Source of the DNA: Gluconobacter cerevisiae
Lineage (GTDB): Bacteria; Pseudomonadota; Alphaproteobacteria; Acetobacterales; Acetobacteraceae
Assembly: GCF_015244675.1 (NCBI RefSeq)
Contig: NZ_JABCQO010000003.1
Coordinates: 62,001 to 126,000, forward strand
DNA length: 64,000 nt
Reading direction: 5' to 3'
Both the position numbers and the translations under genes were made by a program. The notes under the pieces are model-generated. The model did not search any database. It saw only the letters and a list, made by a program, of their open reading frames with translations, and had not been told where the DNA came from. Each line of letters starts with the position of its first letter. Within the stretch, counting starts at the first letter, position 1. Below are positions 1-64,000 of the stretch, one piece after another.

Positions 1-488
1 GCAGCGTCGATCTTGTCCGCACAGATGGGGAGGAGGATCATCGCCTTCTCGCTCATCTGGGACTGGAGCCGCTTTCCGACACCATGACCAGCCCCGCGCT
101 GGCGAGCCTGTTTCGAGGCAGGCGTACACCGGTCAAGTCAGCTTTACTGGATCAAAAGCTGATTGCTGGTCTTGGCAATATTTATGTCTGCGAAGCCCTG
201 TTTCGCTGCGGCATTCATCCCGAACGACAGGCCGGCACACTGACCGCCATCGAAACCCATGCTCTGTCAGAGGCCATTCCACAGATTCTGGAGCAGGCGA
301 TCGCTTCCGGCGGGTCGTCTCTGCGCGACTATGTGCAGGCTGACGGTACCAAAGGCGGCTTTCAGGACCTGCATCTTGTCTATGGACGGGAAGGGGAGCC
401 CTGTCCGAATTGTGGAGACACCAGTCCGATCCAGCGCATCACGCAGTCCGGACGTTCGACGTTCTTCTGCCCGACCTGTCAGAAATAA
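1..488 (+). CDS. mutM: Formamidopyrimidine-DNA glycosylase, C-terminal part (partial)
   Basis: Base-excision repair enzyme that removes oxidised purines such as 8-oxoguanine and nicks the abasic site. The gene starts before the window; the frame is open from base 3 and ends with TAA at 486-488. The visible part has the helix-two-turn-helix segment (LIAGLGNIYVCEALF), the HPER segment after it, and a complete C-terminal zinc finger with CPNC and CPTC cysteine pairs, which is diagnostic for Fpg rather than a distant Nei. The catalytic N-terminal proline is outside the window. A GC-rich hairpin follows the stop. The identification is firm; only the 5' end is missing. Confidence 0.95.
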   Translation, partial: SVDLVRTDGEEDHRLLAHLGLEPLSDTMTSPALASLFRGRRTPVKSALLDQKLIAGLGNIYVCEALFRCGIHPERQAGTLTAIETHALSEAIPQILEQAIASGGSSLRDYVQADGTKGGFQDLHLVYGREGEPCPNCGDTSPIQRITQSGRSTFFCPTCQK

Positions 489-502
489 CTGCAGAGGGAA
501 GC

Positions 503-522
503 GGGGGCGGAAAGATGCCCCC
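503..522 (+). terminator. GC-rich hairpin after mutM
   Basis: GGGGGC and GCCCCC arms around an 8-base loop lie 15 bases after the mutM stop. No T-run follows, so it is either a weak intrinsic terminator or an mRNA 3' end structure. This is inferred from the sequence only. Confidence 0.35.
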
Positions 523-547
523 ATCCTGTGTAAAATGTGCAAAACGC

Positions 548-577
548 TTGACGAGACCCGTCAGAGGGGAGTAGAGG
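548..577 (+). promoter_or_regulatory. Possible rpsT promoter overlapping a small inverted repeat
   Basis: A TTGACG hexamer at 548-553 is followed after 18 bases by TAGAGG, a weak -10. The -35 lies inside the inverted repeat TGACG-N5-CGTCA (549-563). It sits between the mutM end hairpin and rpsT, where a ribosomal-protein promoter is expected. The -10 match is poor, so this is tentative. Confidence 0.3.
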
Positions 578-624
578 GCGCCAACCATTTACGCGACCAA
601 AACGCAAAGTGAACCGAAAGATCC

Positions 625-894
625 ATGGCAAACACAGCTTCTGCCCGTAAGCGCATCCGTCAGAATGAACGTCGCCGTGAGCGCAACGTCGCCCGCATGT
701 CCCGTATGCGTACGTTCATCAAGAAGGTCGAACTCGCCATCCAGTCCGGCGACAAGTCCGCTGCTGCGGAAGCCTTCAAGGTTGCACAGCCGGAAATGCA
801 GCGCGCAGCAGGCAAGGGCGTGATCGCAAAGAACACGATCAGCCGCAAGCTGTCCCGTCTGTCCGCCCGCGTGAAGGCTCTGGCAACCGCCTGA
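625..894 (+). CDS. rpsT: 30S ribosomal protein S20
   Basis: Primary 16S rRNA-binding protein of the small subunit. The 89-residue product is strongly basic and starts [18 protein letters not shown], the usual S20 opening; the rest reads as the expected helical hairpin, with the typical [17 protein letters not shown] end. The length is normal. A GAAAG ribosome-binding sequence lies 4 bases before the ATG. It is transcribed alone between a promoter-sized gap and a strong terminator at 918-953, and lies directly upstream of dnaA, a linkage known from many alphaproteobacteria. Confidence 0.97.
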
Positions 895-917
895 GCTTCA
901 CCTTCGGGTTGGAATTG

Positions 918-953
918 AAGAACGCGCTCCCCTCCAGGAGCGCGTTCTTTTTT
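918..953 (+). terminator. Rho-independent terminator of rpsT
   Basis: Perfect 13-base-pair stem (arms 918-930 and 937-949, AAGAACGCGCTCC and its complement), 6-base loop, and a run of six T that overlaps the end of the stem. A textbook intrinsic terminator 24 bases after the rpsT stop. Confidence 0.9.
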
Positions 954-1229
954 GACTGCACCCCAGAACTTTTCCCCGAGCGTCTGACTTTGGGTTGCTT
1001 ATGAGGAACACCCTCATGACATCCCGCTGAACCCTTCGTGTTCCAGCTTGCTTCGGGCAGTGCGGACGCCTATCCTGAGCGTTCGACAAAAAAGTATCGG
1101 ATGTCTGGCTCTCCGGAAATTTTCCTGCGTTCCTGCTGCGGATTTTCTGTCGAGAGCACAACCGCCCTGCGCGCAGGGACCAACAACTGATGCCCGCGTG
1201 CTGCGGGAATGGATATGAAAGGGGGTACA

Positions 1230-2654
1230 ATGGTGGAAAACGCTCAGTATCTGGACGCCAGCGCCTCCGCCCCCGGTTCGACGACATCGCTTGAGACCGC
1301 CTGGGTCCGCGTTCGTGAGAAACTGAAGAGTGAGGTTGGCGAGGTCGAATACCGGACATGGCTCCGGCAGATCGTTCTGGGGCCACTCGACGAAGATGAA
1401 CTAACTCTCTATCTGCCCACGCGATTCCTGCGCGACTGGGTTCGCAGTCAGTATGAAGAGCGCCTTCAGACGCTTTGGCGGACTGAACGCGAAGACATCA
1501 AGGGCGTGGAACTTCAGGTCAAGCGCGGACTGCCCGAAGTCGCGGCAGACGATGCCGAAGACGCGGACGACGCGGCAAGCCTCTCCAGCGAAACTGCGCC
1601 GCAAACCATTGTGTCCGAGAGTCGGAGCGATCTGGCTGTACCGCTTGATCCGCGCTTCACGTTCGATACTTTCATCGTCGGCAAGCCGAACGAATTCGCC
1701 TATGCCTGTGCGCGCCGAGTGGCCGAGAAGCCATCAAGCCCCGGCTTCAACCCGCTATTCCTGTATGGTGGTGTCGGACTGGGTAAAACGCATCTGATGC
1801 ACGCCATCGGTACGGAGCTGACTCGCACCGGCAAGGTTTCCGTGGCTTATATGTCTGCGGAAAAGTTCATGTACCGCTTCATCGCGGCGATCCGTTCGCA
1901 GTCCACGATGGAATTCAAGGAACAGCTCCGGTCCGTTGACGTGCTGATGATCGACGATCTTCAGTTCCTGATCGGCAAGGACAATACGCAGGAAGAATTC
2001 TTCCATACGTTCAATGCGCTTGTGGATGCGGGTCGCCAGATCATTGTCAGCGCCGACAAAAGCCCTTCCGACCTGTCTGGACTTGAAGACCGTCTGCGGA
2101 CCCGTCTGGGCTGCGGAATGGTCGCGGACATTCATGCCACGACTTTTGAGCTGCGCATTTCCATTCTGGAAGCCAAAGCCAAAGCGTCGGGCACGCATGT
2201 TCCGTCCAAGGTTCTGGAATATCTCGCACACAAGATCACGACCAATGTCCGTGAACTCGAAGGCGCGCTCAATCGTCTGATCGCCCATGCTGATCTCGTG
2301 GGCCGACCGGTGACGCTCGATACGACGCAGGATGTTCTCAAGGACATGCTCAAGGCCCACGATCGCCGCGTCACGATCGAGGAAATCCAGCGCAAGGTTT
2401 CCGAGCACTGGAACATCCGCCTGACAGACATGTCCTCTGCCCGCCGTGCGCGCGCCGTCGCACGTCCGCGTCAGGTGGCCATGTATCTGGCCAAGCAGTT
2501 GACGAGCCGTTCGCTTCCGGAAATCGGACGTAAATTCGGTAACCGTGACCATACGACGGTCATGCATGCCGTCAATCGCGTAACCGAATTGATGGATCAG
2601 GATACGTCCTTTGCCGAGGACGTGGAACTGCTGCGCCGGATGCTCGAAGGCTGA
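1230..2654 (+). CDS. dnaA: Chromosomal replication initiator DnaA
   Basis: AAA+ ATPase that binds DnaA boxes and opens oriC. It has the N-terminal DnaB-interaction domain, a variable acidic linker (about residues 105-140), Walker A GGVGLGKT (about 179-186), Walker [11 protein letters not shown] (about 236), and the C-terminal DNA-binding domain with the signature [10 protein letters not shown] (about 438). The 474-residue length is normal. I chose the ATG at 1230 because AAAGGGGG precedes it by 4 bases; an in-frame ATG at 1209 would add seven residues without a good ribosome-binding site. About 275 bases separate it from rpsT, and I see no cluster of TTATNCACA boxes there. Confidence 0.97.
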
Positions 2655-2664
2655 CCTCGACCAG

Positions 2665-2697
2665 CCCCCGATCCCTCTCTTTCCCGAGGGGCGGGGG
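2665..2697 (+). terminator. GC-rich hairpin between dnaA and dnaN
   Basis: CCCCCG pairs with CGGGGG and an inner CCCTC pairs with GAGGG, with a small asymmetric bulge. It lies just after the dnaA stop. No T-run follows, so it may attenuate rather than fully terminate transcription into dnaN. Confidence 0.45.
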
Positions 2698-2744
2698 TCT
2701 GCTAGGTTCTCTCAATTAATTCAAGATCTTCCCCGAGGCCCGGA

Positions 2745-3869
2745 ATGAAATTCAAGGTTGACCGTACTCTGCTGCAACGGGCTCTGGCGCATATTCATGG
2801 CGTTGCGGAAAAGCGGAATACCATTCCCATTCTGGCCAACGTTCTGATGAGCTTTGAGGACGATGTTCTGCGCCTGACGGCGACGGATATGGAAATCGCT
2901 GTCGTCGAAGACGTACCCGCAACCGGCGAACGCTCCGGCTCCACCACCGTGCCCGCCGCGGTACTCTTCGAGATTGTCCGCAAACTGCCGGATGGTGTGG
3001 CGCTCGAGTTCGATCATCAGGACAGCGAAGCACCGCTCGCCCTGCGCGCTGGCCGTTATGCCACCAGTCTGAACGTCCTTCCGGTCGACGACTTCCCGGC
3101 CATGGTCGCCGGAGATCTGCCGCATCGTTTCTCGCTCCCCGCAGCGACACTGCGCGGTTTGATCGATCGCACCAAATTCGCCATTTCAAACGAAGAAACC
3201 CGCTACTACCTGAACGGCATTTATCTGCACGTTGCAGAAAACGGCGCCACTCCAATGCTGCGCGCGGTCGCTACGGACGGTCATCGTCTGGCACGCGTTG
3301 AGACGGATCTGCCTGAAGGCGCGCGCGGTATGCCGGGCGTCATCATTCCTCGCAAGACCGTCAACGAACTACGCAAACTGCTGGACGAGGGAGCGGCCGA
3401 TCTGGAAGTCTCCCTGTCCGACACACGCATCCAGTTTCAGGCCGGACCGGTCCTTCTGACCTCCAAGCTGATCGACGGAACCTTCCCGGAGTATGAACGC
3501 GTCATTCCTAAGGGCAATGATCGCATTCTGCGCGTCGGCAAGCGTGATTTCGCGGCGGCTGTCGGGCGTGTCGCGGCCATCAGCCAAGAGCGGTCGCGCC
3601 CGGTCAAGCTGTCTGTCACGCAGAATATGCTGAACCTCTCCGCCACCAGCCCCGATCAGGGCGTGGCTCACGAGGAACTAGACGAAAATGCTGTCTCCTA
3701 CGATGCCGCACCCATCGAGATCGGCTTTCAGGCGCGTTACCTGACGGACATCACTGACCAAATCGACGTGGAAGTGGAATTCGCATTTTCCGACAGTTCT
3801 GCGCCCACCATCGTGCGTGACACGGCGTCGCCTTCGGCGCTGTATGTCCTAATGCCCATGCGGGTCTGA
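2745..3869 (+). CDS. dnaN: DNA polymerase III subunit beta (sliding clamp)
   Basis: Ring-shaped dimer that tethers polymerase III and other repair proteins to DNA. The 374-residue length and the three repeated clamp folds fit the family; recognisable pieces include RNTIPILANVLM near residue 25, RYYLNGIYLH in the middle domain and the C-terminal ALYVLMPMRV, the usual clamp ending that lines the hydrophobic partner pocket. A GAGG sequence lies 6 bases before the ATG. It follows dnaA by 90 bases and precedes recF by 13, forming the classic dnaA-dnaN-recF-gyrB set. Confidence 0.97.
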   Translation: MKFKVDRTLLQRALAHIHGVAEKRNTIPILANVLMSFEDDVLRLTATDMEIAVVEDVPATGERSGSTTVPAAVLFEIVRKLPDGVALEFDHQDSEAPLALRAGRYATSLNVLPVDDFPAMVAGDLPHRFSLPAATLRGLIDRTKFAISNEETRYYLNGIYLHVAENGATPMLRAVATDGHRLARVETDLPEGARGMPGVIIPRKTVNELRKLLDEGAADLEVSLSDTRIQFQAGPVLLTSKLIDGTFPEYERVIPKGNDRILRVGKRDFAAAVGRVAAISQERSRPVKLSVTQNMLNLSATSPDQGVAHEELDENAVSYDAAPIEIGFQARYLTDITDQIDVEVEFAFSDSSAPTIVRDTASPSALYVLMPMRV

Positions 3870-3882
3870 ACACGAGCCACGA

Positions 3883-4986
3883 TTGAAACTGACCAGGCTC
3901 GCGCTGACGGATTTCCGGAACTATACCCATACCGTCTGGACCCCGGATGCCTCCATTCTGGTCCTGACGGGAGAGAACGGGTCCGGAAAGACCAATCTGC
4001 TGGAAGCCGTTTCGCTGCTGTCTCCCGGGCGTGGACTACGCGGCGCACCGCTTCCTGCTCTGTGCCGTACGGGAGCAGAGCGGTGGGGCGTTGCTGCGAC
4101 ACTTCAGTCCGCTCTGGATGAATTCCGGATCGGAACAGGGAGTGAGTTAAACGAAAAGCAGCGTCGGACCTTTCGGCTCGATGGGGAAAATATTCGCTCT
4201 CAGGCCACGATTGGCCAAAGATTTTCCTGTGTCTGGCTGACCCCACAGATGGATCGGCTTTTTCAGGAAGGTTCCAGCGGCCGGCGGCGCTTTCTGGATC
4301 GGCTGGTCATGGCGCTTTCTCCCGATCATGGTCGCCAGATTGCCGCCCATGACCGCTCGGTTGTCAGCCGGAACAGGGTTCTGGCGGATCGCCCGACCGA
4401 GACAGCATGGCTCGCGTCCATTGAAGATTCCATCGCCCGCCATGCGGTTGCGGCCTCTGCCGCTCGCCTCGTACTTGTTGAGAGCATGAACGCGCATCCA
4501 TTTGAGAATAATGGATTTTCTGCCAGCACACTTCATCTTGACTGCGCTGTTTCAAACCGCCTGGCCTGTCAGCCGGCACTGGACGTCGAAGACTGGATCA
4601 GAAACAGTCTCCAGCAGTCCCGCACCGAAGACCGGCAACGCGCCACCACGTCCATCGGGGCGCACAGGGCCGATTTCACACTTTCGGACACCGCCACGGG
4701 ACGTCCTGCAGAACTCTCCAGCAGCGGTCAGCAGAAAGTCATGCTGACCGGCACAATTCTGTCCCACGCGCGGCTCATGACGCAGGAACGGGGCCATGCT
4801 CCGGCCATATTGCTGGATGAGCCTTTGGTGCATCTGGACGAGACCCGCCGCCATGCTCTTCTCGACAGTCTTGAGAAACTGCAGGCACCCGTTCTGATCA
4901 CAGGTACGGATCACGCGCCTTTTGCAGCGCTTGCAGGCCGCGCCCAGTTTTTTTCAGTCAGAAACGGAAGCATATCTCCGGCCTGA
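3883..4986 (+). CDS. recF: DNA replication and repair protein RecF
   Basis: SMC-like ATPase that helps load RecA at single-stranded gaps together with RecO and RecR. Walker A GENGSGKT is at about residues 30-37, the ABC signature SSSGQQKVML near 278, and Walker B ILLDEPLVHLD near 308. The 367-residue length is normal. The start is TTG at 3883, only 13 bases after dnaN, with no strong ribosome-binding site, which suggests coupling to dnaN translation. Codon use and context look native. Confidence 0.95.
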   Translation: MKLTRLALTDFRNYTHTVWTPDASILVLTGENGSGKTNLLEAVSLLSPGRGLRGAPLPALCRTGAERWGVAATLQSALDEFRIGTGSELNEKQRRTFRLDGENIRSQATIGQRFSCVWLTPQMDRLFQEGSSGRRRFLDRLVMALSPDHGRQIAAHDRSVVSRNRVLADRPTETAWLASIEDSIARHAVAASAARLVLVESMNAHPFENNGFSASTLHLDCAVSNRLACQPALDVEDWIRNSLQQSRTEDRQRATTSIGAHRADFTLSDTATGRPAELSSSGQQKVMLTGTILSHARLMTQERGHAPAILLDEPLVHLDETRRHALLDSLEKLQAPVLITGTDHAPFAALAGRAQFFSVRNGSISPA

Positions 4987-5000
4987 TTCATGCCCACCGC

Positions 5001-8297
<3,297 letters not shown>

Positions 8298-8311
8298 CCG
8301 AAGCACTCGAA

Positions 8312-8335
8312 CGAATTGCAATAATCGGCAATTCG
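8312..8335. repeat. Inverted repeat between the DUF3108 gene and glmU
   Basis: Arms CGAATTGC and GCAATTCG, perfect over 8 bases, surround the 8-base spacer AATAATCG. It lies 15 bases after the DUF3108 stop and about 65 bases before glmU. No T-run follows, so it is either an operator dyad or an RNA hairpin. Confidence 0.5.
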
Positions 8336-8401
8336 AAGTGATGACACAGTCTGCGGGCTTCGTTTGACGCGGGCCCGTGGTTTGGATACCCCGGGCAGAA
8401 C

Positions 8402-9736
8402 ATGACCGACACAACCCATCGCACCACTGCCATCATTCTCGCTGCGGGCCTCGGCACACGCATGAAATCCCGCCTGCCAAAGGCGCTGCATCGTCTGGGT
8501 AACCAGCCCATGATCAACCACCTCATCACAACCGCCCGGCAGGTCTTCGATGATGTGGTCGTCGTCACAGGGCCTGATATGCCGGAACTTGAGCAGGCTG
8601 TGCATCCATTCCGAACCGTCACGCAGGTCGAACGGCTCGGCACGGCCCATGCGGCCAATGCGGCACGGAACCTGTTCGGGGCTGGGGATATCGCTGTTCT
8701 TTATGCTGATAACCCGCTGATTACCGCCGAAACGATGGAGCACCTGCTCGCGGCCCGCAGACAGGGTGCCAGTCTGGCTCTGCTGGGAATGCGTCCGGCT
8801 GTACCCGGTCGTTATGGCAGGATTGTCGAAGACCACGGCAAGGTTGTGAAAATCGTCGAGTTCAAGGACGCAACTGAAGACGAACGCCGCATCACGCTTT
8901 GCAATGCTGGCGTCATGTGTGCCGGAGCAGAGGACTTCCGTAACTGGCTGGAGAATGTTCGTAACGACAACGCCCAGGGTGAATATTACCTGACGGATGT
9001 CGTTGAAATGGCAGCTAAGGCCGGTTCTGTCGTGTGTGTTGAAGCGCCTGAAGACGAGCTGGCTGGCGTCAATTCGCGCTCCGAACTCGCGCGCGCTGAA
9101 GCGACCCTCCAGACACGGCTGCGAAACGCGGCGATGGATGCCGGAGTGACATTGGTTGCGCCGGAAACCGTCTTTTTCAGCACAGACACCGTTCTTGAAG
9201 CGGATGTAACGGTCGAGCCGAATGTCTTTTTCGGACCAGGTGTGACTGTTCGCTCAGGTGCGCTTATTCGCGCTTATTCGCATCTTGAAGGCTGCACGGT
9301 TGGTGAAGGTGCAATGATCGGTCCGTACGCCCGACTGCGTCCCGGAACGGTCTGTGCTGCACACACGCATGTCGGCAATTTCGTCGAACTCAAAAACGTG
9401 GAACTGGGCGAGGGTGCCAAGGCCAACCATCTGACCTATCTGGGCGATGCCTCGGTCGGAAGCGGCACCAATGTCGGGGCAGGGACAATTACCTGCAATT
9501 ATGATGGTGTCTTCAAACACCGGACCGTCATCGGGGAGCGGGTTTTCGTCGGTTCGAACGCCATTCTCGTGGCTCCCGTAACCATCGGTGACGATGCCCT
9601 CGTGGCCGCAGGCAGTGTGATTACCGATGATGTGCCTGCTGGCGATCTGGCTCTGGGCCGGGCGCGGCAAGCACTGAAATCCGGGCGCGGTCTTCAGATC
9701 AAACAATCTCTCAAAGCTCGGAAGGAACAGGGCTGA
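8402..9736 (+). CDS. glmU: Bifunctional GlcNAc-1-P uridyltransferase / GlcN-1-P acetyltransferase
   Basis: Makes UDP-GlcNAc for peptidoglycan and lipid A. The N-terminal nucleotidyltransferase has AAGLGTRMKSRLPK (about residues 15-28); the C-terminal half is a left-handed beta-helix of hexapeptide repeats that acetylates glucosamine-1-phosphate, with NFVELKN and TCNYDG segments present. The 444-residue length is normal. The stop overlaps the glmS start (TGATG), so both halves of hexosamine supply are translationally coupled. No strong ribosome-binding site precedes the ATG. Confidence 0.96.
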   Translation: MTDTTHRTTAIILAAGLGTRMKSRLPKALHRLGNQPMINHLITTARQVFDDVVVVTGPDMPELEQAVHPFRTVTQVERLGTAHAANAARNLFGAGDIAVLYADNPLITAETMEHLLAARRQGASLALLGMRPAVPGRYGRIVEDHGKVVKIVEFKDATEDERRITLCNAGVMCAGAEDFRNWLENVRNDNAQGEYYLTDVVEMAAKAGSVVCVEAPEDELAGVNSRSELARAEATLQTRLRNAAMDAGVTLVAPETVFFSTDTVLEADVTVEPNVFFGPGVTVRSGALIRAYSHLEGCTVGEGAMIGPYARLRPGTVCAAHTHVGNFVELKNVELGEGAKANHLTYLGDASVGSGTNVGAGTITCNYDGVFKHRTVIGERVFVGSNAILVAPVTIGDDALVAAGSVITDDVPAGDLALGRARQALKSGRGLQIKQSLKARKEQG

Positions 9737-11562
9737 TGTGCGGTATCTGCGGTATTGTCGGACACAAGCCTGCCAGCCCGATTGCATTCGAGGCTCTGCG
9801 ACGCCTTGAATATCGTGGATATGATTCTGCCGGGATCGCAACCCTGACAGCGTCGGGCGATATCGAACGCCGCCGCGCTGCCGGCAAGCTCGATAATCTG
9901 GAGCGTGTTCTCAAGGAGCACCCGCTGCACGGCACCACCGCCATAGGTCATACCCGTTGGGCGACGCACGGTGCCCCTACCGAAAACAACGCCCATCCCC
10001 ATGAAGCCGGGCGTGTGGCAATCGTTCATAACGGCATTATCGAGAATTTCGCAGCCCTTAAGGAAGAGCTGGAATCGAAAGGCCGTGTGTTTCGGACCGA
10101 AACGGATTCCGAAACCGTCGCCCATCTGGTCGATGACTATCTGGAGCAGGGACTGCCGCCCCGGGAGGCCGCGTTTGCTGCCATCAAACGACTGGAAGGC
10201 GCCTATGCCATCGCCATGATCTTCAAGGATCATGAAGGTCTGCTGCTTGGTGCCCGTCACGGGGCGCCGCTGGCTGTCGGCTACGGTGATGGCGAGATGT
10301 TCCTGGGATCGGACAGCATTGCTCTGGCCCCTATGGCCCGGAAAATGACCTATCTCGAAGACGGCGACTGGTGCGAACTCACGACCGATAATGTCAGAAT
10401 TTTCGATATGACAGGTGCGGAGATCAGCCGTCCGGTTCAGGATCTTACCTTCATGGCAGGGCAGGTCGGCAAGGATGGCTACCGGCACTACATGGAAAAG
10501 GAACTCCATGAGCATCCGGTCGCCATTGGACAGACGCTGAAACGGATTACGGACCCAGCATCAAAGCGCATTACGTTGCCGGCTATGCCTTTCGATCCGG
10601 CACAGGTGCCCCGCGTCACCATCACGGCCTGCGGTTCCGCCTATTATGCCGGGATGGTCGGCCGGTACTGGCTTGAATCCCTTGCACGCATTCCGGTGGA
10701 AATCGATGTTGCGTCCGAAATGCGCTACCGCGAGCCGCCCCAGCCGGACAAAGGTGTGGCGCTGCTGATTTCACAGTCCGGCGAGACTGCGGATACGCTA
10801 GGTGTTCTGCGCAGCCTCAAAAAGGCCGGTCAGAGCATTGTCTCGGTCCTGAATGTCGAACACTCTACAATCGGGCGGGAAAGTGATCTCGTGCTGGGTA
10901 TGGATGCAGGGCCGGAAATTTCCGTTGCCTCCACCAAAGCCTTTACTGCGCAGCTTTCCGTTCTGGCAGCGCTGGCGATCGAATTCGCCCGTGCGCGTGG
11001 AACGATGGATCAGGCCCGCGAAGAGCGTTTGACGGCCAGTCTGCTGGATCTGCCGTCACGTGCAGCAGAGGTGTTCACTCGTACCAAGGATATTCAGGCC
11101 ATGGCCGCCGTTGTGGCGCAGGCTCGCGATGTCCTGTACCTAGGACGCGGGATTTGTACGCCGATTGCATTCGAGGGCGCCTTAAAATTAAAAGAAATCA
11201 GTTACATCCACGCGGAAGCTTATGCAGCGGGTGAACTGAAACATGGCCCGATAAGCCTGATCGACCAGACCGTTCCGGTCGTTGCAATCGCCCCGTCCAC
11301 GATCCTGTTCGACAAGACGCTATCCAATCTTCAGGAAGCGAAAGCGCGTGGCGGCCGCATTCTTGTTTTCACAGATGCCGCAGGTGCCAAGCGCCTTGAG
11401 GGCGTGGCGGAACAGATCGTCATCATGCCTGACGTGGACGCTTTCGTCGCACCGATCCTATATGCCATCCCCGTTCAGATGCTGGCCTATGAGGTCGCAC
11501 TTCTGAAAGGCACGGATGTGGATCAGCCTCGCAATCTTGCGAAATCCGTGACGGTGGAATGA
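9736..11562 (+). CDS. glmS: Glutamine-fructose-6-phosphate aminotransferase (isomerizing)
   Basis: Converts fructose-6-phosphate and glutamine to glucosamine-6-phosphate, the first step to UDP-GlcNAc. MCGICGIVG gives the N-terminal nucleophile Cys after Met removal, and RLEYRGYDSAG is the standard class-II amidotransferase segment. Two SIS domains follow and the protein ends DVDQPRNLAKSVTVE, the conserved substrate-loop ending. The 608-residue length is normal. GAAGGA lies 8 bases before the ATG, inside the end of glmU. No glmS-ribozyme-like leader is possible here because the start lies within the upstream gene. Confidence 0.97.
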   Translation: MCGICGIVGHKPASPIAFEALRRLEYRGYDSAGIATLTASGDIERRRAAGKLDNLERVLKEHPLHGTTAIGHTRWATHGAPTENNAHPHEAGRVAIVHNGIIENFAALKEELESKGRVFRTETDSETVAHLVDDYLEQGLPPREAAFAAIKRLEGAYAIAMIFKDHEGLLLGARHGAPLAVGYGDGEMFLGSDSIALAPMARKMTYLEDGDWCELTTDNVRIFDMTGAEISRPVQDLTFMAGQVGKDGYRHYMEKELHEHPVAIGQTLKRITDPASKRITLPAMPFDPAQVPRVTITACGSAYYAGMVGRYWLESLARIPVEIDVASEMRYREPPQPDKGVALLISQSGETADTLGVLRSLKKAGQSIVSVLNVEHSTIGRESDLVLGMDAGPEISVASTKAFTAQLSVLAALAIEFARARGTMDQAREERLTASLLDLPSRAAEVFTRTKDIQAMAAVVAQARDVLYLGRGICTPIAFEGALKLKEISYIHAEAYAAGELKHGPISLIDQTVPVVAIAPSTILFDKTLSNLQEAKARGGRILVFTDAAGAKRLEGVAEQIVIMPDVDAFVAPILYAIPVQMLAYEVALLKGTDVDQPRNLAKSVTVE

Positions 11563-11575
11563 GGAATTTTTCTAT

Positions 11576-11605
11576 CCGACAAGCTTATTTTTCACTCATT
11601 ATAAC
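11576..11605 (+). promoter_or_regulatory. Putative promoter of the FAD/Fe-S dehydrogenase gene
   Basis: CCGACA (11576-11581) and TATAAC (11600-11605) are separated by 18 bases and precede the next start by about 35 bases, in an AT-rich gap of 78 bases after glmS. The -10 is a good match and the -35 keeps the GACA half. Confidence 0.4.
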
Positions 11606-11640
11606 GGTATGGACCATAAAACACTAAAAGGGGCGTAAAG

Positions 11641-14607
11641 ATGGGTGGAGACGCAATATCCGGAACACCAGCCGGAAATTCAGGCCTTTCCCCCAGCGCC
11701 CCCGAAATCGCCCTGCGTGAGGCTTTCGTCCGAAGGCTGAACGAGCAGGGCTTTGAAGGGGATATCGACCTGCGGGTCTCATCCCGTCTGATGTCTTCCA
11801 CCGATAACAGCATTTACCAACGTCTCCCGGCTGCGGTCATTCACCCGCGAACCAGCGAAGACCTCAACAGGGCGGTGAGGGCGGCTGCCAACGGCGCTCT
11901 GACGCTCGCAATCCGGGGAGGCGGCACCGGCACCAACGGCCAGTCCCTGACCGATGGCGTCGTTGTTGACGTCTCACGCCATCTAGACCGGATCCTCGAT
12001 TTCGACGCCGAAGCGGGTACGGTCACCGTTGAGCCGGGCGTAATTCTGGCCCGTCTGAATGCATTTCTGAAGCCACACGGTTTTTTCTTTCCCCCAACAG
12101 TCTCGACCGCCACCCGCGCGACAATTGGAGGCATGATTGCGACGGATGCTTCCGGCAAAGGCTCCCGGATCTACGGCAGGACGTCCGATTATATCGAGAC
12201 GATGGATGTCGTTCTTGCGGATGGAAGCGATCTGGCGGTTGAGCACCTGACTGCTGAAAAGCTGCTAGACGCAATGAACGGGACCGGATATGCCGCACGG
12301 GCTTATCGTGAGGTCCATCGGGTCGTCACGGAACATGCAGAAGAAATCCGGCGTGTTTTCCCCGATATGAACCGTGGTCTGACCGGATACAACCTTCAAA
12401 ATATTCTGTTTGACGACGGCAGCTTCCATCTCGCAAGGCTTCTGGCGGGATCGGAAGGCACGCTCGCGCTGACCAAGAAAGTTGTCCTGCGCGTCAGAAG
12501 GCTACCGAAATACCGTCAGCTTATCGTCGTCCGCTATGCCAGCTTCAACGATACCCTTCAGGGCGTCCAGACACTTCTGCCTGCCAACCCTTCAGCTGTT
12601 GAGGTGCTGGATGACCGTGTTCTCGCCAAGGCCCAGCAGGACGTGACATGGCATGCTCTTGAACGTGTCCTGGGGAATACGTCAGCTCTTCCGGTCAAGG
12701 GGATGAGCTTCGTAGAATTCGTGGGCGATGATCTGGAAGTCCTGAAGGGACAGATAGCCCATGCCGTCAACCTTCTTGAGAGCTCCCCTCACAAACCCAT
12801 TGATCATAAAGCAGTTTTTGATCCGGAAATTATTGCGAACCTCTGGACGCTTCGGGAAAAATCCGTAGGGCTGCTAGGGCGTCCGGACGGTCACAGGCAG
12901 GGTGTTCCATTCGTGGAGGATACAGCCGTTCCTCCCGAAGTCCTGCCTGAATATGTCAGCGAGTTCCGCGATATTCTGGATGGATACGGCTTGTCCTATG
13001 GCATGTTTGGGCATGCGGACGTCGGGTGCCTGCATGTACGCCCGTTTCTGGACATGCTGACGGCCGAAGACCGGGCGCTGATCCGGCCAATTTCTGACGC
13101 AGTGGCTGAGTTGACGAAACGTCATGGCGGTCTGCTCTGGGGGGAACACGGTCGGGGGTTCCGCGGGGAATTTTCGCCGCTGTTTTTCGGCGAAACGCTC
13201 TTTGCAGAACTTTGCCGCATCAAGGATGTCTTTGATCCCAAAGATATTTTTAATCGCGGCAAACTGGCTCCGGGTGGAGCGGGGCATCCAGTCGACCGGA
13301 TTGATGGCATCCCTTTTAAGGGCGGGTTTGACGAGGAGATCACACCTTCGTTGCGTGAATCTTACGGCCTGTCCGTAAGCTGCAATGGCAATGGCGCCTG
13401 TTTCAACCGCGAGCCGGACATGGCCATGTGTCCGTCTTACAAAATCACGAAAGACCGGTCGCAGTCCCCCAAAGGCCGCGCTCTGCTGCTTCGAAGCTGG
13501 GCCAGACTGCGCTCTCTGCCAGCGGATGCTTCGGATCGGGCTATGCTTCCCGTTCTGACAGAAGAGCTCAAGACCTCGCTGGACACGTGCCTGTCGTGCA
13601 AAGCCTGTGCCACGCAATGTCCAATCCGCGTGGATATCCCGTCCATGCGTTCCAAATTTCTTTCAACGTACTTCCGTGATACCCGCAGACCCATCAGGGA
13701 TTATCTTGTCTACTGGCTGGAACCGCTTCTGGCGGCAGGGCGAGTGACCCCCAGGATCGCCAACCTCCTGATGCACAATCCTGTATCGCAAACCGTCCTG
13801 TCGCGGCTGGGTTTGGTGGATCTTCCGCATTTAAGACCTGCGCGACGGAACACGGACATTCAGGTCAGCCGATCGTGGCTGCGACGCAACCAGAGCAATC
13901 CACGCGCTGTCATCGTGATGCAGGATTCCTTCACCGGCAGCTTTGATGGAGGGCTTGTCGAGAAGGCTCATGCTCTCCTGACGCAGCTTGGGTTCGATGT
14001 GAAGCTCACGCCTGTCTGGGACAACGGCAAAGCGCGTCATGTTCTGGGGTTTCGCAAAGGCTTTGGCGTGACGGCACGCGCGACCCTGCGGAAATTGAGG
14101 GCACTGGCCGAGTTCGATATTCCTGTCGTTTCGCTGGATGCAGCAACCGGCCTCATGTTCACACAGGAATACCGGGAAGTCGCAGGAAACAGTCCAATCC
14201 CGACTGTTCTTCCACTTGAGACTTTTCTTCGGCAACAGATCGGGCAGGGAGCCTTGCAACCGCTTCAGACTCATCGAGACATCCCTCGCATGACTGTGAT
14301 TTCGCATTGCACGGAACAGGCTGCCCGACCGGAAAGTGCCGGAGACTGGGCCTTTGTCCTTCAGCATTATGGTGTGCCGGTGGAGGCCGGGAAGGCAGGC
14401 TGTTGTGGCATGGCCGGACTGTTCGGGCATCAGAAGGAACATGCGAAGCTATCACGGGATATGTTCGAGCAGAACTGGGCCAGAAAAGTTGAGACACCCG
14501 TTCTTGCGACCGGATTTTCCTGCCGCTGCCAGACCGAGCGCATGGCTGGGTTCCGTCCGTCCCATCCCGCAGAAATACTGATTTCTGTTTTGCAGGAACA
14601 CTTGTGA
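11641..14607 (+). CDS. FAD-binding and Fe-S 2-hydroxyacid dehydrogenase (YdiJ type)
   Basis: Large fusion of a GlcD/DLD-like flavin oxidase with an iron-sulfur and CCG-domain half, related to E. coli YdiJ (D-2-hydroxyglutarate dehydrogenase) and D-lactate dehydrogenases. The FAD pyrophosphate loop RGGGTGTNGQS is at about residues 92-102. Two cysteine clusters follow: CNGNGACF (about 580) and CLSCKACATQCP (about 649), then CCG-type segments SHCTEQA (about 887) and AGCCGMAGLFG (about 918). The 988-residue length fits the family. AGGGG precedes the ATG by about 9 bases. The substrate cannot be told from sequence; D-2-hydroxyglutarate and D-lactate are the main candidates. It feeds electrons to an unknown acceptor. 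Confidence 0.88.
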   Translation: MGGDAISGTPAGNSGLSPSAPEIALREAFVRRLNEQGFEGDIDLRVSSRLMSSTDNSIYQRLPAAVIHPRTSEDLNRAVRAAANGALTLAIRGGGTGTNGQSLTDGVVVDVSRHLDRILDFDAEAGTVTVEPGVILARLNAFLKPHGFFFPPTVSTATRATIGGMIATDASGKGSRIYGRTSDYIETMDVVLADGSDLAVEHLTAEKLLDAMNGTGYAARAYREVHRVVTEHAEEIRRVFPDMNRGLTGYNLQNILFDDGSFHLARLLAGSEGTLALTKKVVLRVRRLPKYRQLIVVRYASFNDTLQGVQTLLPANPSAVEVLDDRVLAKAQQDVTWHALERVLGNTSALPVKGMSFVEFVGDDLEVLKGQIAHAVNLLESSPHKPIDHKAVFDPEIIANLWTLREKSVGLLGRPDGHRQGVPFVEDTAVPPEVLPEYVSEFRDILDGYGLSYGMFGHADVGCLHVRPFLDMLTAEDRALIRPISDAVAELTKRHGGLLWGEHGRGFRGEFSPLFFGETLFAELCRIKDVFDPKDIFNRGKLAPGGAGHPVDRIDGIPFKGGFDEEITPSLRESYGLSVSCNGNGACFNREPDMAMCPSYKITKDRSQSPKGRALLLRSWARLRSLPADASDRAMLPVLTEELKTSLDTCLSCKACATQCPIRVDIPSMRSKFLSTYFRDTRRPIRDYLVYWLEPLLAAGRVTPRIANLLMHNPVSQTVLSRLGLVDLPHLRPARRNTDIQVSRSWLRRNQSNPRAVIVMQDSFTGSFDGGLVEKAHALLTQLGFDVKLTPVWDNGKARHVLGFRKGFGVTARATLRKLRALAEFDIPVVSLDAATGLMFTQEYREVAGNSPIPTVLPLETFLRQQIGQGALQPLQTHRDIPRMTVISHCTEQAARPESAGDWAFVLQHYGVPVEAGKAGCCGMAGLFGHQKEHAKLSRDMFEQNWARKVETPVLATGFSCRCQTERMAGFRPSHPAEILISVLQEHL

Positions 14608-14724
14608 AAACAGGGCGTTGATAACGATGTCACACCTCTGGACGCATAGGGTCCAAACTGTAACAATGTTGCCCGATCTCAAAAGGCACACCCTTGCCAG
14701 CAGGCGCCGTGGAGTATGAACGTC

Positions 14725-15345
14725 ATGTCTTCTCTTCCATCCCGGATCTACGCTGTTGTCGACCAGCCTCGCTGGGTAGAACGGCTTGGTGGAGCTGGCC
14801 TGCGCTTCATTGAACTGTATCTCCGGGATCTGTCTGAAGAGGACGTTCGGGCACAGGCTCTGCTGGCTCAGGAACTTGCGGCACGTTTCAATGTGTCTCT
14901 CGCGTTGAACCGCTACTGGCAGACTGCCATCGAACTGGGCTATGAATGGCTGCATCTGGGGCCGGAAGATCTTGAGACCGCTGATCTGGAGGCGATCCGG
15001 ACTGCGGGTATAAGATTTGGTATCTCGACCCATACCCGTCAGGAACTGGAAACAGCTCTGGCCTGCAAGCCGGATTACATCTCCTTTGGTCCTGTCTGGT
15101 CCACAGAACTTCGGGGCGTGAAGCTAGCGGGCAGGGGTCTGAAACAACTGGCGGAATGGCGGGAACTGTGCGGAGATGTGCCGCTGGTGGCGATCGGAGG
15201 CCTCACGGTGCCTCGGTTCGCAGAGTGCCTGGAAGCTGGGGCAGATACGGTGGCCGTGATGGGCGATTTCATCGGCCATCCGGATCCGGAAGCACAAGTC
15301 CGACGCTGGATTGACGCCACCTCCAAAGAAGCTGCCCCAACTTGA
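14725..15345 (+). CDS. ThiE/TenI-like protein with substituted active-site residues
   Basis: TIM-barrel protein of the thiamine phosphate synthase family, 206 residues from the chosen ATG. Collinear family segments are clear: YAVVD, NRYWQTAIELG, HLGPEDLE, GISTHT, ISFGPVW, LVAIGGL. The usual QLRxK segment reads ELYLR, the Mg-binding NDYW reads NRYW, and the PTxTK phosphate loop reads STELR, so ordinary thiamine phosphate synthase activity is doubtful. I chose 14725 because GGAG lies 10 bases before it; an ATG at 14716 has only a 1-base gap. No TPP-riboswitch core is seen upstream, and no other thiamine gene is nearby. Confidence 0.7.
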   Translation: MSSLPSRIYAVVDQPRWVERLGGAGLRFIELYLRDLSEEDVRAQALLAQELAARFNVSLALNRYWQTAIELGYEWLHLGPEDLETADLEAIRTAGIRFGISTHTRQELETALACKPDYISFGPVWSTELRGVKLAGRGLKQLAEWRELCGDVPLVAIGGLTVPRFAECLEAGADTVAVMGDFIGHPDPEAQVRRWIDATSKEAAPT

Positions 15346-15394
15346 AACATGCTACCTCGTCTGCGGACGATCTGATGAAAGAGCCGAGACAACG

Positions 15395-17968
15395 ATGATG
15401 GTGACAGGACTGGCAGCCGTACTCCTAGCGCTCGCGTTCCTGCTCACGCTTGTCAGCATCATTCAGCCTCTCGCGAAACGTCTTGAAATTTCAGAGGCCG
15501 TCCTGCTGGCTCTGACCGGGATCGGGCTTGGACTGATCGCGTCTCTCATTGTCCGATCTTCTGCGACTGATCTTCTGGACGGTGCGGCGGAAGCGTTGAT
15601 CTATTTTCCGGTCAACAGCGAAGCTTTCCTGCTGATTTTCCTACCCATTCTGGTTTTTCAGGGCGCGATGGCCATTGACGTGCGCCGTCTGGCCCATGAA
15701 ACGGCGACAGTCCTGCTGCTGGCTGTGGTGGCAGTCATTGTTTCCACGGCCACGATCGGCTTTGCGCTTTATCCTTTTGCCAAGCAGAGCCTTGTTGTCT
15801 GCCTGCTTTTGGGATCGATCGTCGCAACGACCGATCCGTCCGCCGTGGCGGGTATTTTCCGCGAAATCGGCGCGGCATCCCGCCTGACACGCCTCGTTGA
15901 GGGAGAGGCACTCCTGAACGATGCCGCGGCCATTTCGATCTTCTCCATCCTTCTGGCAGCCGTTACGTCCCATCACCAGATCCATCCGACCGAAGCTCTG
16001 ATAGACTTCATGACGGCCTTTATCGGGGCCATCGTGGTCGGTGTCTGTCTGGCGCGTCTGACATTGCTGCTGATTGCAGGACTGGGCGGATCGGCTGCTT
16101 CAGAGATCACACTGACGCTGGCACTTCCCTATGCCGTTTATATCCTTTGCGATGAAATGCTCGGGTTTTCGGGGGTTGTGGCAACGGCCGCGGCAGGCCT
16201 GACAGTATCCGCTTACGGGCCGTCTACCTTCCGTCCCCAGGTCTGGCGTTTTCTGAACGAGATGTGGGAACAGCTCGTTTTCTGGGCTGGTTCGCTCGTT
16301 TTCCTTCTGGCGGCCATGCTGGTCCCCCGCCTGCTGATTGGCATGACGAGGTGGGATTTCGTGCTGATCCTGATTGCAAGCGTGGCTGGTCTGATCGCGC
16401 GCTCGGCCGTGATTTTTGGTATGTTGCCCCTGCTGGCCATTACGAAGCTGTCGCCGCCTGTTCCAAACCCTTTCAAGGCAACGATGGCCTGGGGTGGCAT
16501 TCGCGGCGCCATCACGCTTGCCCTTGCACTTGCCGTGACCGAGAACCAGAGCGTTTCGAGCCCTGTGGCCCATTTTGTCGGTATCATCGCCACGGGCTTC
16601 GTTCTCATCACGCTTCTGATCAACGGTACGACGCTGCGGGCGCTGGTTCTGTTTTTCAAACTGGATCAGCTTTCCCCCATCGATCAGGCCATCCGCCAGC
16701 AGATCGTGGGAATTGGTCTGGGTGAGGTCGCAGAACGGACGCGGGAACTGTCTGAAGAACTCGGCTTCAGCGAGCAGACGCGCGCCGGCGTTATCAGCCG
16801 CCTTGAACGTCGCGCCGAGAAGGAGAGGGCGGCCAATAATTTTGAATCTGCCCTGAGTGACCGTAACCGCGTCAATATCGCTCTGATTACCATCGCCAAT
16901 CAGGAACGCTCACTGCTGTTGGATCTGTTCCGAATTCAGGGGCTATCTCGCCGTGTGATGGAAACGCTGCTGAGAACAGCTGAATCCATGGCGGATGGCG
17001 CCAGACTGGAAGGGCGTTATGGTTATGTGCGTGCCCTCAAGCGGCGTCTTCAGCCTTCACTTCGCTTTCGGATCGCGCAGGAACTGCATAGTCGCCTGCA
17101 TATCGACGAGCCTCTGACGAACTGTATGATGGAGCGGTTCGAGATGCTCATCATCGCGCATCTCGTCTCGCTTTCGCTTCAGCGCTTCGTTCGCCAGCGC
17201 ATGGAACCCACGCTTGGCCCGCGCATCACGGAAATCGTGTCTGAGGTGCTCGGCCGCCAGCGCAAACTTCTGGACGATGCGCTGGAGACCCTCCGCTTGC
17301 ATTATTCCGGCTATTCCGAAGCTCTTGAAAGCCGCATCCTGCGGCAGATCGCTCTGCGTCTCGAAGATGAAGAATACGATGCCCTTGAAGCCGACAGCCT
17401 GATTTCCGAAGAGCTTCACCGCGAACTGCATCGTGAGATCGAACGCCAGCGGGCACGGCTCGATGCACCGCTACGCTTTAATCTCAAGAGCGGTATTGAA
17501 CAGCGTCTCCGGGCTTTTCCGGCATTCAATGGCGTCCCCGACAGTGTGCTGCAAAAGCTGTCTTCCAAGGTTTCGATGCATTTCGTCTCACCGGGAGAGG
17601 TGCTGTTCAAACGCGGGCAGCGCGTTCGTGTCGTCTATGCTCAGGTGGCGGGGCTGGCAGAAGTTAATCTGGCCGAGCAAGAGATTTTGTTTGGCAGTGG
17701 AGATCTGATCGGTGCCGCTTCCGTCATCCGAAACGACACGATGCCCGGCACCGTCCGCTCCCTCCAGTTCAGCCATCTGCTGGCCATTCCGCGACCGGTT
17801 TTCGAAAAGCTGCTTCGGGATTATCCGATCGTTCAGCGCCTTATTATTCAGCGCAGCAAGAAAAGAGCGGACGGGCTTCTGATGCCTGTCACAGTCCGTA
17901 CTCTGGAGGGGGACGCCATCTCGACGGCCTCTGCCACAGAGATGCGTCATCTGGTTTCGCCTCTTTAA
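15395..17968 (+). CDS. CPA1-family Na+/H+ antiporter with cyclic-nucleotide-binding-like C-terminus
   Basis: Inner-membrane cation/proton exchanger of 857 residues. The N-terminal 400 residues hold about 12 membrane segments, with FQGAM, ATTDPSAVAGIF, the ion-binding EGEALLNDAAAI (near 168) and WGGIRGAITLALAL (near 365), all CPA1 signatures. A long helical cytoplasmic stretch follows, then a cNMP-binding-like beta-roll (about 700-825, with SPGEVLFKRGQRV). This layout resembles plant SOS1-type and long bacterial NhaP proteins. The start is ATG 15395, after the ThiE-like gene; an earlier in-frame ATG at 15311 would overlap that gene. The stop shares TTAA with the convergent POT gene. Confidence 0.88.
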   Translation: MMVTGLAAVLLALAFLLTLVSIIQPLAKRLEISEAVLLALTGIGLGLIASLIVRSSATDLLDGAAEALIYFPVNSEAFLLIFLPILVFQGAMAIDVRRLAHETATVLLLAVVAVIVSTATIGFALYPFAKQSLVVCLLLGSIVATTDPSAVAGIFREIGAASRLTRLVEGEALLNDAAAISIFSILLAAVTSHHQIHPTEALIDFMTAFIGAIVVGVCLARLTLLLIAGLGGSAASEITLTLALPYAVYILCDEMLGFSGVVATAAAGLTVSAYGPSTFRPQVWRFLNEMWEQLVFWAGSLVFLLAAMLVPRLLIGMTRWDFVLILIASVAGLIARSAVIFGMLPLLAITKLSPPVPNPFKATMAWGGIRGAITLALALAVTENQSVSSPVAHFVGIIATGFVLITLLINGTTLRALVLFFKLDQLSPIDQAIRQQIVGIGLGEVAERTRELSEELGFSEQTRAGVISRLERRAEKERAANNFESALSDRNRVNIALITIANQERSLLLDLFRIQGLSRRVMETLLRTAESMADGARLEGRYGYVRALKRRLQPSLRFRIAQELHSRLHIDEPLTNCMMERFEMLIIAHLVSLSLQRFVRQRMEPTLGPRITEIVSEVLGRQRKLLDDALETLRLHYSGYSEALESRILRQIALRLEDEEYDALEADSLISEELHRELHREIERQRARLDAPLRFNLKSGIEQRLRAFPAFNGVPDSVLQKLSSKVSMHFVSPGEVLFKRGQRVRVVYAQVAGLAEVNLAEQEILFGSGDLIGAASVIRNDTMPGTVRSLQFSHLLAIPRPVFEKLLRDYPIVQRLIIQRSKKRADGLLMPVTVRTLEGDAISTASATEMRHLVSPL

Positions 17969-19392
17969 AGAACCGGAGGCGGGGTCTCTTTTTCGGGGGC
18001 GAGCAGCTCGCGGAACCGGAGCGCGCAGAAACCAAGGATTGCCGCGGCCAGCAAAGCTGCGCCCGAGTGCAGCAGCCAGAACGAAACGTCAGAAATACGC
18101 CCAAGGAGTGTTGCGAGCTTTCCAATCAGAAGATTGGAAAGGAACAGATGCAGTGAAAAGCAGGCGACGAGGATGGTATTGACGCTGACGGGGGCAGCCC
18201 GGGAGAAAAGGGCCATTCCGATCGCATAATTCATCGAAAAGCCGATATCGTTAATAATGTGAAAGGCCAGCCCCCAAAGCAGGCTGACCTCATGCGGCCC
18301 TGGACTGATCCATGATCCCAAAGCCAGCATCAAGGGGCCGAAGGCCGCAATGAAGGTTCCCAGTGCGACTTTAGCGATTTCCGAAAGATCCTGCCGCCGT
18401 CGGGAATAGGCTTTCCAAAACCACAGGACGGCGACAGCGCACAGCGTGCTGATGAACCCATCCAGAGAAATCAGATCGCTCACCGGCATCTCGTGTCCCA
18501 GAAGGCGAAGCTGGAAATGCTCGCGCCCCCAGAGCAGATAACCATCAAAAATTTCGGAGTTCGGCACGGCTCCGACAGCCATGACCGGCACAAGTGCCAG
18601 AAGCAGCCAGACCGTCTTTTTTTCCTGTGACGTCAGGGCAGGGCGTGTGCGTTTTGAGACTTTCGCATCATGAGGCGCCGGATGGACGGTGAGGTCAGAG
18701 GCAGGAAGCCAACGGCGTCCAAAAAGATAGACTACAAGCCCGATCAGCATACCGACGCCCGCAGCCAGAAAGCCCCAGTGCCATTCGATCTGCGCCAGAC
18801 TTGCACATAGTATCGGTGACGCAATGACAGCAACCTGAAGCCCCATCATATAGATCTGATAGGCATCCGAGCGTCTCCGGTCGCCCAAGGCGTAAAGCGC
18901 TCCAACCTGCGCGCGCAGTCCTCCTGCCATACCAAGACCTGCAAGCAGGAAACCCAGCGCCAGCACGAAACTCCAGTCAAACGACAGCAGGAAATGGCCT
19001 ACCGTCATCAGAACCGCACCGAGAAGAATGGTTCGTGTCTGGCCAAGTACGCGGTCGGCAAGAAAGCCGCCAAGGAGAGGGGTGGCATAGATCAGGGCCA
19101 GAAAAAGCCCCGTAATCGCACCTGCCAGAGCCCTCGGTCCGACCGGCGCGTAGAGAAATGAAACAAATCCTTCAAGCGACGTCAGGCCAAACACATGGCC
19201 GGAGTGATCCGGCTGAAGCAGATGATCCGTCAGATAGAGCGCGAGGATGGCCTGCATGCCGTAAAGCGAAAATCCGACCCAACCTTCGGTCAGTGTTAAC
19301 ACCCACAGCCCGATAGGATGCCCCCAGAGTTCACGCTGTTTTGAGGGAACGAATGGTTCGACGACAGGGAAAGCAGGAAGGATCTCGGTCAT
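17965..19392 (-). CDS. POT/PTR-family proton-dependent transporter (MFS)
   Basis: Inner-membrane symporter of the oligopeptide (POT) family, 475 residues with about 12-14 hydrophobic segments. The family block GGFLADRVLGQTRTILLGAV (from residue 108) is well conserved. The first-helix motif, normally ExxERFxYYG, reads EGWVGFSLYG (36-45), so the second Glu and the Arg are replaced by Val and Gly. Those residues take part in proton coupling in studied members, so the substrate or mechanism may differ. TTGAGG lies 4 bases before the ATG. The upstream region contains the five-copy dyad array. Substrate: di/tripeptides by family, not proven. Confidence 0.85.
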   Translation of the reverse strand: MTEILPAFPVVEPFVPSKQRELWGHPIGLWVLTLTEGWVGFSLYGMQAILALYLTDHLLQPDHSGHVFGLTSLEGFVSFLYAPVGPRALAGAITGLFLALIYATPLLGGFLADRVLGQTRTILLGAVLMTVGHFLLSFDWSFVLALGFLLAGLGMAGGLRAQVGALYALGDRRRSDAYQIYMMGLQVAVIASPILCASLAQIEWHWGFLAAGVGMLIGLVVYLFGRRWLPASDLTVHPAPHDAKVSKRTRPALTSQEKKTVWLLLALVPVMAVGAVPNSEIFDGYLLWGREHFQLRLLGHEMPVSDLISLDGFISTLCAVAVLWFWKAYSRRRQDLSEIAKVALGTFIAAFGPLMLALGSWISPGPHEVSLLWGLAFHIINDIGFSMNYAIGMALFSRAAPVSVNTILVACFSLHLFLSNLLIGKLATLLGRISDVSFWLLHSGAALLAAAILGFCALRFRELLAPEKETPPPVL

Positions 19393-19468
19393 GCAGCCTC
19401 AACGACGCAGGATAGGAAGACCCTGCGTAACGGGAGAAGCCGGATGAGGTAAAGGGGAGAGATGGTTC

Positions 19469-19500
19469 AATGGCAAAATGCCATATGGCATTTTGCCATT
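19469..19500. repeat. Perfect 32-base palindrome made of two dyad copies
   Basis: Copy 1 (TGGCAAAATGCCA, 19471-19483) and copy 2 (TGGCATTTTGCCA, 19486-19498) are reverse complements of each other, and each is itself a 5+3+5 dyad. Together with flanking bases they make a perfect palindrome from 19469 to 19500, with dyad centres 15 bases apart. It lies about 75-110 bases upstream of the POT start. It could be a high-affinity operator or a cruciform-forming site. Confidence 0.9.
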
Positions 19501-19526
19501 AGATCGTACGGACCGGAGATTGAATG

Positions 19527-19568
19527 ATGGCAAAATGCCATTGGTTTATCCAAGTGGCATTTTGCCAT
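19527..19568. repeat. Imperfect 42-base palindrome with dyad copies 3 and 4
   Basis: Copy 3 (19528-19540) and copy 4 (19555-19567) have the same 13-base dyad in opposite orientations. The linker itself pairs (TTGG with CCAA around a 5-base loop), so the whole block can fold into one long hairpin with a single bulged G at 19554. Confidence 0.88.
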
Positions 19569-19653
19569 AGGCGTGAAATTAATCATTGAACGCATAATCC
19601 AAACCCAAAAGTCCGTGAAAAAGCGCTGAAAACCTAGGATAACAGTCCGTGTA

Positions 19654-19666
19654 TGGCATTTTGCCA
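19654..19666. repeat. Fifth, isolated copy of the 13-base dyad
   Basis: TGGCATTTTGCCA, identical to copies 2 and 4, lies 99 bases (centre to centre) further toward the porin gene. Its presence as a single dyad argues that the 13-mer, not the longer palindromes, is the basic unit. Confidence 0.85.
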
Positions 19667-19952
19667 CAGAACTTGATTTTTGAACCCAGCGGCTTCAATG
19701 CGCTGGGTACGGGCTTTGATAAGGTAAAATCCGAGCGCGTATCAGAGACGGGATCGACAACACACAAATGTCGTATAAGATATATTATGCCAACTTATAT
19801 GTTCGGAAACATTAAATTTCTGACTTTTTTGTGAGAACACATCCTATTGTTGCGAAGAATGTCTTCTTTCACGCTAGGAAAAGCGTTGTAGTCCATTTTA
19901 CCGGTGAGCGCGCGTTGCGATCATCGGCATATCCGCGGGAGCGGCTGTTTAT

Positions 19953-21587
19953 ATGTCATCTATGTCCCTGTGCCGACTAAGTCTTCTGGGAAGCACATTT
20001 TGCGTTGCAATACTCTCCGCCCTCCCGAGCATCGCACGGGCCGATGATTATACGGAACTGCTCGACATTCTTCGCGCCAAGGGCAGCCTGAGCCGTTCTG
20101 AATATAACGTGCTGCTGTCACATCACCAGCATCACGCGCACCCCTCGCTGCAACGTGACGACGACGGAGCATCCCCGGCACCCGCACGCCATCGCAACCG
20201 TTATATGCGCTATGGGCCCCAGAACGAAGGCAGCAGCCTTGATGCTCCTCCGGACGTGACGACGATTGCCGCTGTATCCGCCGCGCGCCGTGCCGCCATG
20301 GAAGCCTCGGCAAGTGCACAGGACGCGCGTAATTCCCTGATGGAAGCACGCAGGACGTATAATCCGGACAGCATCGTGCGCGTGAAGCCCTATGTTGCGG
20401 GCAAAGGCGTTACGATTCAGGCGGGCCAGATCGACATCAACCTCTCCGGCTTCGTCAACGCGTACTATACCTACAACAGTCCCAGTGGTGGCCGCCCTGT
20501 CGCAGGCGGCGTTTCTACGGGCAGCAGCGGGTTCGATTCATCTTCCATCCGTAACGGCCTTCTGCCGGGCGGTCTAATCCTGAAGCTGAACACGGTACAG
20601 GAAGGCATCAAACTGGGTGCCGTCTTTGGCATGTATCCCGGCATCAACAACAACGACCCCAGCACTTTCAATGCCAATTCCGGCGGCAGTCCGGTGGGCC
20701 TTGGAACCGCTGGCCTCGATTTCCGTCAGGTTTTCATGACCGCAGGAACCGACGAACTCGGTACGGTCAAGCTGGGTCGTGATATTGCGCTGTTTGCGTC
20801 GGATGCCATTCTCAACGACGCCACGCTTCTCAGTGTCGGCAGCACCGGCAGCAATGCCAACCCGGCCAATACGTCGCTTGGCCGTATCGGCGTCGGTTAC
20901 GTCTATACCGACTGGCTCCCGCAGATCACCTATATCTCACCGAAATGGAAAGGCTTTCAGGCTTCCGTCGGCGTCATGACACCGCTTGACGAGTTCAACT
21001 TCGCCGGCGGCGGCCTTTCTGCGACAACGACCCAGCACAGTTCGCCCATGCTTCAGGGTAAAGTTACCTATGATGGCAATATCGCTGGCTTTACGACACG
21101 CTTCTGGAGCAGCTTTCTCGTTCAGCATCAGCAGAACCTGACCAGTGCGACCCTCGGCAGCAACAGCCGCAAGGGTACGACCGTCGAGGCCGGAGACGTC
21201 GGCGTCAAACTCTCGCGCGGTCCGTTTGAAGGCGTAGCTTATTATTACTACGGCAGCGGCCTCGGCACGACAGGCCTCTTCTTCGATGGGGTCTCGGCTC
21301 AGGGACGCAAGCGTGATTCAGAGGGCTACTACGTTCAGGCGGCGTACAAGATCCTGCCAAAGCTCAAGGTTGTCGGCAGTTATGGCGTCAGCAATCTTTA
21401 TCAGGCCCCCGGTGAAGACAATCCGTCAATGGTCCGCCGCAACCAGTCGGAAGTCGGAGCAATCTATTACAACCTGACAGACTGGTTCACGCTTGTGGGT
21501 GAATATGCCCATACGGAATCGGACGCCCACGGCATCGCACATGAGAGCGACCATACGATGTCGGCCGGGGCGATGATGACGTTCTGA
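19953..21587 (+). CDS. Outer-membrane porin
   Basis: Predicted beta-barrel channel of 544 residues. A signal peptide of about 30 residues ends near SIARADD. A short helix LLDILRAKGSLSRSEYNVLL follows, then a His-rich stretch (HHQHHAH near residue 51), an Ala-rich segment, and a barrel with alternating aromatic strands such as DINLSGFVNAYYTYN, GIKLGAVFGMYPG and GYYVQAAYKI. The C-terminus ends in MSAGAMMTF, the aromatic ending used for barrel assembly. GGGAG is about 11 bases before the ATG. The solute is unknown. Divergence from the POT gene across the dyad array suggests possible joint regulation. Confidence 0.85.
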   Translation: MSSMSLCRLSLLGSTFCVAILSALPSIARADDYTELLDILRAKGSLSRSEYNVLLSHHQHHAHPSLQRDDDGASPAPARHRNRYMRYGPQNEGSSLDAPPDVTTIAAVSAARRAAMEASASAQDARNSLMEARRTYNPDSIVRVKPYVAGKGVTIQAGQIDINLSGFVNAYYTYNSPSGGRPVAGGVSTGSSGFDSSSIRNGLLPGGLILKLNTVQEGIKLGAVFGMYPGINNNDPSTFNANSGGSPVGLGTAGLDFRQVFMTAGTDELGTVKLGRDIALFASDAILNDATLLSVGSTGSNANPANTSLGRIGVGYVYTDWLPQITYISPKWKGFQASVGVMTPLDEFNFAGGGLSATTTQHSSPMLQGKVTYDGNIAGFTTRFWSSFLVQHQQNLTSATLGSNSRKGTTVEAGDVGVKLSRGPFEGVAYYYYGSGLGTTGLFFDGVSAQGRKRDSEGYYVQAAYKILPKLKVVGSYGVSNLYQAPGEDNPSMVRRNQSEVGAIYYNLTDWFTLVGEYAHTESDAHGIAHESDHTMSAGAMMTF

Positions 21588-21631
21588 TGCCGAGAGGCCG
21601 GACTAATGTTCCCTGCCCGGCTTTTCGAACC

Positions 21632-22129
21632 ATGAGAATGTTTTTCTTCTGCGTTCTATGCGCCCTGTTCATGTTTCATGGACAGGGCGATGCAGCGTCT
21701 CCCACTGCACTCCAAGACGTCATAAAGACGAAGCTCGGGTTATCCCATTATCAAGGAGCAGATATCGCACTCGATGCCACAGGTAAGACGCGACAATATC
21801 TTGTCTATCCTAGGGAAAGCGAATGGTGCGGAGTCACCGGTGGCTGCATGCTCTTCATTCTCACAAGCCATAAAGGCACGTGGAAACTTCTGTCACGCAT
21901 GACGCTGGTTCATCTGCCAGTCCGCATCCTGCCCCACCTGACTCACGGCTGGCACGATCTCGCGATTTCCTATTCTGGACGCTCGCCGGATGGAAGCCCT
22001 GCCCTTCTCGTCAGTCGCATGCGGTTTGACGGAAAACGGTATCCGCTCAATCCATCGGTTCCTCCAGCGGAACCACTCTCACACCCAAAAGGACAGAGTG
22101 TTCTCTCACCAGACAGCCCGGTCCATTAA
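21632..22129 (+). CDS. Small exported protein of unknown function
   Basis: Not recognised. From ATG 21632 the product has 165 residues and starts MRMFFFCVLCALFMFHGQGD, a clear export signal; an in-frame ATG at 21587 would add 15 non-signal-like residues. The mature part carries two cysteines (WCGVTGGC) that could form a disulfide, and a repeated pattern of short beta strands. It lies 44 bases after the porin and could be co-transcribed with it. The stop is shared with the convergent MBL gene in TTAA. Confidence 0.6.
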   Translation: MRMFFFCVLCALFMFHGQGDAASPTALQDVIKTKLGLSHYQGADIALDATGKTRQYLVYPRESEWCGVTGGCMLFILTSHKGTWKLLSRMTLVHLPVRILPHLTHGWHDLAISYSGRSPDGSPALLVSRMRFDGKRYPLNPSVPPAEPLSHPKGQSVLSPDSPVH

Positions 22130-22923
22130 GCCTGAAGTTCGAGAACCATTCCGTCATATGCAGGCTCGACACCCTCAGGCAGCATCTTGCACAAGGTCTG
22201 GTAGTCCATGTCCGGGCCCATATGGGTCAGAATGACATGCTCCACGCCAAGACGCTCGCGCCAGTCCAGAACGCGTTCGAGCCAGGCATGAGCTGGGTGC
22301 GGGTCATACTGGAAACAATCCACAACCCAGGTCTGCACACCTTCAAGCAGCGACAACGCTTCGTCCGAAAGTGTTTCGACATCCGTGCTGTAGGCAAAAT
22401 TGCCGCAGCGTACGCCCAGAGACGTGATCCGGCCGTGGCGCTGCTCGAAAATCTGAGCATTCAATCCGGGAAACGGAACCGTCTCTCCGGCCACCACAAT
22501 CCGTTCCTCAAAGACTGGCCGATAAAAGTCTGGCCCCTTCCAGGGCGCGAACGCATAGGCATAACGCAGGCGTAGTTCTTCAAGAACATCCTGGGTCGCC
22601 AACAATGGCAGCGGCGTTCCGATCACGCGGTTGATGGCACGCAATTCGTCCAGACCGCCAATGTGATCGCTATGCGGATGTGTGTAGAGGACTGCATGAA
22701 CATGGCTCAGGCCGCAATTCAGCATCTGATCCCGAAAATCCGGCCCTGAATCCACCAAAAGCCGAAAGCCGCCCTCACCTTCGATCACGATTGAGGAGCG
22801 GGTGCGACGGTTGCGCGGTTCGGCGGGGTCACACGCACCCCAGATCCCCGTCTGTGACCCCTCCTCGCCCCCGATCATGGGAACGCCAGCCGAGCCGCCA
22901 CATCCAAGGATCGTCACCTTCAT
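22126..22923 (-). CDS. MBL-fold metal-dependent hydrolase (PhnP-like)
   Basis: Metallo-beta-lactamase-fold phosphodiesterase-type hydrolase of 265 residues. THPHSDHIGG (81-90) is the zinc-binding HxHxDH motif; a further Asp in FAYSTDVETL and a late His in VILTHMGPDMD complete the metal set. The N-terminal ILGCGGSAGVPMIGG fits the PhnP / cyclic phosphodiesterase subgroup often encoded beside tatD and metG. Its start overlaps the tatD stop by 4 bases (ATGA), so it is the last gene of the long minus-strand operon. The substrate is unknown. Confidence 0.85.
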   Translation of the reverse strand: MKVTILGCGGSAGVPMIGGEEGSQTGIWGACDPAEPRNRRTRSSIVIEGEGGFRLLVDSGPDFRDQMLNCGLSHVHAVLYTHPHSDHIGGLDELRAINRVIGTPLPLLATQDVLEELRLRYAYAFAPWKGPDFYRPVFEERIVVAGETVPFPGLNAQIFEQRHGRITSLGVRCGNFAYSTDVETLSDEALSLLEGVQTWVVDCFQYDPHPAHAWLERVLDWRERLGVEHVILTHMGPDMDYQTLCKMLPEGVEPAYDGMVLELQA

Positions 22924-23705
22924 GCAGCGATCCTCGTGAAGAGACGGCGGGCATTTTCGGTCGTAATCCGGGTAATGTCTTCGAGAGAAACGCCGCGCTC
23001 CTCTGCCAGACGTGCCGCTGTATGCGCAACATAGCCTGGTGTGTTGGACTTTCCGCGTTTCGGAACGGGCGCAAGATACGGGCTATCCGTCTCAACCAGA
23101 ATGCGGTCTTCCGGAACCATCCGTGCGACTTCGCGGATTTCCTCGCATTTCGGGAACGTCAACAGGCCGGAAAAGCTGATATAGCCCCCCAGTTCCAGAG
23201 CCGCTTCCGCCAGTTTTGGACCGGACGCAAAGCAGTGAATAAGGAACGGAAATGCGCCTTTGGCGTGTTCCTCACGCAGAATGGCGATCATGTCGTCATC
23301 GGCGTTACGGGTATGGATGACGACCGGCAATCCCGTCTGGCGCGCTGCGGCAATATGAGTGCGGAACGCTGCGTGCTGAGCGGGTTTGGCTTCATCGCCG
23401 CTGTGGAAATAATCCAGCCCCGTCTCCCCGATCGCCACGACGCAAGACGCTTCGGTCTTGGCAACAAGTTCCTCAACCGACGGCAGACGCTCCTCACCCG
23501 CATAATCCGGATGCGTGCCGATCGCGCACCAGATCCGCAGGTCCGGGGTGTCATGCTGCGTCAGGGCAATCTGGGTGTCTGCCTTGGAAAACCGCGTCCC
23601 GATCGTGATCATGCCGGACAGACCCGCTTCCCGCGCCTGCTCGAAAGCGGGCGCAAGATCGTCGACCTTGTCCAGATGACAGTGCGTGTCGATCAGTCCT
23701 GTCAT
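22920..23705 (-). CDS. tatD: TatD-family metal-dependent hydrolase
   Basis: Amidohydrolase-fold nuclease/deoxyribonuclease family, 261 residues. The metal ligands are visible: DTHCHLD at the N-terminus (HxH), GETGLDYF near residue 96, a His in HTRNADDD, HCFASG, and the final ETDSPYLAP. The length is normal. It overlaps metG (ATGA) and the MBL gene by 4 bases each, a conserved metG-tatD-MBL order. The family acts on DNA ends or D-tyrosyl-type substrates depending on the member; TatD in the strict sense cannot be separated from YcfH-type paralogues here. Confidence 0.88.
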   Translation of the reverse strand: MTGLIDTHCHLDKVDDLAPAFEQAREAGLSGMITIGTRFSKADTQIALTQHDTPDLRIWCAIGTHPDYAGEERLPSVEELVAKTEASCVVAIGETGLDYFHSGDEAKPAQHAAFRTHIAAARQTGLPVVIHTRNADDDMIAILREEHAKGAFPFLIHCFASGPKLAEAALELGGYISFSGLLTFPKCEEIREVARMVPEDRILVETDSPYLAPVPKRGKSNTPGYVAHTAARLAEERGVSLEDITRITTENARRLFTRIAA

Positions 23706-25252
23706 GCCTCTTCCTCGACGAAGCGCGGAAACAGACCTTCGGGTTTGGGAAGCGTTCTGCCAGCCGGAAGCAGGGTTTCAAGAGCGGCAAACGTCCGTTC
23801 GTCGTCCTGCACGCCAAGCTGCGTGAGCATCTTGTCCATTGTGTTCGGCATGAAGGGCTGAAGCATGGTCGCAATACCGCGGATCATATCCACGAGAATA
23901 CGCAGCACATCGGCCATCCGCTCCGGGTCGGTCTTCTTCAGCGCCCAAGGGGCCTGACGGTCGATATAGGAATTGGCGGCGCGGATGACTTTCCAGACTT
24001 CTTCCAGCGCATCCGTAATCGCCTTGCGCTCGATCTGTTCGGACATGATCGTCGGCAGCAGCGTCACCATCGCAAGCATGGCCTGATCATCCTCGGTCAG
24101 GGTGCCGCGCGCGGGCAGAATACCGTCCAGATTACGGGCCACCTGGCTCAGTGTGCGCTGACACAGATTGCCGAGATCGTTCGCCAGTTCGACATTCGTG
24201 CGCGTGATCATAGAGCGGCGACTGAAATTGGAATCGCCGCCGAAGGGCACTTCACGCATCAGGAAGAAGCGCAGCGCATCCAGTCCGAACTCGTCGGCTA
24301 GTGCCTTCGGATCAAGGACGTTGCCGAGAGACTTGCTCATCTTCTCGCCCTCGACCGTCCACCAGCCATGAGCAAAAACGCTTTTCGGCAGATCAATGCC
24401 AGCCGCCATCAGGAACGCAGGCCAGTACACGCAATGAAAGCGCGCAATTTCCTTGCCGACGACATGGATGTCCGCCGGCCAGAACTTCGCACGAGGATCG
24501 TCAAGATCGGGGTAGCCAACTGCCGTCAGGTAGTTCGCCAGCGCGTCGAACCACACATACATGACATGGTCCGGATCGTTCGGAACCGGAACGCCCCATT
24601 TGAAGCTCGTGCGGCTGACGGACAGATCGCGCAGACCCTGACGAACAAAGCTCTCGATCTCACGACGTGGACCGACGGGGCCAATGAAGTCGGGGTTCTC
24701 TTCGTACAGCTTCAGGAGGCGGTCCTGAAAATCGGACAGACGGAAGAAGTAGGACGGCTCCTTGACGCGCTCGACCGGCGCACCGGACGGCGCCGCAAAC
24801 GTTCCGTCGGGCTTCTTGACCAGTTCGTCCTCGCCGATGAAGGCTTCATCGCGGGTGGAATACCAGCCCTCATAGGCGCCCAGATAGATATGCCCGTTCG
24901 CCGCAACCTTCTCCCACAGCGCCTTGGCCGCGCCCTTATGGCGCTCTTCGGTGGTGCGGATGAACTCGTCGGTCGAGATTGCCATGTCCTTCTGCATTTG
25001 GCGGAAAGAGGCTGAAACCTCGTCGGCATAGGCCTGTGGGTCCATACCCTTGGCGACAGCGGTCTGCTCGACCTTCTGGCCATGCTCGTCCGTGCCGCTG
25101 ACGAACAGGACCTCTTCGCCGTTCAGCCGGTGGAAGCGAGCCAGAACGTCGGCCGCGATGGAGGTGTAGGCATGCCCGATATGCGGAGCGCCGTTCACAT
25201 AGAAGATCGGGGTCGTGATGGTGAAGCGCCGCGTCATGTCCACTCGTTTCAT
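23702..25252 (-). CDS. metG: Methionyl-tRNA synthetase
   Basis: Charges both initiator and elongator tRNA-Met. The class I HIGH motif reads PHIGHAYTS (from residue 23) and KMSKS is intact near residue 303. The 516-residue protein lacks the C-terminal tRNA-binding/dimerisation domain of the long form, as is usual for the short alphaproteobacterial type. The first ATG at 25252 was kept; a second at 25237 is also possible. It follows holB by 15 bases and overlaps tatD by 4. Confidence 0.96.
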   Translation of the reverse strand: MKRVDMTRRFTITTPIFYVNGAPHIGHAYTSIAADVLARFHRLNGEEVLFVSGTDEHGQKVEQTAVAKGMDPQAYADEVSASFRQMQKDMAISTDEFIRTTEERHKGAAKALWEKVAANGHIYLGAYEGWYSTRDEAFIGEDELVKKPDGTFAAPSGAPVERVKEPSYFFRLSDFQDRLLKLYEENPDFIGPVGPRREIESFVRQGLRDLSVSRTSFKWGVPVPNDPDHVMYVWFDALANYLTAVGYPDLDDPRAKFWPADIHVVGKEIARFHCVYWPAFLMAAGIDLPKSVFAHGWWTVEGEKMSKSLGNVLDPKALADEFGLDALRFFLMREVPFGGDSNFSRRSMITRTNVELANDLGNLCQRTLSQVARNLDGILPARGTLTEDDQAMLAMVTLLPTIMSEQIERKAITDALEEVWKVIRAANSYIDRQAPWALKKTDPERMADVLRILVDMIRGIATMLQPFMPNTMDKMLTQLGVQDDERTFAALETLLPAGRTLPKPEGLFPRFVEEEA

Positions 25253-25267
25253 AACGCCCGGACCATC

Positions 25268-26191
25268 TCAACTGACGGAAGCGAGTTCCGCTGCCTGACG
25301 GATGGCCTGGGCCTTGTCCAGGTTTAAGCCTTCGGTCTGACGTCTTAGCGTGTCCAGTTCGGAACACTGCCGCGCCGCCAGATCGGCCTTTGCAAGATCC
25401 CCGTGCCGCGCTGCCGAGCGCGCACGGTCTGCCAGTCCCTCGCCTAGCAAATCGCAGAGCAATGCGAAACCTTCCGCTTCTTTTGCAATACGTTCGCTCA
25501 GGGCCATGGTTGCCGAAGCACGCACCTGTCCGCCAAGGATTTCCGCCACAAATGCTGCAATAGCCCCGTCCCTGTCATGCGAGAGAAAGAGTGCCCGGCC
25601 CGGCGATCCGTGGGCCCGTGCCAGCACATCCGCAGAGATGCCGGGCAATGCGGCGCGCATATCCGCGTCTGACAGCGCGGACAGCGTGAGCATCCGGCAT
25701 CGGCTGCGGATCGTGGGCAGGAGCGCCCCCGGAGAAGACGTGGTCAGCAGCAGAACGCAGCGCGGGGGCGGCTCTTCAAGGATCTTGAGCAGGGCGTTGG
25801 CTGCGAAGCGGTTCAGATATTCCGCGCCGTCCACGATCACCACGCGCCAACCGCCTTCGGTCGCCGTGTGATGCAGGAAGGTTTGCACCGGGCGGACATC
25901 CGCCGCCGTGATCTCCCCACGCAGACGGCCTTTTTTCTCGTCAACGGCCCGCGAAATTTCCAGCAGGTCCCCGTGCGTGCCCGCCGCAATGCGCCGTGCC
26001 TGTGCCAAGTCCGGATTTTCCGCATTCAGCAGCAGTCGGGCCAGGCGGAAGGCCAGCGTCGCTTTGCCAATTCCCGCCGGACCGCAGATCAGCCAGGCAT
26101 GATGGAGCTTGCCGCCGGCCAGAGCCTGCCGGAACGTCGCTTCTGCTTCGCCGTGACCGTACAGACCCAGAGTATGACGCGGATCGCTCAC
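25268..26191 (-). CDS. holB: DNA polymerase III subunit delta'
   Basis: Clamp-loader subunit, 307 residues. The AAA+ N-terminal domain has a P-loop CGPAGIGKATLAF near residue 36 and the sensor region TTSSPGALLPTIRSRC near 150, the family's SRC motif. The start is GTG at 26191, overlapping the tmk stop (GTGA), so the two are translationally coupled; tmk-holB-metG-tatD is a widely conserved order. The C-terminal collar domain is divergent, as usual. Confidence 0.9.
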   Translation of the reverse strand: MSDPRHTLGLYGHGEAEATFRQALAGGKLHHAWLICGPAGIGKATLAFRLARLLLNAENPDLAQARRIAAGTHGDLLEISRAVDEKKGRLRGEITAADVRPVQTFLHHTATEGGWRVVIVDGAEYLNRFAANALLKILEEPPPRCVLLLTTSSPGALLPTIRSRCRMLTLSALSDADMRAALPGISADVLARAHGSPGRALFLSHDRDGAIAAFVAEILGGQVRASATMALSERIAKEAEGFALLCDLLGEGLADRARSAARHGDLAKADLAARQCSELDTLRRQTEGLNLDKAQAIRQAAELASVS

Positions 26192-26832
26192 ACGCCCTGA
26201 ACCGTCAGGTGGTTCTGCACCGCCCGCAGAAGAGCTGCACTGACGGCTTCCGGCGTCTGTCCCGCATCCACGCGTTTCACACGCGCCGGGTCAGAGGACG
26301 CAATGGCCTCAAAGCCGGCCAGAACGCGCTCGTGAAACGCTTCCGCCTGACCTTCGTAACGGTCCGTCTGACCGCCGCGGGCGTTAAGACGCGCAAGCGC
26401 CTGCGTCCGGGGGAGTTCCAGCATGAGTGTCAGATCGGGCTCGAAATTCACGAGTTTGCGCGCACCATTCAGGAACGCCAGAACCTCAGGTGCACCCTGA
26501 CCGACACCATGGCCCTGATAGGCCAGCGTCGAATCATGGAAGCGATCGCACACTACGATCTCACCACGCCTCAGTGCCGGAAGAATGGCATTGTCCAGAT
26601 GGTCCGACCGGGCAGCCATATGCATCAGGATTTCCGCCCGCCAAGAGAGATCGACCTTCCCGAACAGCAGCAGGTTGCGGATTTCTTCCGCGCCCTGCGT
26701 GCCACCGGGTTCCCGCGTCAGAAGGACATCGTGTCCCTCCGCACGCAGGGCTTCGGCCAGAAGGCGGGCCTGGGTTGATTTCCCGGCGCCCTCGCCGCCT
26801 TCAAGCGTAATGAACAGTCCTGTTCCAGCCAT
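26188..26832 (-). CDS. tmk: Thymidylate kinase
   Basis: Phosphorylates dTMP to dTDP for DNA synthesis. The P-loop GGEGAGKST is at residues 11-19, followed by LTREPGGT (the DR/RE-P motif) and the substrate loop CDRFHDSTLAYQG. The 214-residue length is typical with the ATG at 26832; an ATG seven codons earlier (26853) would overlap dacF by 17 bases. It lies between the carboxypeptidase gene and holB in the minus-strand operon. Confidence 0.95.
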   Translation of the reverse strand: MAGTGLFITLEGGEGAGKSTQARLLAEALRAEGHDVLLTREPGGTQGAEEIRNLLLFGKVDLSWRAEILMHMAARSDHLDNAILPALRRGEIVVCDRFHDSTLAYQGHGVGQGAPEVLAFLNGARKLVNFEPDLTLMLELPRTQALARLNARGGQTDRYEGQAEAFHERVLAGFEAIASSDPARVKRVDAGQTPEAVSAALLRAVQNHLTVQGV

Positions 26833-26836
26833 GCCC

Positions 26837-28111
26837 TTACTGCGCGGGGCCATGGCCCAGACGGGTCATGGCGCGGGCGACCAGTCCAAGTTTCGCAACC
26901 GATTCGCCAGCCTCAAGCGGAACACGGATATCGGCCATGTTCGGGGCGGAAATCACGAGCGCGCCACAAACCTGCCCCTTCGTCACCGGGGCAATCACCG
27001 GCGAGGCATAGTCCACGGCAATATGCGAACGCTGCTGCCAGCCGACGGGCAGCGTCATGACGATATCCGCACCGGCAACCAGCGGAACCTGACGACGCTC
27101 GCCCATCCAGACGGGAGCGGAATCCACGACCTGCCCACGACGGAACAGCGTGGCATTTTCGAAATTCGCAAACGCCCAGGACATCAGCCGCTCGCCCTCA
27201 TGCGCGCGCTCGTTGCTCGACGACGTGCCGTTGATGACAACAATCACGCGGTTGCCATTGCGCTTGGAACTGGCACAGAGGCCAAACCCGCCTGCATCGG
27301 TGTGACCGGTCTTCAGGCCGTCAGCGAGGCCCTTGTCGACCAGCACGTTCCGGTTGCCCTGACGGATGTGGTTGTAGGTGAACTCAAGCTCGCCGAAATA
27401 ATGATAATACTGCGGAAAATCGCGGATCAGATGCGACGCCACTGTCGCGACATCGCGGGCCGTCATGTAGTGGCCGTCCGCCGGAAGGCCCGTTACGTTG
27501 AGGAAGTGCGAGTTCATCATGCCGAGCTTCGGCGCTTCCTCGTTCATCATCGCGACGAAGCGTTCTTCAGACCCGGCGATACCTTCTGCAAGCACGATAC
27601 AGGCATCATTGCCGGACTGGATCAGCATACCCTGAATGAGGTCGGACACCAGAACGCTCTGGCCCAGCGGCACGAACATCTTGGAACCCTGTGTGCGCCA
27701 GGCTTTCTCGCTGACCGGCAGGCTCTGTTCCAGACGGAGACGCCCAGTAGCCAGCATGCCGAACACGATGTAGGCCGTCATCATCTTCGTCAGCGAAGAC
27801 GGGGCCATACGCTCGTCAGATGCCTTGTCGAGCAGGACCGCGCCCGTGTCGTAATCCACGACATAGGCCCAGCGCGCCACGGTATCGAACGGGCCGATCG
27901 GCGTATTCGCGGGCGTTCCAGCCGGAGCCTCGGCCACAGGGGCCGCAGCAGCTTTCGCAGCGTGAGCCGCATGGTGGTGCGGGCGGGCAAACGCCTTCAG
28001 GGGTCCCGCAAAAGAAGCACAGGCCGCGATGCCTGCCACCCCACCGAAAAGAGAGCGTCTAGTCCGCACGTTCGTCCCCAGTTCCACGGCCTTCAGACAA
28101 CGGGCCGTCAT
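26837..28111 (-). CDS. dacF: D-alanyl-D-alanine carboxypeptidase (PBP5/6 type)
   Basis: Low-molecular-weight penicillin-binding protein that trims pentapeptides in peptidoglycan. The three serine-enzyme motifs are present: SxxK as SSLTK (about residue 105), SGN in QSGNDAC (about 165) and KTG in LKTGHTDAGG (about 265). A C-terminal PBP5-like beta domain follows. I chose ATG 28111 because it overlaps the rlpA stop (ATGA). The N-terminus TRRSLFGGVAGIAACAS looks like an export signal with a twin-arginine pair. A His/Ala-rich linker (PHHHAAHAAKAAAA) precedes the enzyme domain. 424 residues. Confidence 0.92.
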   Translation of the reverse strand: MTARCLKAVELGTNVRTRRSLFGGVAGIAACASFAGPLKAFARPHHHAAHAAKAAAAPVAEAPAGTPANTPIGPFDTVARWAYVVDYDTGAVLLDKASDERMAPSSLTKMMTAYIVFGMLATGRLRLEQSLPVSEKAWRTQGSKMFVPLGQSVLVSDLIQGMLIQSGNDACIVLAEGIAGSEERFVAMMNEEAPKLGMMNSHFLNVTGLPADGHYMTARDVATVASHLIRDFPQYYHYFGELEFTYNHIRQGNRNVLVDKGLADGLKTGHTDAGGFGLCASSKRNGNRVIVVINGTSSSNERAHEGERLMSWAFANFENATLFRRGQVVDSAPVWMGERRQVPLVAGADIVMTLPVGWQQRSHIAVDYASPVIAPVTKGQVCGALVISAPNMADIRVPLEAGESVAKLGLVARAMTRLGHGPAQ

Positions 28112-28959
28112 TCCACAATGATCCGCGCGCCCTCTACCCCGCACAGGCGGGTGTGGTCCAGTGCCGCATCGGCCTGTGCGATGTCGGCATAGGGTCCACC
28201 AAGAACGCGCCACTCCAGTCCAGCACCTTCGGAGGCGTGCAGAACCGTACCGTTACAGCGCAGGGCAACGCCCGCCGCTGCCGCATGACCGGAAAATATT
28301 CCCATCAGGACATACAGCCCCGACGGCCCCGGACTGGCCTGCATCCATGTCGCAGGCAGCGAACCCACGGCCACGGATGTCGCCGCACCAGACGAGTCGT
28401 TGCCATAGACATGCGAAGAGCCGTCACTCAGTGACGTTTCACGCACTTCACCTACCGGTGCGGCGGAAATACTCTGTGCAGCAGGCCTGTCTCCCAGCCC
28501 TTCCGCCAGTGTGCGACTGGCAACCTCGTCTTCAAGAACCTCGACGGGCGTATCCGCGGTCATACCCAGCAGATCGGCCGCTTTTGGAGAGAGTGCGATG
28601 ATGCGCCCCTGCCCCTGTGGCCCACGATCCGTCAGGCGAATGCGCACGATGCGTCCGTTCAGCAGATTACGGACGCTGACGATCGCGGGAAGCTGAAGCG
28701 TCTGGTGCGCGCCGGTCATGCCTTCCGCCGCCCAGATTTCCCCGTCTGTACTCAGACCGGACGCAGGCGCTTTCTGGCGTGTCGCCAGACCTGTCATGCG
28801 ATAATCAAACTGCTCGCTGGGATAGAACCATCCCTGTGCGCCATGCCACGCGGCACCCAGTTCGTAATGCGGATGCGCAACAGGCGCAGGTTCGTCGCGG
28901 TGACAAGCTCCCAGAACCGGCAGAAGGGCCAGAGCGGCCCCGTAATTACGCAGAAACAA
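28108..28959 (-). CDS. RlpA-family septal-ring lipoprotein with SPOR-like C-terminus
   Basis: Predicted outer-membrane lipoprotein of the RlpA lytic transglycosylase family. From TTG 28959 the signal reads MFLRNYGAALALLPVLGAC, with a good lipobox ending in Cys; an in-frame ATG at 28992 would add charged residues ahead of it. The double-psi barrel is represented by VRNLLNGRIVRIRLTDRGPQ and the following ALSPKAADLLGM. The C-terminal 75 residues look like a SPOR domain (YVLMGIFSGHAAAAG). It overlaps the transglycosylase gene upstream and dacF downstream, so three wall enzymes are co-translated. Confidence 0.82.
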   Translation of the reverse strand: MFLRNYGAALALLPVLGACHRDEPAPVAHPHYELGAAWHGAQGWFYPSEQFDYRMTGLATRQKAPASGLSTDGEIWAAEGMTGAHQTLQLPAIVSVRNLLNGRIVRIRLTDRGPQGQGRIIALSPKAADLLGMTADTPVEVLEDEVASRTLAEGLGDRPAAQSISAAPVGEVRETSLSDGSSHVYGNDSSGAATSVAVGSLPATWMQASPGPSGLYVLMGIFSGHAAAAGVALRCNGTVLHASEGAGLEWRVLGGPYADIAQADAALDHTRLCGVEGARIIVE

Positions 28960-29953
28960 TGCCCGTCCCCAGAAGTCCGACGCCCAGCGCATAGTAGTCC
29001 GACGGGTTATAACGGCGGATCACGTTGAAGTTGTGATAGACCATGAACGCCTGCGTTCCCGGACCATCAGGCTGTACGACAGCGCCCTTCACGTCCCGGC
29101 GGGAGAATGCCGTCCCGTCCGCCCGACGCACGCCCAGCGCCATCCATTCACCCAATGTCCGCTGGCGGGTCCGACCGGTTTCGTTTTTATCGAGCACCTT
29201 GGTGAGGATGATTTCCTGCCCCCATGGCTCGTTGACCTGCCAGCCGCATTTGCCGAGATAATTGGCGATGGACGCGAACACATCCGCTTCGGACGTCCAG
29301 ATATTGCGCTTGCCGTCCCCGTCCCCATCCGCCGCATAACGCAGATAGGCGCTGGGCATGAACTGCGCCTGCCCCATGGCCCCGGCATAACTGCCGATCA
29401 TGGCAGCAGGTGCGATATCGCCGTCATTGAGGATCTGGAGCGCTTTCATGAGTTCGTTGCGGAAGAATGCCGAGCGTCGTCCGTCAAAGGCAAGCGTCGC
29501 CAGCGCATCGATGACGGAATACGTCCCGTCATGCGCGCCAAAACCCGACTCGAGCCCCCAGATTCCCATGACGGCACGGTCGTCACAGCCAAAGCGCGCG
29601 CTCACGGGGGACATCACGGACTGCTGGGCAGCATAGACGTTCCGCCCCTTCGCAAACCGCGACTCCGGCAGGACGCGGTCCCGGTACTGCGCCCAGGTCA
29701 GTGTGAACTCCGGCTGATGACGGTCCAGCTTGAGCACGGAGGCATTGGGCTGCTTTGTCAGGGAGAGAGCCTGCGAGACGATCGATGGTGCCATCCCCTG
29801 CGCCAGAGCCTGGGTCCGGACACTGTCGAGAAAAGCGGCGTAACTCTGCGCTGATGTCTGGACGGCCGCCTGCGCACGGCCAGAGGAAAGTCCCATTGCG
29901 GCCGAACCGGCAACGGAGGTCAGAGTGGCAAGCAGATAACGTCTTTGAAGCAC
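28946..29953 (-). CDS. Lytic murein transglycosylase (MltB/SltB family)
   Basis: Periplasmic enzyme that cleaves peptidoglycan glycan strands with 1,6-anhydro product formation. The catalytic Glu lies in MGIWGLESGFG, followed by family blocks DALATLAFDGRRSAFFRNEL, GSYAGAMGQAQFMPS and DGDGDGKRNIW. I favour the GTG at 29953 (signal LQRRYLLATLTSVAGSAAMG); the frame runs back to an ATG at 30046, but that region is not signal-like. About 335 residues. It is the first gene of the minus-strand wall operon and has no visible lipobox, so it is probably soluble like SltB. Confidence 0.88.
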   Translation of the reverse strand: MLQRRYLLATLTSVAGSAAMGLSSGRAQAAVQTSAQSYAAFLDSVRTQALAQGMAPSIVSQALSLTKQPNASVLKLDRHQPEFTLTWAQYRDRVLPESRFAKGRNVYAAQQSVMSPVSARFGCDDRAVMGIWGLESGFGAHDGTYSVIDALATLAFDGRRSAFFRNELMKALQILNDGDIAPAAMIGSYAGAMGQAQFMPSAYLRYAADGDGDGKRNIWTSEADVFASIANYLGKCGWQVNEPWGQEIILTKVLDKNETGRTRQRTLGEWMALGVRRADGTAFSRRDVKGAVVQPDGPGTQAFMVYHNFNVIRRYNPSDYYALGVGLLGTGIVSA

Positions 29954-30167
29954 GATCAGGACCAGTCCCTTAAAGGGAGAAATGATAAGGCACACGCTAG
30001 CAATCCGCAGCCCGAACCGCCAGCCTCGCCAGAACTCTGCGGGCACTCTCGCAGAGCATTCGCGCCGAAATATGGCACGCCAAGATTGTGGTCGGCGCGC
30101 TGGCGTGCGAAACCGGCGACTGAATGTTCATGGACCCTCCCCACTCGTGATCGCCATCGGCCCCGCC

Positions 30168-30713
30168 ATGGCCTCACAGCCAGCATGGCTGAAGGTTGCC
30201 ACCATCATTGTTGGCACCTTCATCCTTGAAGACGTCGCTACGGTGCTGTCCGCAGTTGCGGCCCGTGCGGGTGAAGTCAGCATCCCACTGGCTCTGGGCG
30301 CACTTTATTTCGGCGTGGCAGTAGGAGACCTTGGCCTGTACGGCCTTGGGGCGGCGGGCGCGCGATGGCCTTACCTCAGACGCTTTCTGAAACTTCCCAA
30401 GCGCGAACGCACGCAGGACTGGTTCAGCAAGAACGTCATCCGCATTGTTGCCATCTCCCGTTTCGTGCCAGGTGCACGGCTTCCGCTCTATACCGCCTGC
30501 GGTTTTTTCCACGCGCCGTTCCTGCGCTTTGCCCTGACCGCAGTTCTGGCTACGCTTGTGTGGACGACATGTCTTTTCCTGCTCGCCATGCGGGTCGGCG
30601 GTTGGCTTCTTGCCCATCAGGGCGGCTGGCGCTGGGCCGGACTGGCGGGTTTTGTCCTGTGTATCGTCGTCGTCGGGCACCTGATTGCCCGTCTCCAGAC
30701 CGTGAGCAAATAA
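30168..30713 (+). CDS. VTT/DedA-like membrane protein
   Basis: Inner-membrane protein of about 181 residues with 4-5 hydrophobic segments. FILEDVATVLSAVAA and ISRFVPGARLPLYTACG match the DedA/VTT pattern (an acidic residue in the first half and the FxRFxPG-like loop in the second). DedA proteins are linked to undecaprenyl-phosphate or other lipid-carrier flipping. The start is uncertain: ATG 30168 or GTG 30147 are both possible and neither has a good ribosome-binding site. The next gene begins 5 bases after its stop, so the two form a pair. Confidence 0.72.
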   Translation: MASQPAWLKVATIIVGTFILEDVATVLSAVAARAGEVSIPLALGALYFGVAVGDLGLYGLGAAGARWPYLRRFLKLPKRERTQDWFSKNVIRIVAISRFVPGARLPLYTACGFFHAPFLRFALTAVLATLVWTTCLFLLAMRVGGWLLAHQGGWRWAGLAGFVLCIVVVGHLIARLQTVSK

Positions 30714-30718
30714 CAGCA

Positions 30719-31783
30719 ATGTCCAAGTCAGAAGCCGACCAGAATCCGCTCTCCCTTTTCGAATTCTGGCCTGGTTCCATCTTCTACACACCCATCGTCC
30801 TGTACTGGATCGTTATGGGGATAAAATACCGAGATCTCAGCATCTCCACCGCCGCCAACCCACGTATCGAAACGGGTGGCCTGTGCGGCGAAAGCAAGTC
30901 CTCCATTCTCGACATGGGGGGCGCCACGGCGCAGTCGTTCATCGCACCCTATGGTGTCTTCCGCAGCGGCAAAGGGGCGGACCACCGCGCGCTGGATGCC
31001 ATGACGCGCAAAGACCTGTCCTTCCCCGTCGTCATCAAACCCGATATCGGCTGCAACGGCACTGGCGTGAAGCTCGTCCAGTCCCGTGAGCAGCTCGAAA
31101 CGGTTCTGCCGCAGTTCCCCAACGATGTGGACATGCTGGTTCAGGAACTCATCACCTATCCCGTCGAGGCCGGGCTGTTCTACATCCGTCACCCCGACGA
31201 GCCGCGTGGCCGCATCACCTCAATCACTTACAAGGAAGCCCCGATCCTGACAGGTGACGGCGTTTCCACGATCGAGGAACTGCTCCTGAGCGACGCGCGC
31301 ATGAGCCTCGTTCCCCAGATCTACCTGCCGCGTCTGGCAGGACGGGAGAAGAACGTCCTTGCCAAAGGTGAGGAGATGTCGCTGGTCTTTGCAGGCAATC
31401 ACTGCAAGGGGTCCGTCTTCCGGGATGGCCGTGCCGACACGACGGATGCGCTGACGGCCCGTCTCGATGCCATCATGCAGGACATTCCGGATTTCCATTT
31501 CGGGCGTGTGGATGTGAAGGCCGCCTCCATTGACGATCTGCGTCGCGGCGAGAATTTCCGCATCATCGAGATCAATGGCGTCGGGTCCGAAGCCACGCAT
31601 ATCTGGGACCGGCGGACGACGCTCTGGGAAGCCTATCGCGCCCAGTTCTCCCATTACCGCCAGACCTTCCTGATCGGGGCTGCCAACCGGGCACGGGGTT
31701 GGAAAACGTCTGGCGCGTTCTCGATGCTGCATTCCTGGCGCAAGCAGCGCCGTCTGCTGGCGTCTTATCCGCTGAACGACTGA
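30719..31783 (+). CDS. ATP-grasp enzyme with N-terminal membrane-interacting segment
   Basis: 354-residue carboxylate-amine/thiol ligase-type protein, distantly like D-Ala-D-Ala ligase. The glycine-rich ATP loop reads FPVVIKPDIGCNGTGVKLV (near residue 102); RVDVKAAS and FRIIEINGVGSEA (near 280) supply the Mg/ATP acidic residues. Before the ATP-grasp fold is a hydrophobic stretch (LFEFWPGSIFYTPIVLYWIV, residues 13-32) that probably anchors the protein to the membrane, then NPRIETGGLCGESKSS. It is transcribed with the VTT membrane protein. Substrates are unknown; true Ddl is unlikely. Confidence 0.72.
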   Translation: MSKSEADQNPLSLFEFWPGSIFYTPIVLYWIVMGIKYRDLSISTAANPRIETGGLCGESKSSILDMGGATAQSFIAPYGVFRSGKGADHRALDAMTRKDLSFPVVIKPDIGCNGTGVKLVQSREQLETVLPQFPNDVDMLVQELITYPVEAGLFYIRHPDEPRGRITSITYKEAPILTGDGVSTIEELLLSDARMSLVPQIYLPRLAGREKNVLAKGEEMSLVFAGNHCKGSVFRDGRADTTDALTARLDAIMQDIPDFHFGRVDVKAASIDDLRRGENFRIIEINGVGSEATHIWDRRTTLWEAYRAQFSHYRQTFLIGAANRARGWKTSGAFSMLHSWRKQRRLLASYPLND

Positions 31784-31796
31784 AGAACAGCGGGCC

Positions 31797-32261
31797 TTAC
31801 TGGCCCAGCTTGCCGCCACCGAAAATATAATTGCTGACCTGCTGCTCCAGCGAGAGCTGATCCTGCGTGTCCGTAATCTTGCCTTCGCTGGAGAGCGTCG
31901 TGCGGGAATGACCCGGCTGGATCTGAAGGGCATTGTCCGCCGTCATGGTCGGAGCACCGATTCCCACGGCTGTATCCACCGGAAGGTGCAGGCGCTGGTC
32001 CACCGTAAAAGCGACATCCGCCATCTGCGTTCTGGGGTCGAGCGTGATGGACACGACACGTCCTACCGGAACGCCTGCGAGATCGACATTCGCGCCTGCA
32101 TGAAGTCCGTTCGCGGAATTAAAGGCGGCGTGAAGAACCGAACCCTGAAAGTCCGGACCCTTACGCAGGGCATTACCGTAAACGAGGAATGTTCCGGCAA
32201 TCGCCAGCACCAGACCACTGGCCAAGATGGCGCCCCCGCGGCCGCTCAATGTTGACTGCAT
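31797..32261 (-). CDS. mlaD: MlaD-type MCE-domain lipid-transport protein
   Basis: Membrane-anchored periplasmic subunit of a phospholipid transport system that maintains outer-membrane asymmetry. One N-terminal membrane helix (GAILASGLVLAIAGTFLVYG) is followed by the MCE core with ANVDLAGVPVGRVVSITLD and the short C-terminal tail QVSNYIFGGG. The 154-residue length is right for MlaD. No mlaE, mlaF or mlaC gene is seen in this window, so its partners must be elsewhere. It is convergent with the ATP-grasp gene (13-base gap). Confidence 0.85.
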   Translation of the reverse strand: MQSTLSGRGGAILASGLVLAIAGTFLVYGNALRKGPDFQGSVLHAAFNSANGLHAGANVDLAGVPVGRVVSITLDPRTQMADVAFTVDQRLHLPVDTAVGIGAPTMTADNALQIQPGHSRTTLSSEGKITDTQDQLSLEQQVSNYIFGGGKLGQ

Positions 32262-32421
32262 GCCAGCCTCGCCTTCCGGAAAATCTTGAACAGCTCGGGA
32301 GTTAGTCCTCCCATGACCGACCGGTCAAGGCTACATCCATGGTTGCGTCGATTGTAACCATCAGGCAATTGATCTGCTTTTCCGCCTTTGCAAACCGCAG
32401 GCATTTACCAAGACAGGCTCC

Positions 32422-33264
32422 ATGACGCTTCTTCAGGCCCTCATTCTCGCCGTCGTCCAGGGAATTACCGAGCCCTTTCCGGTAAGCAGCCTTGGCCATG
32501 CCGTTCTCCTGCCCGCGCTTCTGCACTGGGATCTGGATGAGCACGCACCGATGTTCCTGCCGTTCCTGACCATGCTTCATGTCGGAACGCTGGCTGCACT
32601 GGCGGGTGTGTTCTGGAAAGACTGGATGGCCATTCTGACCGGCATGATGGGCCGTCATGGCCGCCACGCCCAGATGGACGCGATTCGGGTCTTCCTGCTC
32701 CTCGTCATCGCCACCATTCCCGCCGTGCTGGTCGGTTGGCTTCTGGAACATCGTCTTCGTAATGTTTTCGGCTCTCCCATCGCTGTGGCAGGCTTCCTGA
32801 TCCTGAACGGTTTTCTTCTGATGGCCACCGAATGGCTCCGCCGCCAGAAAGGGCAGCGGGACCATCGCCCCATTTCGACCCTCGCCCCGAAAGACGCCGC
32901 CATCATCGGCATCTGGCAGTGCCTTGCCTTTCTGCCCGGCCTGTCACGCTCCGGCGCCACCATGAATGGCGGTCTTCTGCGGGGGCTGGATCACGAAACA
33001 GCCGCGCGTTTCTCTCTTTTGATGGCCCAACCCATCGTGCTGGCCGCAACAGTTCGCGAAGCCTGGCAGATGCGTCACATGACGATCTCACATGACATCA
33101 TGATCCAGTGTGTTGCAGGCGCCATCGTCGCCGGAATAACCGCACTGATCTGCTCGCTTCTCATGCTGCGCTTCTTCCGCAACCATGACGGCTGGGCCCT
33201 TACACCGTTTGGCGTCTATTGCATCGTTGCCGGAACCTTTTCCGCTGCCGTCATTCTTCTCTGA
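32422..33264 (+). CDS. uppP: Undecaprenyl-diphosphatase UppP (BacA)
   Basis: Inner-membrane enzyme that recycles undecaprenyl pyrophosphate to the monophosphate lipid carrier for peptidoglycan and polysaccharide export. The catalytic segment GITEPFPVSSLGH keeps the Glu and His but has Pro-Phe where EFLP is usual; the second motif LPGLSRSGATM is intact. 280 residues with about eight hydrophobic segments. It is divergent from mlaD across a 160-base gap containing a short inverted repeat (ATGGTT / AACCAT, 32339-32361). Confidence 0.93.
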   Translation: MTLLQALILAVVQGITEPFPVSSLGHAVLLPALLHWDLDEHAPMFLPFLTMLHVGTLAALAGVFWKDWMAILTGMMGRHGRHAQMDAIRVFLLLVIATIPAVLVGWLLEHRLRNVFGSPIAVAGFLILNGFLLMATEWLRRQKGQRDHRPISTLAPKDAAIIGIWQCLAFLPGLSRSGATMNGGLLRGLDHETAARFSLLMAQPIVLAATVREAWQMRHMTISHDIMIQCVAGAIVAGITALICSLLMLRFFRNHDGWALTPFGVYCIVAGTFSAAVILL

Positions 33265-33302
33265 ACTTCCCAGCCGCCGTTTTTCGCGGCACATTACGGA
33301 TC

Positions 33303-34844
33303 ATGCCAGCTTCGATACAATCTCCTCCTGACACTCCCGGATCAGGTCGCCGGAAGACTCTTGAACAGGTCCTGTTTGAAAACGATACGAACGGCCTCAA
33401 GCGCAGTCTGACAGCGACCCAGTTGGTCATTCTTGGCGTCGGGTCCACGATCGGCGCTGGCATCTATGTCATGACCGGCACGGCGGCTGCCGAATATGCC
33501 GGGCCATCCGTACTGATCTCTTTTGTCATCGCTGCCCTGGCCTGTTTGTTCACGGCGTTTTCATACGGCGAACTCTCCTCAACCCTGCCCGTCTCAGGTT
33601 CAGCCTATTCCTACGCCTATATCTCAATGGGCGAAAAAGTGGCCTGGATAGTCGGCTGGCTGCTGCTTCTGGAATATGGCATCTCGTGCTCCGCTGTTGC
33701 CGCCGGTCTTTCAGGGTATGCCAGCTCCCTTCTGGGCATCACCGGCTTTCATATCCCCGCTGCCCTAACCCATGCCACGCTTCAGCCCGTAGCGGGTACG
33801 GCTGGCGCGCAGATCAGCGCAGGATGGCGGTTTGACCTGATCGGCTTCGTAGCAACGCTTCTCGTAACCGCCCTGCTCGTGCGCGGCATTGAGGAATCAG
33901 CCCGCGTCAACACCATGATCGTGGCGCTTAAAGTGGGCGTCCTGTTCGTCTTCGTGGCGTTCGGGATCGGTGCCATCAATCCGGCGAACTGGCATCCGTT
34001 CATTCCCCCGAGCGAAGGCGGGTTTCATTATGGTGTGCGCGGCGTCTTTCGCGCGGCATCGGTCATTTTCTTTGCCTATGTCGGATTTGAAGCTGTTTCC
34101 ACAGCCTCTGCCGAGGCCCGCAATCCCACACGCGACGTTCCGATCGGCATCATCGGCAGTCTGCTGATCTGCACCGTCGTCTATATGATCGTCGCCACGG
34201 TTCTGCTCGGGATCGTACCCTATCGTGAGTTGGACGTGCCCGATCCGCTCGCGATTGCCGTGAAGATCATGCATACGCCCTGGCTGGCCCTGCTGGTCAA
34301 TATCGGTGCGACGATCGGTTTATGTTCGGTTCTGATGGGGCTGATGTATGCTCAGTCCCGCGTTCTGCTGACCATCAGCCGCGACGGCCTGATCCCGCAG
34401 ATCTTCTGTGTCATCCATCCGCAATTCCGCACACCGTGGATCGGCACGATCGTGCTCGGCCTCGTCGTCGCTCTCATCACTGCGACACTGCCGATCGATA
34501 TTATCAGCGACCTTGTTTCCATCGGAACAGCCGCCGCATTCGGAATTGTCTGTTTTACGGTGATCTGGCAGCGCAACACACGCCCGGACATTGTTCGACC
34601 CTTCAGCGTCCCGCTGGGCGGCATCCGTATCCGGGGGTTCTGGATCGGCACGACACCGGCGCTCGGGATTTTGTTCTGTCTGGTAATGACCATCCCGCTG
34701 GTTTCAGACATGGTCAACGCTGTCAGAAGCGGCAATCCGGTGCCATTGATCCTTCTGGTGACCTATCTGGTTCTGGGCGTCGCAACATACGTCTTCTACG
34801 GTCGCAGGCACTCCAAAATGCGCCCCGAACTGCCTTTAGTCTGA
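33303..34844 (+). CDS. Amino-acid permease (APC superfamily, CAT-like)
   Basis: Inner-membrane amino-acid transporter of 513 residues with about 12 membrane segments. GVGSTIGAGIYVMTG in the first helix is the APC substrate-binding signature, and FFAYVGFEAVSTASAEARNP is the helix-6/7 region typical of cationic amino-acid transporters (YfnA/YhdG type). I chose ATG 33303, 38 bases after uppP; an earlier ATG at 33219 would overlap it. Its last 9 bases overlap the convergent MscS gene. The substrate is not defined. Confidence 0.9.
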   Translation: MPASIQSPPDTPGSGRRKTLEQVLFENDTNGLKRSLTATQLVILGVGSTIGAGIYVMTGTAAAEYAGPSVLISFVIAALACLFTAFSYGELSSTLPVSGSAYSYAYISMGEKVAWIVGWLLLLEYGISCSAVAAGLSGYASSLLGITGFHIPAALTHATLQPVAGTAGAQISAGWRFDLIGFVATLLVTALLVRGIEESARVNTMIVALKVGVLFVFVAFGIGAINPANWHPFIPPSEGGFHYGVRGVFRAASVIFFAYVGFEAVSTASAEARNPTRDVPIGIIGSLLICTVVYMIVATVLLGIVPYRELDVPDPLAIAVKIMHTPWLALLVNIGATIGLCSVLMGLMYAQSRVLLTISRDGLIPQIFCVIHPQFRTPWIGTIVLGLVVALITATLPIDIISDLVSIGTAAAFGIVCFTVIWQRNTRPDIVRPFSVPLGGIRIRGFWIGTTPALGILFCLVMTIPLVSDMVNAVRSGNPVPLILLVTYLVLGVATYVFYGRRHSKMRPELPLV

Positions 34845-36056
34845 CGACATCGACGCGCTGCCCATTCCGGGGCCCATATAGCTTCCCGGCGGCGGGCGTC
34901 CGATCGGGGGTGCCATCTGCTCCCACGGCTCTTGCCCGCCCGGACCAGGAGGCATCATGGAAAAACGCGAACGTGGCAGCGCTTCGGGGCATTCATCGCG
35001 GATCCGGGCTATGATCTTCTCACGGATATCACACCGCAGATCCCAGCTCTGAAGCGCCGTGCGTGCGCTGGCGATGATGCGGATGGACATGACATGCGCA
35101 TCGCAGTCTGCCACCTGCACGTCGAACACACGCCCATCCCAAAGCGGGCAGCCCCGCACGATCTCATTCAGCATCTCGCGGATCTTATCCATCGGCGCCT
35201 GATAATCGACCCACAGGAACACCACGCCGATGATGGCCGCAGAGTTATGCGTCCAGTTCTCGAACTGGTTCTCCAGAAAATACGAGATCGGCACGATATG
35301 CCGCCTCCAGTCCCAGACACGCAGCACCACATAGGTCGCGTTGATTTCTTCCACCCAGCACCAGTCGCCATTGATGATGATCAGGTCTTCCATCCGGATC
35401 GGCTGCGTGAGCGCAATCTGTACGCCCGCAATCAGGTTCGTCAGAAGCCCGCGCGCTGAGAGGCCGACGATCAGGGACGCCGCTCCCGCTGAGGCGAACA
35501 GTGACAGCCCGTACTGCTTGACGGACGGGAAAAGCATCAGGGCCGATGCCACCGTCACAATCCCCACCAAAATCTCCGTCAGCCGCCGCAGGACGCGGAT
35601 CTGCGTCTGGTGCGAACGGATCATGATATCGTCGGTCTGCTCCCGCGAGGCGAGGCGGTTGAGATAAACTTCCGTCATGATCCGGAAGACCATGATCGCC
35701 GAAAAGCCAAAAGTCAGGATCAGCAGGAACAGCAGGAACAGCTGAAAGTTGTCTTCCTGTGCGGCCGTGAACCCTGTCGCGGCCGGCAACGAAAACAGCA
35801 TGGCCAACAGCGCCACCATCAAACGCGTCGGCCGCCGGAGGGACGAAACAATACGGCGAATCAAGGCAGCCTTGCGTGAGCCCGGAATTCTCAAAAGCTG
35901 TTTTGTAACCAGATTACCGCAATAGAACGCCAGCACCCCTACTACCACGAGCATCAGTACCGAAACGACGGAAGCTGGGAGCCAGGTGAAATAGGACCTT
36001 ATGGCAAACAGAATGCTGACGAAGTGCTGCGTCACCAGATGGAGGACTCCTTGCAT
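34836..36056 (-). CDS. MscS-family mechanosensitive ion channel
   Basis: Inner-membrane tension-gated channel of 406 residues. Four N-terminal hydrophobic segments precede the pore helix (LFASAGAASLIVGLSARGLL), which is Gly/Ala-patterned as in MscS, and the beta domain with IRMEDLIIINGDWCWVEEI and VPISYFLENQFENW. A Pro/Gly/Met-rich tail (PPGPGGQEPWEQMAPPIGRP) ends the protein and is longer than in basic MscS. It probably protects against hypo-osmotic shock, relevant for a bacterium in sugar-rich media. Confidence 0.9.
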   Translation of the reverse strand: MQGVLHLVTQHFVSILFAIRSYFTWLPASVVSVLMLVVVGVLAFYCGNLVTKQLLRIPGSRKAALIRRIVSSLRRPTRLMVALLAMLFSLPAATGFTAAQEDNFQLFLLFLLILTFGFSAIMVFRIMTEVYLNRLASREQTDDIMIRSHQTQIRVLRRLTEILVGIVTVASALMLFPSVKQYGLSLFASAGAASLIVGLSARGLLTNLIAGVQIALTQPIRMEDLIIINGDWCWVEEINATYVVLRVWDWRRHIVPISYFLENQFENWTHNSAAIIGVVFLWVDYQAPMDKIREMLNEIVRGCPLWDGRVFDVQVADCDAHVMSIRIIASARTALQSWDLRCDIREKIIARIRDECPEALPRSRFSMMPPGPGGQEPWEQMAPPIGRPPPGSYMGPGMGSASMSSD

Positions 36057-36189
36057 CGAAAGGAATTGAAAGGCCGAAGATGGCCATAATGATGGGAAAA
36101 CAGTGATGATCCAAATGCCACGGGCACCCCGAACAATGCGAGCCGTAAAAACATCTTATTTTACGTGGTGTTTTCCTATGATTAACGTG

Positions 36190-36218
36190 TTGACACCCGG
36201 AAAGAACCCCCTTAAAAC
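36190..36218 (+). promoter_or_regulatory. Putative promoter of tRNA-Met
   Basis: A perfect -35 TTGACA (36190-36195) is followed after 17 bases by TAAAAC (36213-36218), a 4/6 match to the -10. The predicted start lies about 25 bases before the tRNA. This is the best sigma-70-like -35 noticed in the window. Confidence 0.55.
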
Positions 36219-36249
36219 CCCGCCACAACGCCGGTTTAACCGGCAGGAT

Positions 36250-36324
36250 GGCGGTGTAGCTCAGTGGTAGAGCAGGGGAATCATAATCCCTTGGTCGGCG
36301 GTTCAAATCCGTCCACCGCTACCA
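36250..36324 (+). tRNA. tRNA-Met (anticodon CAU)
   Basis: 75 nucleotides with encoded CCA. The acceptor stem GGCGGTG / CACCGCT (first pair G-U), D arm GCTC/GAGC, anticodon stem GGGGA/TCCCT around loop ATCATAA, and T arm GGCGG-TTCAAAT-CCGTC all fold. The anticodon is CAU. The first pair is formed, so it is not the initiator. The loop context GGAATCATAATCC resembles alphaproteobacterial elongator tRNA-Met; a lysidine-modified tRNA-Ile(CAU) cannot be fully excluded because the variable loop TTGGTC is also seen in that class. No terminator is seen before the next gene, 74 bases on. Confidence 0.93.
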
Positions 36325-36398
36325 TTCTTTTCCCAAAAATTTAATTCCTGTGTAACAAACCTCTATTGCAAGAGGTCATTTCCTGTATTCTGTCGGGC

Positions 36399-37268
36399 AT
36401 GATCAAAAAGCCCCTCGCCGTCGTGACGATGGTCTATAACGAGCCGGAACACCTTAAAGTCTGGCAGCGTCATTATGGCTCACAGGTCGGGGAAAGCGCC
36501 TGTTATGTTGTCGATCACGGCTCCGATGACGGCTGTGTGGCCCATCTTGGACAAGTCAATGTCATACGAATCCCCCGTTCTCCACAAGACGATGAACGCC
36601 GCGTCCGGGCGATCAATAAACTCTGCGACAGCCTGCTCGAATGGTATGACAGCGTCATCTATACGGATGTGGACGAAATCCTTCTTGCAGACCCCGCTTT
36701 TGTCCCGTCCCTGACAGAGTTTGCGCTGCTGAACCGGACTCCTGTGGTAACGGCGACCGGCTTTGATGTCATTCATCTTCCAAACGAAGAAGGCCCATTC
36801 GACTACAGCCGTCCCTTCTCCCTGCAGCGCCGCCATCTCCGCTTTTCCAGCGCGATGTGTAAGCCTGTCCTTACCCGCATCCCCATCACATGGGCGCCCG
36901 GCTTTCATTGCTGTGAAGAGGCCGTTCCCAGTCTCACCGCCCCTCTTTTCCTCTTCCATCTGCGCTATGCGGATCTGGCTTCGGGTCTGACACGGCTGGA
37001 GCGAACCCGACGGCAACCGTGGATTTCGGAAGACGTCGGGCGTCATCAGCGTCTCGACAATACGGATTGGGAAAACATGCTGCTTGCAATGGCAGGACTA
37101 CCCAGAACGGAAAGCACGCTCGACAATCGGGACGAGCGCCTTGCAGACTGGAGACAGCGGGTAGAAGACAGTACCCAGACGCGTCTGCACGATCTTTACC
37201 GACTTGATCTGCATCTGAGCGGGACCGAGCTCTGGTGCCTGCCAGACCGCTTCGTAGGGCGCGCCTGA
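36399..37268 (+). CDS. Glycosyltransferase family 2-like protein
   Basis: 289-residue cytoplasmic glycosyltransferase-like protein. VVTMVYNEPEHLKVWQRHY and YVVDHGSDDG at the N-terminus give the GT-A nucleotide-sugar fold, and YTDVDEILL (about residue 89) supplies the DxD metal site. It resembles the Glyco_tranf_2_4 subgroup rather than long processive synthases. The start is ATG 36399; an earlier in-frame ATG at 36388 region was not preferred. It lies between tRNA-Met and a strong terminator, with no other polysaccharide genes nearby, so the acceptor is unknown. Confidence 0.7.
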   Translation: MIKKPLAVVTMVYNEPEHLKVWQRHYGSQVGESACYVVDHGSDDGCVAHLGQVNVIRIPRSPQDDERRVRAINKLCDSLLEWYDSVIYTDVDEILLADPAFVPSLTEFALLNRTPVVTATGFDVIHLPNEEGPFDYSRPFSLQRRHLRFSSAMCKPVLTRIPITWAPGFHCCEEAVPSLTAPLFLFHLRYADLASGLTRLERTRRQPWISEDVGRHQRLDNTDWENMLLAMAGLPRTESTLDNRDERLADWRQRVEDSTQTRLHDLYRLDLHLSGTELWCLPDRFVGRA

Positions 37269-37269
37269 A

Positions 37270-37310
37270 GCATAAAAAAACCGGCTCCTTGCGGGCCGGT
37301 TTTTTTATGC
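37270..37310. terminator. Bidirectional terminator between glycosyltransferase and DUF4167 genes
   Basis: A perfect 16-base-pair stem (37270-37285 with 37295-37310) carries seven A on the left arm and seven T on the right arm around a GC core CCGGC/GCCGG, with a 9-base loop. The symmetry gives a T-run on either strand, as expected between two convergent genes. Confidence 0.9.
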
Positions 37311-37327
37311 GCTGAAGACCGAAAGTC

Positions 37328-37789
37328 TTACTCTGCTTCGGCTTCTGCCGGACGACGATCGTGATCTTCATCGGAAGATCGTTCCGAAGCGTATTCGCCC
37401 TCTTGCTCGGATGACGGCGCTTCGTCTTCGCCACGCTCGCCACGCGGCTCGCGACGGTCTTCGTAAGCCCGCTGCCGCTGCTGCTGACGCTCGTTACGTT
37501 CCTGCTGGCTCTTCTCGGCAGCCTGGTTCATGGCGTTGAGAATACGGAAATAATGCTCCGCATGCTGGAAGTAGGCTTCTGCAAGAATGCGGTCGCCAGT
37601 CCCGGTGGCGTCGCGACCAAGCTGGAGATACTTCTCAAACAGCTGCTGCGCCGTACCGCGGACCCTCAAATCAGGCCCGTTGCTGTCAAACACATGGTTG
37701 CGGTTCAGAGGTGTCTGGGCATTACTGCTGCTACGTGACGGCCCACTGCCCGCACGATGGTGCCGGCCTCTTATGCGCTTCATATTCAT
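37328..37789 (-). CDS. DUF4167 domain protein
   Basis: Alphaproteobacterial protein of unknown function, 153 residues. The conserved N-terminal part holds KRIRGRHHR, NRNHVFDSNGPDLRVRGTA and QLFEKYLQLGRDA, followed by AEAYFQHAEHYFRILNA, the full DUF4167 signature. The C-terminal third is a charged low-complexity tail rich in Glu, Arg and Gln, which suggests RNA or protein binding. An ATG at 37810 would add seven residues (MKVHHGS) of doubtful value. It lies downstream of prmC-prfA, its usual neighbours, but after a 276-base gap. Confidence 0.85.
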   Translation of the reverse strand: MNMKRIRGRHHRAGSGPSRSSSNAQTPLNRNHVFDSNGPDLRVRGTAQQLFEKYLQLGRDATGTGDRILAEAYFQHAEHYFRILNAMNQAAEKSQQERNERQQQRQRAYEDRREPRGERGEDEAPSSEQEGEYASERSSDEDHDRRPAEAEAE

Positions 37790-38065
37790 CGACCCGTGAT
37801 GCACTTTCATGATGACGTGGACCGTTCTGCAACCGCAGAAAGTTCCGATCGCCGCTATCGAAAAAGACGTCTGTCTGTTCCGCTATGGCTGAACCCGGCT
37901 CAGCCAGTCTTCCATCGTCAGTGCATGATGACATGAACGATGGGCAAAGATACGCTTGAGAGTGTTTGTAAAACACTTTCAATTCGCATGCATTGGCAAT
38001 AGCCATACCAAGTTCCGTCAGTCAAGCCAACGGTTTTTCATCATCTAGCGTCGCTGAATGCCTCC

Positions 38066-38908
38066 TTATGCGGGCGATTGCAGAACCAGCGCTCTTTCCA
38101 CGCCTCCGAGATCCTTTTGGTGCCCCACATCCTGCAGACCGTTCTGCACTCCAAGCGCGGAAACGGCATCAATCTGCCCGATCCCCATCTCAAGGATCGC
38201 ATGTCCCCCCGGCACCAGAAGACCCGGTAGGGCTGCACACAGGACACGATACGCCTCCAGCCCGTCCGCTCCACCATCAAGAGCCCGCGCTGGCTCATAA
38301 TGCACGACTTCAGGCATCAAACCCGACAAATCTCCGGTTTCAATGTAAGGCGGGTTGGACAGCACGATATCGAACCGGGCGTTCAAGGCTTCCGCCCAGC
38401 TTCCGGCAAGAAAAACACTTCGTTCTTCAAGCCCGGTACGCACGGAATTACGCTGCGCCAGAGCTGCCGCCTGTGGAGACAAGTCAACGCCCACACCTGT
38501 CGCCTGCGGGTATTCCGACAGGGCGGCGAGCAACAGACATCCCGTTCCGGTCCCCAGATCCAGAATGGACAGCGGCGCTTCCCGATCTGGACGGGCATCC
38601 AGCAGGGCTTCGATCAGGGCTTCACTATCAGCACGGGGAATCAGCGTGTCGCGCCCCGTCTCCAGATCCAGCGTCCAGAAACCTGTCTCACCCGTGATGA
38701 ACGCAAGAGGTTCCCGGTCCAGTCTGCGCGTCAGGGCATCTACGAATCGCAATTGCTGCGATGTGTCCACGCCATCGAGGGACAGCAGCCCTCCTAAATC
38801 CCGCCCTGTCGCCCAACACAGCAGAAGTCGTGCCTCACGGCGCGCATCCTCGATCCCGGCCTGCTCCAGCGCCTGCGAGGCCTCGCGCAAAAGATCATCT
38901 TTGGCCAT
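38066..38908 (-). CDS. prmC: Release factor (glutamine-N5) methyltransferase PrmC
   Basis: Methylates the Gln of the GGQ motif of release factors RF1 and RF2. The SAM-binding motif ILDLGTGTGCLLLA and the catalytic VLSNPPYIETGD (NPPY) are intact; a helical N-terminal substrate domain precedes them. About 280 residues, normal. The first ATG is at 38917 but MAKDD at 38908 is the usual opening. It is normally joined to prfA; here a plus-strand gene lies between them, so it needs its own promoter or reads through that gene in antisense. Confidence 0.93.
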   Translation of the reverse strand: MAKDDLLREASQALEQAGIEDARREARLLLCWATGRDLGGLLSLDGVDTSQQLRFVDALTRRLDREPLAFITGETGFWTLDLETGRDTLIPRADSEALIEALLDARPDREAPLSILDLGTGTGCLLLAALSEYPQATGVGVDLSPQAAALAQRNSVRTGLEERSVFLAGSWAEALNARFDIVLSNPPYIETGDLSGLMPEVVHYEPARALDGGADGLEAYRVLCAALPGLLVPGGHAILEMGIGQIDAVSALGVQNGLQDVGHQKDLGGVERALVLQSPA

Positions 38909-38941
38909 CATCTTCAAAGCGAACCTGCTATAGTTGGTGTC

Positions 38942-39412
38942 ATGAAGTCCAAACGTGCGCTCCTCTTTTCCGCCCTGCTGCTTGGCTGCACACTCACACC
39001 CGTTCAGGCGCAGTCAGAACTGTCCACGGAACTGCCCCCGTCCTTTACGGTAACGGACGAGCGTGCGCCCGAAGAAATTTCGGAAGTCTCGCGCCTCTAT
39101 CTGGATGGCAATCTGGTTGCAACATTCAGACTCGGCCTTTCCAAAGCCCATGAGACGAAGACCATCGTACTTCCTGTCGGACGCTCAGATGTCGATTACG
39201 CCCTGTGCGGTGAGATCACCATTGTACGGAATGGCCATCAGGAAACCCAGCAGGTGAGCAGCGAAGGCCAGCTCCACCATCCTGAAGGCCATTCCCTCGA
39301 CGCGGTGGGCAGCAACAATTTCACCGACTTTTTTCTGGTCGACTACGATGACGCTGCTGTTGCAACCCACCGGCATGGTCGTGCCGCCGTCTGCGCCACA
39401 CCAAACACCTGA
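38942..39412 (+). CDS. Small exported protein of unknown function inserted between prfA and prmC
   Basis: Not recognised. 156 residues with a clear Sec signal (KRALLFSALLLGCTLTPVQAQS). The mature part, beta-rich by pattern, contains SRLYLDGNLVATFRLGLSKA and two cysteines (CGEITIV and AVCATP near the end) that could form a disulfide. It reads opposite to its neighbours: 33 bases from the prmC start and 3 bases from the end of prfA. Codon use looks like that of the surroundings. Confidence 0.68.
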   Translation: MKSKRALLFSALLLGCTLTPVQAQSELSTELPPSFTVTDERAPEEISEVSRLYLDGNLVATFRLGLSKAHETKTIVLPVGRSDVDYALCGEITIVRNGHQETQQVSSEGQLHHPEGHSLDAVGSNNFTDFFLVDYDDAAVATHRHGRAAVCATPNT

Positions 39413-39415
39413 GGC

Positions 39416-40477
39416 TCAGAACCCCGCGGCGGCGAGCAGTTCGGTCTGCTCTTCTCGCGTCAGGGCGTCGATGATTTCGTCAAATTCACCGCTCATGATC
39501 CGGTCGATTTTGTAGAGCGTCAGATTGATCCGGTGGTCCGTCACGCGGCCCTGTGGGAAATTATACGTCCGGATCCGTTCCGAACGATCCCCGGTCCCGA
39601 CCTGAGATTTCCGGTCCGCGGCCCGGGTGGCATGAAGCTGCGCACGTTCCCGCTCATAGAGCCGGGCGCGCAGGATTTTCATGGCCTTGGCCTTGTTCTT
39701 GTGCTGGCTTTTCTCTTCCTGCATCGCTACCACAATGCCGCTTGGCATATGGGTCACGCGCACCGCGCTTTCGGTCTTGTTAACGTGCTGACCACCGGCC
39801 CCTGAGGCCCGATAGACGTCAATCCGCAGATCATCGTCGTTGATCGTGACATCAACTTCTTCTGCTTCGGGCAGAACGGCAACGGTCACGGTCGAAGTAT
39901 GGATACGACCCTGACTTTCCGTGGATGGAACACGCTGCACACGGTGGACGCCAGATTCGTATTTCAGGCGGGCGAAAACTGAGCGACCCGAAATGGTCGC
40001 CATGCCCTCCTTGAGGCCTGCGACTTCATTCTCGGCATATTCCATGACCTCGAAACGCCAGCCATTCTGCTCCGAAAAGCGGCGATAGGCATCGAACAGC
40101 TCCGCCGCGAACAGGCCGGCCTCATCTCCACCTGCGGCAGGGCGGATTTCGAGAATGGCACTGCGCTCATCCGCTGCGTCTTTCGGCAGAAGCGCCAGAC
40201 GCAGGGCGTGCTGGAGATCAGGCAAGGTCGCCTCAATCTCTGCCAGCTCCATTTGCGCCAGTTCACGCATTTCGGGGTCGTCGAGCAGGGCCTGCGCCCC
40301 GGATTTCTGCTCTTCGGCGCTCTTCCAGGCCTGAATGGACGCCACCACCGGTTCCAACTCGGCATATTCCTGCGACAGACGGGTGAAGTCCTCACCCGTC
40401 AGATCGCCGGAAGACATCAGGGCCTGAACTTCCTCCGAACGCGCGACAATCCGCTCAAGCCTGTCGTCAAACGCCAT
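39416..40477 (-). CDS. prfA: Peptide chain release factor 1
   Basis: Recognises UAG and UAA stop codons and triggers peptide release. The catalytic GGQ loop reads [20 protein letters not shown], the substrate of PrmC. The tripeptide codon-recognition motif, usually PAT or PVT in RF1, reads PST (in [14 protein letters not shown]), which still fits the PxT rule. The 353-residue length is normal. It follows hisS by 4 bases on the minus strand. Confidence 0.96.
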
Positions 40478-40481
40478 ATGC

Positions 40482-41729
40482 TCAGGCGCGTCCTGCGCTC
40501 AGAACACGCACCAGATCCGCGAACGGCACTTCCTGCTGCTCTCGACTGGACAGGTCCCGAAGCTGCACAACATCCTTGGCGATCTCCTCATCGCCCAGAA
40601 CGACCGCATGGGATGCACCGGATTTCACCACGCGCTCCATCCGCTTTTTCATGTTGCCACGGGTTTCGATTTCGGCCCGCAACCCCGCAGAACGCAGCGC
40701 GCGCGCGAGGGACGCGGCTTTGAGAACAGACTCGTCTCCCATCGGGACCAGTGCAATTCCGGCAGGAAGTTCAGGGACAGAGTCCAGCAGCATCGCCAGA
40801 CGCTCGATTCCACCAGCCCAGCCAATGGCCGGAATAGCCGGACCGCCCATCTGTTCCACAAGGCCTTCATACCGGCCACCGGCCAGCACCGTGCCCTGGG
40901 CGCCGAGCTTCGAGGTCACGAACTCAAAGGCCGTATGGCTGTAGTAATCAAGCCCACGGACGATGCGCGGGTTCTCAACGAAATCCACACCAAACGCCTG
41001 AAGACTGTCCCGCAGCGTGTCCCAGAACTGGCGGCACTCATCGTTCAGATAGTCCGCAAAGGCCGGAGCAGCATCGAGCAGTTTACGGTCCTGCTCAGAC
41101 TTGCTGTCCAGAATCCGCAGCGGATTGGCTTCGAGCCGGACCCGGCTTTCTTCCGACAGCGCATCGGCATGATCGCGGAAATAGGCGACCAGAGCCTCAC
41201 GCCAGGCCTGACGGCTCGCCAGATCTCCGAGCGTGTTGAGTTCCAGCGTGACGTGATCGCCCAAACCAAGCTCGCGCAGGATATCCTGCGCCATGGCGAT
41301 CGTTTCGGCATCGCGCAGCGGGCTTTCCGCACCGATCAGTTCTGCACCGATCTGGTGAAACTGGCGGTAACGCCCCTTTTGCGGGCGTTCGTAGCGGAAC
41401 ATCGGCCCGTGATAGAACACCTTCTGCGGCAAAGAGTGCGTCAGGCCGTTCGTGACCAGCGCACGGCAGATTGCCGCCGTACCCTCGGGCCGCAGGGTGA
41501 TGCTCTCACCGCCGCGATCCTCGAAGGTGTACATCTCCTTGGACACAACATCGGACGTCTCGCCGAGCGTGCGCGAGAAGACGCGCGTGTCCTCGAAGAT
41601 GGGCGTGCTCCATTCCTCGAAACCATAGGTGCGCAGAACCCGGCGCGCGGTCTCCACGACATTGTGGTGACGACGCATGGTCTCGCCGATGAGGTCGTGG
41701 GTTCCGCGGGGCGGCTGAAGTCCGGACAT
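40482..41729 (-). CDS. hisS: Histidyl-tRNA synthetase
   Basis: Class II synthetase, 415 residues. Motif 1/2 region: [15 protein letters not shown], then [20 protein letters not shown]; the His-specific [13 protein letters not shown] and motif 3 LAGGRYEGL with [13 protein letters not shown] are all present. The ATG at 41729 overlaps the ispG stop by one base (TGATG), so ispG-hisS are coupled, and prfA follows closely. The open frame extends upstream within ispG but has no synthetase-like sequence there. Confidence 0.96.
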
Positions 41730-42874
41730 CAGTGCGCTGCCGGGTCCATCTGCTTGGCCGTGGACGCGTCGACCTTTCCAGCCTCGATGTCTGCAACCTT
41801 CTTTTCCACGAGGTCCACGATATGCTCGATCATGTCCCCACCCGGCATCGTGTGATCCTGACGGCCGGCCGCATAGACCATGTGACGGCCATTGCCGCCA
41901 CCGGTCACGCCGAGATCGGTCATCAGGGCCTCGCCGGGACCATTCACCACACAACCAATGATGGACAGCGTCAGCGGCGTCTTGATGTGTTGGAGGCGAT
42001 CTTCCAGCGTCTGGACCGTCTCGACGACGTTGAAGCCCTGACGGGCACAGGATGGGCAGGAAATAATTTTTATACCGCGATGACGCAGGCCGAGGGACTT
42101 CAAAATATCCCAGCCGACCAGCACTTCTTCTTCCGGTGCAGCAGAGAGCGAGACGCGCATCGTGTCACCCACACCAGCCCAGAGCAGATTGCCCAGACCG
42201 ATGGAGGACTTCACGGTGCCTGCACGCTTGGAGCCTGCCTCGGTGATGCCGATATGCAGCGGGTGGTCACAGCAATCCGCAAGCTGCTGATAGGCCGCAA
42301 CCGCCATGAACACGTCGGACGCCTTCACGCTGATCTTGAACTCGTGGAAATCGTGATCTTCAAGGATCTTCGCATGTTCCAGAGCACTCTCGACCAGCGC
42401 TTCGGGGTTGGGCTCACCGTATTTTTCGAGCAGATGCTTTTCCAGAGAACCGGCATTCACGCCGATCCGGATGGAGCAGCCGTAATCCTTGGCGGCGTTG
42501 ACAACTTCACGCACACGCTCGGCGCTGCCGATATTGCCCGGATTAATTCGCAGGCACGCAGCACCGGCCTTTGCAGCCTCGATGGCGCGCTTGTAGTGGA
42601 AGTGGATGTCCGCAACGATGGGGACGTTCACTTCGCGGACGATTTCAGCCAGCGCTTCGGTGCTGGCCTCGTCCGGGCAGGAGACGCGGACGATGTCCAC
42701 GCCAGCCAGTTCGGACAGACGGATCTGGTCGATCGTGGCCTGTGCGTCTGACGTCAGCGTGTTGGTCATGGTCTGCACGGAAATCGGGGCATCACCACCG
42801 ACCGCGACCTTGCCGACATGGATCTGGCGCGACTTGCGACGTTCGATGTGCTGATACGGACGGTAGCTGCTCAT
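41729..42874 (-). CDS. ispG: 4-hydroxy-3-methylbut-2-enyl diphosphate synthase (IspG/GcpE)
   Basis: [4Fe-4S] enzyme of the MEP isoprenoid pathway that converts MEcPP to HMBPP, supplying quinone and carrier-lipid precursors. Cluster ligands are in [12 protein letters not shown] and [10 protein letters not shown]; the substrate barrel shows VSVQTMTN-type (here [13 protein letters not shown]) and RVSCPDEAS. The 381-residue length is normal for the proteobacterial form. It lies between rodZ and hisS, a very common order (rodZ-ispG-hisS). Confidence 0.96.
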
Positions 42875-42965
42875 GATTTACCTCTTCGTGTCCGGTGGAA
42901 ACCGGAAGCTCTGACGCAGGGGGCTGTATTCAGGGGCAATGAGCCCCCCTGACGGATATAAGGGT

Positions 42966-44204
42966 TTAATGCGGTGGTGACGATTGTTCCAGCGGCTGAT
43001 GTTCAAGCTGCCGGGCATTCAGGTCATCGGCCGAAACGTCATGCTCCGGCGGTGGGGCTTTATGCGTCACAGGTGCGGGAGCCGGTTTTGCGGCCACAAG
43101 CGGAACCACGGCCGGTACACCCGTGGCTGCTGCTGGGGCACTGGGCTGAACCGGAAGCGCCACACCCGATCCGAATGAGCCGGAGCGGATGGCCTCTGCC
43201 GTTACCTCGACATTACGACGGACTTGCCCTTCCCGACCCAGAGGCGCGCTGGTCGCCCCCGCCGTGGTCAGCACCACACCGCCTGCATTGCCGAATGACA
43301 TGCGGAACGGAGCGCCCGCAGGATCACCCTGCCAGCTTTCGCCCGGCTGCATCACGCGCGAGATCAGAACATGCCCGTCTTTGTCCCGAACCTGCGTCCA
43401 GACGTGCGACAGTGCCCGCACGACGACAGCCCCTTCAGGAACAGCCGGGGGCAGATCCGTAGCGGGCTGTCCGGGTGTTTGGGGTACGGCTGTTTCAGCT
43501 GGCGACGGCGAACCGGCAGCATCGCCCTCGTCAGGAGACGTGATGGAGGGTGGTGCAGCCTGTTCCGGAACAGACACAGGCGGGTTTTGCGGAGCCAGAG
43601 CCGTTTGCACCGGGGTGGAAACGGTGGGAGGGACCACAGATGCGGACGGTACGGCAACCGGAGCATGGGGCTCGGGCGTGGGTGCGCGTCCGGGCATGAC
43701 GGAAGCCACCTGCGGAGAGGTGGTGGCGGGAGTTGCCGCGCCCGGCATCAGCTCCGCAACGGCTGGAACCTGACGCTGCGCCGGTGTGTCATGGGCTGTA
43801 AAACGGTACCAGCCGACATAGGCCACAGCCACAACTACCAATCCTGCACCGACCAGAACACCGATCGGCAGACCACGATCTCCTTCGGGCTGAGGAAAGA
43901 CCAGCTCAGTTTTGCGCGTCACGGCTCCACGCGTATCGCGCCGGAAACGCTCAACCAGCGCTTCGGCATCAAGCTGCATGGCATGTGCGTAAGTCCGCAG
44001 GAAGCCGACGGCATAAGCCACACCCGGCAGACCTGAAAGATCGTCCCCTTCAAGCGCAGCCAGAAGTTTAGGACGGATTCGCAGCCATTCCCCCACGTCC
44101 TCAAGTTTCCAGCCCAGTTCCTCACGACGCTCGCGCAGCACCGTTCCAACACTGGGCTGGTCGGAAGACTGCGAGAACGGGCGGTTGGAGGGCGGAGGAG
44201 ACAT
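42966..44204 (-). CDS. rodZ: RodZ-like cytoskeletal/HTH membrane protein
   Basis: Bitopic inner-membrane protein that links MreB to the elongation machinery. The N-terminal Cro-like helix-turn-helix (GTVLRERREELGWKLEDVGE) is at about residues 20-85, a single membrane helix (GVLVGAGLVVVAVAYVGWY) near 155, then a long Pro/Ala/Thr/Ser-rich periplasmic linker and the beta-rich DUF4115 domain (WTQVRDKDGHVLISRVMQPG). The tail is again Ala/Pro-rich. 412 residues. Being next to ispG-hisS supports the call. It starts 14 bases after the oxidoreductase gene. Confidence 0.88.
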   Translation of the reverse strand: MSPPPSNRPFSQSSDQPSVGTVLRERREELGWKLEDVGEWLRIRPKLLAALEGDDLSGLPGVAYAVGFLRTYAHAMQLDAEALVERFRRDTRGAVTRKTELVFPQPEGDRGLPIGVLVGAGLVVVAVAYVGWYRFTAHDTPAQRQVPAVAELMPGAATPATTSPQVASVMPGRAPTPEPHAPVAVPSASVVPPTVSTPVQTALAPQNPPVSVPEQAAPPSITSPDEGDAAGSPSPAETAVPQTPGQPATDLPPAVPEGAVVVRALSHVWTQVRDKDGHVLISRVMQPGESWQGDPAGAPFRMSFGNAGGVVLTTAGATSAPLGREGQVRRNVEVTAEAIRSGSFGSGVALPVQPSAPAAATGVPAVVPLVAAKPAPAPVTHKAPPPEHDVSADDLNARQLEHQPLEQSSPPH

Positions 44205-44218
44205 GACCTGATGATCCG

Positions 44219-45286
44219 TTAGCTGGGCGCGTGAATACGGGTTTCGCGCTGCTGTATGGCATCAACGGCCTGCTGCACCAGCGTCGCAAGGATATCGGCG
44301 ACCGGACGGATTTCCTTGACCATGCCGACGGACTGACCGGCCATGACGGAACCCGTTTCCACGTCCCCTTCAATAACGGCACGACGCAGCGCACCGGCCC
44401 AGTAATGCTCGATCGAAAGCTGCGCTTCTTCCTTGGTCAGTTCGCCGCTCTGGAACTTCTGGAGCGCTTCGCCTTGAAGACGTGCATAGCGACGGCCACC
44501 TTCATTCGACAGACCCCGTACCGGAATGACCGGGAACAGTTCGTCAAGCTGCACGGTCGTCACGGCATCACGGGCATTGGCGCGCAGGAAGGCTTTCTTG
44601 AAGTTCTCGTGCGCGATGCTTTCCTCGGATGCTGCAAACAGCGTTCCGAGCTGTGCACCGGCTGCGCCCTGCTCCAGATAGGAGAGGACGGCATCACCAC
44701 GTCCAAGGCCACCGGCAACAAACACCGGCACATCGCGGATATGCGGCAGGATTTCCTGTGCCAGAACCGTCAGCGACACCGGCCCCACATGGCCACCGGC
44801 TTCCGACCCCTCGATCACGAGAGCCTCGATGCCCATACGGACCAGACGCTTGCCCAGAGCCAGAGCGGGCGTAAAGCCGATCGCCCGTGCTCCGCCATCA
44901 CGGACCTTGCGGATCGTGGCACTGTTCGGCACGCCACCTGCAAGCACGATATGAGAGACGTTGTGTGCCAGGCACACATCCACCAGACGATCCAGTTCAG
45001 GATGCATGGTGATGAGGTTCACGCCGAACGGGCGCTTCGTCATTGCCTGCGTGGCAACGATTTCTTCTTCCAGACGCTCGGGAGACATCGCACCACAGGC
45101 AATGACACCAAATCCACCAGCGTTGGAAATAGCGGACACCAGATGCCGCTCGCTGACCCAGGACATGGCCCCGCCGAGAATCGCAACTTCGCTGCCAAGG
45201 AAGTCACAGCCCGGCTTCCACAGGCGGTCCAGCGTCGCGCGGGCGTTCAGCGCCTCACTCGGGGTCTCGATCAGGGTTTCGCTCAC
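44219..45286 (-). CDS. Nitronate monooxygenase / NAD(P)H-dependent flavin oxidoreductase
   Basis: FMN-dependent TIM-barrel enzyme of the 2-nitropropane dioxygenase family, 355 residues. The FMN-phosphate and active-site block EGSEAGGHVGPVSLTVLAQE holds the His typical of class I-like members, and VFVAGGLGRGDAVLSYLEQG follows. The family ranges from nitronate detoxification to enoyl-ACP reduction (FabK-like) and quinone reduction, so the reaction is not fixed. Its GTG/ATG start overlaps the lysC stop by 4 bases. Confidence 0.85.
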   Translation of the reverse strand: MSETLIETPSEALNARATLDRLWKPGCDFLGSEVAILGGAMSWVSERHLVSAISNAGGFGVIACGAMSPERLEEEIVATQAMTKRPFGVNLITMHPELDRLVDVCLAHNVSHIVLAGGVPNSATIRKVRDGGARAIGFTPALALGKRLVRMGIEALVIEGSEAGGHVGPVSLTVLAQEILPHIRDVPVFVAGGLGRGDAVLSYLEQGAAGAQLGTLFAASEESIAHENFKKAFLRANARDAVTTVQLDELFPVIPVRGLSNEGGRRYARLQGEALQKFQSGELTKEEAQLSIEHYWAGALRRAVIEGDVETGSVMAGQSVGMVKEIRPVADILATLVQQAVDAIQQRETRIHAPS

Positions 45287-46608
45287 GCGTCGGCTTCCTC
45301 TTTGGCATCAAGGCCATAAGCCGTGTGCAGCGCGCGCATGGCCAGTTCGGTATATTCAGAATCAATCAGAACCGAGATCTTGATCTCGCTCGTGGAGATG
45401 ACCTGCACATTGATGCCACGATCTGCCAGCGTGCGGAACATCCGCGCTGCCAGACCGGCATTCGAGCGCATGCCGATTCCCACGACACTGATTTTCACTA
45501 CGCTATGGGACGTGAGCAGTTCGCCATACTGGACGTATTCACGGGCCTTTTCCAGCACGGAGCGGGCAGCGGCTTCGTCGGCCTTGCTGACCGTGAAGGT
45601 CATGTTCGTCATGTTGTCCACGCCAACGCTCTGGACGATCATGTCGACATTGATGTTCGCAGCGGCCAGCGGATCGAAAATCGCGGCAGCGATGCCCGGA
45701 CGGTCCGGAATGTTCCGCACGGAGATTTTCGCTTCGTCATGCGAGTTGGCAATTCCCGCAACCAGTTCCTTCTCCATGATCTCGTCCTCATCAACAACAA
45801 TCGAACCACTGTCGTCATCCGTCTCAGCGAAAGATGACAGCACCCGCACCCGGACATTCTCACGCATGGCGAGACCGACACTGCGGGTCTGAAGTACCTT
45901 GGCGCCTACGGAAGCCAGTTCAAGCATCTCTTCGTAAGTGATGCGATCCAGCTTCTTGGCGCGTTTCACGATGCGCGGATCGGTGGTGTAGATTCCGTCC
46001 ACATCGGTATAAATATCACATTGATCGGCATTGATGGCTGCTGCGACGGCCACGGCGGACGTATCCGATCCGCCTCGTCCCAGCGTTGCGATCCGTCCAT
46101 CAGGCCCTACGCCCTGAAAGCCCGCGACAACCGGCACGATGCCATCATCCAGACAGGCCAGAAGAGCCGCCCCGTCCACGCTCTCGATGGCGGCTTTACC
46201 GTGGGCGTCATCCGTCACAAGCGGGATTTGCCAACCCTGAAAAGACCGTGCCTTTACGCCAAGCGCCTGAAGCGCGATGGAGACAAGCCCACTCGTCACC
46301 TGCTCGCCTGCCGCAACCACAGCATCATATTCCTTCGGATCGGCCAGCGGATCGAGTTCCGCACAGTATCCGACCATCCGGTTCGTTACACCCGCCATCG
46401 CCGACACAACGACAGCCACGCGGCGTCCGCGGTCATGCTCCGCCTTCACGCGCTTCGCAACGTTCCGGATGCGCTCGATAGTTCCGACGGACGTACCGCC
46501 GAATTTCATGACAACCGTCTTCCGTTTCCCAATTTCGCCATGCATGACGGCATGAGGATCGGCACGACCGGAAAGCCGGTCGTGGACGGGAGTATCGGGC
46601 ATGGACAT
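45283..46608 (-). CDS. lysC: Aspartate kinase
   Basis: First step of lysine, threonine, methionine and diaminopimelate synthesis. The kinase opening VVMKFGGTSVGTIERI, the Asp-rich GFQGVGPDGRIATLGRGGSDT, and two C-terminal ACT domains (with VGVDNMTNMTFTV and GIGMRSNAGLAARMFRTLAD) are present, so it should be feedback-inhibited. The start is uncertain: ATG 46608 (441 residues) leaves a 164-base divergent gap to ubiG; 46545 or 46509 are possible, the last having GGAAG nine bases before it. It heads the lysC-oxidoreductase-rodZ run. Confidence 0.93.
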   Translation of the reverse strand: MSMPDTPVHDRLSGRADPHAVMHGEIGKRKTVVMKFGGTSVGTIERIRNVAKRVKAEHDRGRRVAVVVSAMAGVTNRMVGYCAELDPLADPKEYDAVVAAGEQVTSGLVSIALQALGVKARSFQGWQIPLVTDDAHGKAAIESVDGAALLACLDDGIVPVVAGFQGVGPDGRIATLGRGGSDTSAVAVAAAINADQCDIYTDVDGIYTTDPRIVKRAKKLDRITYEEMLELASVGAKVLQTRSVGLAMRENVRVRVLSSFAETDDDSGSIVVDEDEIMEKELVAGIANSHDEAKISVRNIPDRPGIAAAIFDPLAAANINVDMIVQSVGVDNMTNMTFTVSKADEAAARSVLEKAREYVQYGELLTSHSVVKISVVGIGMRSNAGLAARMFRTLADRGINVQVISTSEIKISVLIDSEYTELAMRALHTAYGLDAKEEADA

Positions 46609-46772
46609 CGCGGATAAGGCTCCAGTACGTGTCTGGCGTTGTGCGCTCGGGTCTGGCATCGGGTACCGCAAAACACCCGGCGCCTGAACAGACTCTGCCG
46701 GTCCACATACTCGTCTCGCTCCGCCACGTCCAGATGACGCACGGCAGACAGGCACACAGAAGGACAGTTCTG

Positions 46773-47528
46773 ATGCCCACAGAAACATCTCCGGGACAGG
46801 ATTTCAGACGTTCATCCGTTTCGGAATCCGAAATTGCCCATTTCAGCGCCCTGGCAGAAGACTGGTGGAATCCGCGCGGCCCCATGGCCCCGCTCCATGC
46901 CATGAACCCCTTACGAACCGAATGGGTCAGCCGTCACGTTGCTCCTCTGCGCACCACGTCCGCCGGAGCTTTGAGCCTGCTTGATATTGGCTGTGGCGCG
47001 GGTCTGGCCAGCGAAGCCTACGCCAAACTGGGTTTTGAGACTCTTGGAATCGATGCCAGCGCCGCCGGTATCCGGGCAGCCGAGGCGCATCTGGCCCAGC
47101 ATCCCCTCCCGCCCGAAGCTGCCCCCCTGTCCTATCGCAATGGCAGTGCGGAAGACCTTGTTGCGGAAGGTGCGCGGTTCGACGTCGTCAATGCGCTTGA
47201 AGTCATCGAGCACGTCAATGATCCGCAGGATTTTCTGCTTATGCTGGCTACACTGACGAAGCCGGGCGGCATGGTCGCGGTGTCCACGCTGAACCGCACG
47301 CCACGCTCTTTCGCTGTCGCCAAACTCGGCGCGGAATATCTGCTACGGATGCTGCCTGTAGGCACGCATGACTGGAAGAAGTTCATCAAACCCGACGAAC
47401 TGGCCGCCATGGCCCGACAGGCCGGCCTGCGGATGCTCGATATCGCGGGCATGAGCTATGTGCCGTTCAAATGGCGTGAGAGCCGCGACACCGGCATCAA
47501 CTACATCGCGATTTTTCGCAAAGACTGA
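46773..47528 (+). CDS. ubiG: Ubiquinone biosynthesis O-methyltransferase UbiG
   Basis: SAM-dependent enzyme for both O-methylations in ubiquinone synthesis; Q10 is the electron carrier for the periplasmic dehydrogenases of acetic acid bacteria. Motif I LLDIGCGAGLASEAYAKLG near residue 68, and VSTLNRTPRSFAVAKLGAEY, which is characteristic of UbiG. 251 residues. The start is well supported: GAAGGA lies 8 bases before ATG 46773. A GC-rich hairpin follows the stop. Confidence 0.94.
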   Translation: MPTETSPGQDFRRSSVSESEIAHFSALAEDWWNPRGPMAPLHAMNPLRTEWVSRHVAPLRTTSAGALSLLDIGCGAGLASEAYAKLGFETLGIDASAAGIRAAEAHLAQHPLPPEAAPLSYRNGSAEDLVAEGARFDVVNALEVIEHVNDPQDFLLMLATLTKPGGMVAVSTLNRTPRSFAVAKLGAEYLLRMLPVGTHDWKKFIKPDELAAMARQAGLRMLDIAGMSYVPFKWRESRDTGINYIAIFRKD

Positions 47529-47536
47529 ACAAGAAA

Positions 47537-47570
47537 GGCGCTTGCAGTGGAATCATTCGCTGCAAGCGCC
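47537..47570. terminator. Hairpin between convergent ubiG and lactonase genes
   Basis: Perfect 11-base-pair stem GGCGCTTGCAG / CTGCAAGCGCC with a 12-base loop, 8 bases after the ubiG stop. There is no T-run on either side, so it may protect 3' ends or terminate weakly on both strands. Confidence 0.55.
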
Positions 47571-47590
47571 CTAGTCGGAGAAACAGCCGG

Positions 47591-48862
47591 TCAGACCTGC
47601 GTGTTCATGAACGCGAAGGTCGTCGGGCTTCCGACTGGCGTGAAATTGTTCGTAAACGCAATTTCGCCCGTCTTTTTGTCCACCCGGAACGATGTCACGG
47701 CATCCGAACGCTGGTTGGCGCAGAACAGAAATGTTCCGGACGGATCGAACATCAGGGCACGGCCATAATCAGCGTGCATCCAGACTTCGTCCTGAAGTGT
47801 GAGCGTGCCATCGCTGCCAATGGCGAACACGGCCAGCGAATCACCCAGCCGGTTGGACACGTAAACGAACTTGCCGCTGGCCGATATCAGAATTTCCGCC
47901 GCAAGCGTTGAGCCACGGAAATGCGACGTGACCGTACTGACCGTCTGGATATTGCTGATCGCACCGGTCACCGGATCAAAATTGGAAACAACGACCTTCG
48001 AATCCTGTTCGCAAAGATTGTACAGAATCCGGCCGGAATGATTGAACTGGAAATGGCGCGGTGCCGAGCCCGGTTCCATATCGTAATATGGCGTCTTGGC
48101 GGGGATCAGCTTGCCCGTGTCGAGGTTCAGCGTCCACACATACACCCGGTCCAGACCCGCATCATCAGCCAGCACGAATTTGCCGCTTGGATCGGAATGG
48201 ATCATGTGCGGATGCGAGCCCGAATGATCGGAGACTGCAAAATTACCCTGTGGATTGTCCGCAGCGCGCTCCGGCTGACGCGGCCCTGTGTTGTGCACGA
48301 CATCCGACGCCGCACCCAGAGACCCGTCCGAACGGATAGGCAGAACCGCCACATTACCGCCGACGTAATTGGCCACCAGCACATAACGGCCCGAATGATG
48401 GATGCTCACATAGGCCGGAACAGCCCCCATCGAACTGACGACATTGAGCTTGCGCAGTGAGCCGGTCTTGGGGTCGATGGCAAACGCCGTGACGGACCCG
48501 TCACCATCCTTGTTGAAATCGTCGATTTCACTCAACGCGTAGAGAAAACGCTGGTCTTTCGAGATCGTCAAAAAGGACGGACTGGCAATATCCGTAAATG
48601 TCGTGATCGGCGTCAGAACGCCCGTCTCGCGGTCCATATCGAAAACGGAAATACCCTGCCCGTTCCCGGTTCCGCCGCCTGGTGGCCCGTGTTTCGTATA
48701 TCCACCGACAAAACAGATCGTTTTCGACACCGGCTTCGGCGGCGGAGGGGGTGTCGAGACCGTCTTTTCAGGATCGGCGGCACCAGCAATACCAGTACCA
48801 GCAGCCGCAACACCGGCAACCAGTCCGACCGCAAAACTGCGGCGGGAAACAGGGTGGGACAT
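47591..48862 (-). CDS. Tat-exported lactonase-family beta-propeller protein
   Basis: 423-residue seven-bladed propeller of the Pgl-type lactonase family (cycloisomerase 2 fold), related to 6-phosphogluconolactonase. Repeated blades are visible (CFVGGYT, FLTISKDQRFLYALSE, YVSIHHSGRYVLVANYVGGN, HPHMIHSDPSGKFVLADDAG, FLFCANQRSDAV). The N-terminus SRRSFAVGLVAGVAAAG is a strong twin-arginine signal and is followed by a proline run, so the protein should be periplasmic. In an acetic acid bacterium a role on gluconolactone-type products of periplasmic sugar oxidation is plausible, but this is inference. Confidence 0.85.
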   Translation of the reverse strand: MSHPVSRRSFAVGLVAGVAAAGTGIAGAADPEKTVSTPPPPPKPVSKTICFVGGYTKHGPPGGGTGNGQGISVFDMDRETGVLTPITTFTDIASPSFLTISKDQRFLYALSEIDDFNKDGDGSVTAFAIDPKTGSLRKLNVVSSMGAVPAYVSIHHSGRYVLVANYVGGNVAVLPIRSDGSLGAASDVVHNTGPRQPERAADNPQGNFAVSDHSGSHPHMIHSDPSGKFVLADDAGLDRVYVWTLNLDTGKLIPAKTPYYDMEPGSAPRHFQFNHSGRILYNLCEQDSKVVVSNFDPVTGAISNIQTVSTVTSHFRGSTLAAEILISASGKFVYVSNRLGDSLAVFAIGSDGTLTLQDEVWMHADYGRALMFDPSGTFLFCANQRSDAVTSFRVDKKTGEIAFTNNFTPVGSPTTFAFMNTQV

Positions 48863-48934
48863 GATGGGTCTGCATTCCTTTCGATGGGGCGAGAATAACG
48901 TCCGGGCCGTGATGCAGGTTTCCCGACATCCGGC

Positions 48935-49417
48935 CTAGTGTACGTCTTTCGGCAGCTTGCATTGTGGCCCAACAGGCGGACCAGTGTAGCGGCTCCATGT
49001 CTGGGTCTCACCCAGAAGGGGCATTCCCAGAACGAATCCGCGCAGCTTCAGAACATTGGGCTGGGAAACCCATATCCGCGCCTGATAGACCCGTCCGGTT
49101 CTTGGATCAAGAATATGGCCCTGCCATTTGCGATCCTCGATTGGGACAAAGTCTGTCAGCATGCGGATACCGCATTGCGAACGCCCCCAGACGTCCTTCG
49201 GCATTTCTCCTTCATAGGCCATACCAATCAACTGACCACAGAGCGCATGGCCACAGGGCTGGATTGAAAACAGTCCGTCATGCCCTTCTGAAAGCCACAA
49301 TCCCCGTTCGGGAATATCCGTCGGAAGGGCATTTGTCGGACCAGGAGACTGGGCACTGGCATATGAAAGTGACAGTACCGCCAGAAGGAAAGCTGCGAAA
49401 AGACCCGCTACGCGCAT
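48935..49417 (-). CDS. DUF2147 exported protein
   Basis: 160-residue predicted periplasmic protein of unknown function. Signal peptide MRVAGLFAAFLLAVLSLSYA with cleavage near SAQS. The DUF2147 core is evident: GLWLSEGHDGLFSIQPC, ALCGQLIGM, LDPRTGRVYQARIWVS and LKLRGFVLGMPLLGETQTWS. The Cys pair in QPCGHALCG probably forms a disulfide. It follows grxC with no gap, at the end of the DUF3553-comF-grxC run. Confidence 0.85.
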   Translation of the reverse strand: MRVAGLFAAFLLAVLSLSYASAQSPGPTNALPTDIPERGLWLSEGHDGLFSIQPCGHALCGQLIGMAYEGEMPKDVWGRSQCGIRMLTDFVPIEDRKWQGHILDPRTGRVYQARIWVSQPNVLKLRGFVLGMPLLGETQTWSRYTGPPVGPQCKLPKDVH

Positions 49418-49675
49418 TCAGACGTTGCCCAGCAGGGCATCGAGCCGCCCGGCGCGATCAAGCGCCATCAGGTCGTCACAGCCCCCCAGGGATTCTTTGT
49501 CTACAAACGTCTGGGGCACCGTGCGACGACCTGAACGTCGGATGGACTCTTCACGCTCGGCAGATCCGTTCGGAGCATTGATTTCCTGAAACTTCACGCC
49601 CTTGGAGCGAAGGAGACTGACGGCATGCACACAATAAGGGCATCCAGGCTGGGTAAAAATCTCGATTTTCGACAT
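49418..49675 (-). CDS. grxC: Glutaredoxin 3
   Basis: Small glutathione-dependent thiol oxidoreductase, 85 residues. Active site CPYC at residues 12-15 (IFTQPGCPYC), and the glutathione-binding TVPQTFVD and GGCDDL segments. The ATG at 49675 gives the normal length; upstream in-frame ATGs overlap comF and are not glutaredoxin-like. Gap to comF is 7 bases. Confidence 0.95.
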   Translation of the reverse strand: MSKIEIFTQPGCPYCVHAVSLLRSKGVKFQEINAPNGSAEREESIRRSGRRTVPQTFVDKESLGGCDDLMALDRAGRLDALLGNV

Positions 49676-49682
49676 AGGATTC

Positions 49683-50453
49683 TCATTCCTGGACAAAGCG
49701 CGGGTTTTGTTCATCCACTCTCCCGGTCCGCGCTGCAACCAAAATATCCACGCTTGCCGCACCGGCCTTCATCAGAGCCAGCGTACAGGCCGTTGCCGTG
49801 GAGCCTGTGGTCAGCACGTCATCCACCAGCAGAACAGCCTGTCCGCGTATCAGGGTGTCCCGTCCTTTTCTGACCTGGATTGCCTGCGTCATTTCCTGTT
49901 CGCGCTCTCCGGCGGACAGGCGCGCCAGCGCTTTTGTCGGTCGGACACGCTGAAGAGCGTCCACCGCACAAGGCAATTCTGCAAGCCTCGCCACCCCCTG
50001 CGCCATCAGACCTGCCTGATTATAGCGTCGTTTCCATAACCGGGTGCGATACAGCGGCACAGGAACGACGAGCGTTACCTTTTCGAGCAGGTCTTGGGCC
50101 GCAACAGCCATATGCCTTGCCAGAACCGCAGCATTTTCGGTGTGATCAGAATATTTCAGTGGCAGGATGAGGCGTCGTGACCAGGCGTCGTAAACGAACG
50201 CGGCGCGGGCAGAACGCCAGACCGGTGGATGAGCATGACAGGCAGCACAGCAGTTTTGTGTGCCTCCCAGTGCCTCGTTTTCCAGTGGGACGCCACAACG
50301 ATCACATTGGGGAGAGACAATCCGATGGGCTGTCTGGAAGCAGGTGCTGCAAAAAGCCCCCTCCGTCATGACTTCGGTGCCACAGGCCGCACAGACGGGA
50401 GGCAAAAGTGTATTGAGGAGCGCGCGAGCGATACGAGGGCCTGCCCTCATCAC
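49683..50453 (-). CDS. comF: ComF-family phosphoribosyltransferase-like protein
   Basis: 256-residue protein of the ComF/GntX family, linked to DNA uptake or repair by genetics in other bacteria. N-terminal zinc-ribbon cysteines (CAACGTEVMTEGAFCSTC, then CDRCG and CCAACH) are followed by a type I phosphoribosyltransferase fold with PRPP loop LLVDDVLTTGST (near residue 206). Its ATG overlaps the DUF3553 stop by 4 bases. The function in this organism is inferred from family only. Confidence 0.9.
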   Translation of the reverse strand: MMRAGPRIARALLNTLLPPVCAACGTEVMTEGAFCSTCFQTAHRIVSPQCDRCGVPLENEALGGTQNCCAACHAHPPVWRSARAAFVYDAWSRRLILPLKYSDHTENAAVLARHMAVAAQDLLEKVTLVVPVPLYRTRLWKRRYNQAGLMAQGVARLAELPCAVDALQRVRPTKALARLSAGEREQEMTQAIQVRKGRDTLIRGQAVLLVDDVLTTGSTATACTLALMKAGAASVDILVAARTGRVDEQNPRFVQE

Positions 50454-50644
50454 GGTGATTTCGGCAGAAGTCGGAGCGTAATACGGGATGCGTCAATCAG
50501 GACTTTGCCCTGATGCTGGAAATTGACCGTCACCCGCTCGCCTACAGCAGACTGAACCTGCCCCCAGCCCCAGTCCGGGTAGTCAGGATGCAGAACAATC
50601 TGTCCTGGCTCAAGAAAGGACTGAAACGGCCCGCTTACTGACAT
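50450..50644 (-). CDS. DUF3553 small protein
   Basis: 64-residue protein with the DUF3553 pattern FLEPGQIVLHPDYPDWGWGQ and VNFQHQGKVLID, a small beta barrel resembling CarD/Mfd RNA-polymerase-interacting or SH3-like folds. The function is unknown. It is the first gene of the run leading into comF, grxC and DUF2147. Confidence 0.85.
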   Translation of the reverse strand: MSVSGPFQSFLEPGQIVLHPDYPDWGWGQVQSAVGERVTVNFQHQGKVLIDASRITLRLLPKSP

Positions 50645-50670
50645 GCTTGCCAGCCTCCTCGCCGCAGGAT

Positions 50671-50690
50671 CTGACCTGACCTGACCTGAC
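50671..50690. repeat. Tandem repeat (CTGAC)x4
   Basis: Four perfect head-to-tail copies of the pentamer CTGAC, preceded by GGAT and followed by CGG. It lies about 27 bases upstream of the DUF3553 ATG, so a change in copy number could alter the promoter or leader spacing. Confidence 0.85.
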
Positions 50691-50707
50691 CGGATGTGGT
50701 CTTTTGC

Positions 50708-50745
50708 CGCTCTGCCTGCAAGGAGAACACCGTGCAGGCAGAGCG
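50708..50745 (-). terminator. Hairpin downstream of galU
   Basis: Perfect 13-base-pair stem (50708-50720 with 50733-50745, CGCTCTGCCTGCA and its complement) and a 12-base loop, about 27 bases after the galU stop on the minus strand. No T-run follows on that strand; on the plus strand four T precede it. Likely the galU 3' end. Confidence 0.6.
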
Positions 50746-50771
50746 CGGATCAGAATTGGACCCGACCGGGA

Positions 50772-51656
50772 TCAGGGTGCGTCTGTGTACTGCTTGTACT
50801 TCTTGAGGAACGCCTTCACCGACGCCCCGAGGTCCTCGCGATCGATCGAGAACGCGATCTGCGCTTCAAGGAAGCCAGCCTTGTCACCGCAGTCATAGCG
50901 TGTGCCTTCATAGCGCAGGCCATGGAACGGCACTTCACCAATCGTCTTGGCCATCGCATCCGTGAGCTGGACTTCGTTGCCCGCACCACGTTCCAGCTTC
51001 GCCAGATACTTCATGACGTCCGGCGTCAGCACGTAGCGACCGATAATGGACAGGTTCGACGGTGCATCTTCCGGAGCAGGCTTTTCAACCAGTCCCTTCA
51101 CTTCCACCAGCTTTCCATCGTCATGACCAACATCGAGGATGCCATAGCGGTTCGTGTGCTCGCGCGGGACTTCCGTCACGGCTACGACATTGCCACCGGT
51201 CTGATTATAGGCTTCGACCAGCTGACCAATGCAGCTGCGTCCCTTGACGATATCGTCCGGCAGCAGGATCGCGAACGGATCATCACCGATGAAGGAACGT
51301 GCGCACCAGATCGCGTGACCCAGACCCAGCGGCTCCTGCTGACGCACAGCGACGAGAGATCCAGCCTGCACACTGCTGGGAGCCAGTGCTTCAAGCGCAC
51401 TTTTCTTCCCACGCTCCTTGAGCGTCGCTTCGAGTTCGTAAGCGATGTCGAAGTAATCGATCAGGCTGTCCTTGCCACGTCCGGTCACGAGGCAGAATTC
51501 TTCGATCCCGGCCTCGCGAGCTTCGTCGATCGCGTACTGGATCAGAGGCTTGTCGACGACAGGAAGCATTTCCTTCGGCATAGCCTTCGTCGCGGGCAGA
51601 AACCGCGTACCGAGACCGGCAACAGGAAGAACAGCTTTTTTCAGTGGCTTGATCAC
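50772..51656 (-). CDS. galU: UTP-glucose-1-phosphate uridylyltransferase
   Basis: Makes UDP-glucose for exopolysaccharide, cellulose, trehalose and LPS. The nucleotidyltransferase loop AGLGTRFLPATKAMPKEML is at about residues 14-32; GLGHAIWCARSF and LLPDDIV follow. 294 residues, normal. The start codon is GTG at 51656, with GAGG 5 bases upstream. It is transcribed alone, between the tRNA-Leu terminator and its own hairpin. Confidence 0.95.
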   Translation of the reverse strand: MIKPLKKAVLPVAGLGTRFLPATKAMPKEMLPVVDKPLIQYAIDEAREAGIEEFCLVTGRGKDSLIDYFDIAYELEATLKERGKKSALEALAPSSVQAGSLVAVRQQEPLGLGHAIWCARSFIGDDPFAILLPDDIVKGRSCIGQLVEAYNQTGGNVVAVTEVPREHTNRYGILDVGHDDGKLVEVKGLVEKPAPEDAPSNLSIIGRYVLTPDVMKYLAKLERGAGNEVQLTDAMAKTIGEVPFHGLRYEGTRYDCGDKAGFLEAQIAFSIDREDLGASVKAFLKKYKQYTDAP

Positions 51657-51783
51657 GAAACCTCACACATCGGAAGAAATGACGCTCGACTGCCAACAGG
51701 AAGTCCAGACGTTCTTCAAGGACGTTAAAGGAATACCCCTGTCTTAATAGTCTGGCAACAAGATGGCACAGACTATCGGAACC

Positions 51784-51810
51784 TTAATAAAACCCTCCCC
51801 CTTGAGGGAG
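51784..51810 (-). terminator. Terminator of tRNA-Leu (minus strand)
   Basis: On the minus strand, CTCCC and GGGAG arms (51806-51810 and 51795-51799) surround a 6-base loop and are followed by GGTTTTATT. It lies 60 bases after the tRNA 3' end and fits a rho-independent terminator. Confidence 0.6.
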
Positions 51811-51869
51811 AAAATAATATTCGGGAGATTAGTGATTTTTATTGGGATACACCGACATCTGAATGTCAG

Positions 51870-51955
51870 TGGTGCGGCCGAGAAGACTCGAACTTCCACG
51901 GGGTTGCCCCCACAAGCACCTCAAGCTTGCGCGTCTACCATTCCGCCACGGCCGC
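51870..51955 (-). tRNA. tRNA-Leu (anticodon GAG)
   Basis: 86 nucleotides with encoded CCA on the minus strand. Acceptor GCGGCCG / CGGCCGC is perfect, the anticodon stem CAAGC/GCTTG surrounds loop TTGAGGT (anticodon GAG, reading CUC and CUU), and the long variable arm GGGGGCAACCCCG is typical of class II tRNAs. The T arm GGAAG-TTCGAGT-CTTCT folds with one G-U pair. Confidence 0.96.
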
Positions 51956-52014
51956 CCCGTGACAAACGATCCTGCTTGGTGCATGACCGTCCGGTGTGGG
52001 AGGGGCTATAGCCG

Positions 52015-52716
52015 ATGACAGATACGAGGGCAATGACCCGAGATGAGATTTATGAAGAAATTTTGTGGACGTCCTCTCCGGGACTGACGCCCTACCCTGA
52101 CGCACTGGCGTTCATGGAGGAACGCGCACGGGCGATTCATCAGGGAACGGCCGCACCTTTGGTCTGGCTGGTTGAACATCCACCTGTTTTTACGGCCGGA
52201 ACTTCAGCCAAGGAGGCCGATCTCTATAACCCTCACGGCTATCCAACCTATGACGCGGGGCGTGGAGGGCAATGGACCTATCATGGGCCGGGACAAAGGC
52301 TCGGCTATGTGATGATGGATCTGACGAAGCAGAATGGCACTGTCCCTCCCCGTGATTTGCGCGCCTTCGTGGCAGGTCTGGAGGGCTGGATGATCGACGC
52401 CCTCGCTCGGCTTGGCGTAACGGCCTTCACCCGTGAGGGGCGGATCGGCGTCTGGACAGTTGATCCGTTGAGCGGGCTTGAAGCCAAGATCGGTGCTCTG
52501 GGCATCCGTGTCAGCCGCTGGGTGAGCTGGCACGGTGTGTCGATTAATGTGAACCCCGATCTGAACGATTTTGACGGGATCGTCCCCTGCGGCATCCGCG
52601 AATTCGGCGTCACCAGCCTTCAGCGATTCGACAACAGCCTGACGATGAAGGATCTGGACGACGCCCTTGCCGCAGCGTGGGCCGCCCGCTTCGGCTCTAG
52701 CCCGCAGGTGGCGTGA
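52015..52716 (+). CDS. lipB: Octanoyltransferase LipB
   Basis: Transfers octanoate from acyl carrier protein to lipoyl domains, first step of protein lipoylation for pyruvate and 2-oxoglutarate dehydrogenases. The [20 protein letters not shown] block, the catalytic Lys in [18 protein letters not shown] and the catalytic Cys in [14 protein letters not shown] are present. 233 residues. GGAGGGG nine bases before ATG 52015 supports the start. The end overlaps the convergent LolA-like gene by 20 bases. Confidence 0.95.
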
Positions 52717-53290
52717 ACACGGACGGGACGATCACCACGCCCTGTCTTACATCCGACAACAACACGCCGAAATGATGCTGGCGGGCATCCACACCCTGCA
52801 ACCCGATCAGGCCGAGCTGGCCGTTCACGTCCGAAAACTGAAGCGTCAGCAGGCCCTGTGAGGGGTTATCGGCCTGGGCTATGGAAATCTGAAGCGATCC
52901 GTTCCCATGCCGCACATCCGTGACCTGAATGTCGCCATCAAAGCGGATCGGGTGCTTCAGCAGGAGCCCAAGCGGGTTATGCCGCAGCGACAAATGCGTG
53001 ACAGCGCCCGTTCCCTGATCGTCCAGAACGAGATGACCGTCTCCGGCCACGAGTTCCATCGGATGGGGTACGACGTAATCCAGCCTGAGATGGCTCGGAA
53101 TATACGAAAAGCGGCCACCGCTCTCACCTGCGTCCGGTCCATGCTGGACGAAAGCCGCCTGCAATCCCTGAATGCCGTTCAGATAGGCTTCGATGCGGTG
53201 CACGTCGTTCTGGTCGGCTTTGGGAAGGCGGTCATATCCGCTGGTCGCGCAGCCCGAAAGCAGCAGCAGTGCAAAAAGAGTGCGTCTCAT
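52697..53290 (-). CDS. LolA-like protein with lipoprotein signal
   Basis: 197-residue envelope protein of the LolA fold. The mature part keeps the LolA pattern: [49 protein letters not shown]. Unlike ordinary soluble LolA, the N-terminus [18 protein letters not shown] ends in a lipobox (LLSGC), so the protein is probably lipidated and anchored. It overlaps bolA by 4 bases and converges on lipB. It may be a membrane-bound LolA variant or a paralogue of another role. Confidence 0.78.
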
Positions 53291-53601
53291 GGGGTTTGTT
53301 CCCCATGCAGGACGAGCGACAGCGCATGAAGACCGGAGCGGAATTCTTCCGCCAGCAGGTCATTGACCAGCCGGTGCCGTGCCACCCGGTTCAGTCCGTC
53401 AAAACGCGCGCTTGTGATGGCGATGTTGAAATGCGTCTCACCTCCGCCACCGAGGGCTTTGGCTCCGGCATGATGGGCGTGGCGGGCGCTGTCATCCTGG
53501 ATTTCGAGCTTTGTGGGCGTCAGTCCCTGCTGAAGAAGGATTGCAATCCGTTCGCGTCGGCTGGAGGGCTGTGCGGAAGGGTGTGAAGCTGTTTCAGGCA
53601 T
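53287..53601 (-). CDS. bolA: BolA-family protein
   Basis: 104-residue member of the BolA/IbaG family that works with monothiol glutaredoxins in iron-sulfur and stress regulation. The conserved segment DDSARHAHHAGAK, GGGETHFNIAITSARF and LNRVARHRLVNDLL are present, including the family's invariant His region. Divergent from the J-domain gene across about 70 bases. Which BolA subgroup it belongs to is not decided here. Confidence 0.9.
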   Translation of the reverse strand: MPETASHPSAQPSSRRERIAILLQQGLTPTKLEIQDDSARHAHHAGAKALGGGGETHFNIAITSARFDGLNRVARHRLVNDLLAEEFRSGLHALSLVLHGEQTP

Positions 53602-53670
53602 GATGAAAATCGTCCGGCTTGAGGAATGCCCGCTTGCATCGGGCGGCGGTGATTGCCCATATCAGACACC

Positions 53671-54291
53671 ATGCAGCGCAAATCCACCAGACACCGGGCA
53701 TTCGATCCCGATCCTGACGCGCCGGAACAGGTCTGCGACCATCCGGGCTGCAACGAGCTTGCCGGCTATCGTGCGCCGCGCGGGCGCGATGCCTTGCGTT
53801 CGTATTTCTGGTTCTGTCTTGAGCATGTCCGCGAATACAATTCCCGCTGGGACTTTTATCGCGGCATGACGCCGGGCCAGATCGAGGCGCATCTTCGGGC
53901 CGATGTTTCCTGGCAACGCCCCTCATGGAAGGTGGGCACCGGCACGGCGAACAAGGCAGAATTCAACGAAGACGACGTCATTGATCCGCTGGATATTCTT
54001 GGCGCGACGCGTCATAGCCGGGCGGAGCGGGCCAAGGATGCGGCACGACAGCGCGCGTCCGCTCAGGCCGCCGGAATTCCCGAGCCTCTGCGGCAGCCGC
54101 TGGCCACGCTGGACCTGACATGGCCCGTGTCTTTCGATGACGTGAAAAGCCGTTACCGTGCCCTCGCCCGCCAGCATCATCCCGACGCCAATATCGGCGA
54201 TGCGACGTCCGAAGAGCGTTTCAAGGCCATTGGCTCGGCCTACGCCACGCTCAAAGTCCATTTCACGCGTCAGGACGATTTCGTTTCCTGA
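53671..54291 (+). CDS. J-domain protein
   Basis: About 206-residue DnaJ-like co-chaperone. The J domain is at the C-terminus: WPVSFDDVKSRYRALARQHHPDAN carries the HPD tripeptide (near residue 170). The N-terminal part has a Cys/His pattern CDHPGC...RAPRGRD...FCLEH that may bind zinc, and a charged linker precedes the J domain. ATG 53671 was preferred over 53653; neither has a strong ribosome-binding site. A J protein directly before cobS-cobT is a recurring alphaproteobacterial order. Confidence 0.88.
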   Translation: MQRKSTRHRAFDPDPDAPEQVCDHPGCNELAGYRAPRGRDALRSYFWFCLEHVREYNSRWDFYRGMTPGQIEAHLRADVSWQRPSWKVGTGTANKAEFNEDDVIDPLDILGATRHSRAERAKDAARQRASAQAAGIPEPLRQPLATLDLTWPVSFDDVKSRYRALARQHHPDANIGDATSEERFKAIGSAYATLKVHFTRQDDFVS

Positions 54292-54376
54292 ATTTTTAGA
54301 CTGGAAGAGAGGGCGCCAAGGCCCCATCTTCTTCAGAACGTCCTGATCCAAGAGCCAGAGAAAGCCCCAGAGTCCC

Positions 54377-55393
54377 ATGAGTGATTTTGCGACGATTGAT
54401 ACCCCGGAAGCCGTGACCACTGCTGAAAATTCCTCGGTCCCGACCAGCGTTCTCGGTGCGCCCGACCTCACGGTTTCCTCGGCAGAAATCTTCGGCATTC
54501 GCACGGACATGCAGGTTCCGGCCTATTCCATCCGCACGGAACATGTCCCCGATATCGATCCGTCTTACAAGTTCGATGAGGACACGACCCGTGCGATTCT
54601 GGCCGGATTCGCCTTTAACCGTCGCGTCATGGTTCAGGGCTTCCACGGCACCGGCAAATCGTCCCATATCGAGCAGATCGCAGCGCGCCTGAACTGGCCC
54701 TGCGTCCGCATCAATCTGGACAGTCACGTTTCGCGGATCGACCTGATCGGCAAGGACGCCATCGTGCTCAAAGACGGCAAGCAGGTCACGGAATTCCGCG
54801 AAGGTCTGCTGCCCTGGTGTCTCCAGCATCCCTGCGCCCTGATCTTTGACGAGTATGACGCAGGCCGTCCAGACGTGATGTTCGTCATCCAGCGCGTGCT
54901 GGAAGCGGAAGGCCATCTGACGCTTCTGGACCAGAACCGCGTCATCCGGCCGAACCCTGCTTTCCGTCTGTTCGCCACCGCCAATACGGTCGGACTGGGC
55001 GATACGACGGGCCTGTATCATGGCACGCAGCAGATCAATCAGGGCCAGATGGATCGCTGGAACATCGTCGCCACCCTGAACTATCTGCCGCTGGAACAGG
55101 AAGTCAGCATTGTCACGGCCAAGCTGAAAATCCCGGCGGACAATCAGGAGGCCACGACACTCGTGGAACGCATGGTTGCACTGGCGAACCTCACGCGTGC
55201 CGGTTTCATGGCGGGAGACATCTCGACCGTCATGTCGCCACGTACGGTCATCGCATGGGCAGAAAACAACCGTATTTTCAACGATGTGGCGTTTTCTTTC
55301 CGCCTGACCTTCCTCAATAAATGTGACGAAGCCGAGCGCGGAATCGTGGCGGAATACTACCAGCGCTGCTTCAACGCTTCGCCACTGGCCTGA
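54377..55393 (+). CDS. cobS: Aerobic cobaltochelatase-type AAA+ subunit CobS
   Basis: AAA+ ATPase that drives cobalt insertion into hydrogenobyrinate with CobT and CobN. The P-loop [15 protein letters not shown] is near residue 88, then [17 protein letters not shown], Walker [14 protein letters not shown] and [14 protein letters not shown]. 338 residues, normal. The gene is complete and intact. No CobN is encoded in the window. Confidence 0.92.
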
Positions 55394-55397
55394 TCCC

Positions 55398-57269
55398 TTG
55401 TCCGCCCCCCAGACCTCCCTCACCGACGAAGAGCGGCAGGAACGCTTTCGTCAGGTCACCATCGCCACCCTGCGCGCCATGGGTGGCGCGCCGGAACAAG
55501 GCGTGGATTTTCAGGGTGCCGTCAGCGGAAACCGCAAGGCAGTGCCAGAAGCCGGAAATGTGGAGCTTCCCTATCTGTCGCGCCATATGCACGACTGGGA
55601 AATCCGCAAGATCCGGGGGGCTGCGGACGCTGCCGCTCTGCGAATGCGGTATCATGCGGACCGGAATACAAACGCCCCGGCTGAACCCGTAGCCCGGCAG
55701 GCTTTCGATGCGCTGGAGCAGGCGCGCTGTGAAGTCTACGGCTCCCGTCACATGGCGGGCGTCCGCGCCAATCTGGAGCAGAAACTCGCCCAGCATTGCG
55801 CCGAAATCGGCTGCAACCGCATGAAAACCCGCGAGGACATGCCTGCCCCGGTGGCGCTGGATCTGCTCGCGCGTGAAGCCATGAGCGGCCATCCGATGCC
55901 GGTTCAGGCAGGCCCTGCGCTTGATGAATGGCGCGCGGCTCTGACGCCTGCGGCAAAATCCGCCCTTGCCGACATGGCCCGCACCCAGAGCGATCAGACG
56001 GCCTTTGCACGCGCGACGACGCGCTTCCTCGGCGCGTGCCAGCTCACGACCGTTCCGGATGAAGACGAAGAGCAGGCCGCGCCGTCCGATCTGCCGTCCG
56101 ATGAGGAAGAGACAACCGAAAGCGACGCTCCGGAAACCGAAGGGCAGGATCAGCAGGCTCCGGCCGCAACGGAAGAAGAAGACGGCTATCAGCCCGAAAG
56201 TGGCGAAACCGGCCTTTCGGGCGAAAGCGAAGCCACAGATTCCGCCGAAATGTCGGAAGATGGCACGGAAGAAGCCGCTGGCCCTTCGGATCAGCAGGCG
56301 GAAACAGGCCCGTCCGAAGCCCTCAATACCTATAAAGCCTACACCACGGATTTCGATGAGGAAGTGAACGCCTCCGATCTTTGCGATCCGGACGAACTGG
56401 ACCGTCTGCGCCAGAAACTCGATCAGCAGATGTCCCAGCTTCACGGTCTGGTCTCGCGCCTCGCGCACCGTCTGCAACGCCGCCTCATGGCGCAGCAGCA
56501 GCGTCGCTGGGAGTTCGAGCAGGAAGAAGGCATTCTCGATGCCGGACGCCTGTCCCGCGTTGTGACAAACCCTACCCTGCCGCTGTCTTGCAAGCATGAA
56601 TGTGAGACCGAGTTCCGCGATACGGTCGTCACCCTCCTGATCGATAATTCTGGTTCGATGCGGGGGCGTCCCATCGGAACGGCCGCTATCTGCGGCGATA
56701 TTCTGGCCCGAACGCTCGAACGCTGTGGTGTGAAGGTGGAGGTTCTCGGCTTCACCACACGGCAATGGAAGGGCGGACAGAGCCGTGAACGCTGGCTCAA
56801 GAGCGGTCGTACTCCCCAGCCGGGGCGGCTCAATGATCTGCGCCACATCATCTACAAAGATGCGGACACGCCCCTGCGACGCGCCCGGCGCAATCTGGGC
56901 CTCATGCTGCGTGACGGCCTACTGAAGGAAAATATCGACGGCGAAGCCCTGCTCTGGGCCTGGAAACGCCTGCGTCGCCGGTCGGAGCACCGTCATATCC
57001 TGATGGTGATTTCAGATGGCGCGCCGGTTGATGACAGTACGTTCTCGGCCAATCCGCACAACTATCTGGAAGACCATCTGCGTCAGGTAATTGCCCGGAT
57101 CGAAGCGGATCGGGCCACGGAGCTTCTGGCCATCGGCATCGGGCATGACGTGACGCGCTATTACCGCAACAGCGTCACCATCAGTTCCGCCGAAGACCTC
57201 GGCGGAACCATGATGGCTCAGCTCAGCGCCCTGTTCGCGCCTTCAACCGGGCATCGCGCAACGCAATAA
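55398..57269 (+). CDS. cobT: Cobaltochelatase subunit CobT
   Basis: 623-residue partner of CobS. The N-terminal domain ([20 protein letters not shown]) is followed by a very acidic Glu/Asp/Ser/Pro-rich linker (about residues 221-320), then a C-terminal von Willebrand A domain with the MIDAS motif DNSGSM (near 415) and [10 protein letters not shown]. The start is TTG 55398, 4 bases after the cobS stop; a longer in-frame ATG lies inside cobS. The 3' end overlaps the convergent decarboxylase gene by 47 bases. Confidence 0.92.
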
Positions 57270-58650
57270 CGGCGTCCAGCATCCGGTTAGTATGGGTGGT
57301 TGTGGTGCGGTGATTGACGATCGCCGCACGCACCGCCAGCCGACCGTTGATCCTTGTCGTGGACGGCGCGGCGATTCCGCTTTCATGCAGATCCTGCACC
57401 AGTTCCGAGACTTCGGCATCTTCCAGACCGTCGAGTCCGAAACAGACGATATTCAATGTCACAGGCGCCAGCAGAACCAGTCCTTCGGTCCGTTCCACAC
57501 GCCGCGCCAGATCGGCTGCAACGTCACAGCATGTCTCGACCATGTCTCCCATACGCTCGGACCCGTAATGGCCCAGCGTCATCCACACCTTGAGCGCCCG
57601 GAAGCCCCGCGATAGATCCGGGCCGAAATCGCAAAACCATGGGGCTCCTGCGGCAAGCCCGCGCTCCTCGCGCACGAGGTAATCAAGGGACTGCGCAAAA
57701 GCCGCTGCATGCTTATGGCTGTCTCGCACCAGCACGCAACCAGCGTCGTAAGGAACCTGCGCCCATTTATGAAAGTCAAACGCCAGACTATCTGCTTTTT
57801 CGATACCGGAAAGCTGATCTTTGAAACGTGGCGAAAGACAGGCCAGTGCTCCGAAGGCTGCATCCACATGAAACCAGAGTCCGGCTTCATGAGCGACAGC
57901 CTCGATCGCCACAAGATCGTCGATAGCTCCACAATCAACCGTGCCAGCCGTTCCCGCCACCATGAACGGCTCCAGACCAGCCTTGCGGTCTGCTGCGATC
58001 ATGTCGCGTAATGCTCCGATATCCATCCGATGATCGGCCAGAACCGGAACACGCCGGAGCGCCTCGCTGCCGAGCCCAGCCAGATCGAACGCGCGGGGCA
58101 GACATCCATGGGCTGTTGTTGCGGCATAGCCGACAAGCCCGCGACCGCCGATCCCGTTTTTACGGATCGCAAGGTCCTGCGCGCGGCTCGCCGTAATGAC
58201 GCTGATGAAATTGGCCATGGACGACCCCGTCACCAGACAGCCCGATCCGTCCTGAGGCATTCCGACCATCTGCAACGCCCAGCGGATTACTTCACGCTCG
58301 ACTTCGATTGGCGCGTGATCGCGCCCACCACAATTGGCGTTCAGGCCCCCGGCCAGCATCTCGGCCAGCATGCCGACCGGCGTCCCTGCCCCATGCACCC
58401 ATCCCATGAAACCGGGATGGGTATTTCCCACGCCATAAGGCACGACAAGTTCCTGATAGCGGCCATACAGATCGTCGAGGGAATGCCCCTTTTCCGGCAG
58501 ACCTTCCTTCAGGCTCTGTCGGGCAGCAGACGGCATCGGTCGCCAGACGGGGCCGTCGCCCACATGTTCCATGCGATCGAAGACTTCATCCAGCATCCGA
58601 TGTCCGATCTCACGGATGCCGTTCCAGTCCGTGGGGTCCAGTCCGGCCAT
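57223..58650 (-). CDS. PLP-dependent group II decarboxylase
   Basis: 475-residue fold-type I PLP enzyme of the aromatic-amino-acid / glutamate / diaminobutyrate decarboxylase family. [31 protein letters not shown] and the PLP-lysine segment [16 protein letters not shown] are present; [14 protein letters not shown] is the cofactor-phosphate region. The substrate is not defined. AAGGGA lies 7 bases before ATG 58650 and is abutted by a hairpin. It is the second gene after DUF1217 on the minus strand (78-base gap). Confidence 0.85.
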
Positions 58651-58663
58651 GAAAATATCCCTT

Positions 58664-58683
58664 CACCTGAAATCCGTCAGGTG
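58664..58683 (-). repeat. Hairpin abutting the decarboxylase ribosome-binding site
   Basis: Perfect 7-base arms CACCTGA and TCAGGTG with a 6-base loop. On the minus strand the structure ends directly at the AAGGGA sequence that precedes the decarboxylase ATG. It may tune translation or serve as an operator dyad. Confidence 0.55.
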
Positions 58684-58728
58684 TCTGCGATACAGGGCCG
58701 GACACAGGATGTCACGTCAGCAGGGCAT

Positions 58729-59553
58729 TCAGAACAGCGCCGAATACAGCGAAGAACTGCTGCTTGAACTGTCGCCCGTGAAAAGGGAAAGGATGCTGGT
58801 TGTGGAGCCGTTTCCTCCGTAGAGGGTCAGCATGCTTGCAGGTGTTGACGTCTTTGTGGGGTGGATCTGCAACAGAGCCAGATACTGCTGGGCGAACTGC
58901 TGGATTCCCTTGGTCGTACTGAGCTTGGACAGATCGAGTTTCGAGCCGAGCAGACGGACCTGCTGATCGTAATCCAGTGCCCCGAACTGCGTTGAATCGA
59001 AACCAGACACGACTTCCGCAACTTTCAGAAGTTTTGGGTCCGCCATCACGTTTTCAAGCGTCATATCCGTCCTGGCGGTCCGGGTGAAATACAGAGCATC
59101 TCCCAGACCCGGTGTTTCCGTCTCCAGACTGCTTTCATAGCTGTTGGTCAGATAGTTCTGGGTGATTTTCTGAATGGTGTCGGCGGAGGCCAACGGAGAC
59201 GTTGACCAGTTGGAAAACGCTTTCGCAAATGCTTTCCATGACGAGTTGCCACTCGTCTGGGCAAGAGATTTGGCTGATGTCGGGTCCTGCGTCATCAGCT
59301 TCGTCAGAACGGCCGTCTCACCGATTGCCGAAGACATGCCATAGGCACCCAGCACGACTTTGAGGGCCTTGTAGTTTTTCAGAAGCTGCTGTGGCGTCTT
59401 GATCGAAGACGCATCATTCTGGAAAGCTGAAACAGCCTGCTGGGTAGGGACGCTTGTTTTTTCCCACTTGTTCGCTGAAGACTCTTCATTCTTGACGATG
59501 GAGACATACTGCGGAATGGCGGGCATAGCGGAAATGGAGGACGACACGCGCAT
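58729..59553 (-). CDS. DUF1217 domain protein
   Basis: 274-residue protein of a family found mainly with flagellar genes in alphaproteobacteria; its role is unknown. The pattern ITQNYLTNSYESSLETE, GLGDALYFTRTARTDM and VMADPKLLKVAEVV fits DUF1217. There is no signal peptide; the C-terminus is a low-complexity Ser run (GDSSSSSSSLYSALF). The start may instead be GTG two codons later, because GGAG then has 8-base spacing. No other flagellar gene is in the window. Confidence 0.78.
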   Translation of the reverse strand: MRVSSSISAMPAIPQYVSIVKNEESSANKWEKTSVPTQQAVSAFQNDASSIKTPQQLLKNYKALKVVLGAYGMSSAIGETAVLTKLMTQDPTSAKSLAQTSGNSSWKAFAKAFSNWSTSPLASADTIQKITQNYLTNSYESSLETETPGLGDALYFTRTARTDMTLENVMADPKLLKVAEVVSGFDSTQFGALDYDQQVRLLGSKLDLSKLSTTKGIQQFAQQYLALLQIHPTKTSTPASMLTLYGGNGSTTSILSLFTGDSSSSSSSLYSALF

Positions 59554-59649
59554 TTCTCCGAAAGAGGAGGAGGTGCCATCATTTTACCGCTTCATTCCCT
59601 AATACGGTCTTAACGTTTCTTTCCCCTCTTCACAGTCCGGAACCCCCTC

Positions 59650-60513
59650 ATGTCCCTGCGTCTTACCCTGCTCGCCGCGACTGCCGCACTCCTGACGCCC
59701 GTCATGGCCAGTGCGTCCGAACCTGCCGCCCTTCCCGCCTCGTGTATGACCTATGAACTGGGCGGCACCCAGAACACTGCACATGGACTGACGGCAAAGA
59801 CCCTGCATGCCGCGCTGACCGGAACGGATATCACGCTCGACATTCATGGCGTGACCCTCTCCGACCCTTCCGGCCATGTCGAGACCGCAACTCTGGAGCG
59901 TTTCAATGCTGTTGCCGCCTATGCCGCACTCAGTGCCTTTCGCGGCGGCATCAGTCCCGCCTGCAAAAACCAGAGCCTGACAATCAACAGCAGCGACATT
60001 CGGGGTGGCACGCCGCAGGCCACATGGACGAGTGTGACGCTCGCTCGCCCCGGTCACGACATGACGATCCGCAAGGCGTCGATCCAGGCGGTCCAGACGA
60101 CGCCGGATCTGCGCCTGAAGGTTGAGGGCACTGGCATCCACGATACCAAACAGCCACTCATGCCCACGCAGCTTTCAGCAGACCTGACGGTTCAGGGTCT
60201 CGACACCGCACGCCAGCAAATCACGATCAACGCCCTGCATGCCATCACGGGCAGCAGCGCCATCGACGGCAAGGGCACCATCTCGCCCGGCGCCACAGCA
60301 TCTACGTCGACGGCGGACCTGCATATCGGCGTGACGAACGTCGATACCCTGATTGGTGAGATCCGTGATACGGCCCCCAAGAAAGTCGTGGCCGCACTCA
60401 CAATTGCCCGACTGATGGGCCGTCAGAGCGGCGATACGACCCTGTGGGACGTCGGGCTGAGTGGCGGCGTCGTGACCGTCAACCGCATTCCGCTGCCGTT
60501 CTCAGTCCCCTGA
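59650..60513 (+). CDS. Exported protein of unknown function
   Basis: Not recognised. 287 residues with a clear Sec signal (LTLLAATAALLTPVMASAS). The mature part is rich in Thr, Ala and alternating hydrophobics, e.g. LTGTDITLDIHGVTLSD and TVQGLDTARQQITIN, suggesting a long beta-sheet protein of the AsmA-like or porin-like class. Only two cysteines (ASCMTYE, PACKNQ). It is divergent from DUF1217 and its last 12 bases overlap the convergent mfd. Confidence 0.6.
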   Translation: MSLRLTLLAATAALLTPVMASASEPAALPASCMTYELGGTQNTAHGLTAKTLHAALTGTDITLDIHGVTLSDPSGHVETATLERFNAVAAYAALSAFRGGISPACKNQSLTINSSDIRGGTPQATWTSVTLARPGHDMTIRKASIQAVQTTPDLRLKVEGTGIHDTKQPLMPTQLSADLTVQGLDTARQQITINALHAITGSSAIDGKGTISPGATASTSTADLHIGVTNVDTLIGEIRDTAPKKVVAALTIARLMGRQSGDTTLWDVGLSGGVVTVNRIPLPFSVP

Positions 60514-63500
60514 CGTTTCGGCTTCCAGCTTGCGGATCATTTTGCACAGGACGGTCGTGACCTTCTTGGCATAGCCAATGCGGGTCGCATTCGTCATTTC
60601 GCGGATGACCGCAAGCTTGTGATCGGGGCGGATTTTTACCCCTGATTCCTTCTTGCGCGTCACCCAGTCGATCAGCGCGGCGGGATTTCCGAAACGGTTG
60701 CGACGGAACTGGATCACCATACCCTTTGGTCCGGTCTCCAGACGCTCCACCCCGGCTTCACGGCACAGACGCTTGATCAGGACCACATCCAGCAGATTGC
60801 CGACTTCCGGCGGAAGCGATCCAAAACGATCAACCAGTTCCGCACGCATCGCCTCGACCTCGGCCTCGTTCGTCAACGCTGCAATCCGACGATACAGCCC
60901 CAGACGCACGGGCAGGTCCGGCACATAGGTTTCGGGGATCAGGACCGGCAGACCGAGAATGATGGTCGGGGTCCAGCTATCTTCTTCCTCCAGACGCTTG
61001 CCGCGTTCGCGACGCAGATCGACCACGGCGTCTTCCAGCATCTGCTGATAGAGTTCGATCCCGACTTCCTTGATATGTCCGGACTGTTCGTCACCCAGCA
61101 GGTTGCCCGCACCGCGCAGATCTAGATCGTGGGACGCCAACGTGAACCCGGCCCCGAGCGAATCCAGCGTTTGCATGATTTCGAGCCGCTTTTCCGACGA
61201 GGCCGAGAGCGGACGCGTCTGCGGCCAGGTCAGATACGCATAACCGCGCTGCTTGCCACGCCCTACGCGCCCGCGAAGCTGATAAAGCTGCCCCAGACCG
61301 AACATATCCGCGCGGTGAATGATGATCGTATTCACACTGGGCATGTCCAGCCCGCTTTCCACGATATTGGTGGAGAGCAGGATGTCGTATTTCCCGTCCG
61401 CGAACTCCGTCATGACCCGTTCGAGTTCGGTCGGCGTCAAACGGCCATGTGCCTGTACCGTCTTGGCATCCGGCACGATTTCCGCCAGACGCTCGGCCAT
61501 CCTATCCATATCCGCCAGACGCGGCACGACACAGAAGACCTGGCCGCCCCGGAACCTCTCACGCTGGATGGCCTCACGGATCATGACGCTGTCGAAGGGC
61601 GTGATGAACGTGCGCACCGCCAGACGATCCGTCGGTGGCGTTGCGATCAGGCTCATTTCCCGCACACCGGACAGCGAGAGCTGAAGCGTTCTCGGAAGCG
61701 GTGTGGCGGAGAGCGTCAGGACATGTACGTCCTCCCGCAGCGCTTTCAAGCGTTCTTTGTGAGAGACGCCGAAATGCTGCTCTTCGTCGATGATGAGGAG
61801 GCCCAGACGCTCGAACGCAACACTTTTGGCCAGTAATGCATGAGTGCCGATCACGATATCCACGGTGCCATCCGCCATTCCTTCACGGACCTTCGTAGCC
61901 TCCTTGGGCGTTACGAGACGCGAAAGCTGCACCACATTGACCGGAAAGCCTTCAAAGCGTGCCGTGAAGCTCCGGAAATGCTGACGGGCGAGCAGCGTTG
62001 TCGGCACCACGACAGCGACCTGCATGCCTGAAAGCGCAGCCACGAATGCCGCCCGCAGTGCTACTTCCGTCTTGCCGAAGCCCACATCGCCACAGATCAG
62101 CCTGTCCATTGGACGCCCGGCGCTCATGTCTTCCAGCACATCCGCAATCGCACGGGACTGGTCCTCCGTCTCCATGAACGGAAAGCGCGCGCAGAACTCG
62201 TCCCACAGCCCCTCGGCGGGTGCGAGCGTTGGCGCGTCCTTCATGGCGCGGACTGCGGCGGTCTTGATCAGCTCGCCCGCCATGACGCGGATGCGGGACT
62301 TCATCTTGGCCTTGCGGGCCTGCCAGGCTGTTCCGCTAAGCTTGTCGAGCTGAACCCCGGCCTGCTCAGAACCGAAACGGCTCAGAAGCTCGATGTTCTC
62401 AACCGGCAGAAGAAGGCGCTGCTCCCCGTCATAGAGGATCGATAAGTAATCGTGCGCGACCCGGCCTTCCACGACCGTTTCAAGCCCCACATACCGCCCG
62501 ATCCCGTAATCGGAATGAACGACCAGATCCCCGTCCGCAATTTCGCCGACCTGCGAAATGAACTGCTCGCCGCGCTTGCGACGGCGCGGCGGACGCGAGA
62601 TCCGCTCGCCCAGAAGGTCCTGTTCGGAGACGAAGCACAGACGGTCCGAGACGAAGCCGCGCTCCAGCCCCAGCGTCAGCAGGCCGGTCGTGCCTTTCGG
62701 CATTCCCGCCGCATCCGGCCAGTCGTCATAGGATGTGACCGTGACGCCATGTTCTGCCAGAAGATGCGAAATCCGCTCCCGTGAGCCCCGGCTCCAGGCC
62801 GTAACATAGGTGCGCCGTCCGGCCTCGGCCCAGGTTTTCACCTGCTGGCCAAAAGCCTCGAACATCCCTGCCCGCGTTCCGTCCTTCGCACGCGCAAACA
62901 GTGGGCCGGGGCGGTATCCCGCATCCACGCCATGCGCCGTATCCGGCATGGCGAACGCGTTCAGAATGACGGACGGCACATCCGCCAGCATCGATTCCCA
63001 GCCGTGTGTATCCAGATAGAGCCGGTGCGGCGGCAGCGGACGATAGGGGATTTCGCCTTCACGCGTCGGAACGCGCCGGGCCTGATAATGATCGGCGATC
63101 ATATCCAGTCGCGCCTTGAGGATCTCCGGTGCGTGCTGGTCGAAACTGACCGCACCACCCGGCAGATAATCCAGCAGCGTTTCCATCTGATGGCCGTCGC
63201 CGTCATGGAACAATGGTAGATAGTGCTCCAGCCCCGGATAGCGCCGACCGTCCGAGACATTCTCGTAAATTGTATCGGATATTGCAGCCGGGCCAAACGA
63301 ATCGCGCCAGCCAGTGCGGAAGCGACTGATGCTGTCGGGGCCCAGCGAGAACTCGGATACCGGGCGCAGTTCGAAGCGCTTCAGGGTCTCGGTGGAGCGC
63401 TGCGTTCCCACGTCGAACGCACGGATGTTCTCGACTTCGTCTCCGAACAGATCGAGCCGGATCGGATCGCTTTCCCCGGCCGGGAACAGATCGAAAATGC

Positions 63501-63993
63501 CGCCGCGCGTTGCGAACTCGCCCGCTTCCATGACCGTATCGGTCCGGGTGTAGCCATTGGCGACCAGCAGTTCGATCAGCATGGCCTGATCAAGGCTCTC
63601 GCCCGTCTTCACGCTGATGGACTGTCCCCGAAACGCCGAACGCGGAGGCACACGCTGGATCAGGCTGTGCACGGTCGTCAGAACAATGCGCTGCGCCTTC
63701 GTGGACTCCAGAAGGCGGCAGAGCGTCCCTGCCCGTTCGGCGATCAGAACCGGATTGGGCGAGACGCGGTCGTAAGGCAGACAGTCCCAGGGCGGCAGTC
63801 GCAGGACTTCCACTTCGGGCATGAGCCACGCCAGCATGTCTGCCAGCGCCGCCACAGCAGCATCGTCTCGCGCGACGTGAAGCAGCGGGCCGTCATGCTC
63901 GGCAAGGCGCTGACGGAGAAGAAAGGCCACACTGCCATCAGGCACGCCCCAGACGGTCGGTCCGAAAGACCTGTCGAAGGACGTTGTGGACAT
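60502..63993 (-). CDS. mfd: Transcription-repair coupling factor Mfd
   Basis: Recognises RNA polymerase stalled at DNA damage, removes it and recruits UvrA. Domains in order: UvrB-like N-terminus, the RNA-polymerase-interacting CarD-like domain (DLVVHSDYGIGRYVGLE near residue 488), RecG-type helicase motors with Walker A CGDVGFGKTEVALRAAF (near 634) and DEEQHFGV (near 734), and the C-terminal TRCF domain (LPVLIPETYVPDLPVRLGLY). The 1163-residue length is normal, and the gene is complete within 8 bases of the window edge. Confidence 0.97.
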   Translation of the reverse strand: MSTTSFDRSFGPTVWGVPDGSVAFLLRQRLAEHDGPLLHVARDDAAVAALADMLAWLMPEVEVLRLPPWDCLPYDRVSPNPVLIAERAGTLCRLLESTKAQRIVLTTVHSLIQRVPPRSAFRGQSISVKTGESLDQAMLIELLVANGYTRTDTVMEAGEFATRGGIFDLFPAGESDPIRLDLFGDEVENIRAFDVGTQRSTETLKRFELRPVSEFSLGPDSISRFRTGWRDSFGPAAISDTIYENVSDGRRYPGLEHYLPLFHDGDGHQMETLLDYLPGGAVSFDQHAPEILKARLDMIADHYQARRVPTREGEIPYRPLPPHRLYLDTHGWESMLADVPSVILNAFAMPDTAHGVDAGYRPGPLFARAKDGTRAGMFEAFGQQVKTWAEAGRRTYVTAWSRGSRERISHLLAEHGVTVTSYDDWPDAAGMPKGTTGLLTLGLERGFVSDRLCFVSEQDLLGERISRPPRRRKRGEQFISQVGEIADGDLVVHSDYGIGRYVGLETVVEGRVAHDYLSILYDGEQRLLLPVENIELLSRFGSEQAGVQLDKLSGTAWQARKAKMKSRIRVMAGELIKTAAVRAMKDAPTLAPAEGLWDEFCARFPFMETEDQSRAIADVLEDMSAGRPMDRLICGDVGFGKTEVALRAAFVAALSGMQVAVVVPTTLLARQHFRSFTARFEGFPVNVVQLSRLVTPKEATKVREGMADGTVDIVIGTHALLAKSVAFERLGLLIIDEEQHFGVSHKERLKALREDVHVLTLSATPLPRTLQLSLSGVREMSLIATPPTDRLAVRTFITPFDSVMIREAIQRERFRGGQVFCVVPRLADMDRMAERLAEIVPDAKTVQAHGRLTPTELERVMTEFADGKYDILLSTNIVESGLDMPSVNTIIIHRADMFGLGQLYQLRGRVGRGKQRGYAYLTWPQTRPLSASSEKRLEIMQTLDSLGAGFTLASHDLDLRGAGNLLGDEQSGHIKEVGIELYQQMLEDAVVDLRRERGKRLEEEDSWTPTIILGLPVLIPETYVPDLPVRLGLYRRIAALTNEAEVEAMRAELVDRFGSLPPEVGNLLDVVLIKRLCREAGVERLETGPKGMVIQFRRNRFGNPAALIDWVTRKKESGVKIRPDHKLAVIREMTNATRIGYAKKVTTVLCKMIRKLEAETSGD

Positions 63994-64000
63994 TTCACGG

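Follow-up and report, generated by a model that had tools for sequence, protein, structure and literature searches.

In the gap of 560 bases between a POT-family transporter gene and a divergent porin-like gene of Gluconobacter cerevisiae, TGGCAAAATGCCA occurs five times without mismatch on one strand or the other (19471-19666), and the question that this locus raises is which regulator, if any, uses these copies and which gene is controlled through them. All positions without a contig name refer to the window, i.e., the stretch of 64,000 nucleotides that was analyzed. Our analyses support that the array is probably a multi-site operator through which a 130-aa XRE-family repressor, encoded by a phage-like element elsewhere in the genome, would control the POT gene. 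The features of the locus and the candidate regulator gene are as follows.

15311..17968, plus strand: antiporter-like protein (the name is a reading), used as host marker
17965..19392, minus strand: POT/PTR2-family transporter (PF00854; Pfam and comparison), the gene tied to the array across species
19469..19500, no strand: perfect 32-base palindrome from dyads 1 and 2 (computed)
19471..19483, plus strand: dyad 1, TGGCAAAATGCCA, POT-proximal (exact match; cross-species comparison)
19486..19498, minus strand: dyad 2, reverse complement of dyad 1 (exact match; cross-species comparison)
19527..19568, no strand: imperfect 42-base palindrome from dyads 3 and 4 and their linker (computed)
19528..19540, plus strand: dyad 3 (exact match; cross-species comparison)
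19555..19567, minus strand: dyad 4 (exact match; cross-species comparison)
19654..19666, minus strand: dyad 5, single (exact match; cross-species comparison)
19953..21587, plus strand: divergent porin-like protein, 544 aa (the name is a reading)
G000:C9:110108-110497, outside the window: XRE gene, 130 aa, HTH_3

The five copies are exact dyads of the form TGGCA(AAA/TTT)TGCCA. The sequence-only reading had described them as five 13-base dyads partly fused into a perfect 32-base palindrome and an imperfect 42-base palindrome, and both the coordinates and the shuffles confirmed this description; the 42-base palindrome has a mismatch at 8 of its 42 positions, i.e., four failing pairs. Five or more matches to TGGC-N5-GCCA in the gap between the POT and porin-like genes were obtained in none of 20,000 dinucleotide-preserving shuffles (mean, 0.01; maximum, 1), and TGGCANNNTGCCA occurred six times in the window compared to a shuffle mean of 0.15, a count reached in none of 100 shuffles. 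The shuffles thus rule out a chance origin of the array. The sixth TGGCANNNTGCCA of the window, at 14917 (C3:76917), is located within a coding frame.

At the scale of the 3.0-Mb genome, TGGCAWWWTGCCA has six copies, of which five are in the array. TGGCW-N3-WGCCA gave 26 matches and its control 9, while the loose pattern TGGC-N5-GCCA gave 100 matches compared to 60 for the reversed control and was discarded as too loose for genome-wide searches. Among the 26 matches, we examined the five in the array, four at the XRE locus, C4:16186, C4:21080, C8:3775, and the one at 14917 in the window; C4:16186 and C8:3775 were dropped as they are inside reading frames. The concern that random copies might be scattered over the genome therefore holds for the loose pattern, which has many chance copies, but not for sites of the exact type, which are few and associated with genes.

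The sixth genomic copy of TGGCAWWWTGCCA ends 61 bases before the start of the XRE gene, which on sequence grounds makes its product the candidate for the regulator missing from the earlier reading. The protein matches HTH_3 (PF01381) with 41.1 bits against a cut-off of 23. The Pfam scan gave only helix-turn-helix families, with no S24 self-cleavage domain; many phage repressors lack this domain. The protein scored below the NCBIfam cut-offs for RstR (34.5 of 80 bits) and DicA (24 of 101 bits), and the relatives found among solved structures were the ICEBs1 Xre regulator and P22 c2. Because each of the 26 Gluconobacter genomes contains a single match at E≤0.001 (84-100% identical), no close paralogue competes for the role. 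Of the 299 family genomes, 20 contain XRE at E≤1e-20, namely 7 from Gluconobacter and 13 from other genera; stops were seen in the alignments of G033 and G305.

The XRE gene itself is preceded by dyads at conserved positions. In all 39 genomes, the first base of an exact TGGC-N5-GCCA lies at −28 to −30 from the XRE start, and a second dyad begins at −70 to −86 in 36 of the 39 (one mismatch in G021 and G023, none found in G073). In Gluconobacter, the dyad nearer to the start overlaps TTGGCA, located ten bases before GCTAAAAA, and these two elements likely form a promoter of the Caulobacter type. Approximately 190 bases past the XRE stop, a second promoter-like element directed leftward consists of TTGACn, a 17-base spacer with a dyad, and TAATnn. 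This TTGAC...TAAT element was present in 19 of 20 genomes examined, 18 of which have an exact dyad between its two parts (the dyad is broken in G305, and the element is missing there in G237). It runs antisense through the XRE gene toward the structural genes described below (L036:6661-6760; C9 in the genome studied here), and the compared genomes share no reading frame following it. Judged from sequence, dyads that overlap a −35-like element or fill a promoter spacer have the geometry of repressor sites. We note that, upon induction, antisense transcription from the leftward element could silence the repressor.

We then compared the array across species. The exact 13-mer was found in all 26 Gluconobacter genomes searched. 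Conservation in orthologous regions, the absence of which would have spoken against the sequence-only reading, was evident from three to five dyads before the POT gene in 25 of these 26 genomes, with the reservation that exact 13-mer sites were the starting point for retrieving the POT locus in 23 of the 25 other Gluconobacter genomes (G008 and G014 being the exceptions), which biases these loci toward dyads. Three to six exact dyads were located in the 600 bases before POT in 27 of 30 XRE-positive genomes (26 Gluconobacter, G047, G050, G073, and G103) and in none of 20 XRE-negative genomes with a POT match at E≤1e-90; the POT homologues of the latter are distant (43-56% identical), and the still weaker homologues in G214 and G249 and the second copy in G073 were excluded. 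By genome, the association between dyads at POT and XRE has a Fisher p of 3.8e-11. By genus, it is 3 of 5 versus 0 of 9 (p=0.027), which is the fair figure, since genomes within a genus are non-independent. The XRE-positive genomes in which no exact dyad precedes POT are G014, G047, and G050, of which G050 has one dyad with a mismatch. G103, from another genus, has five dyads before POT, which there adjoins the same antiporter-like gene that is the convergent POT neighbor in the compared Gluconobacter loci. The number and spacing of the dyads before POT differ between species and dyads recur at other genes, in support of the proposal that the 13-mer is the unit of a multi-site operator. In G214 (genus g85), a lone dyad is located approximately 60 bases before a sucrose/levan-hydrolase-like gene (L124:5266; named by eye), and other genomes of this genus have single dyads.

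Regarding which flanking gene the array serves, the porin-like gene is present in 21 of 26 Gluconobacter genomes, and in G003, G019, G021, and G023, where it is missing, the dyads are still found at POT. We therefore regard POT as the conserved partner of the array and rejected the porin-like gene as the main target. Of the transporter and the porin named in the earlier suggestion, it is the transporter with which the array goes across species. The porin-like protein matched no Pfam, NCBIfam, or PHROG family and had no solid match among solved structures, and a structural model built from 18 relatives was of low confidence (mean pLDDT, 35). Two further sequences were noted near these genes. 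A 25-base sequence, GTTGGCATAATATATCTTATACGAC, on the minus strand at 19770-19794 has a single genomic copy allowing up to three mismatches, and a similar sequence precedes POT in the array-less G014, G047, and G050; it is possibly a second regulatory element. Moreover, G003 has an exact dyad within the metG frame (L037:4129), 2.28 kb from the array, and G019, G021, and G023 also carry a dyad at a similar distance.

Promoter-like matches in the gap between POT and the porin-like gene were not in excess over chance (1 found versus 1.3 expected). By eye, TTTACC recurs 15 to 17 bases past the POT-proximal dyad in many Gluconobacter sequences and is possibly a weak promoter element. This spacing matters for the direction of control. 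CI-type proteins can activate from sites next to a −35 element, and XRE could bind the array and activate POT (or activate POT and repress the porin-like gene), such that POT would be ON while the element is silent. In agreement with this idea, the TTGCCA end of the POT-proximal dyad could be a poor −35 element near a poor −10 element (an uncounted reading), and a weak promoter is typical of activation. Nevertheless, we consider activation unlikely: both at the leftward promoter (within the spacer) and at XRE (across a −35-like element), the dyads are placed as expected for repression, and five sites over 200 bases exceed what an activator needs. Repression of POT by XRE is the more probable reading.

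A second possibility is that a different regulator with the same dyad, e.g., one responding to peptides or amino acids, acts at POT. The three XRE-positive genomes without a POT array suggest that the regulation of POT can be uncoupled from the element. Three observations make this explanation very improbable: the 26 Gluconobacter genomes contain no second XRE-like protein at E≤0.001, the TGGC-N5-GCCA core is common to the array and the XRE gene's own promoter, and the POT genes of the 20 XRE-negative genomes have no dyad.

The inner five bases of the dyads vary, and near neighbors often co-vary as mutual complements. Specifically, 18 of 39 dyad pairs at most 45 bases apart have complementary centers compared to a mean of 6.0 in shuffles, a count reached in none of 20,000 shuffles (relatives uncorrected), and pairs with unusual centers are fully complementary in 7 of 28 near pairs versus 0 of 83 more distant pairs. 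While such complementarity would be expected if the fused palindromes formed DNA cruciforms or RNA hairpins (an attenuator or an element for transcript stability) instead of protein sites, 21 of the 28 unusual-center pairs are not fully complementary, the linkers inspected in other species are unpaired (by eye), the distances between dyads are not conserved, and dyads also occur singly at other genes, so that a structural role as the main function, which had been raised earlier, is unsupported and hardly to be expected. We take the complementarity as copying between inverted repeats rather than as a needed hairpin, and prefer this reading because most unusual pairs do not match; template switching between inverted repeats would produce such complementarity with no need for a structural role.

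If XRE is the regulator, the element that encodes it is of interest. The XRE gene abuts a cluster of approximately 20 kb of contractile-tailed phage genes on the opposite strand, beside dnaB. The cluster proteins include small and large terminase, portal, scaffold, major head, tail sheath, baseplate, and fiber proteins; no integrase or replication genes were found among the proteins scanned, a scan of the larger open reading frames. All 26 Gluconobacter genomes have XRE together with the cluster or part of it. In all 25 other Gluconobacter genomes, the cluster genes next to XRE keep their order and lie on the strand opposite to it, with all 19 genes (XRE counted) in 20 of them; among the incomplete clusters, those of G011, G016, G018 (seven genes), and G023 end at contig ends, and G010 is without one gene. 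Among the 13 other XRE-positive genomes, 12 have 11 to 18 of the 19 genes in order, with most stretches falling short of the far end, while in G237 XRE lies among other open reading frames with no cluster gene within the 12 kb examined. Stops were detected in at least one gene alignment in 9 of 25 Gluconobacter loci and 4 of 13 others, some of which may be alignment ends past a natural stop. Median dN/dS was 0.04-0.15 for 18 genes (14-25 sequences each, excluding matches with stops or <90% coverage), indicating purifying selection. For seven proteins in 20-24 Gluconobacter genomes, protein distances track those of the host antiporter-like protein (Mantel r, 0.93-0.97), and none of 2000 permutations reached the observed r for any of the seven. 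In IMG/VR, 13 contigs have a match to XRE (the XRE match alone), 11 of which are 15-22 kb. From these sequence comparisons, we read the cluster as a vertically inherited, maintained element rather than a passing prophage.

A tailocin was considered and rejected, as terminase, portal, and head protein are present in the cluster. Where the tape-measure gene would be expected (L113:13950-14980), the longest frame has approximately 258-403 codons in the compared genomes, which would predict a short tail. In G010 (L138), the cluster seems to be decaying, with stops and the missing gene; XRE and its dyads persist there, as do three dyads at POT.

A further gene, on another contig, encodes a holin-like protein of approximately 114 aa, and a dyad starts 59-66 bases before it in all 14 genomes in which it was found (the genome studied here, 12 Gluconobacter records, and Acidomonas methanolica, with L217 and L128 counted as one record). 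The search for these relatives used a peptide pattern of the protein and not the dyad, and genomes without gene or dyad may have been missed. The name is a reading, based by eye on a coiled coil and a C-terminal hydrophobic segment; Pfam gives no holin family for the protein. In 11 of 13 Gluconobacter copies, TTGATA-N17-TATATT precedes the dyad (by eye), and one copy (L207) has an in-frame stop. A terminator-like hairpin is located between the dyad and the gene (L200:7035-7094, minus strand), in relatives too, and suggests control by antitermination. Past the holin-like gene (L200:6580-6690, minus strand), a short piece resembling part of the open reading frame that follows the gene in Acidomonas (L128:5370-5852) appears by eye to be a decayed remnant. 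A dyad likewise starts 29 bases ahead of a Phage_lysozyme gene (PF00959) in G003 and G019; this gene was rejected as a general target, being confined to one clade with the gene in 3 of 26 genomes and a fourth weak match.

Together, these observations suggest the following model. The XRE protein would repress both its own promoter and the conserved promoter from which leftward transcription would enter the structural cluster; the unlinked holin-like gene would be marked by the same dyad. XRE may have gained a host target in Gluconobacter and two further genera, in the form of three to six dyads before the POT gene. We infer that XRE binds these dyads; cooperative binding would probably keep POT low until an inducing signal relieves the repressor, and the divergent porin-like gene, where present, might be kept low as well. 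Production of particles and uptake of small peptides or similar solutes would then be switched together. More tentatively, and with the odds in our view somewhat against it, Gluconobacter and relatives may carry an unnamed contractile-tailed gene transfer agent, inherited vertically genus-wide, in which XRE as master repressor would run a small, scattered regulon of the structural cluster, the unlinked lysis gene, POT, and the porin-like gene, such that cells making DNA-carrying particles would at the same time change their nutrient uptake or surface. The reasons for this link are the vertical inheritance, the genes for particles, and the presence of a lysis-like gene at an unlinked place.

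The regulator, operator, and regulon proposed here from sequence concern an industrial genus and, if the proposal is true, would clearly exemplify a domesticated phage whose switch has become part of host physiology. Two questions follow, namely, whether the genus-wide cluster encodes a gene transfer agent and for what reason the repressor of a tamed phage would govern a host transporter. In a literature search, to which subscription papers were mostly inaccessible, we recognized no report on the XRE regulator, the array operator, or the regulon.

Compared to known systems, the element resembles gene transfer agents in its phage-type head and tail genes, its inheritance with the host, and possibly its distribution over several loci; the particles described in the accessible text of PMC9662315 have non-contractile tails, while the present element has a gene for a contractile sheath. 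According to the accessible part of PMC8566455, mitomycin C causes the appearance of contractile-tailed, myovirus-like particles in G. cerinus, G. frateurii, and A. methanolica. Gluconobacter and A. methanolica (G062) carry the present element; that part of the source does not name the genes for the particles, and other prophages may make them. GOX1212 (portal), GOX1215, and GOX1222, listed as Gluconobacter phage proteins among the Acetobacteraceae signature proteins in the accessible portion of PMC2241609, may belong to the present cluster. With repressors of the CI/P22 c2 type, XRE shares HTH_3 (PF01381) and the location of dyads both at the promoter of its own gene and within a promoter spacer. 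It differs from them in that it has 130 aa with only helix-turn-helix families found, that the host transporter promoter has more sites than the element's own promoters, and that no Gluconobacter genome examined is without the element. Lambda CI acts at the host metabolic gene pckA, and the likeness is that of a prophage repressor at a host metabolic gene; here, by comparison, a nutrient transporter has three to six sites, and these are conserved genus-wide and found in two further genera. Both domesticated phages and repressors that act on host genes have precedents; the novelty would lie in their combination and in the conserved multi-site operator at a host gene.
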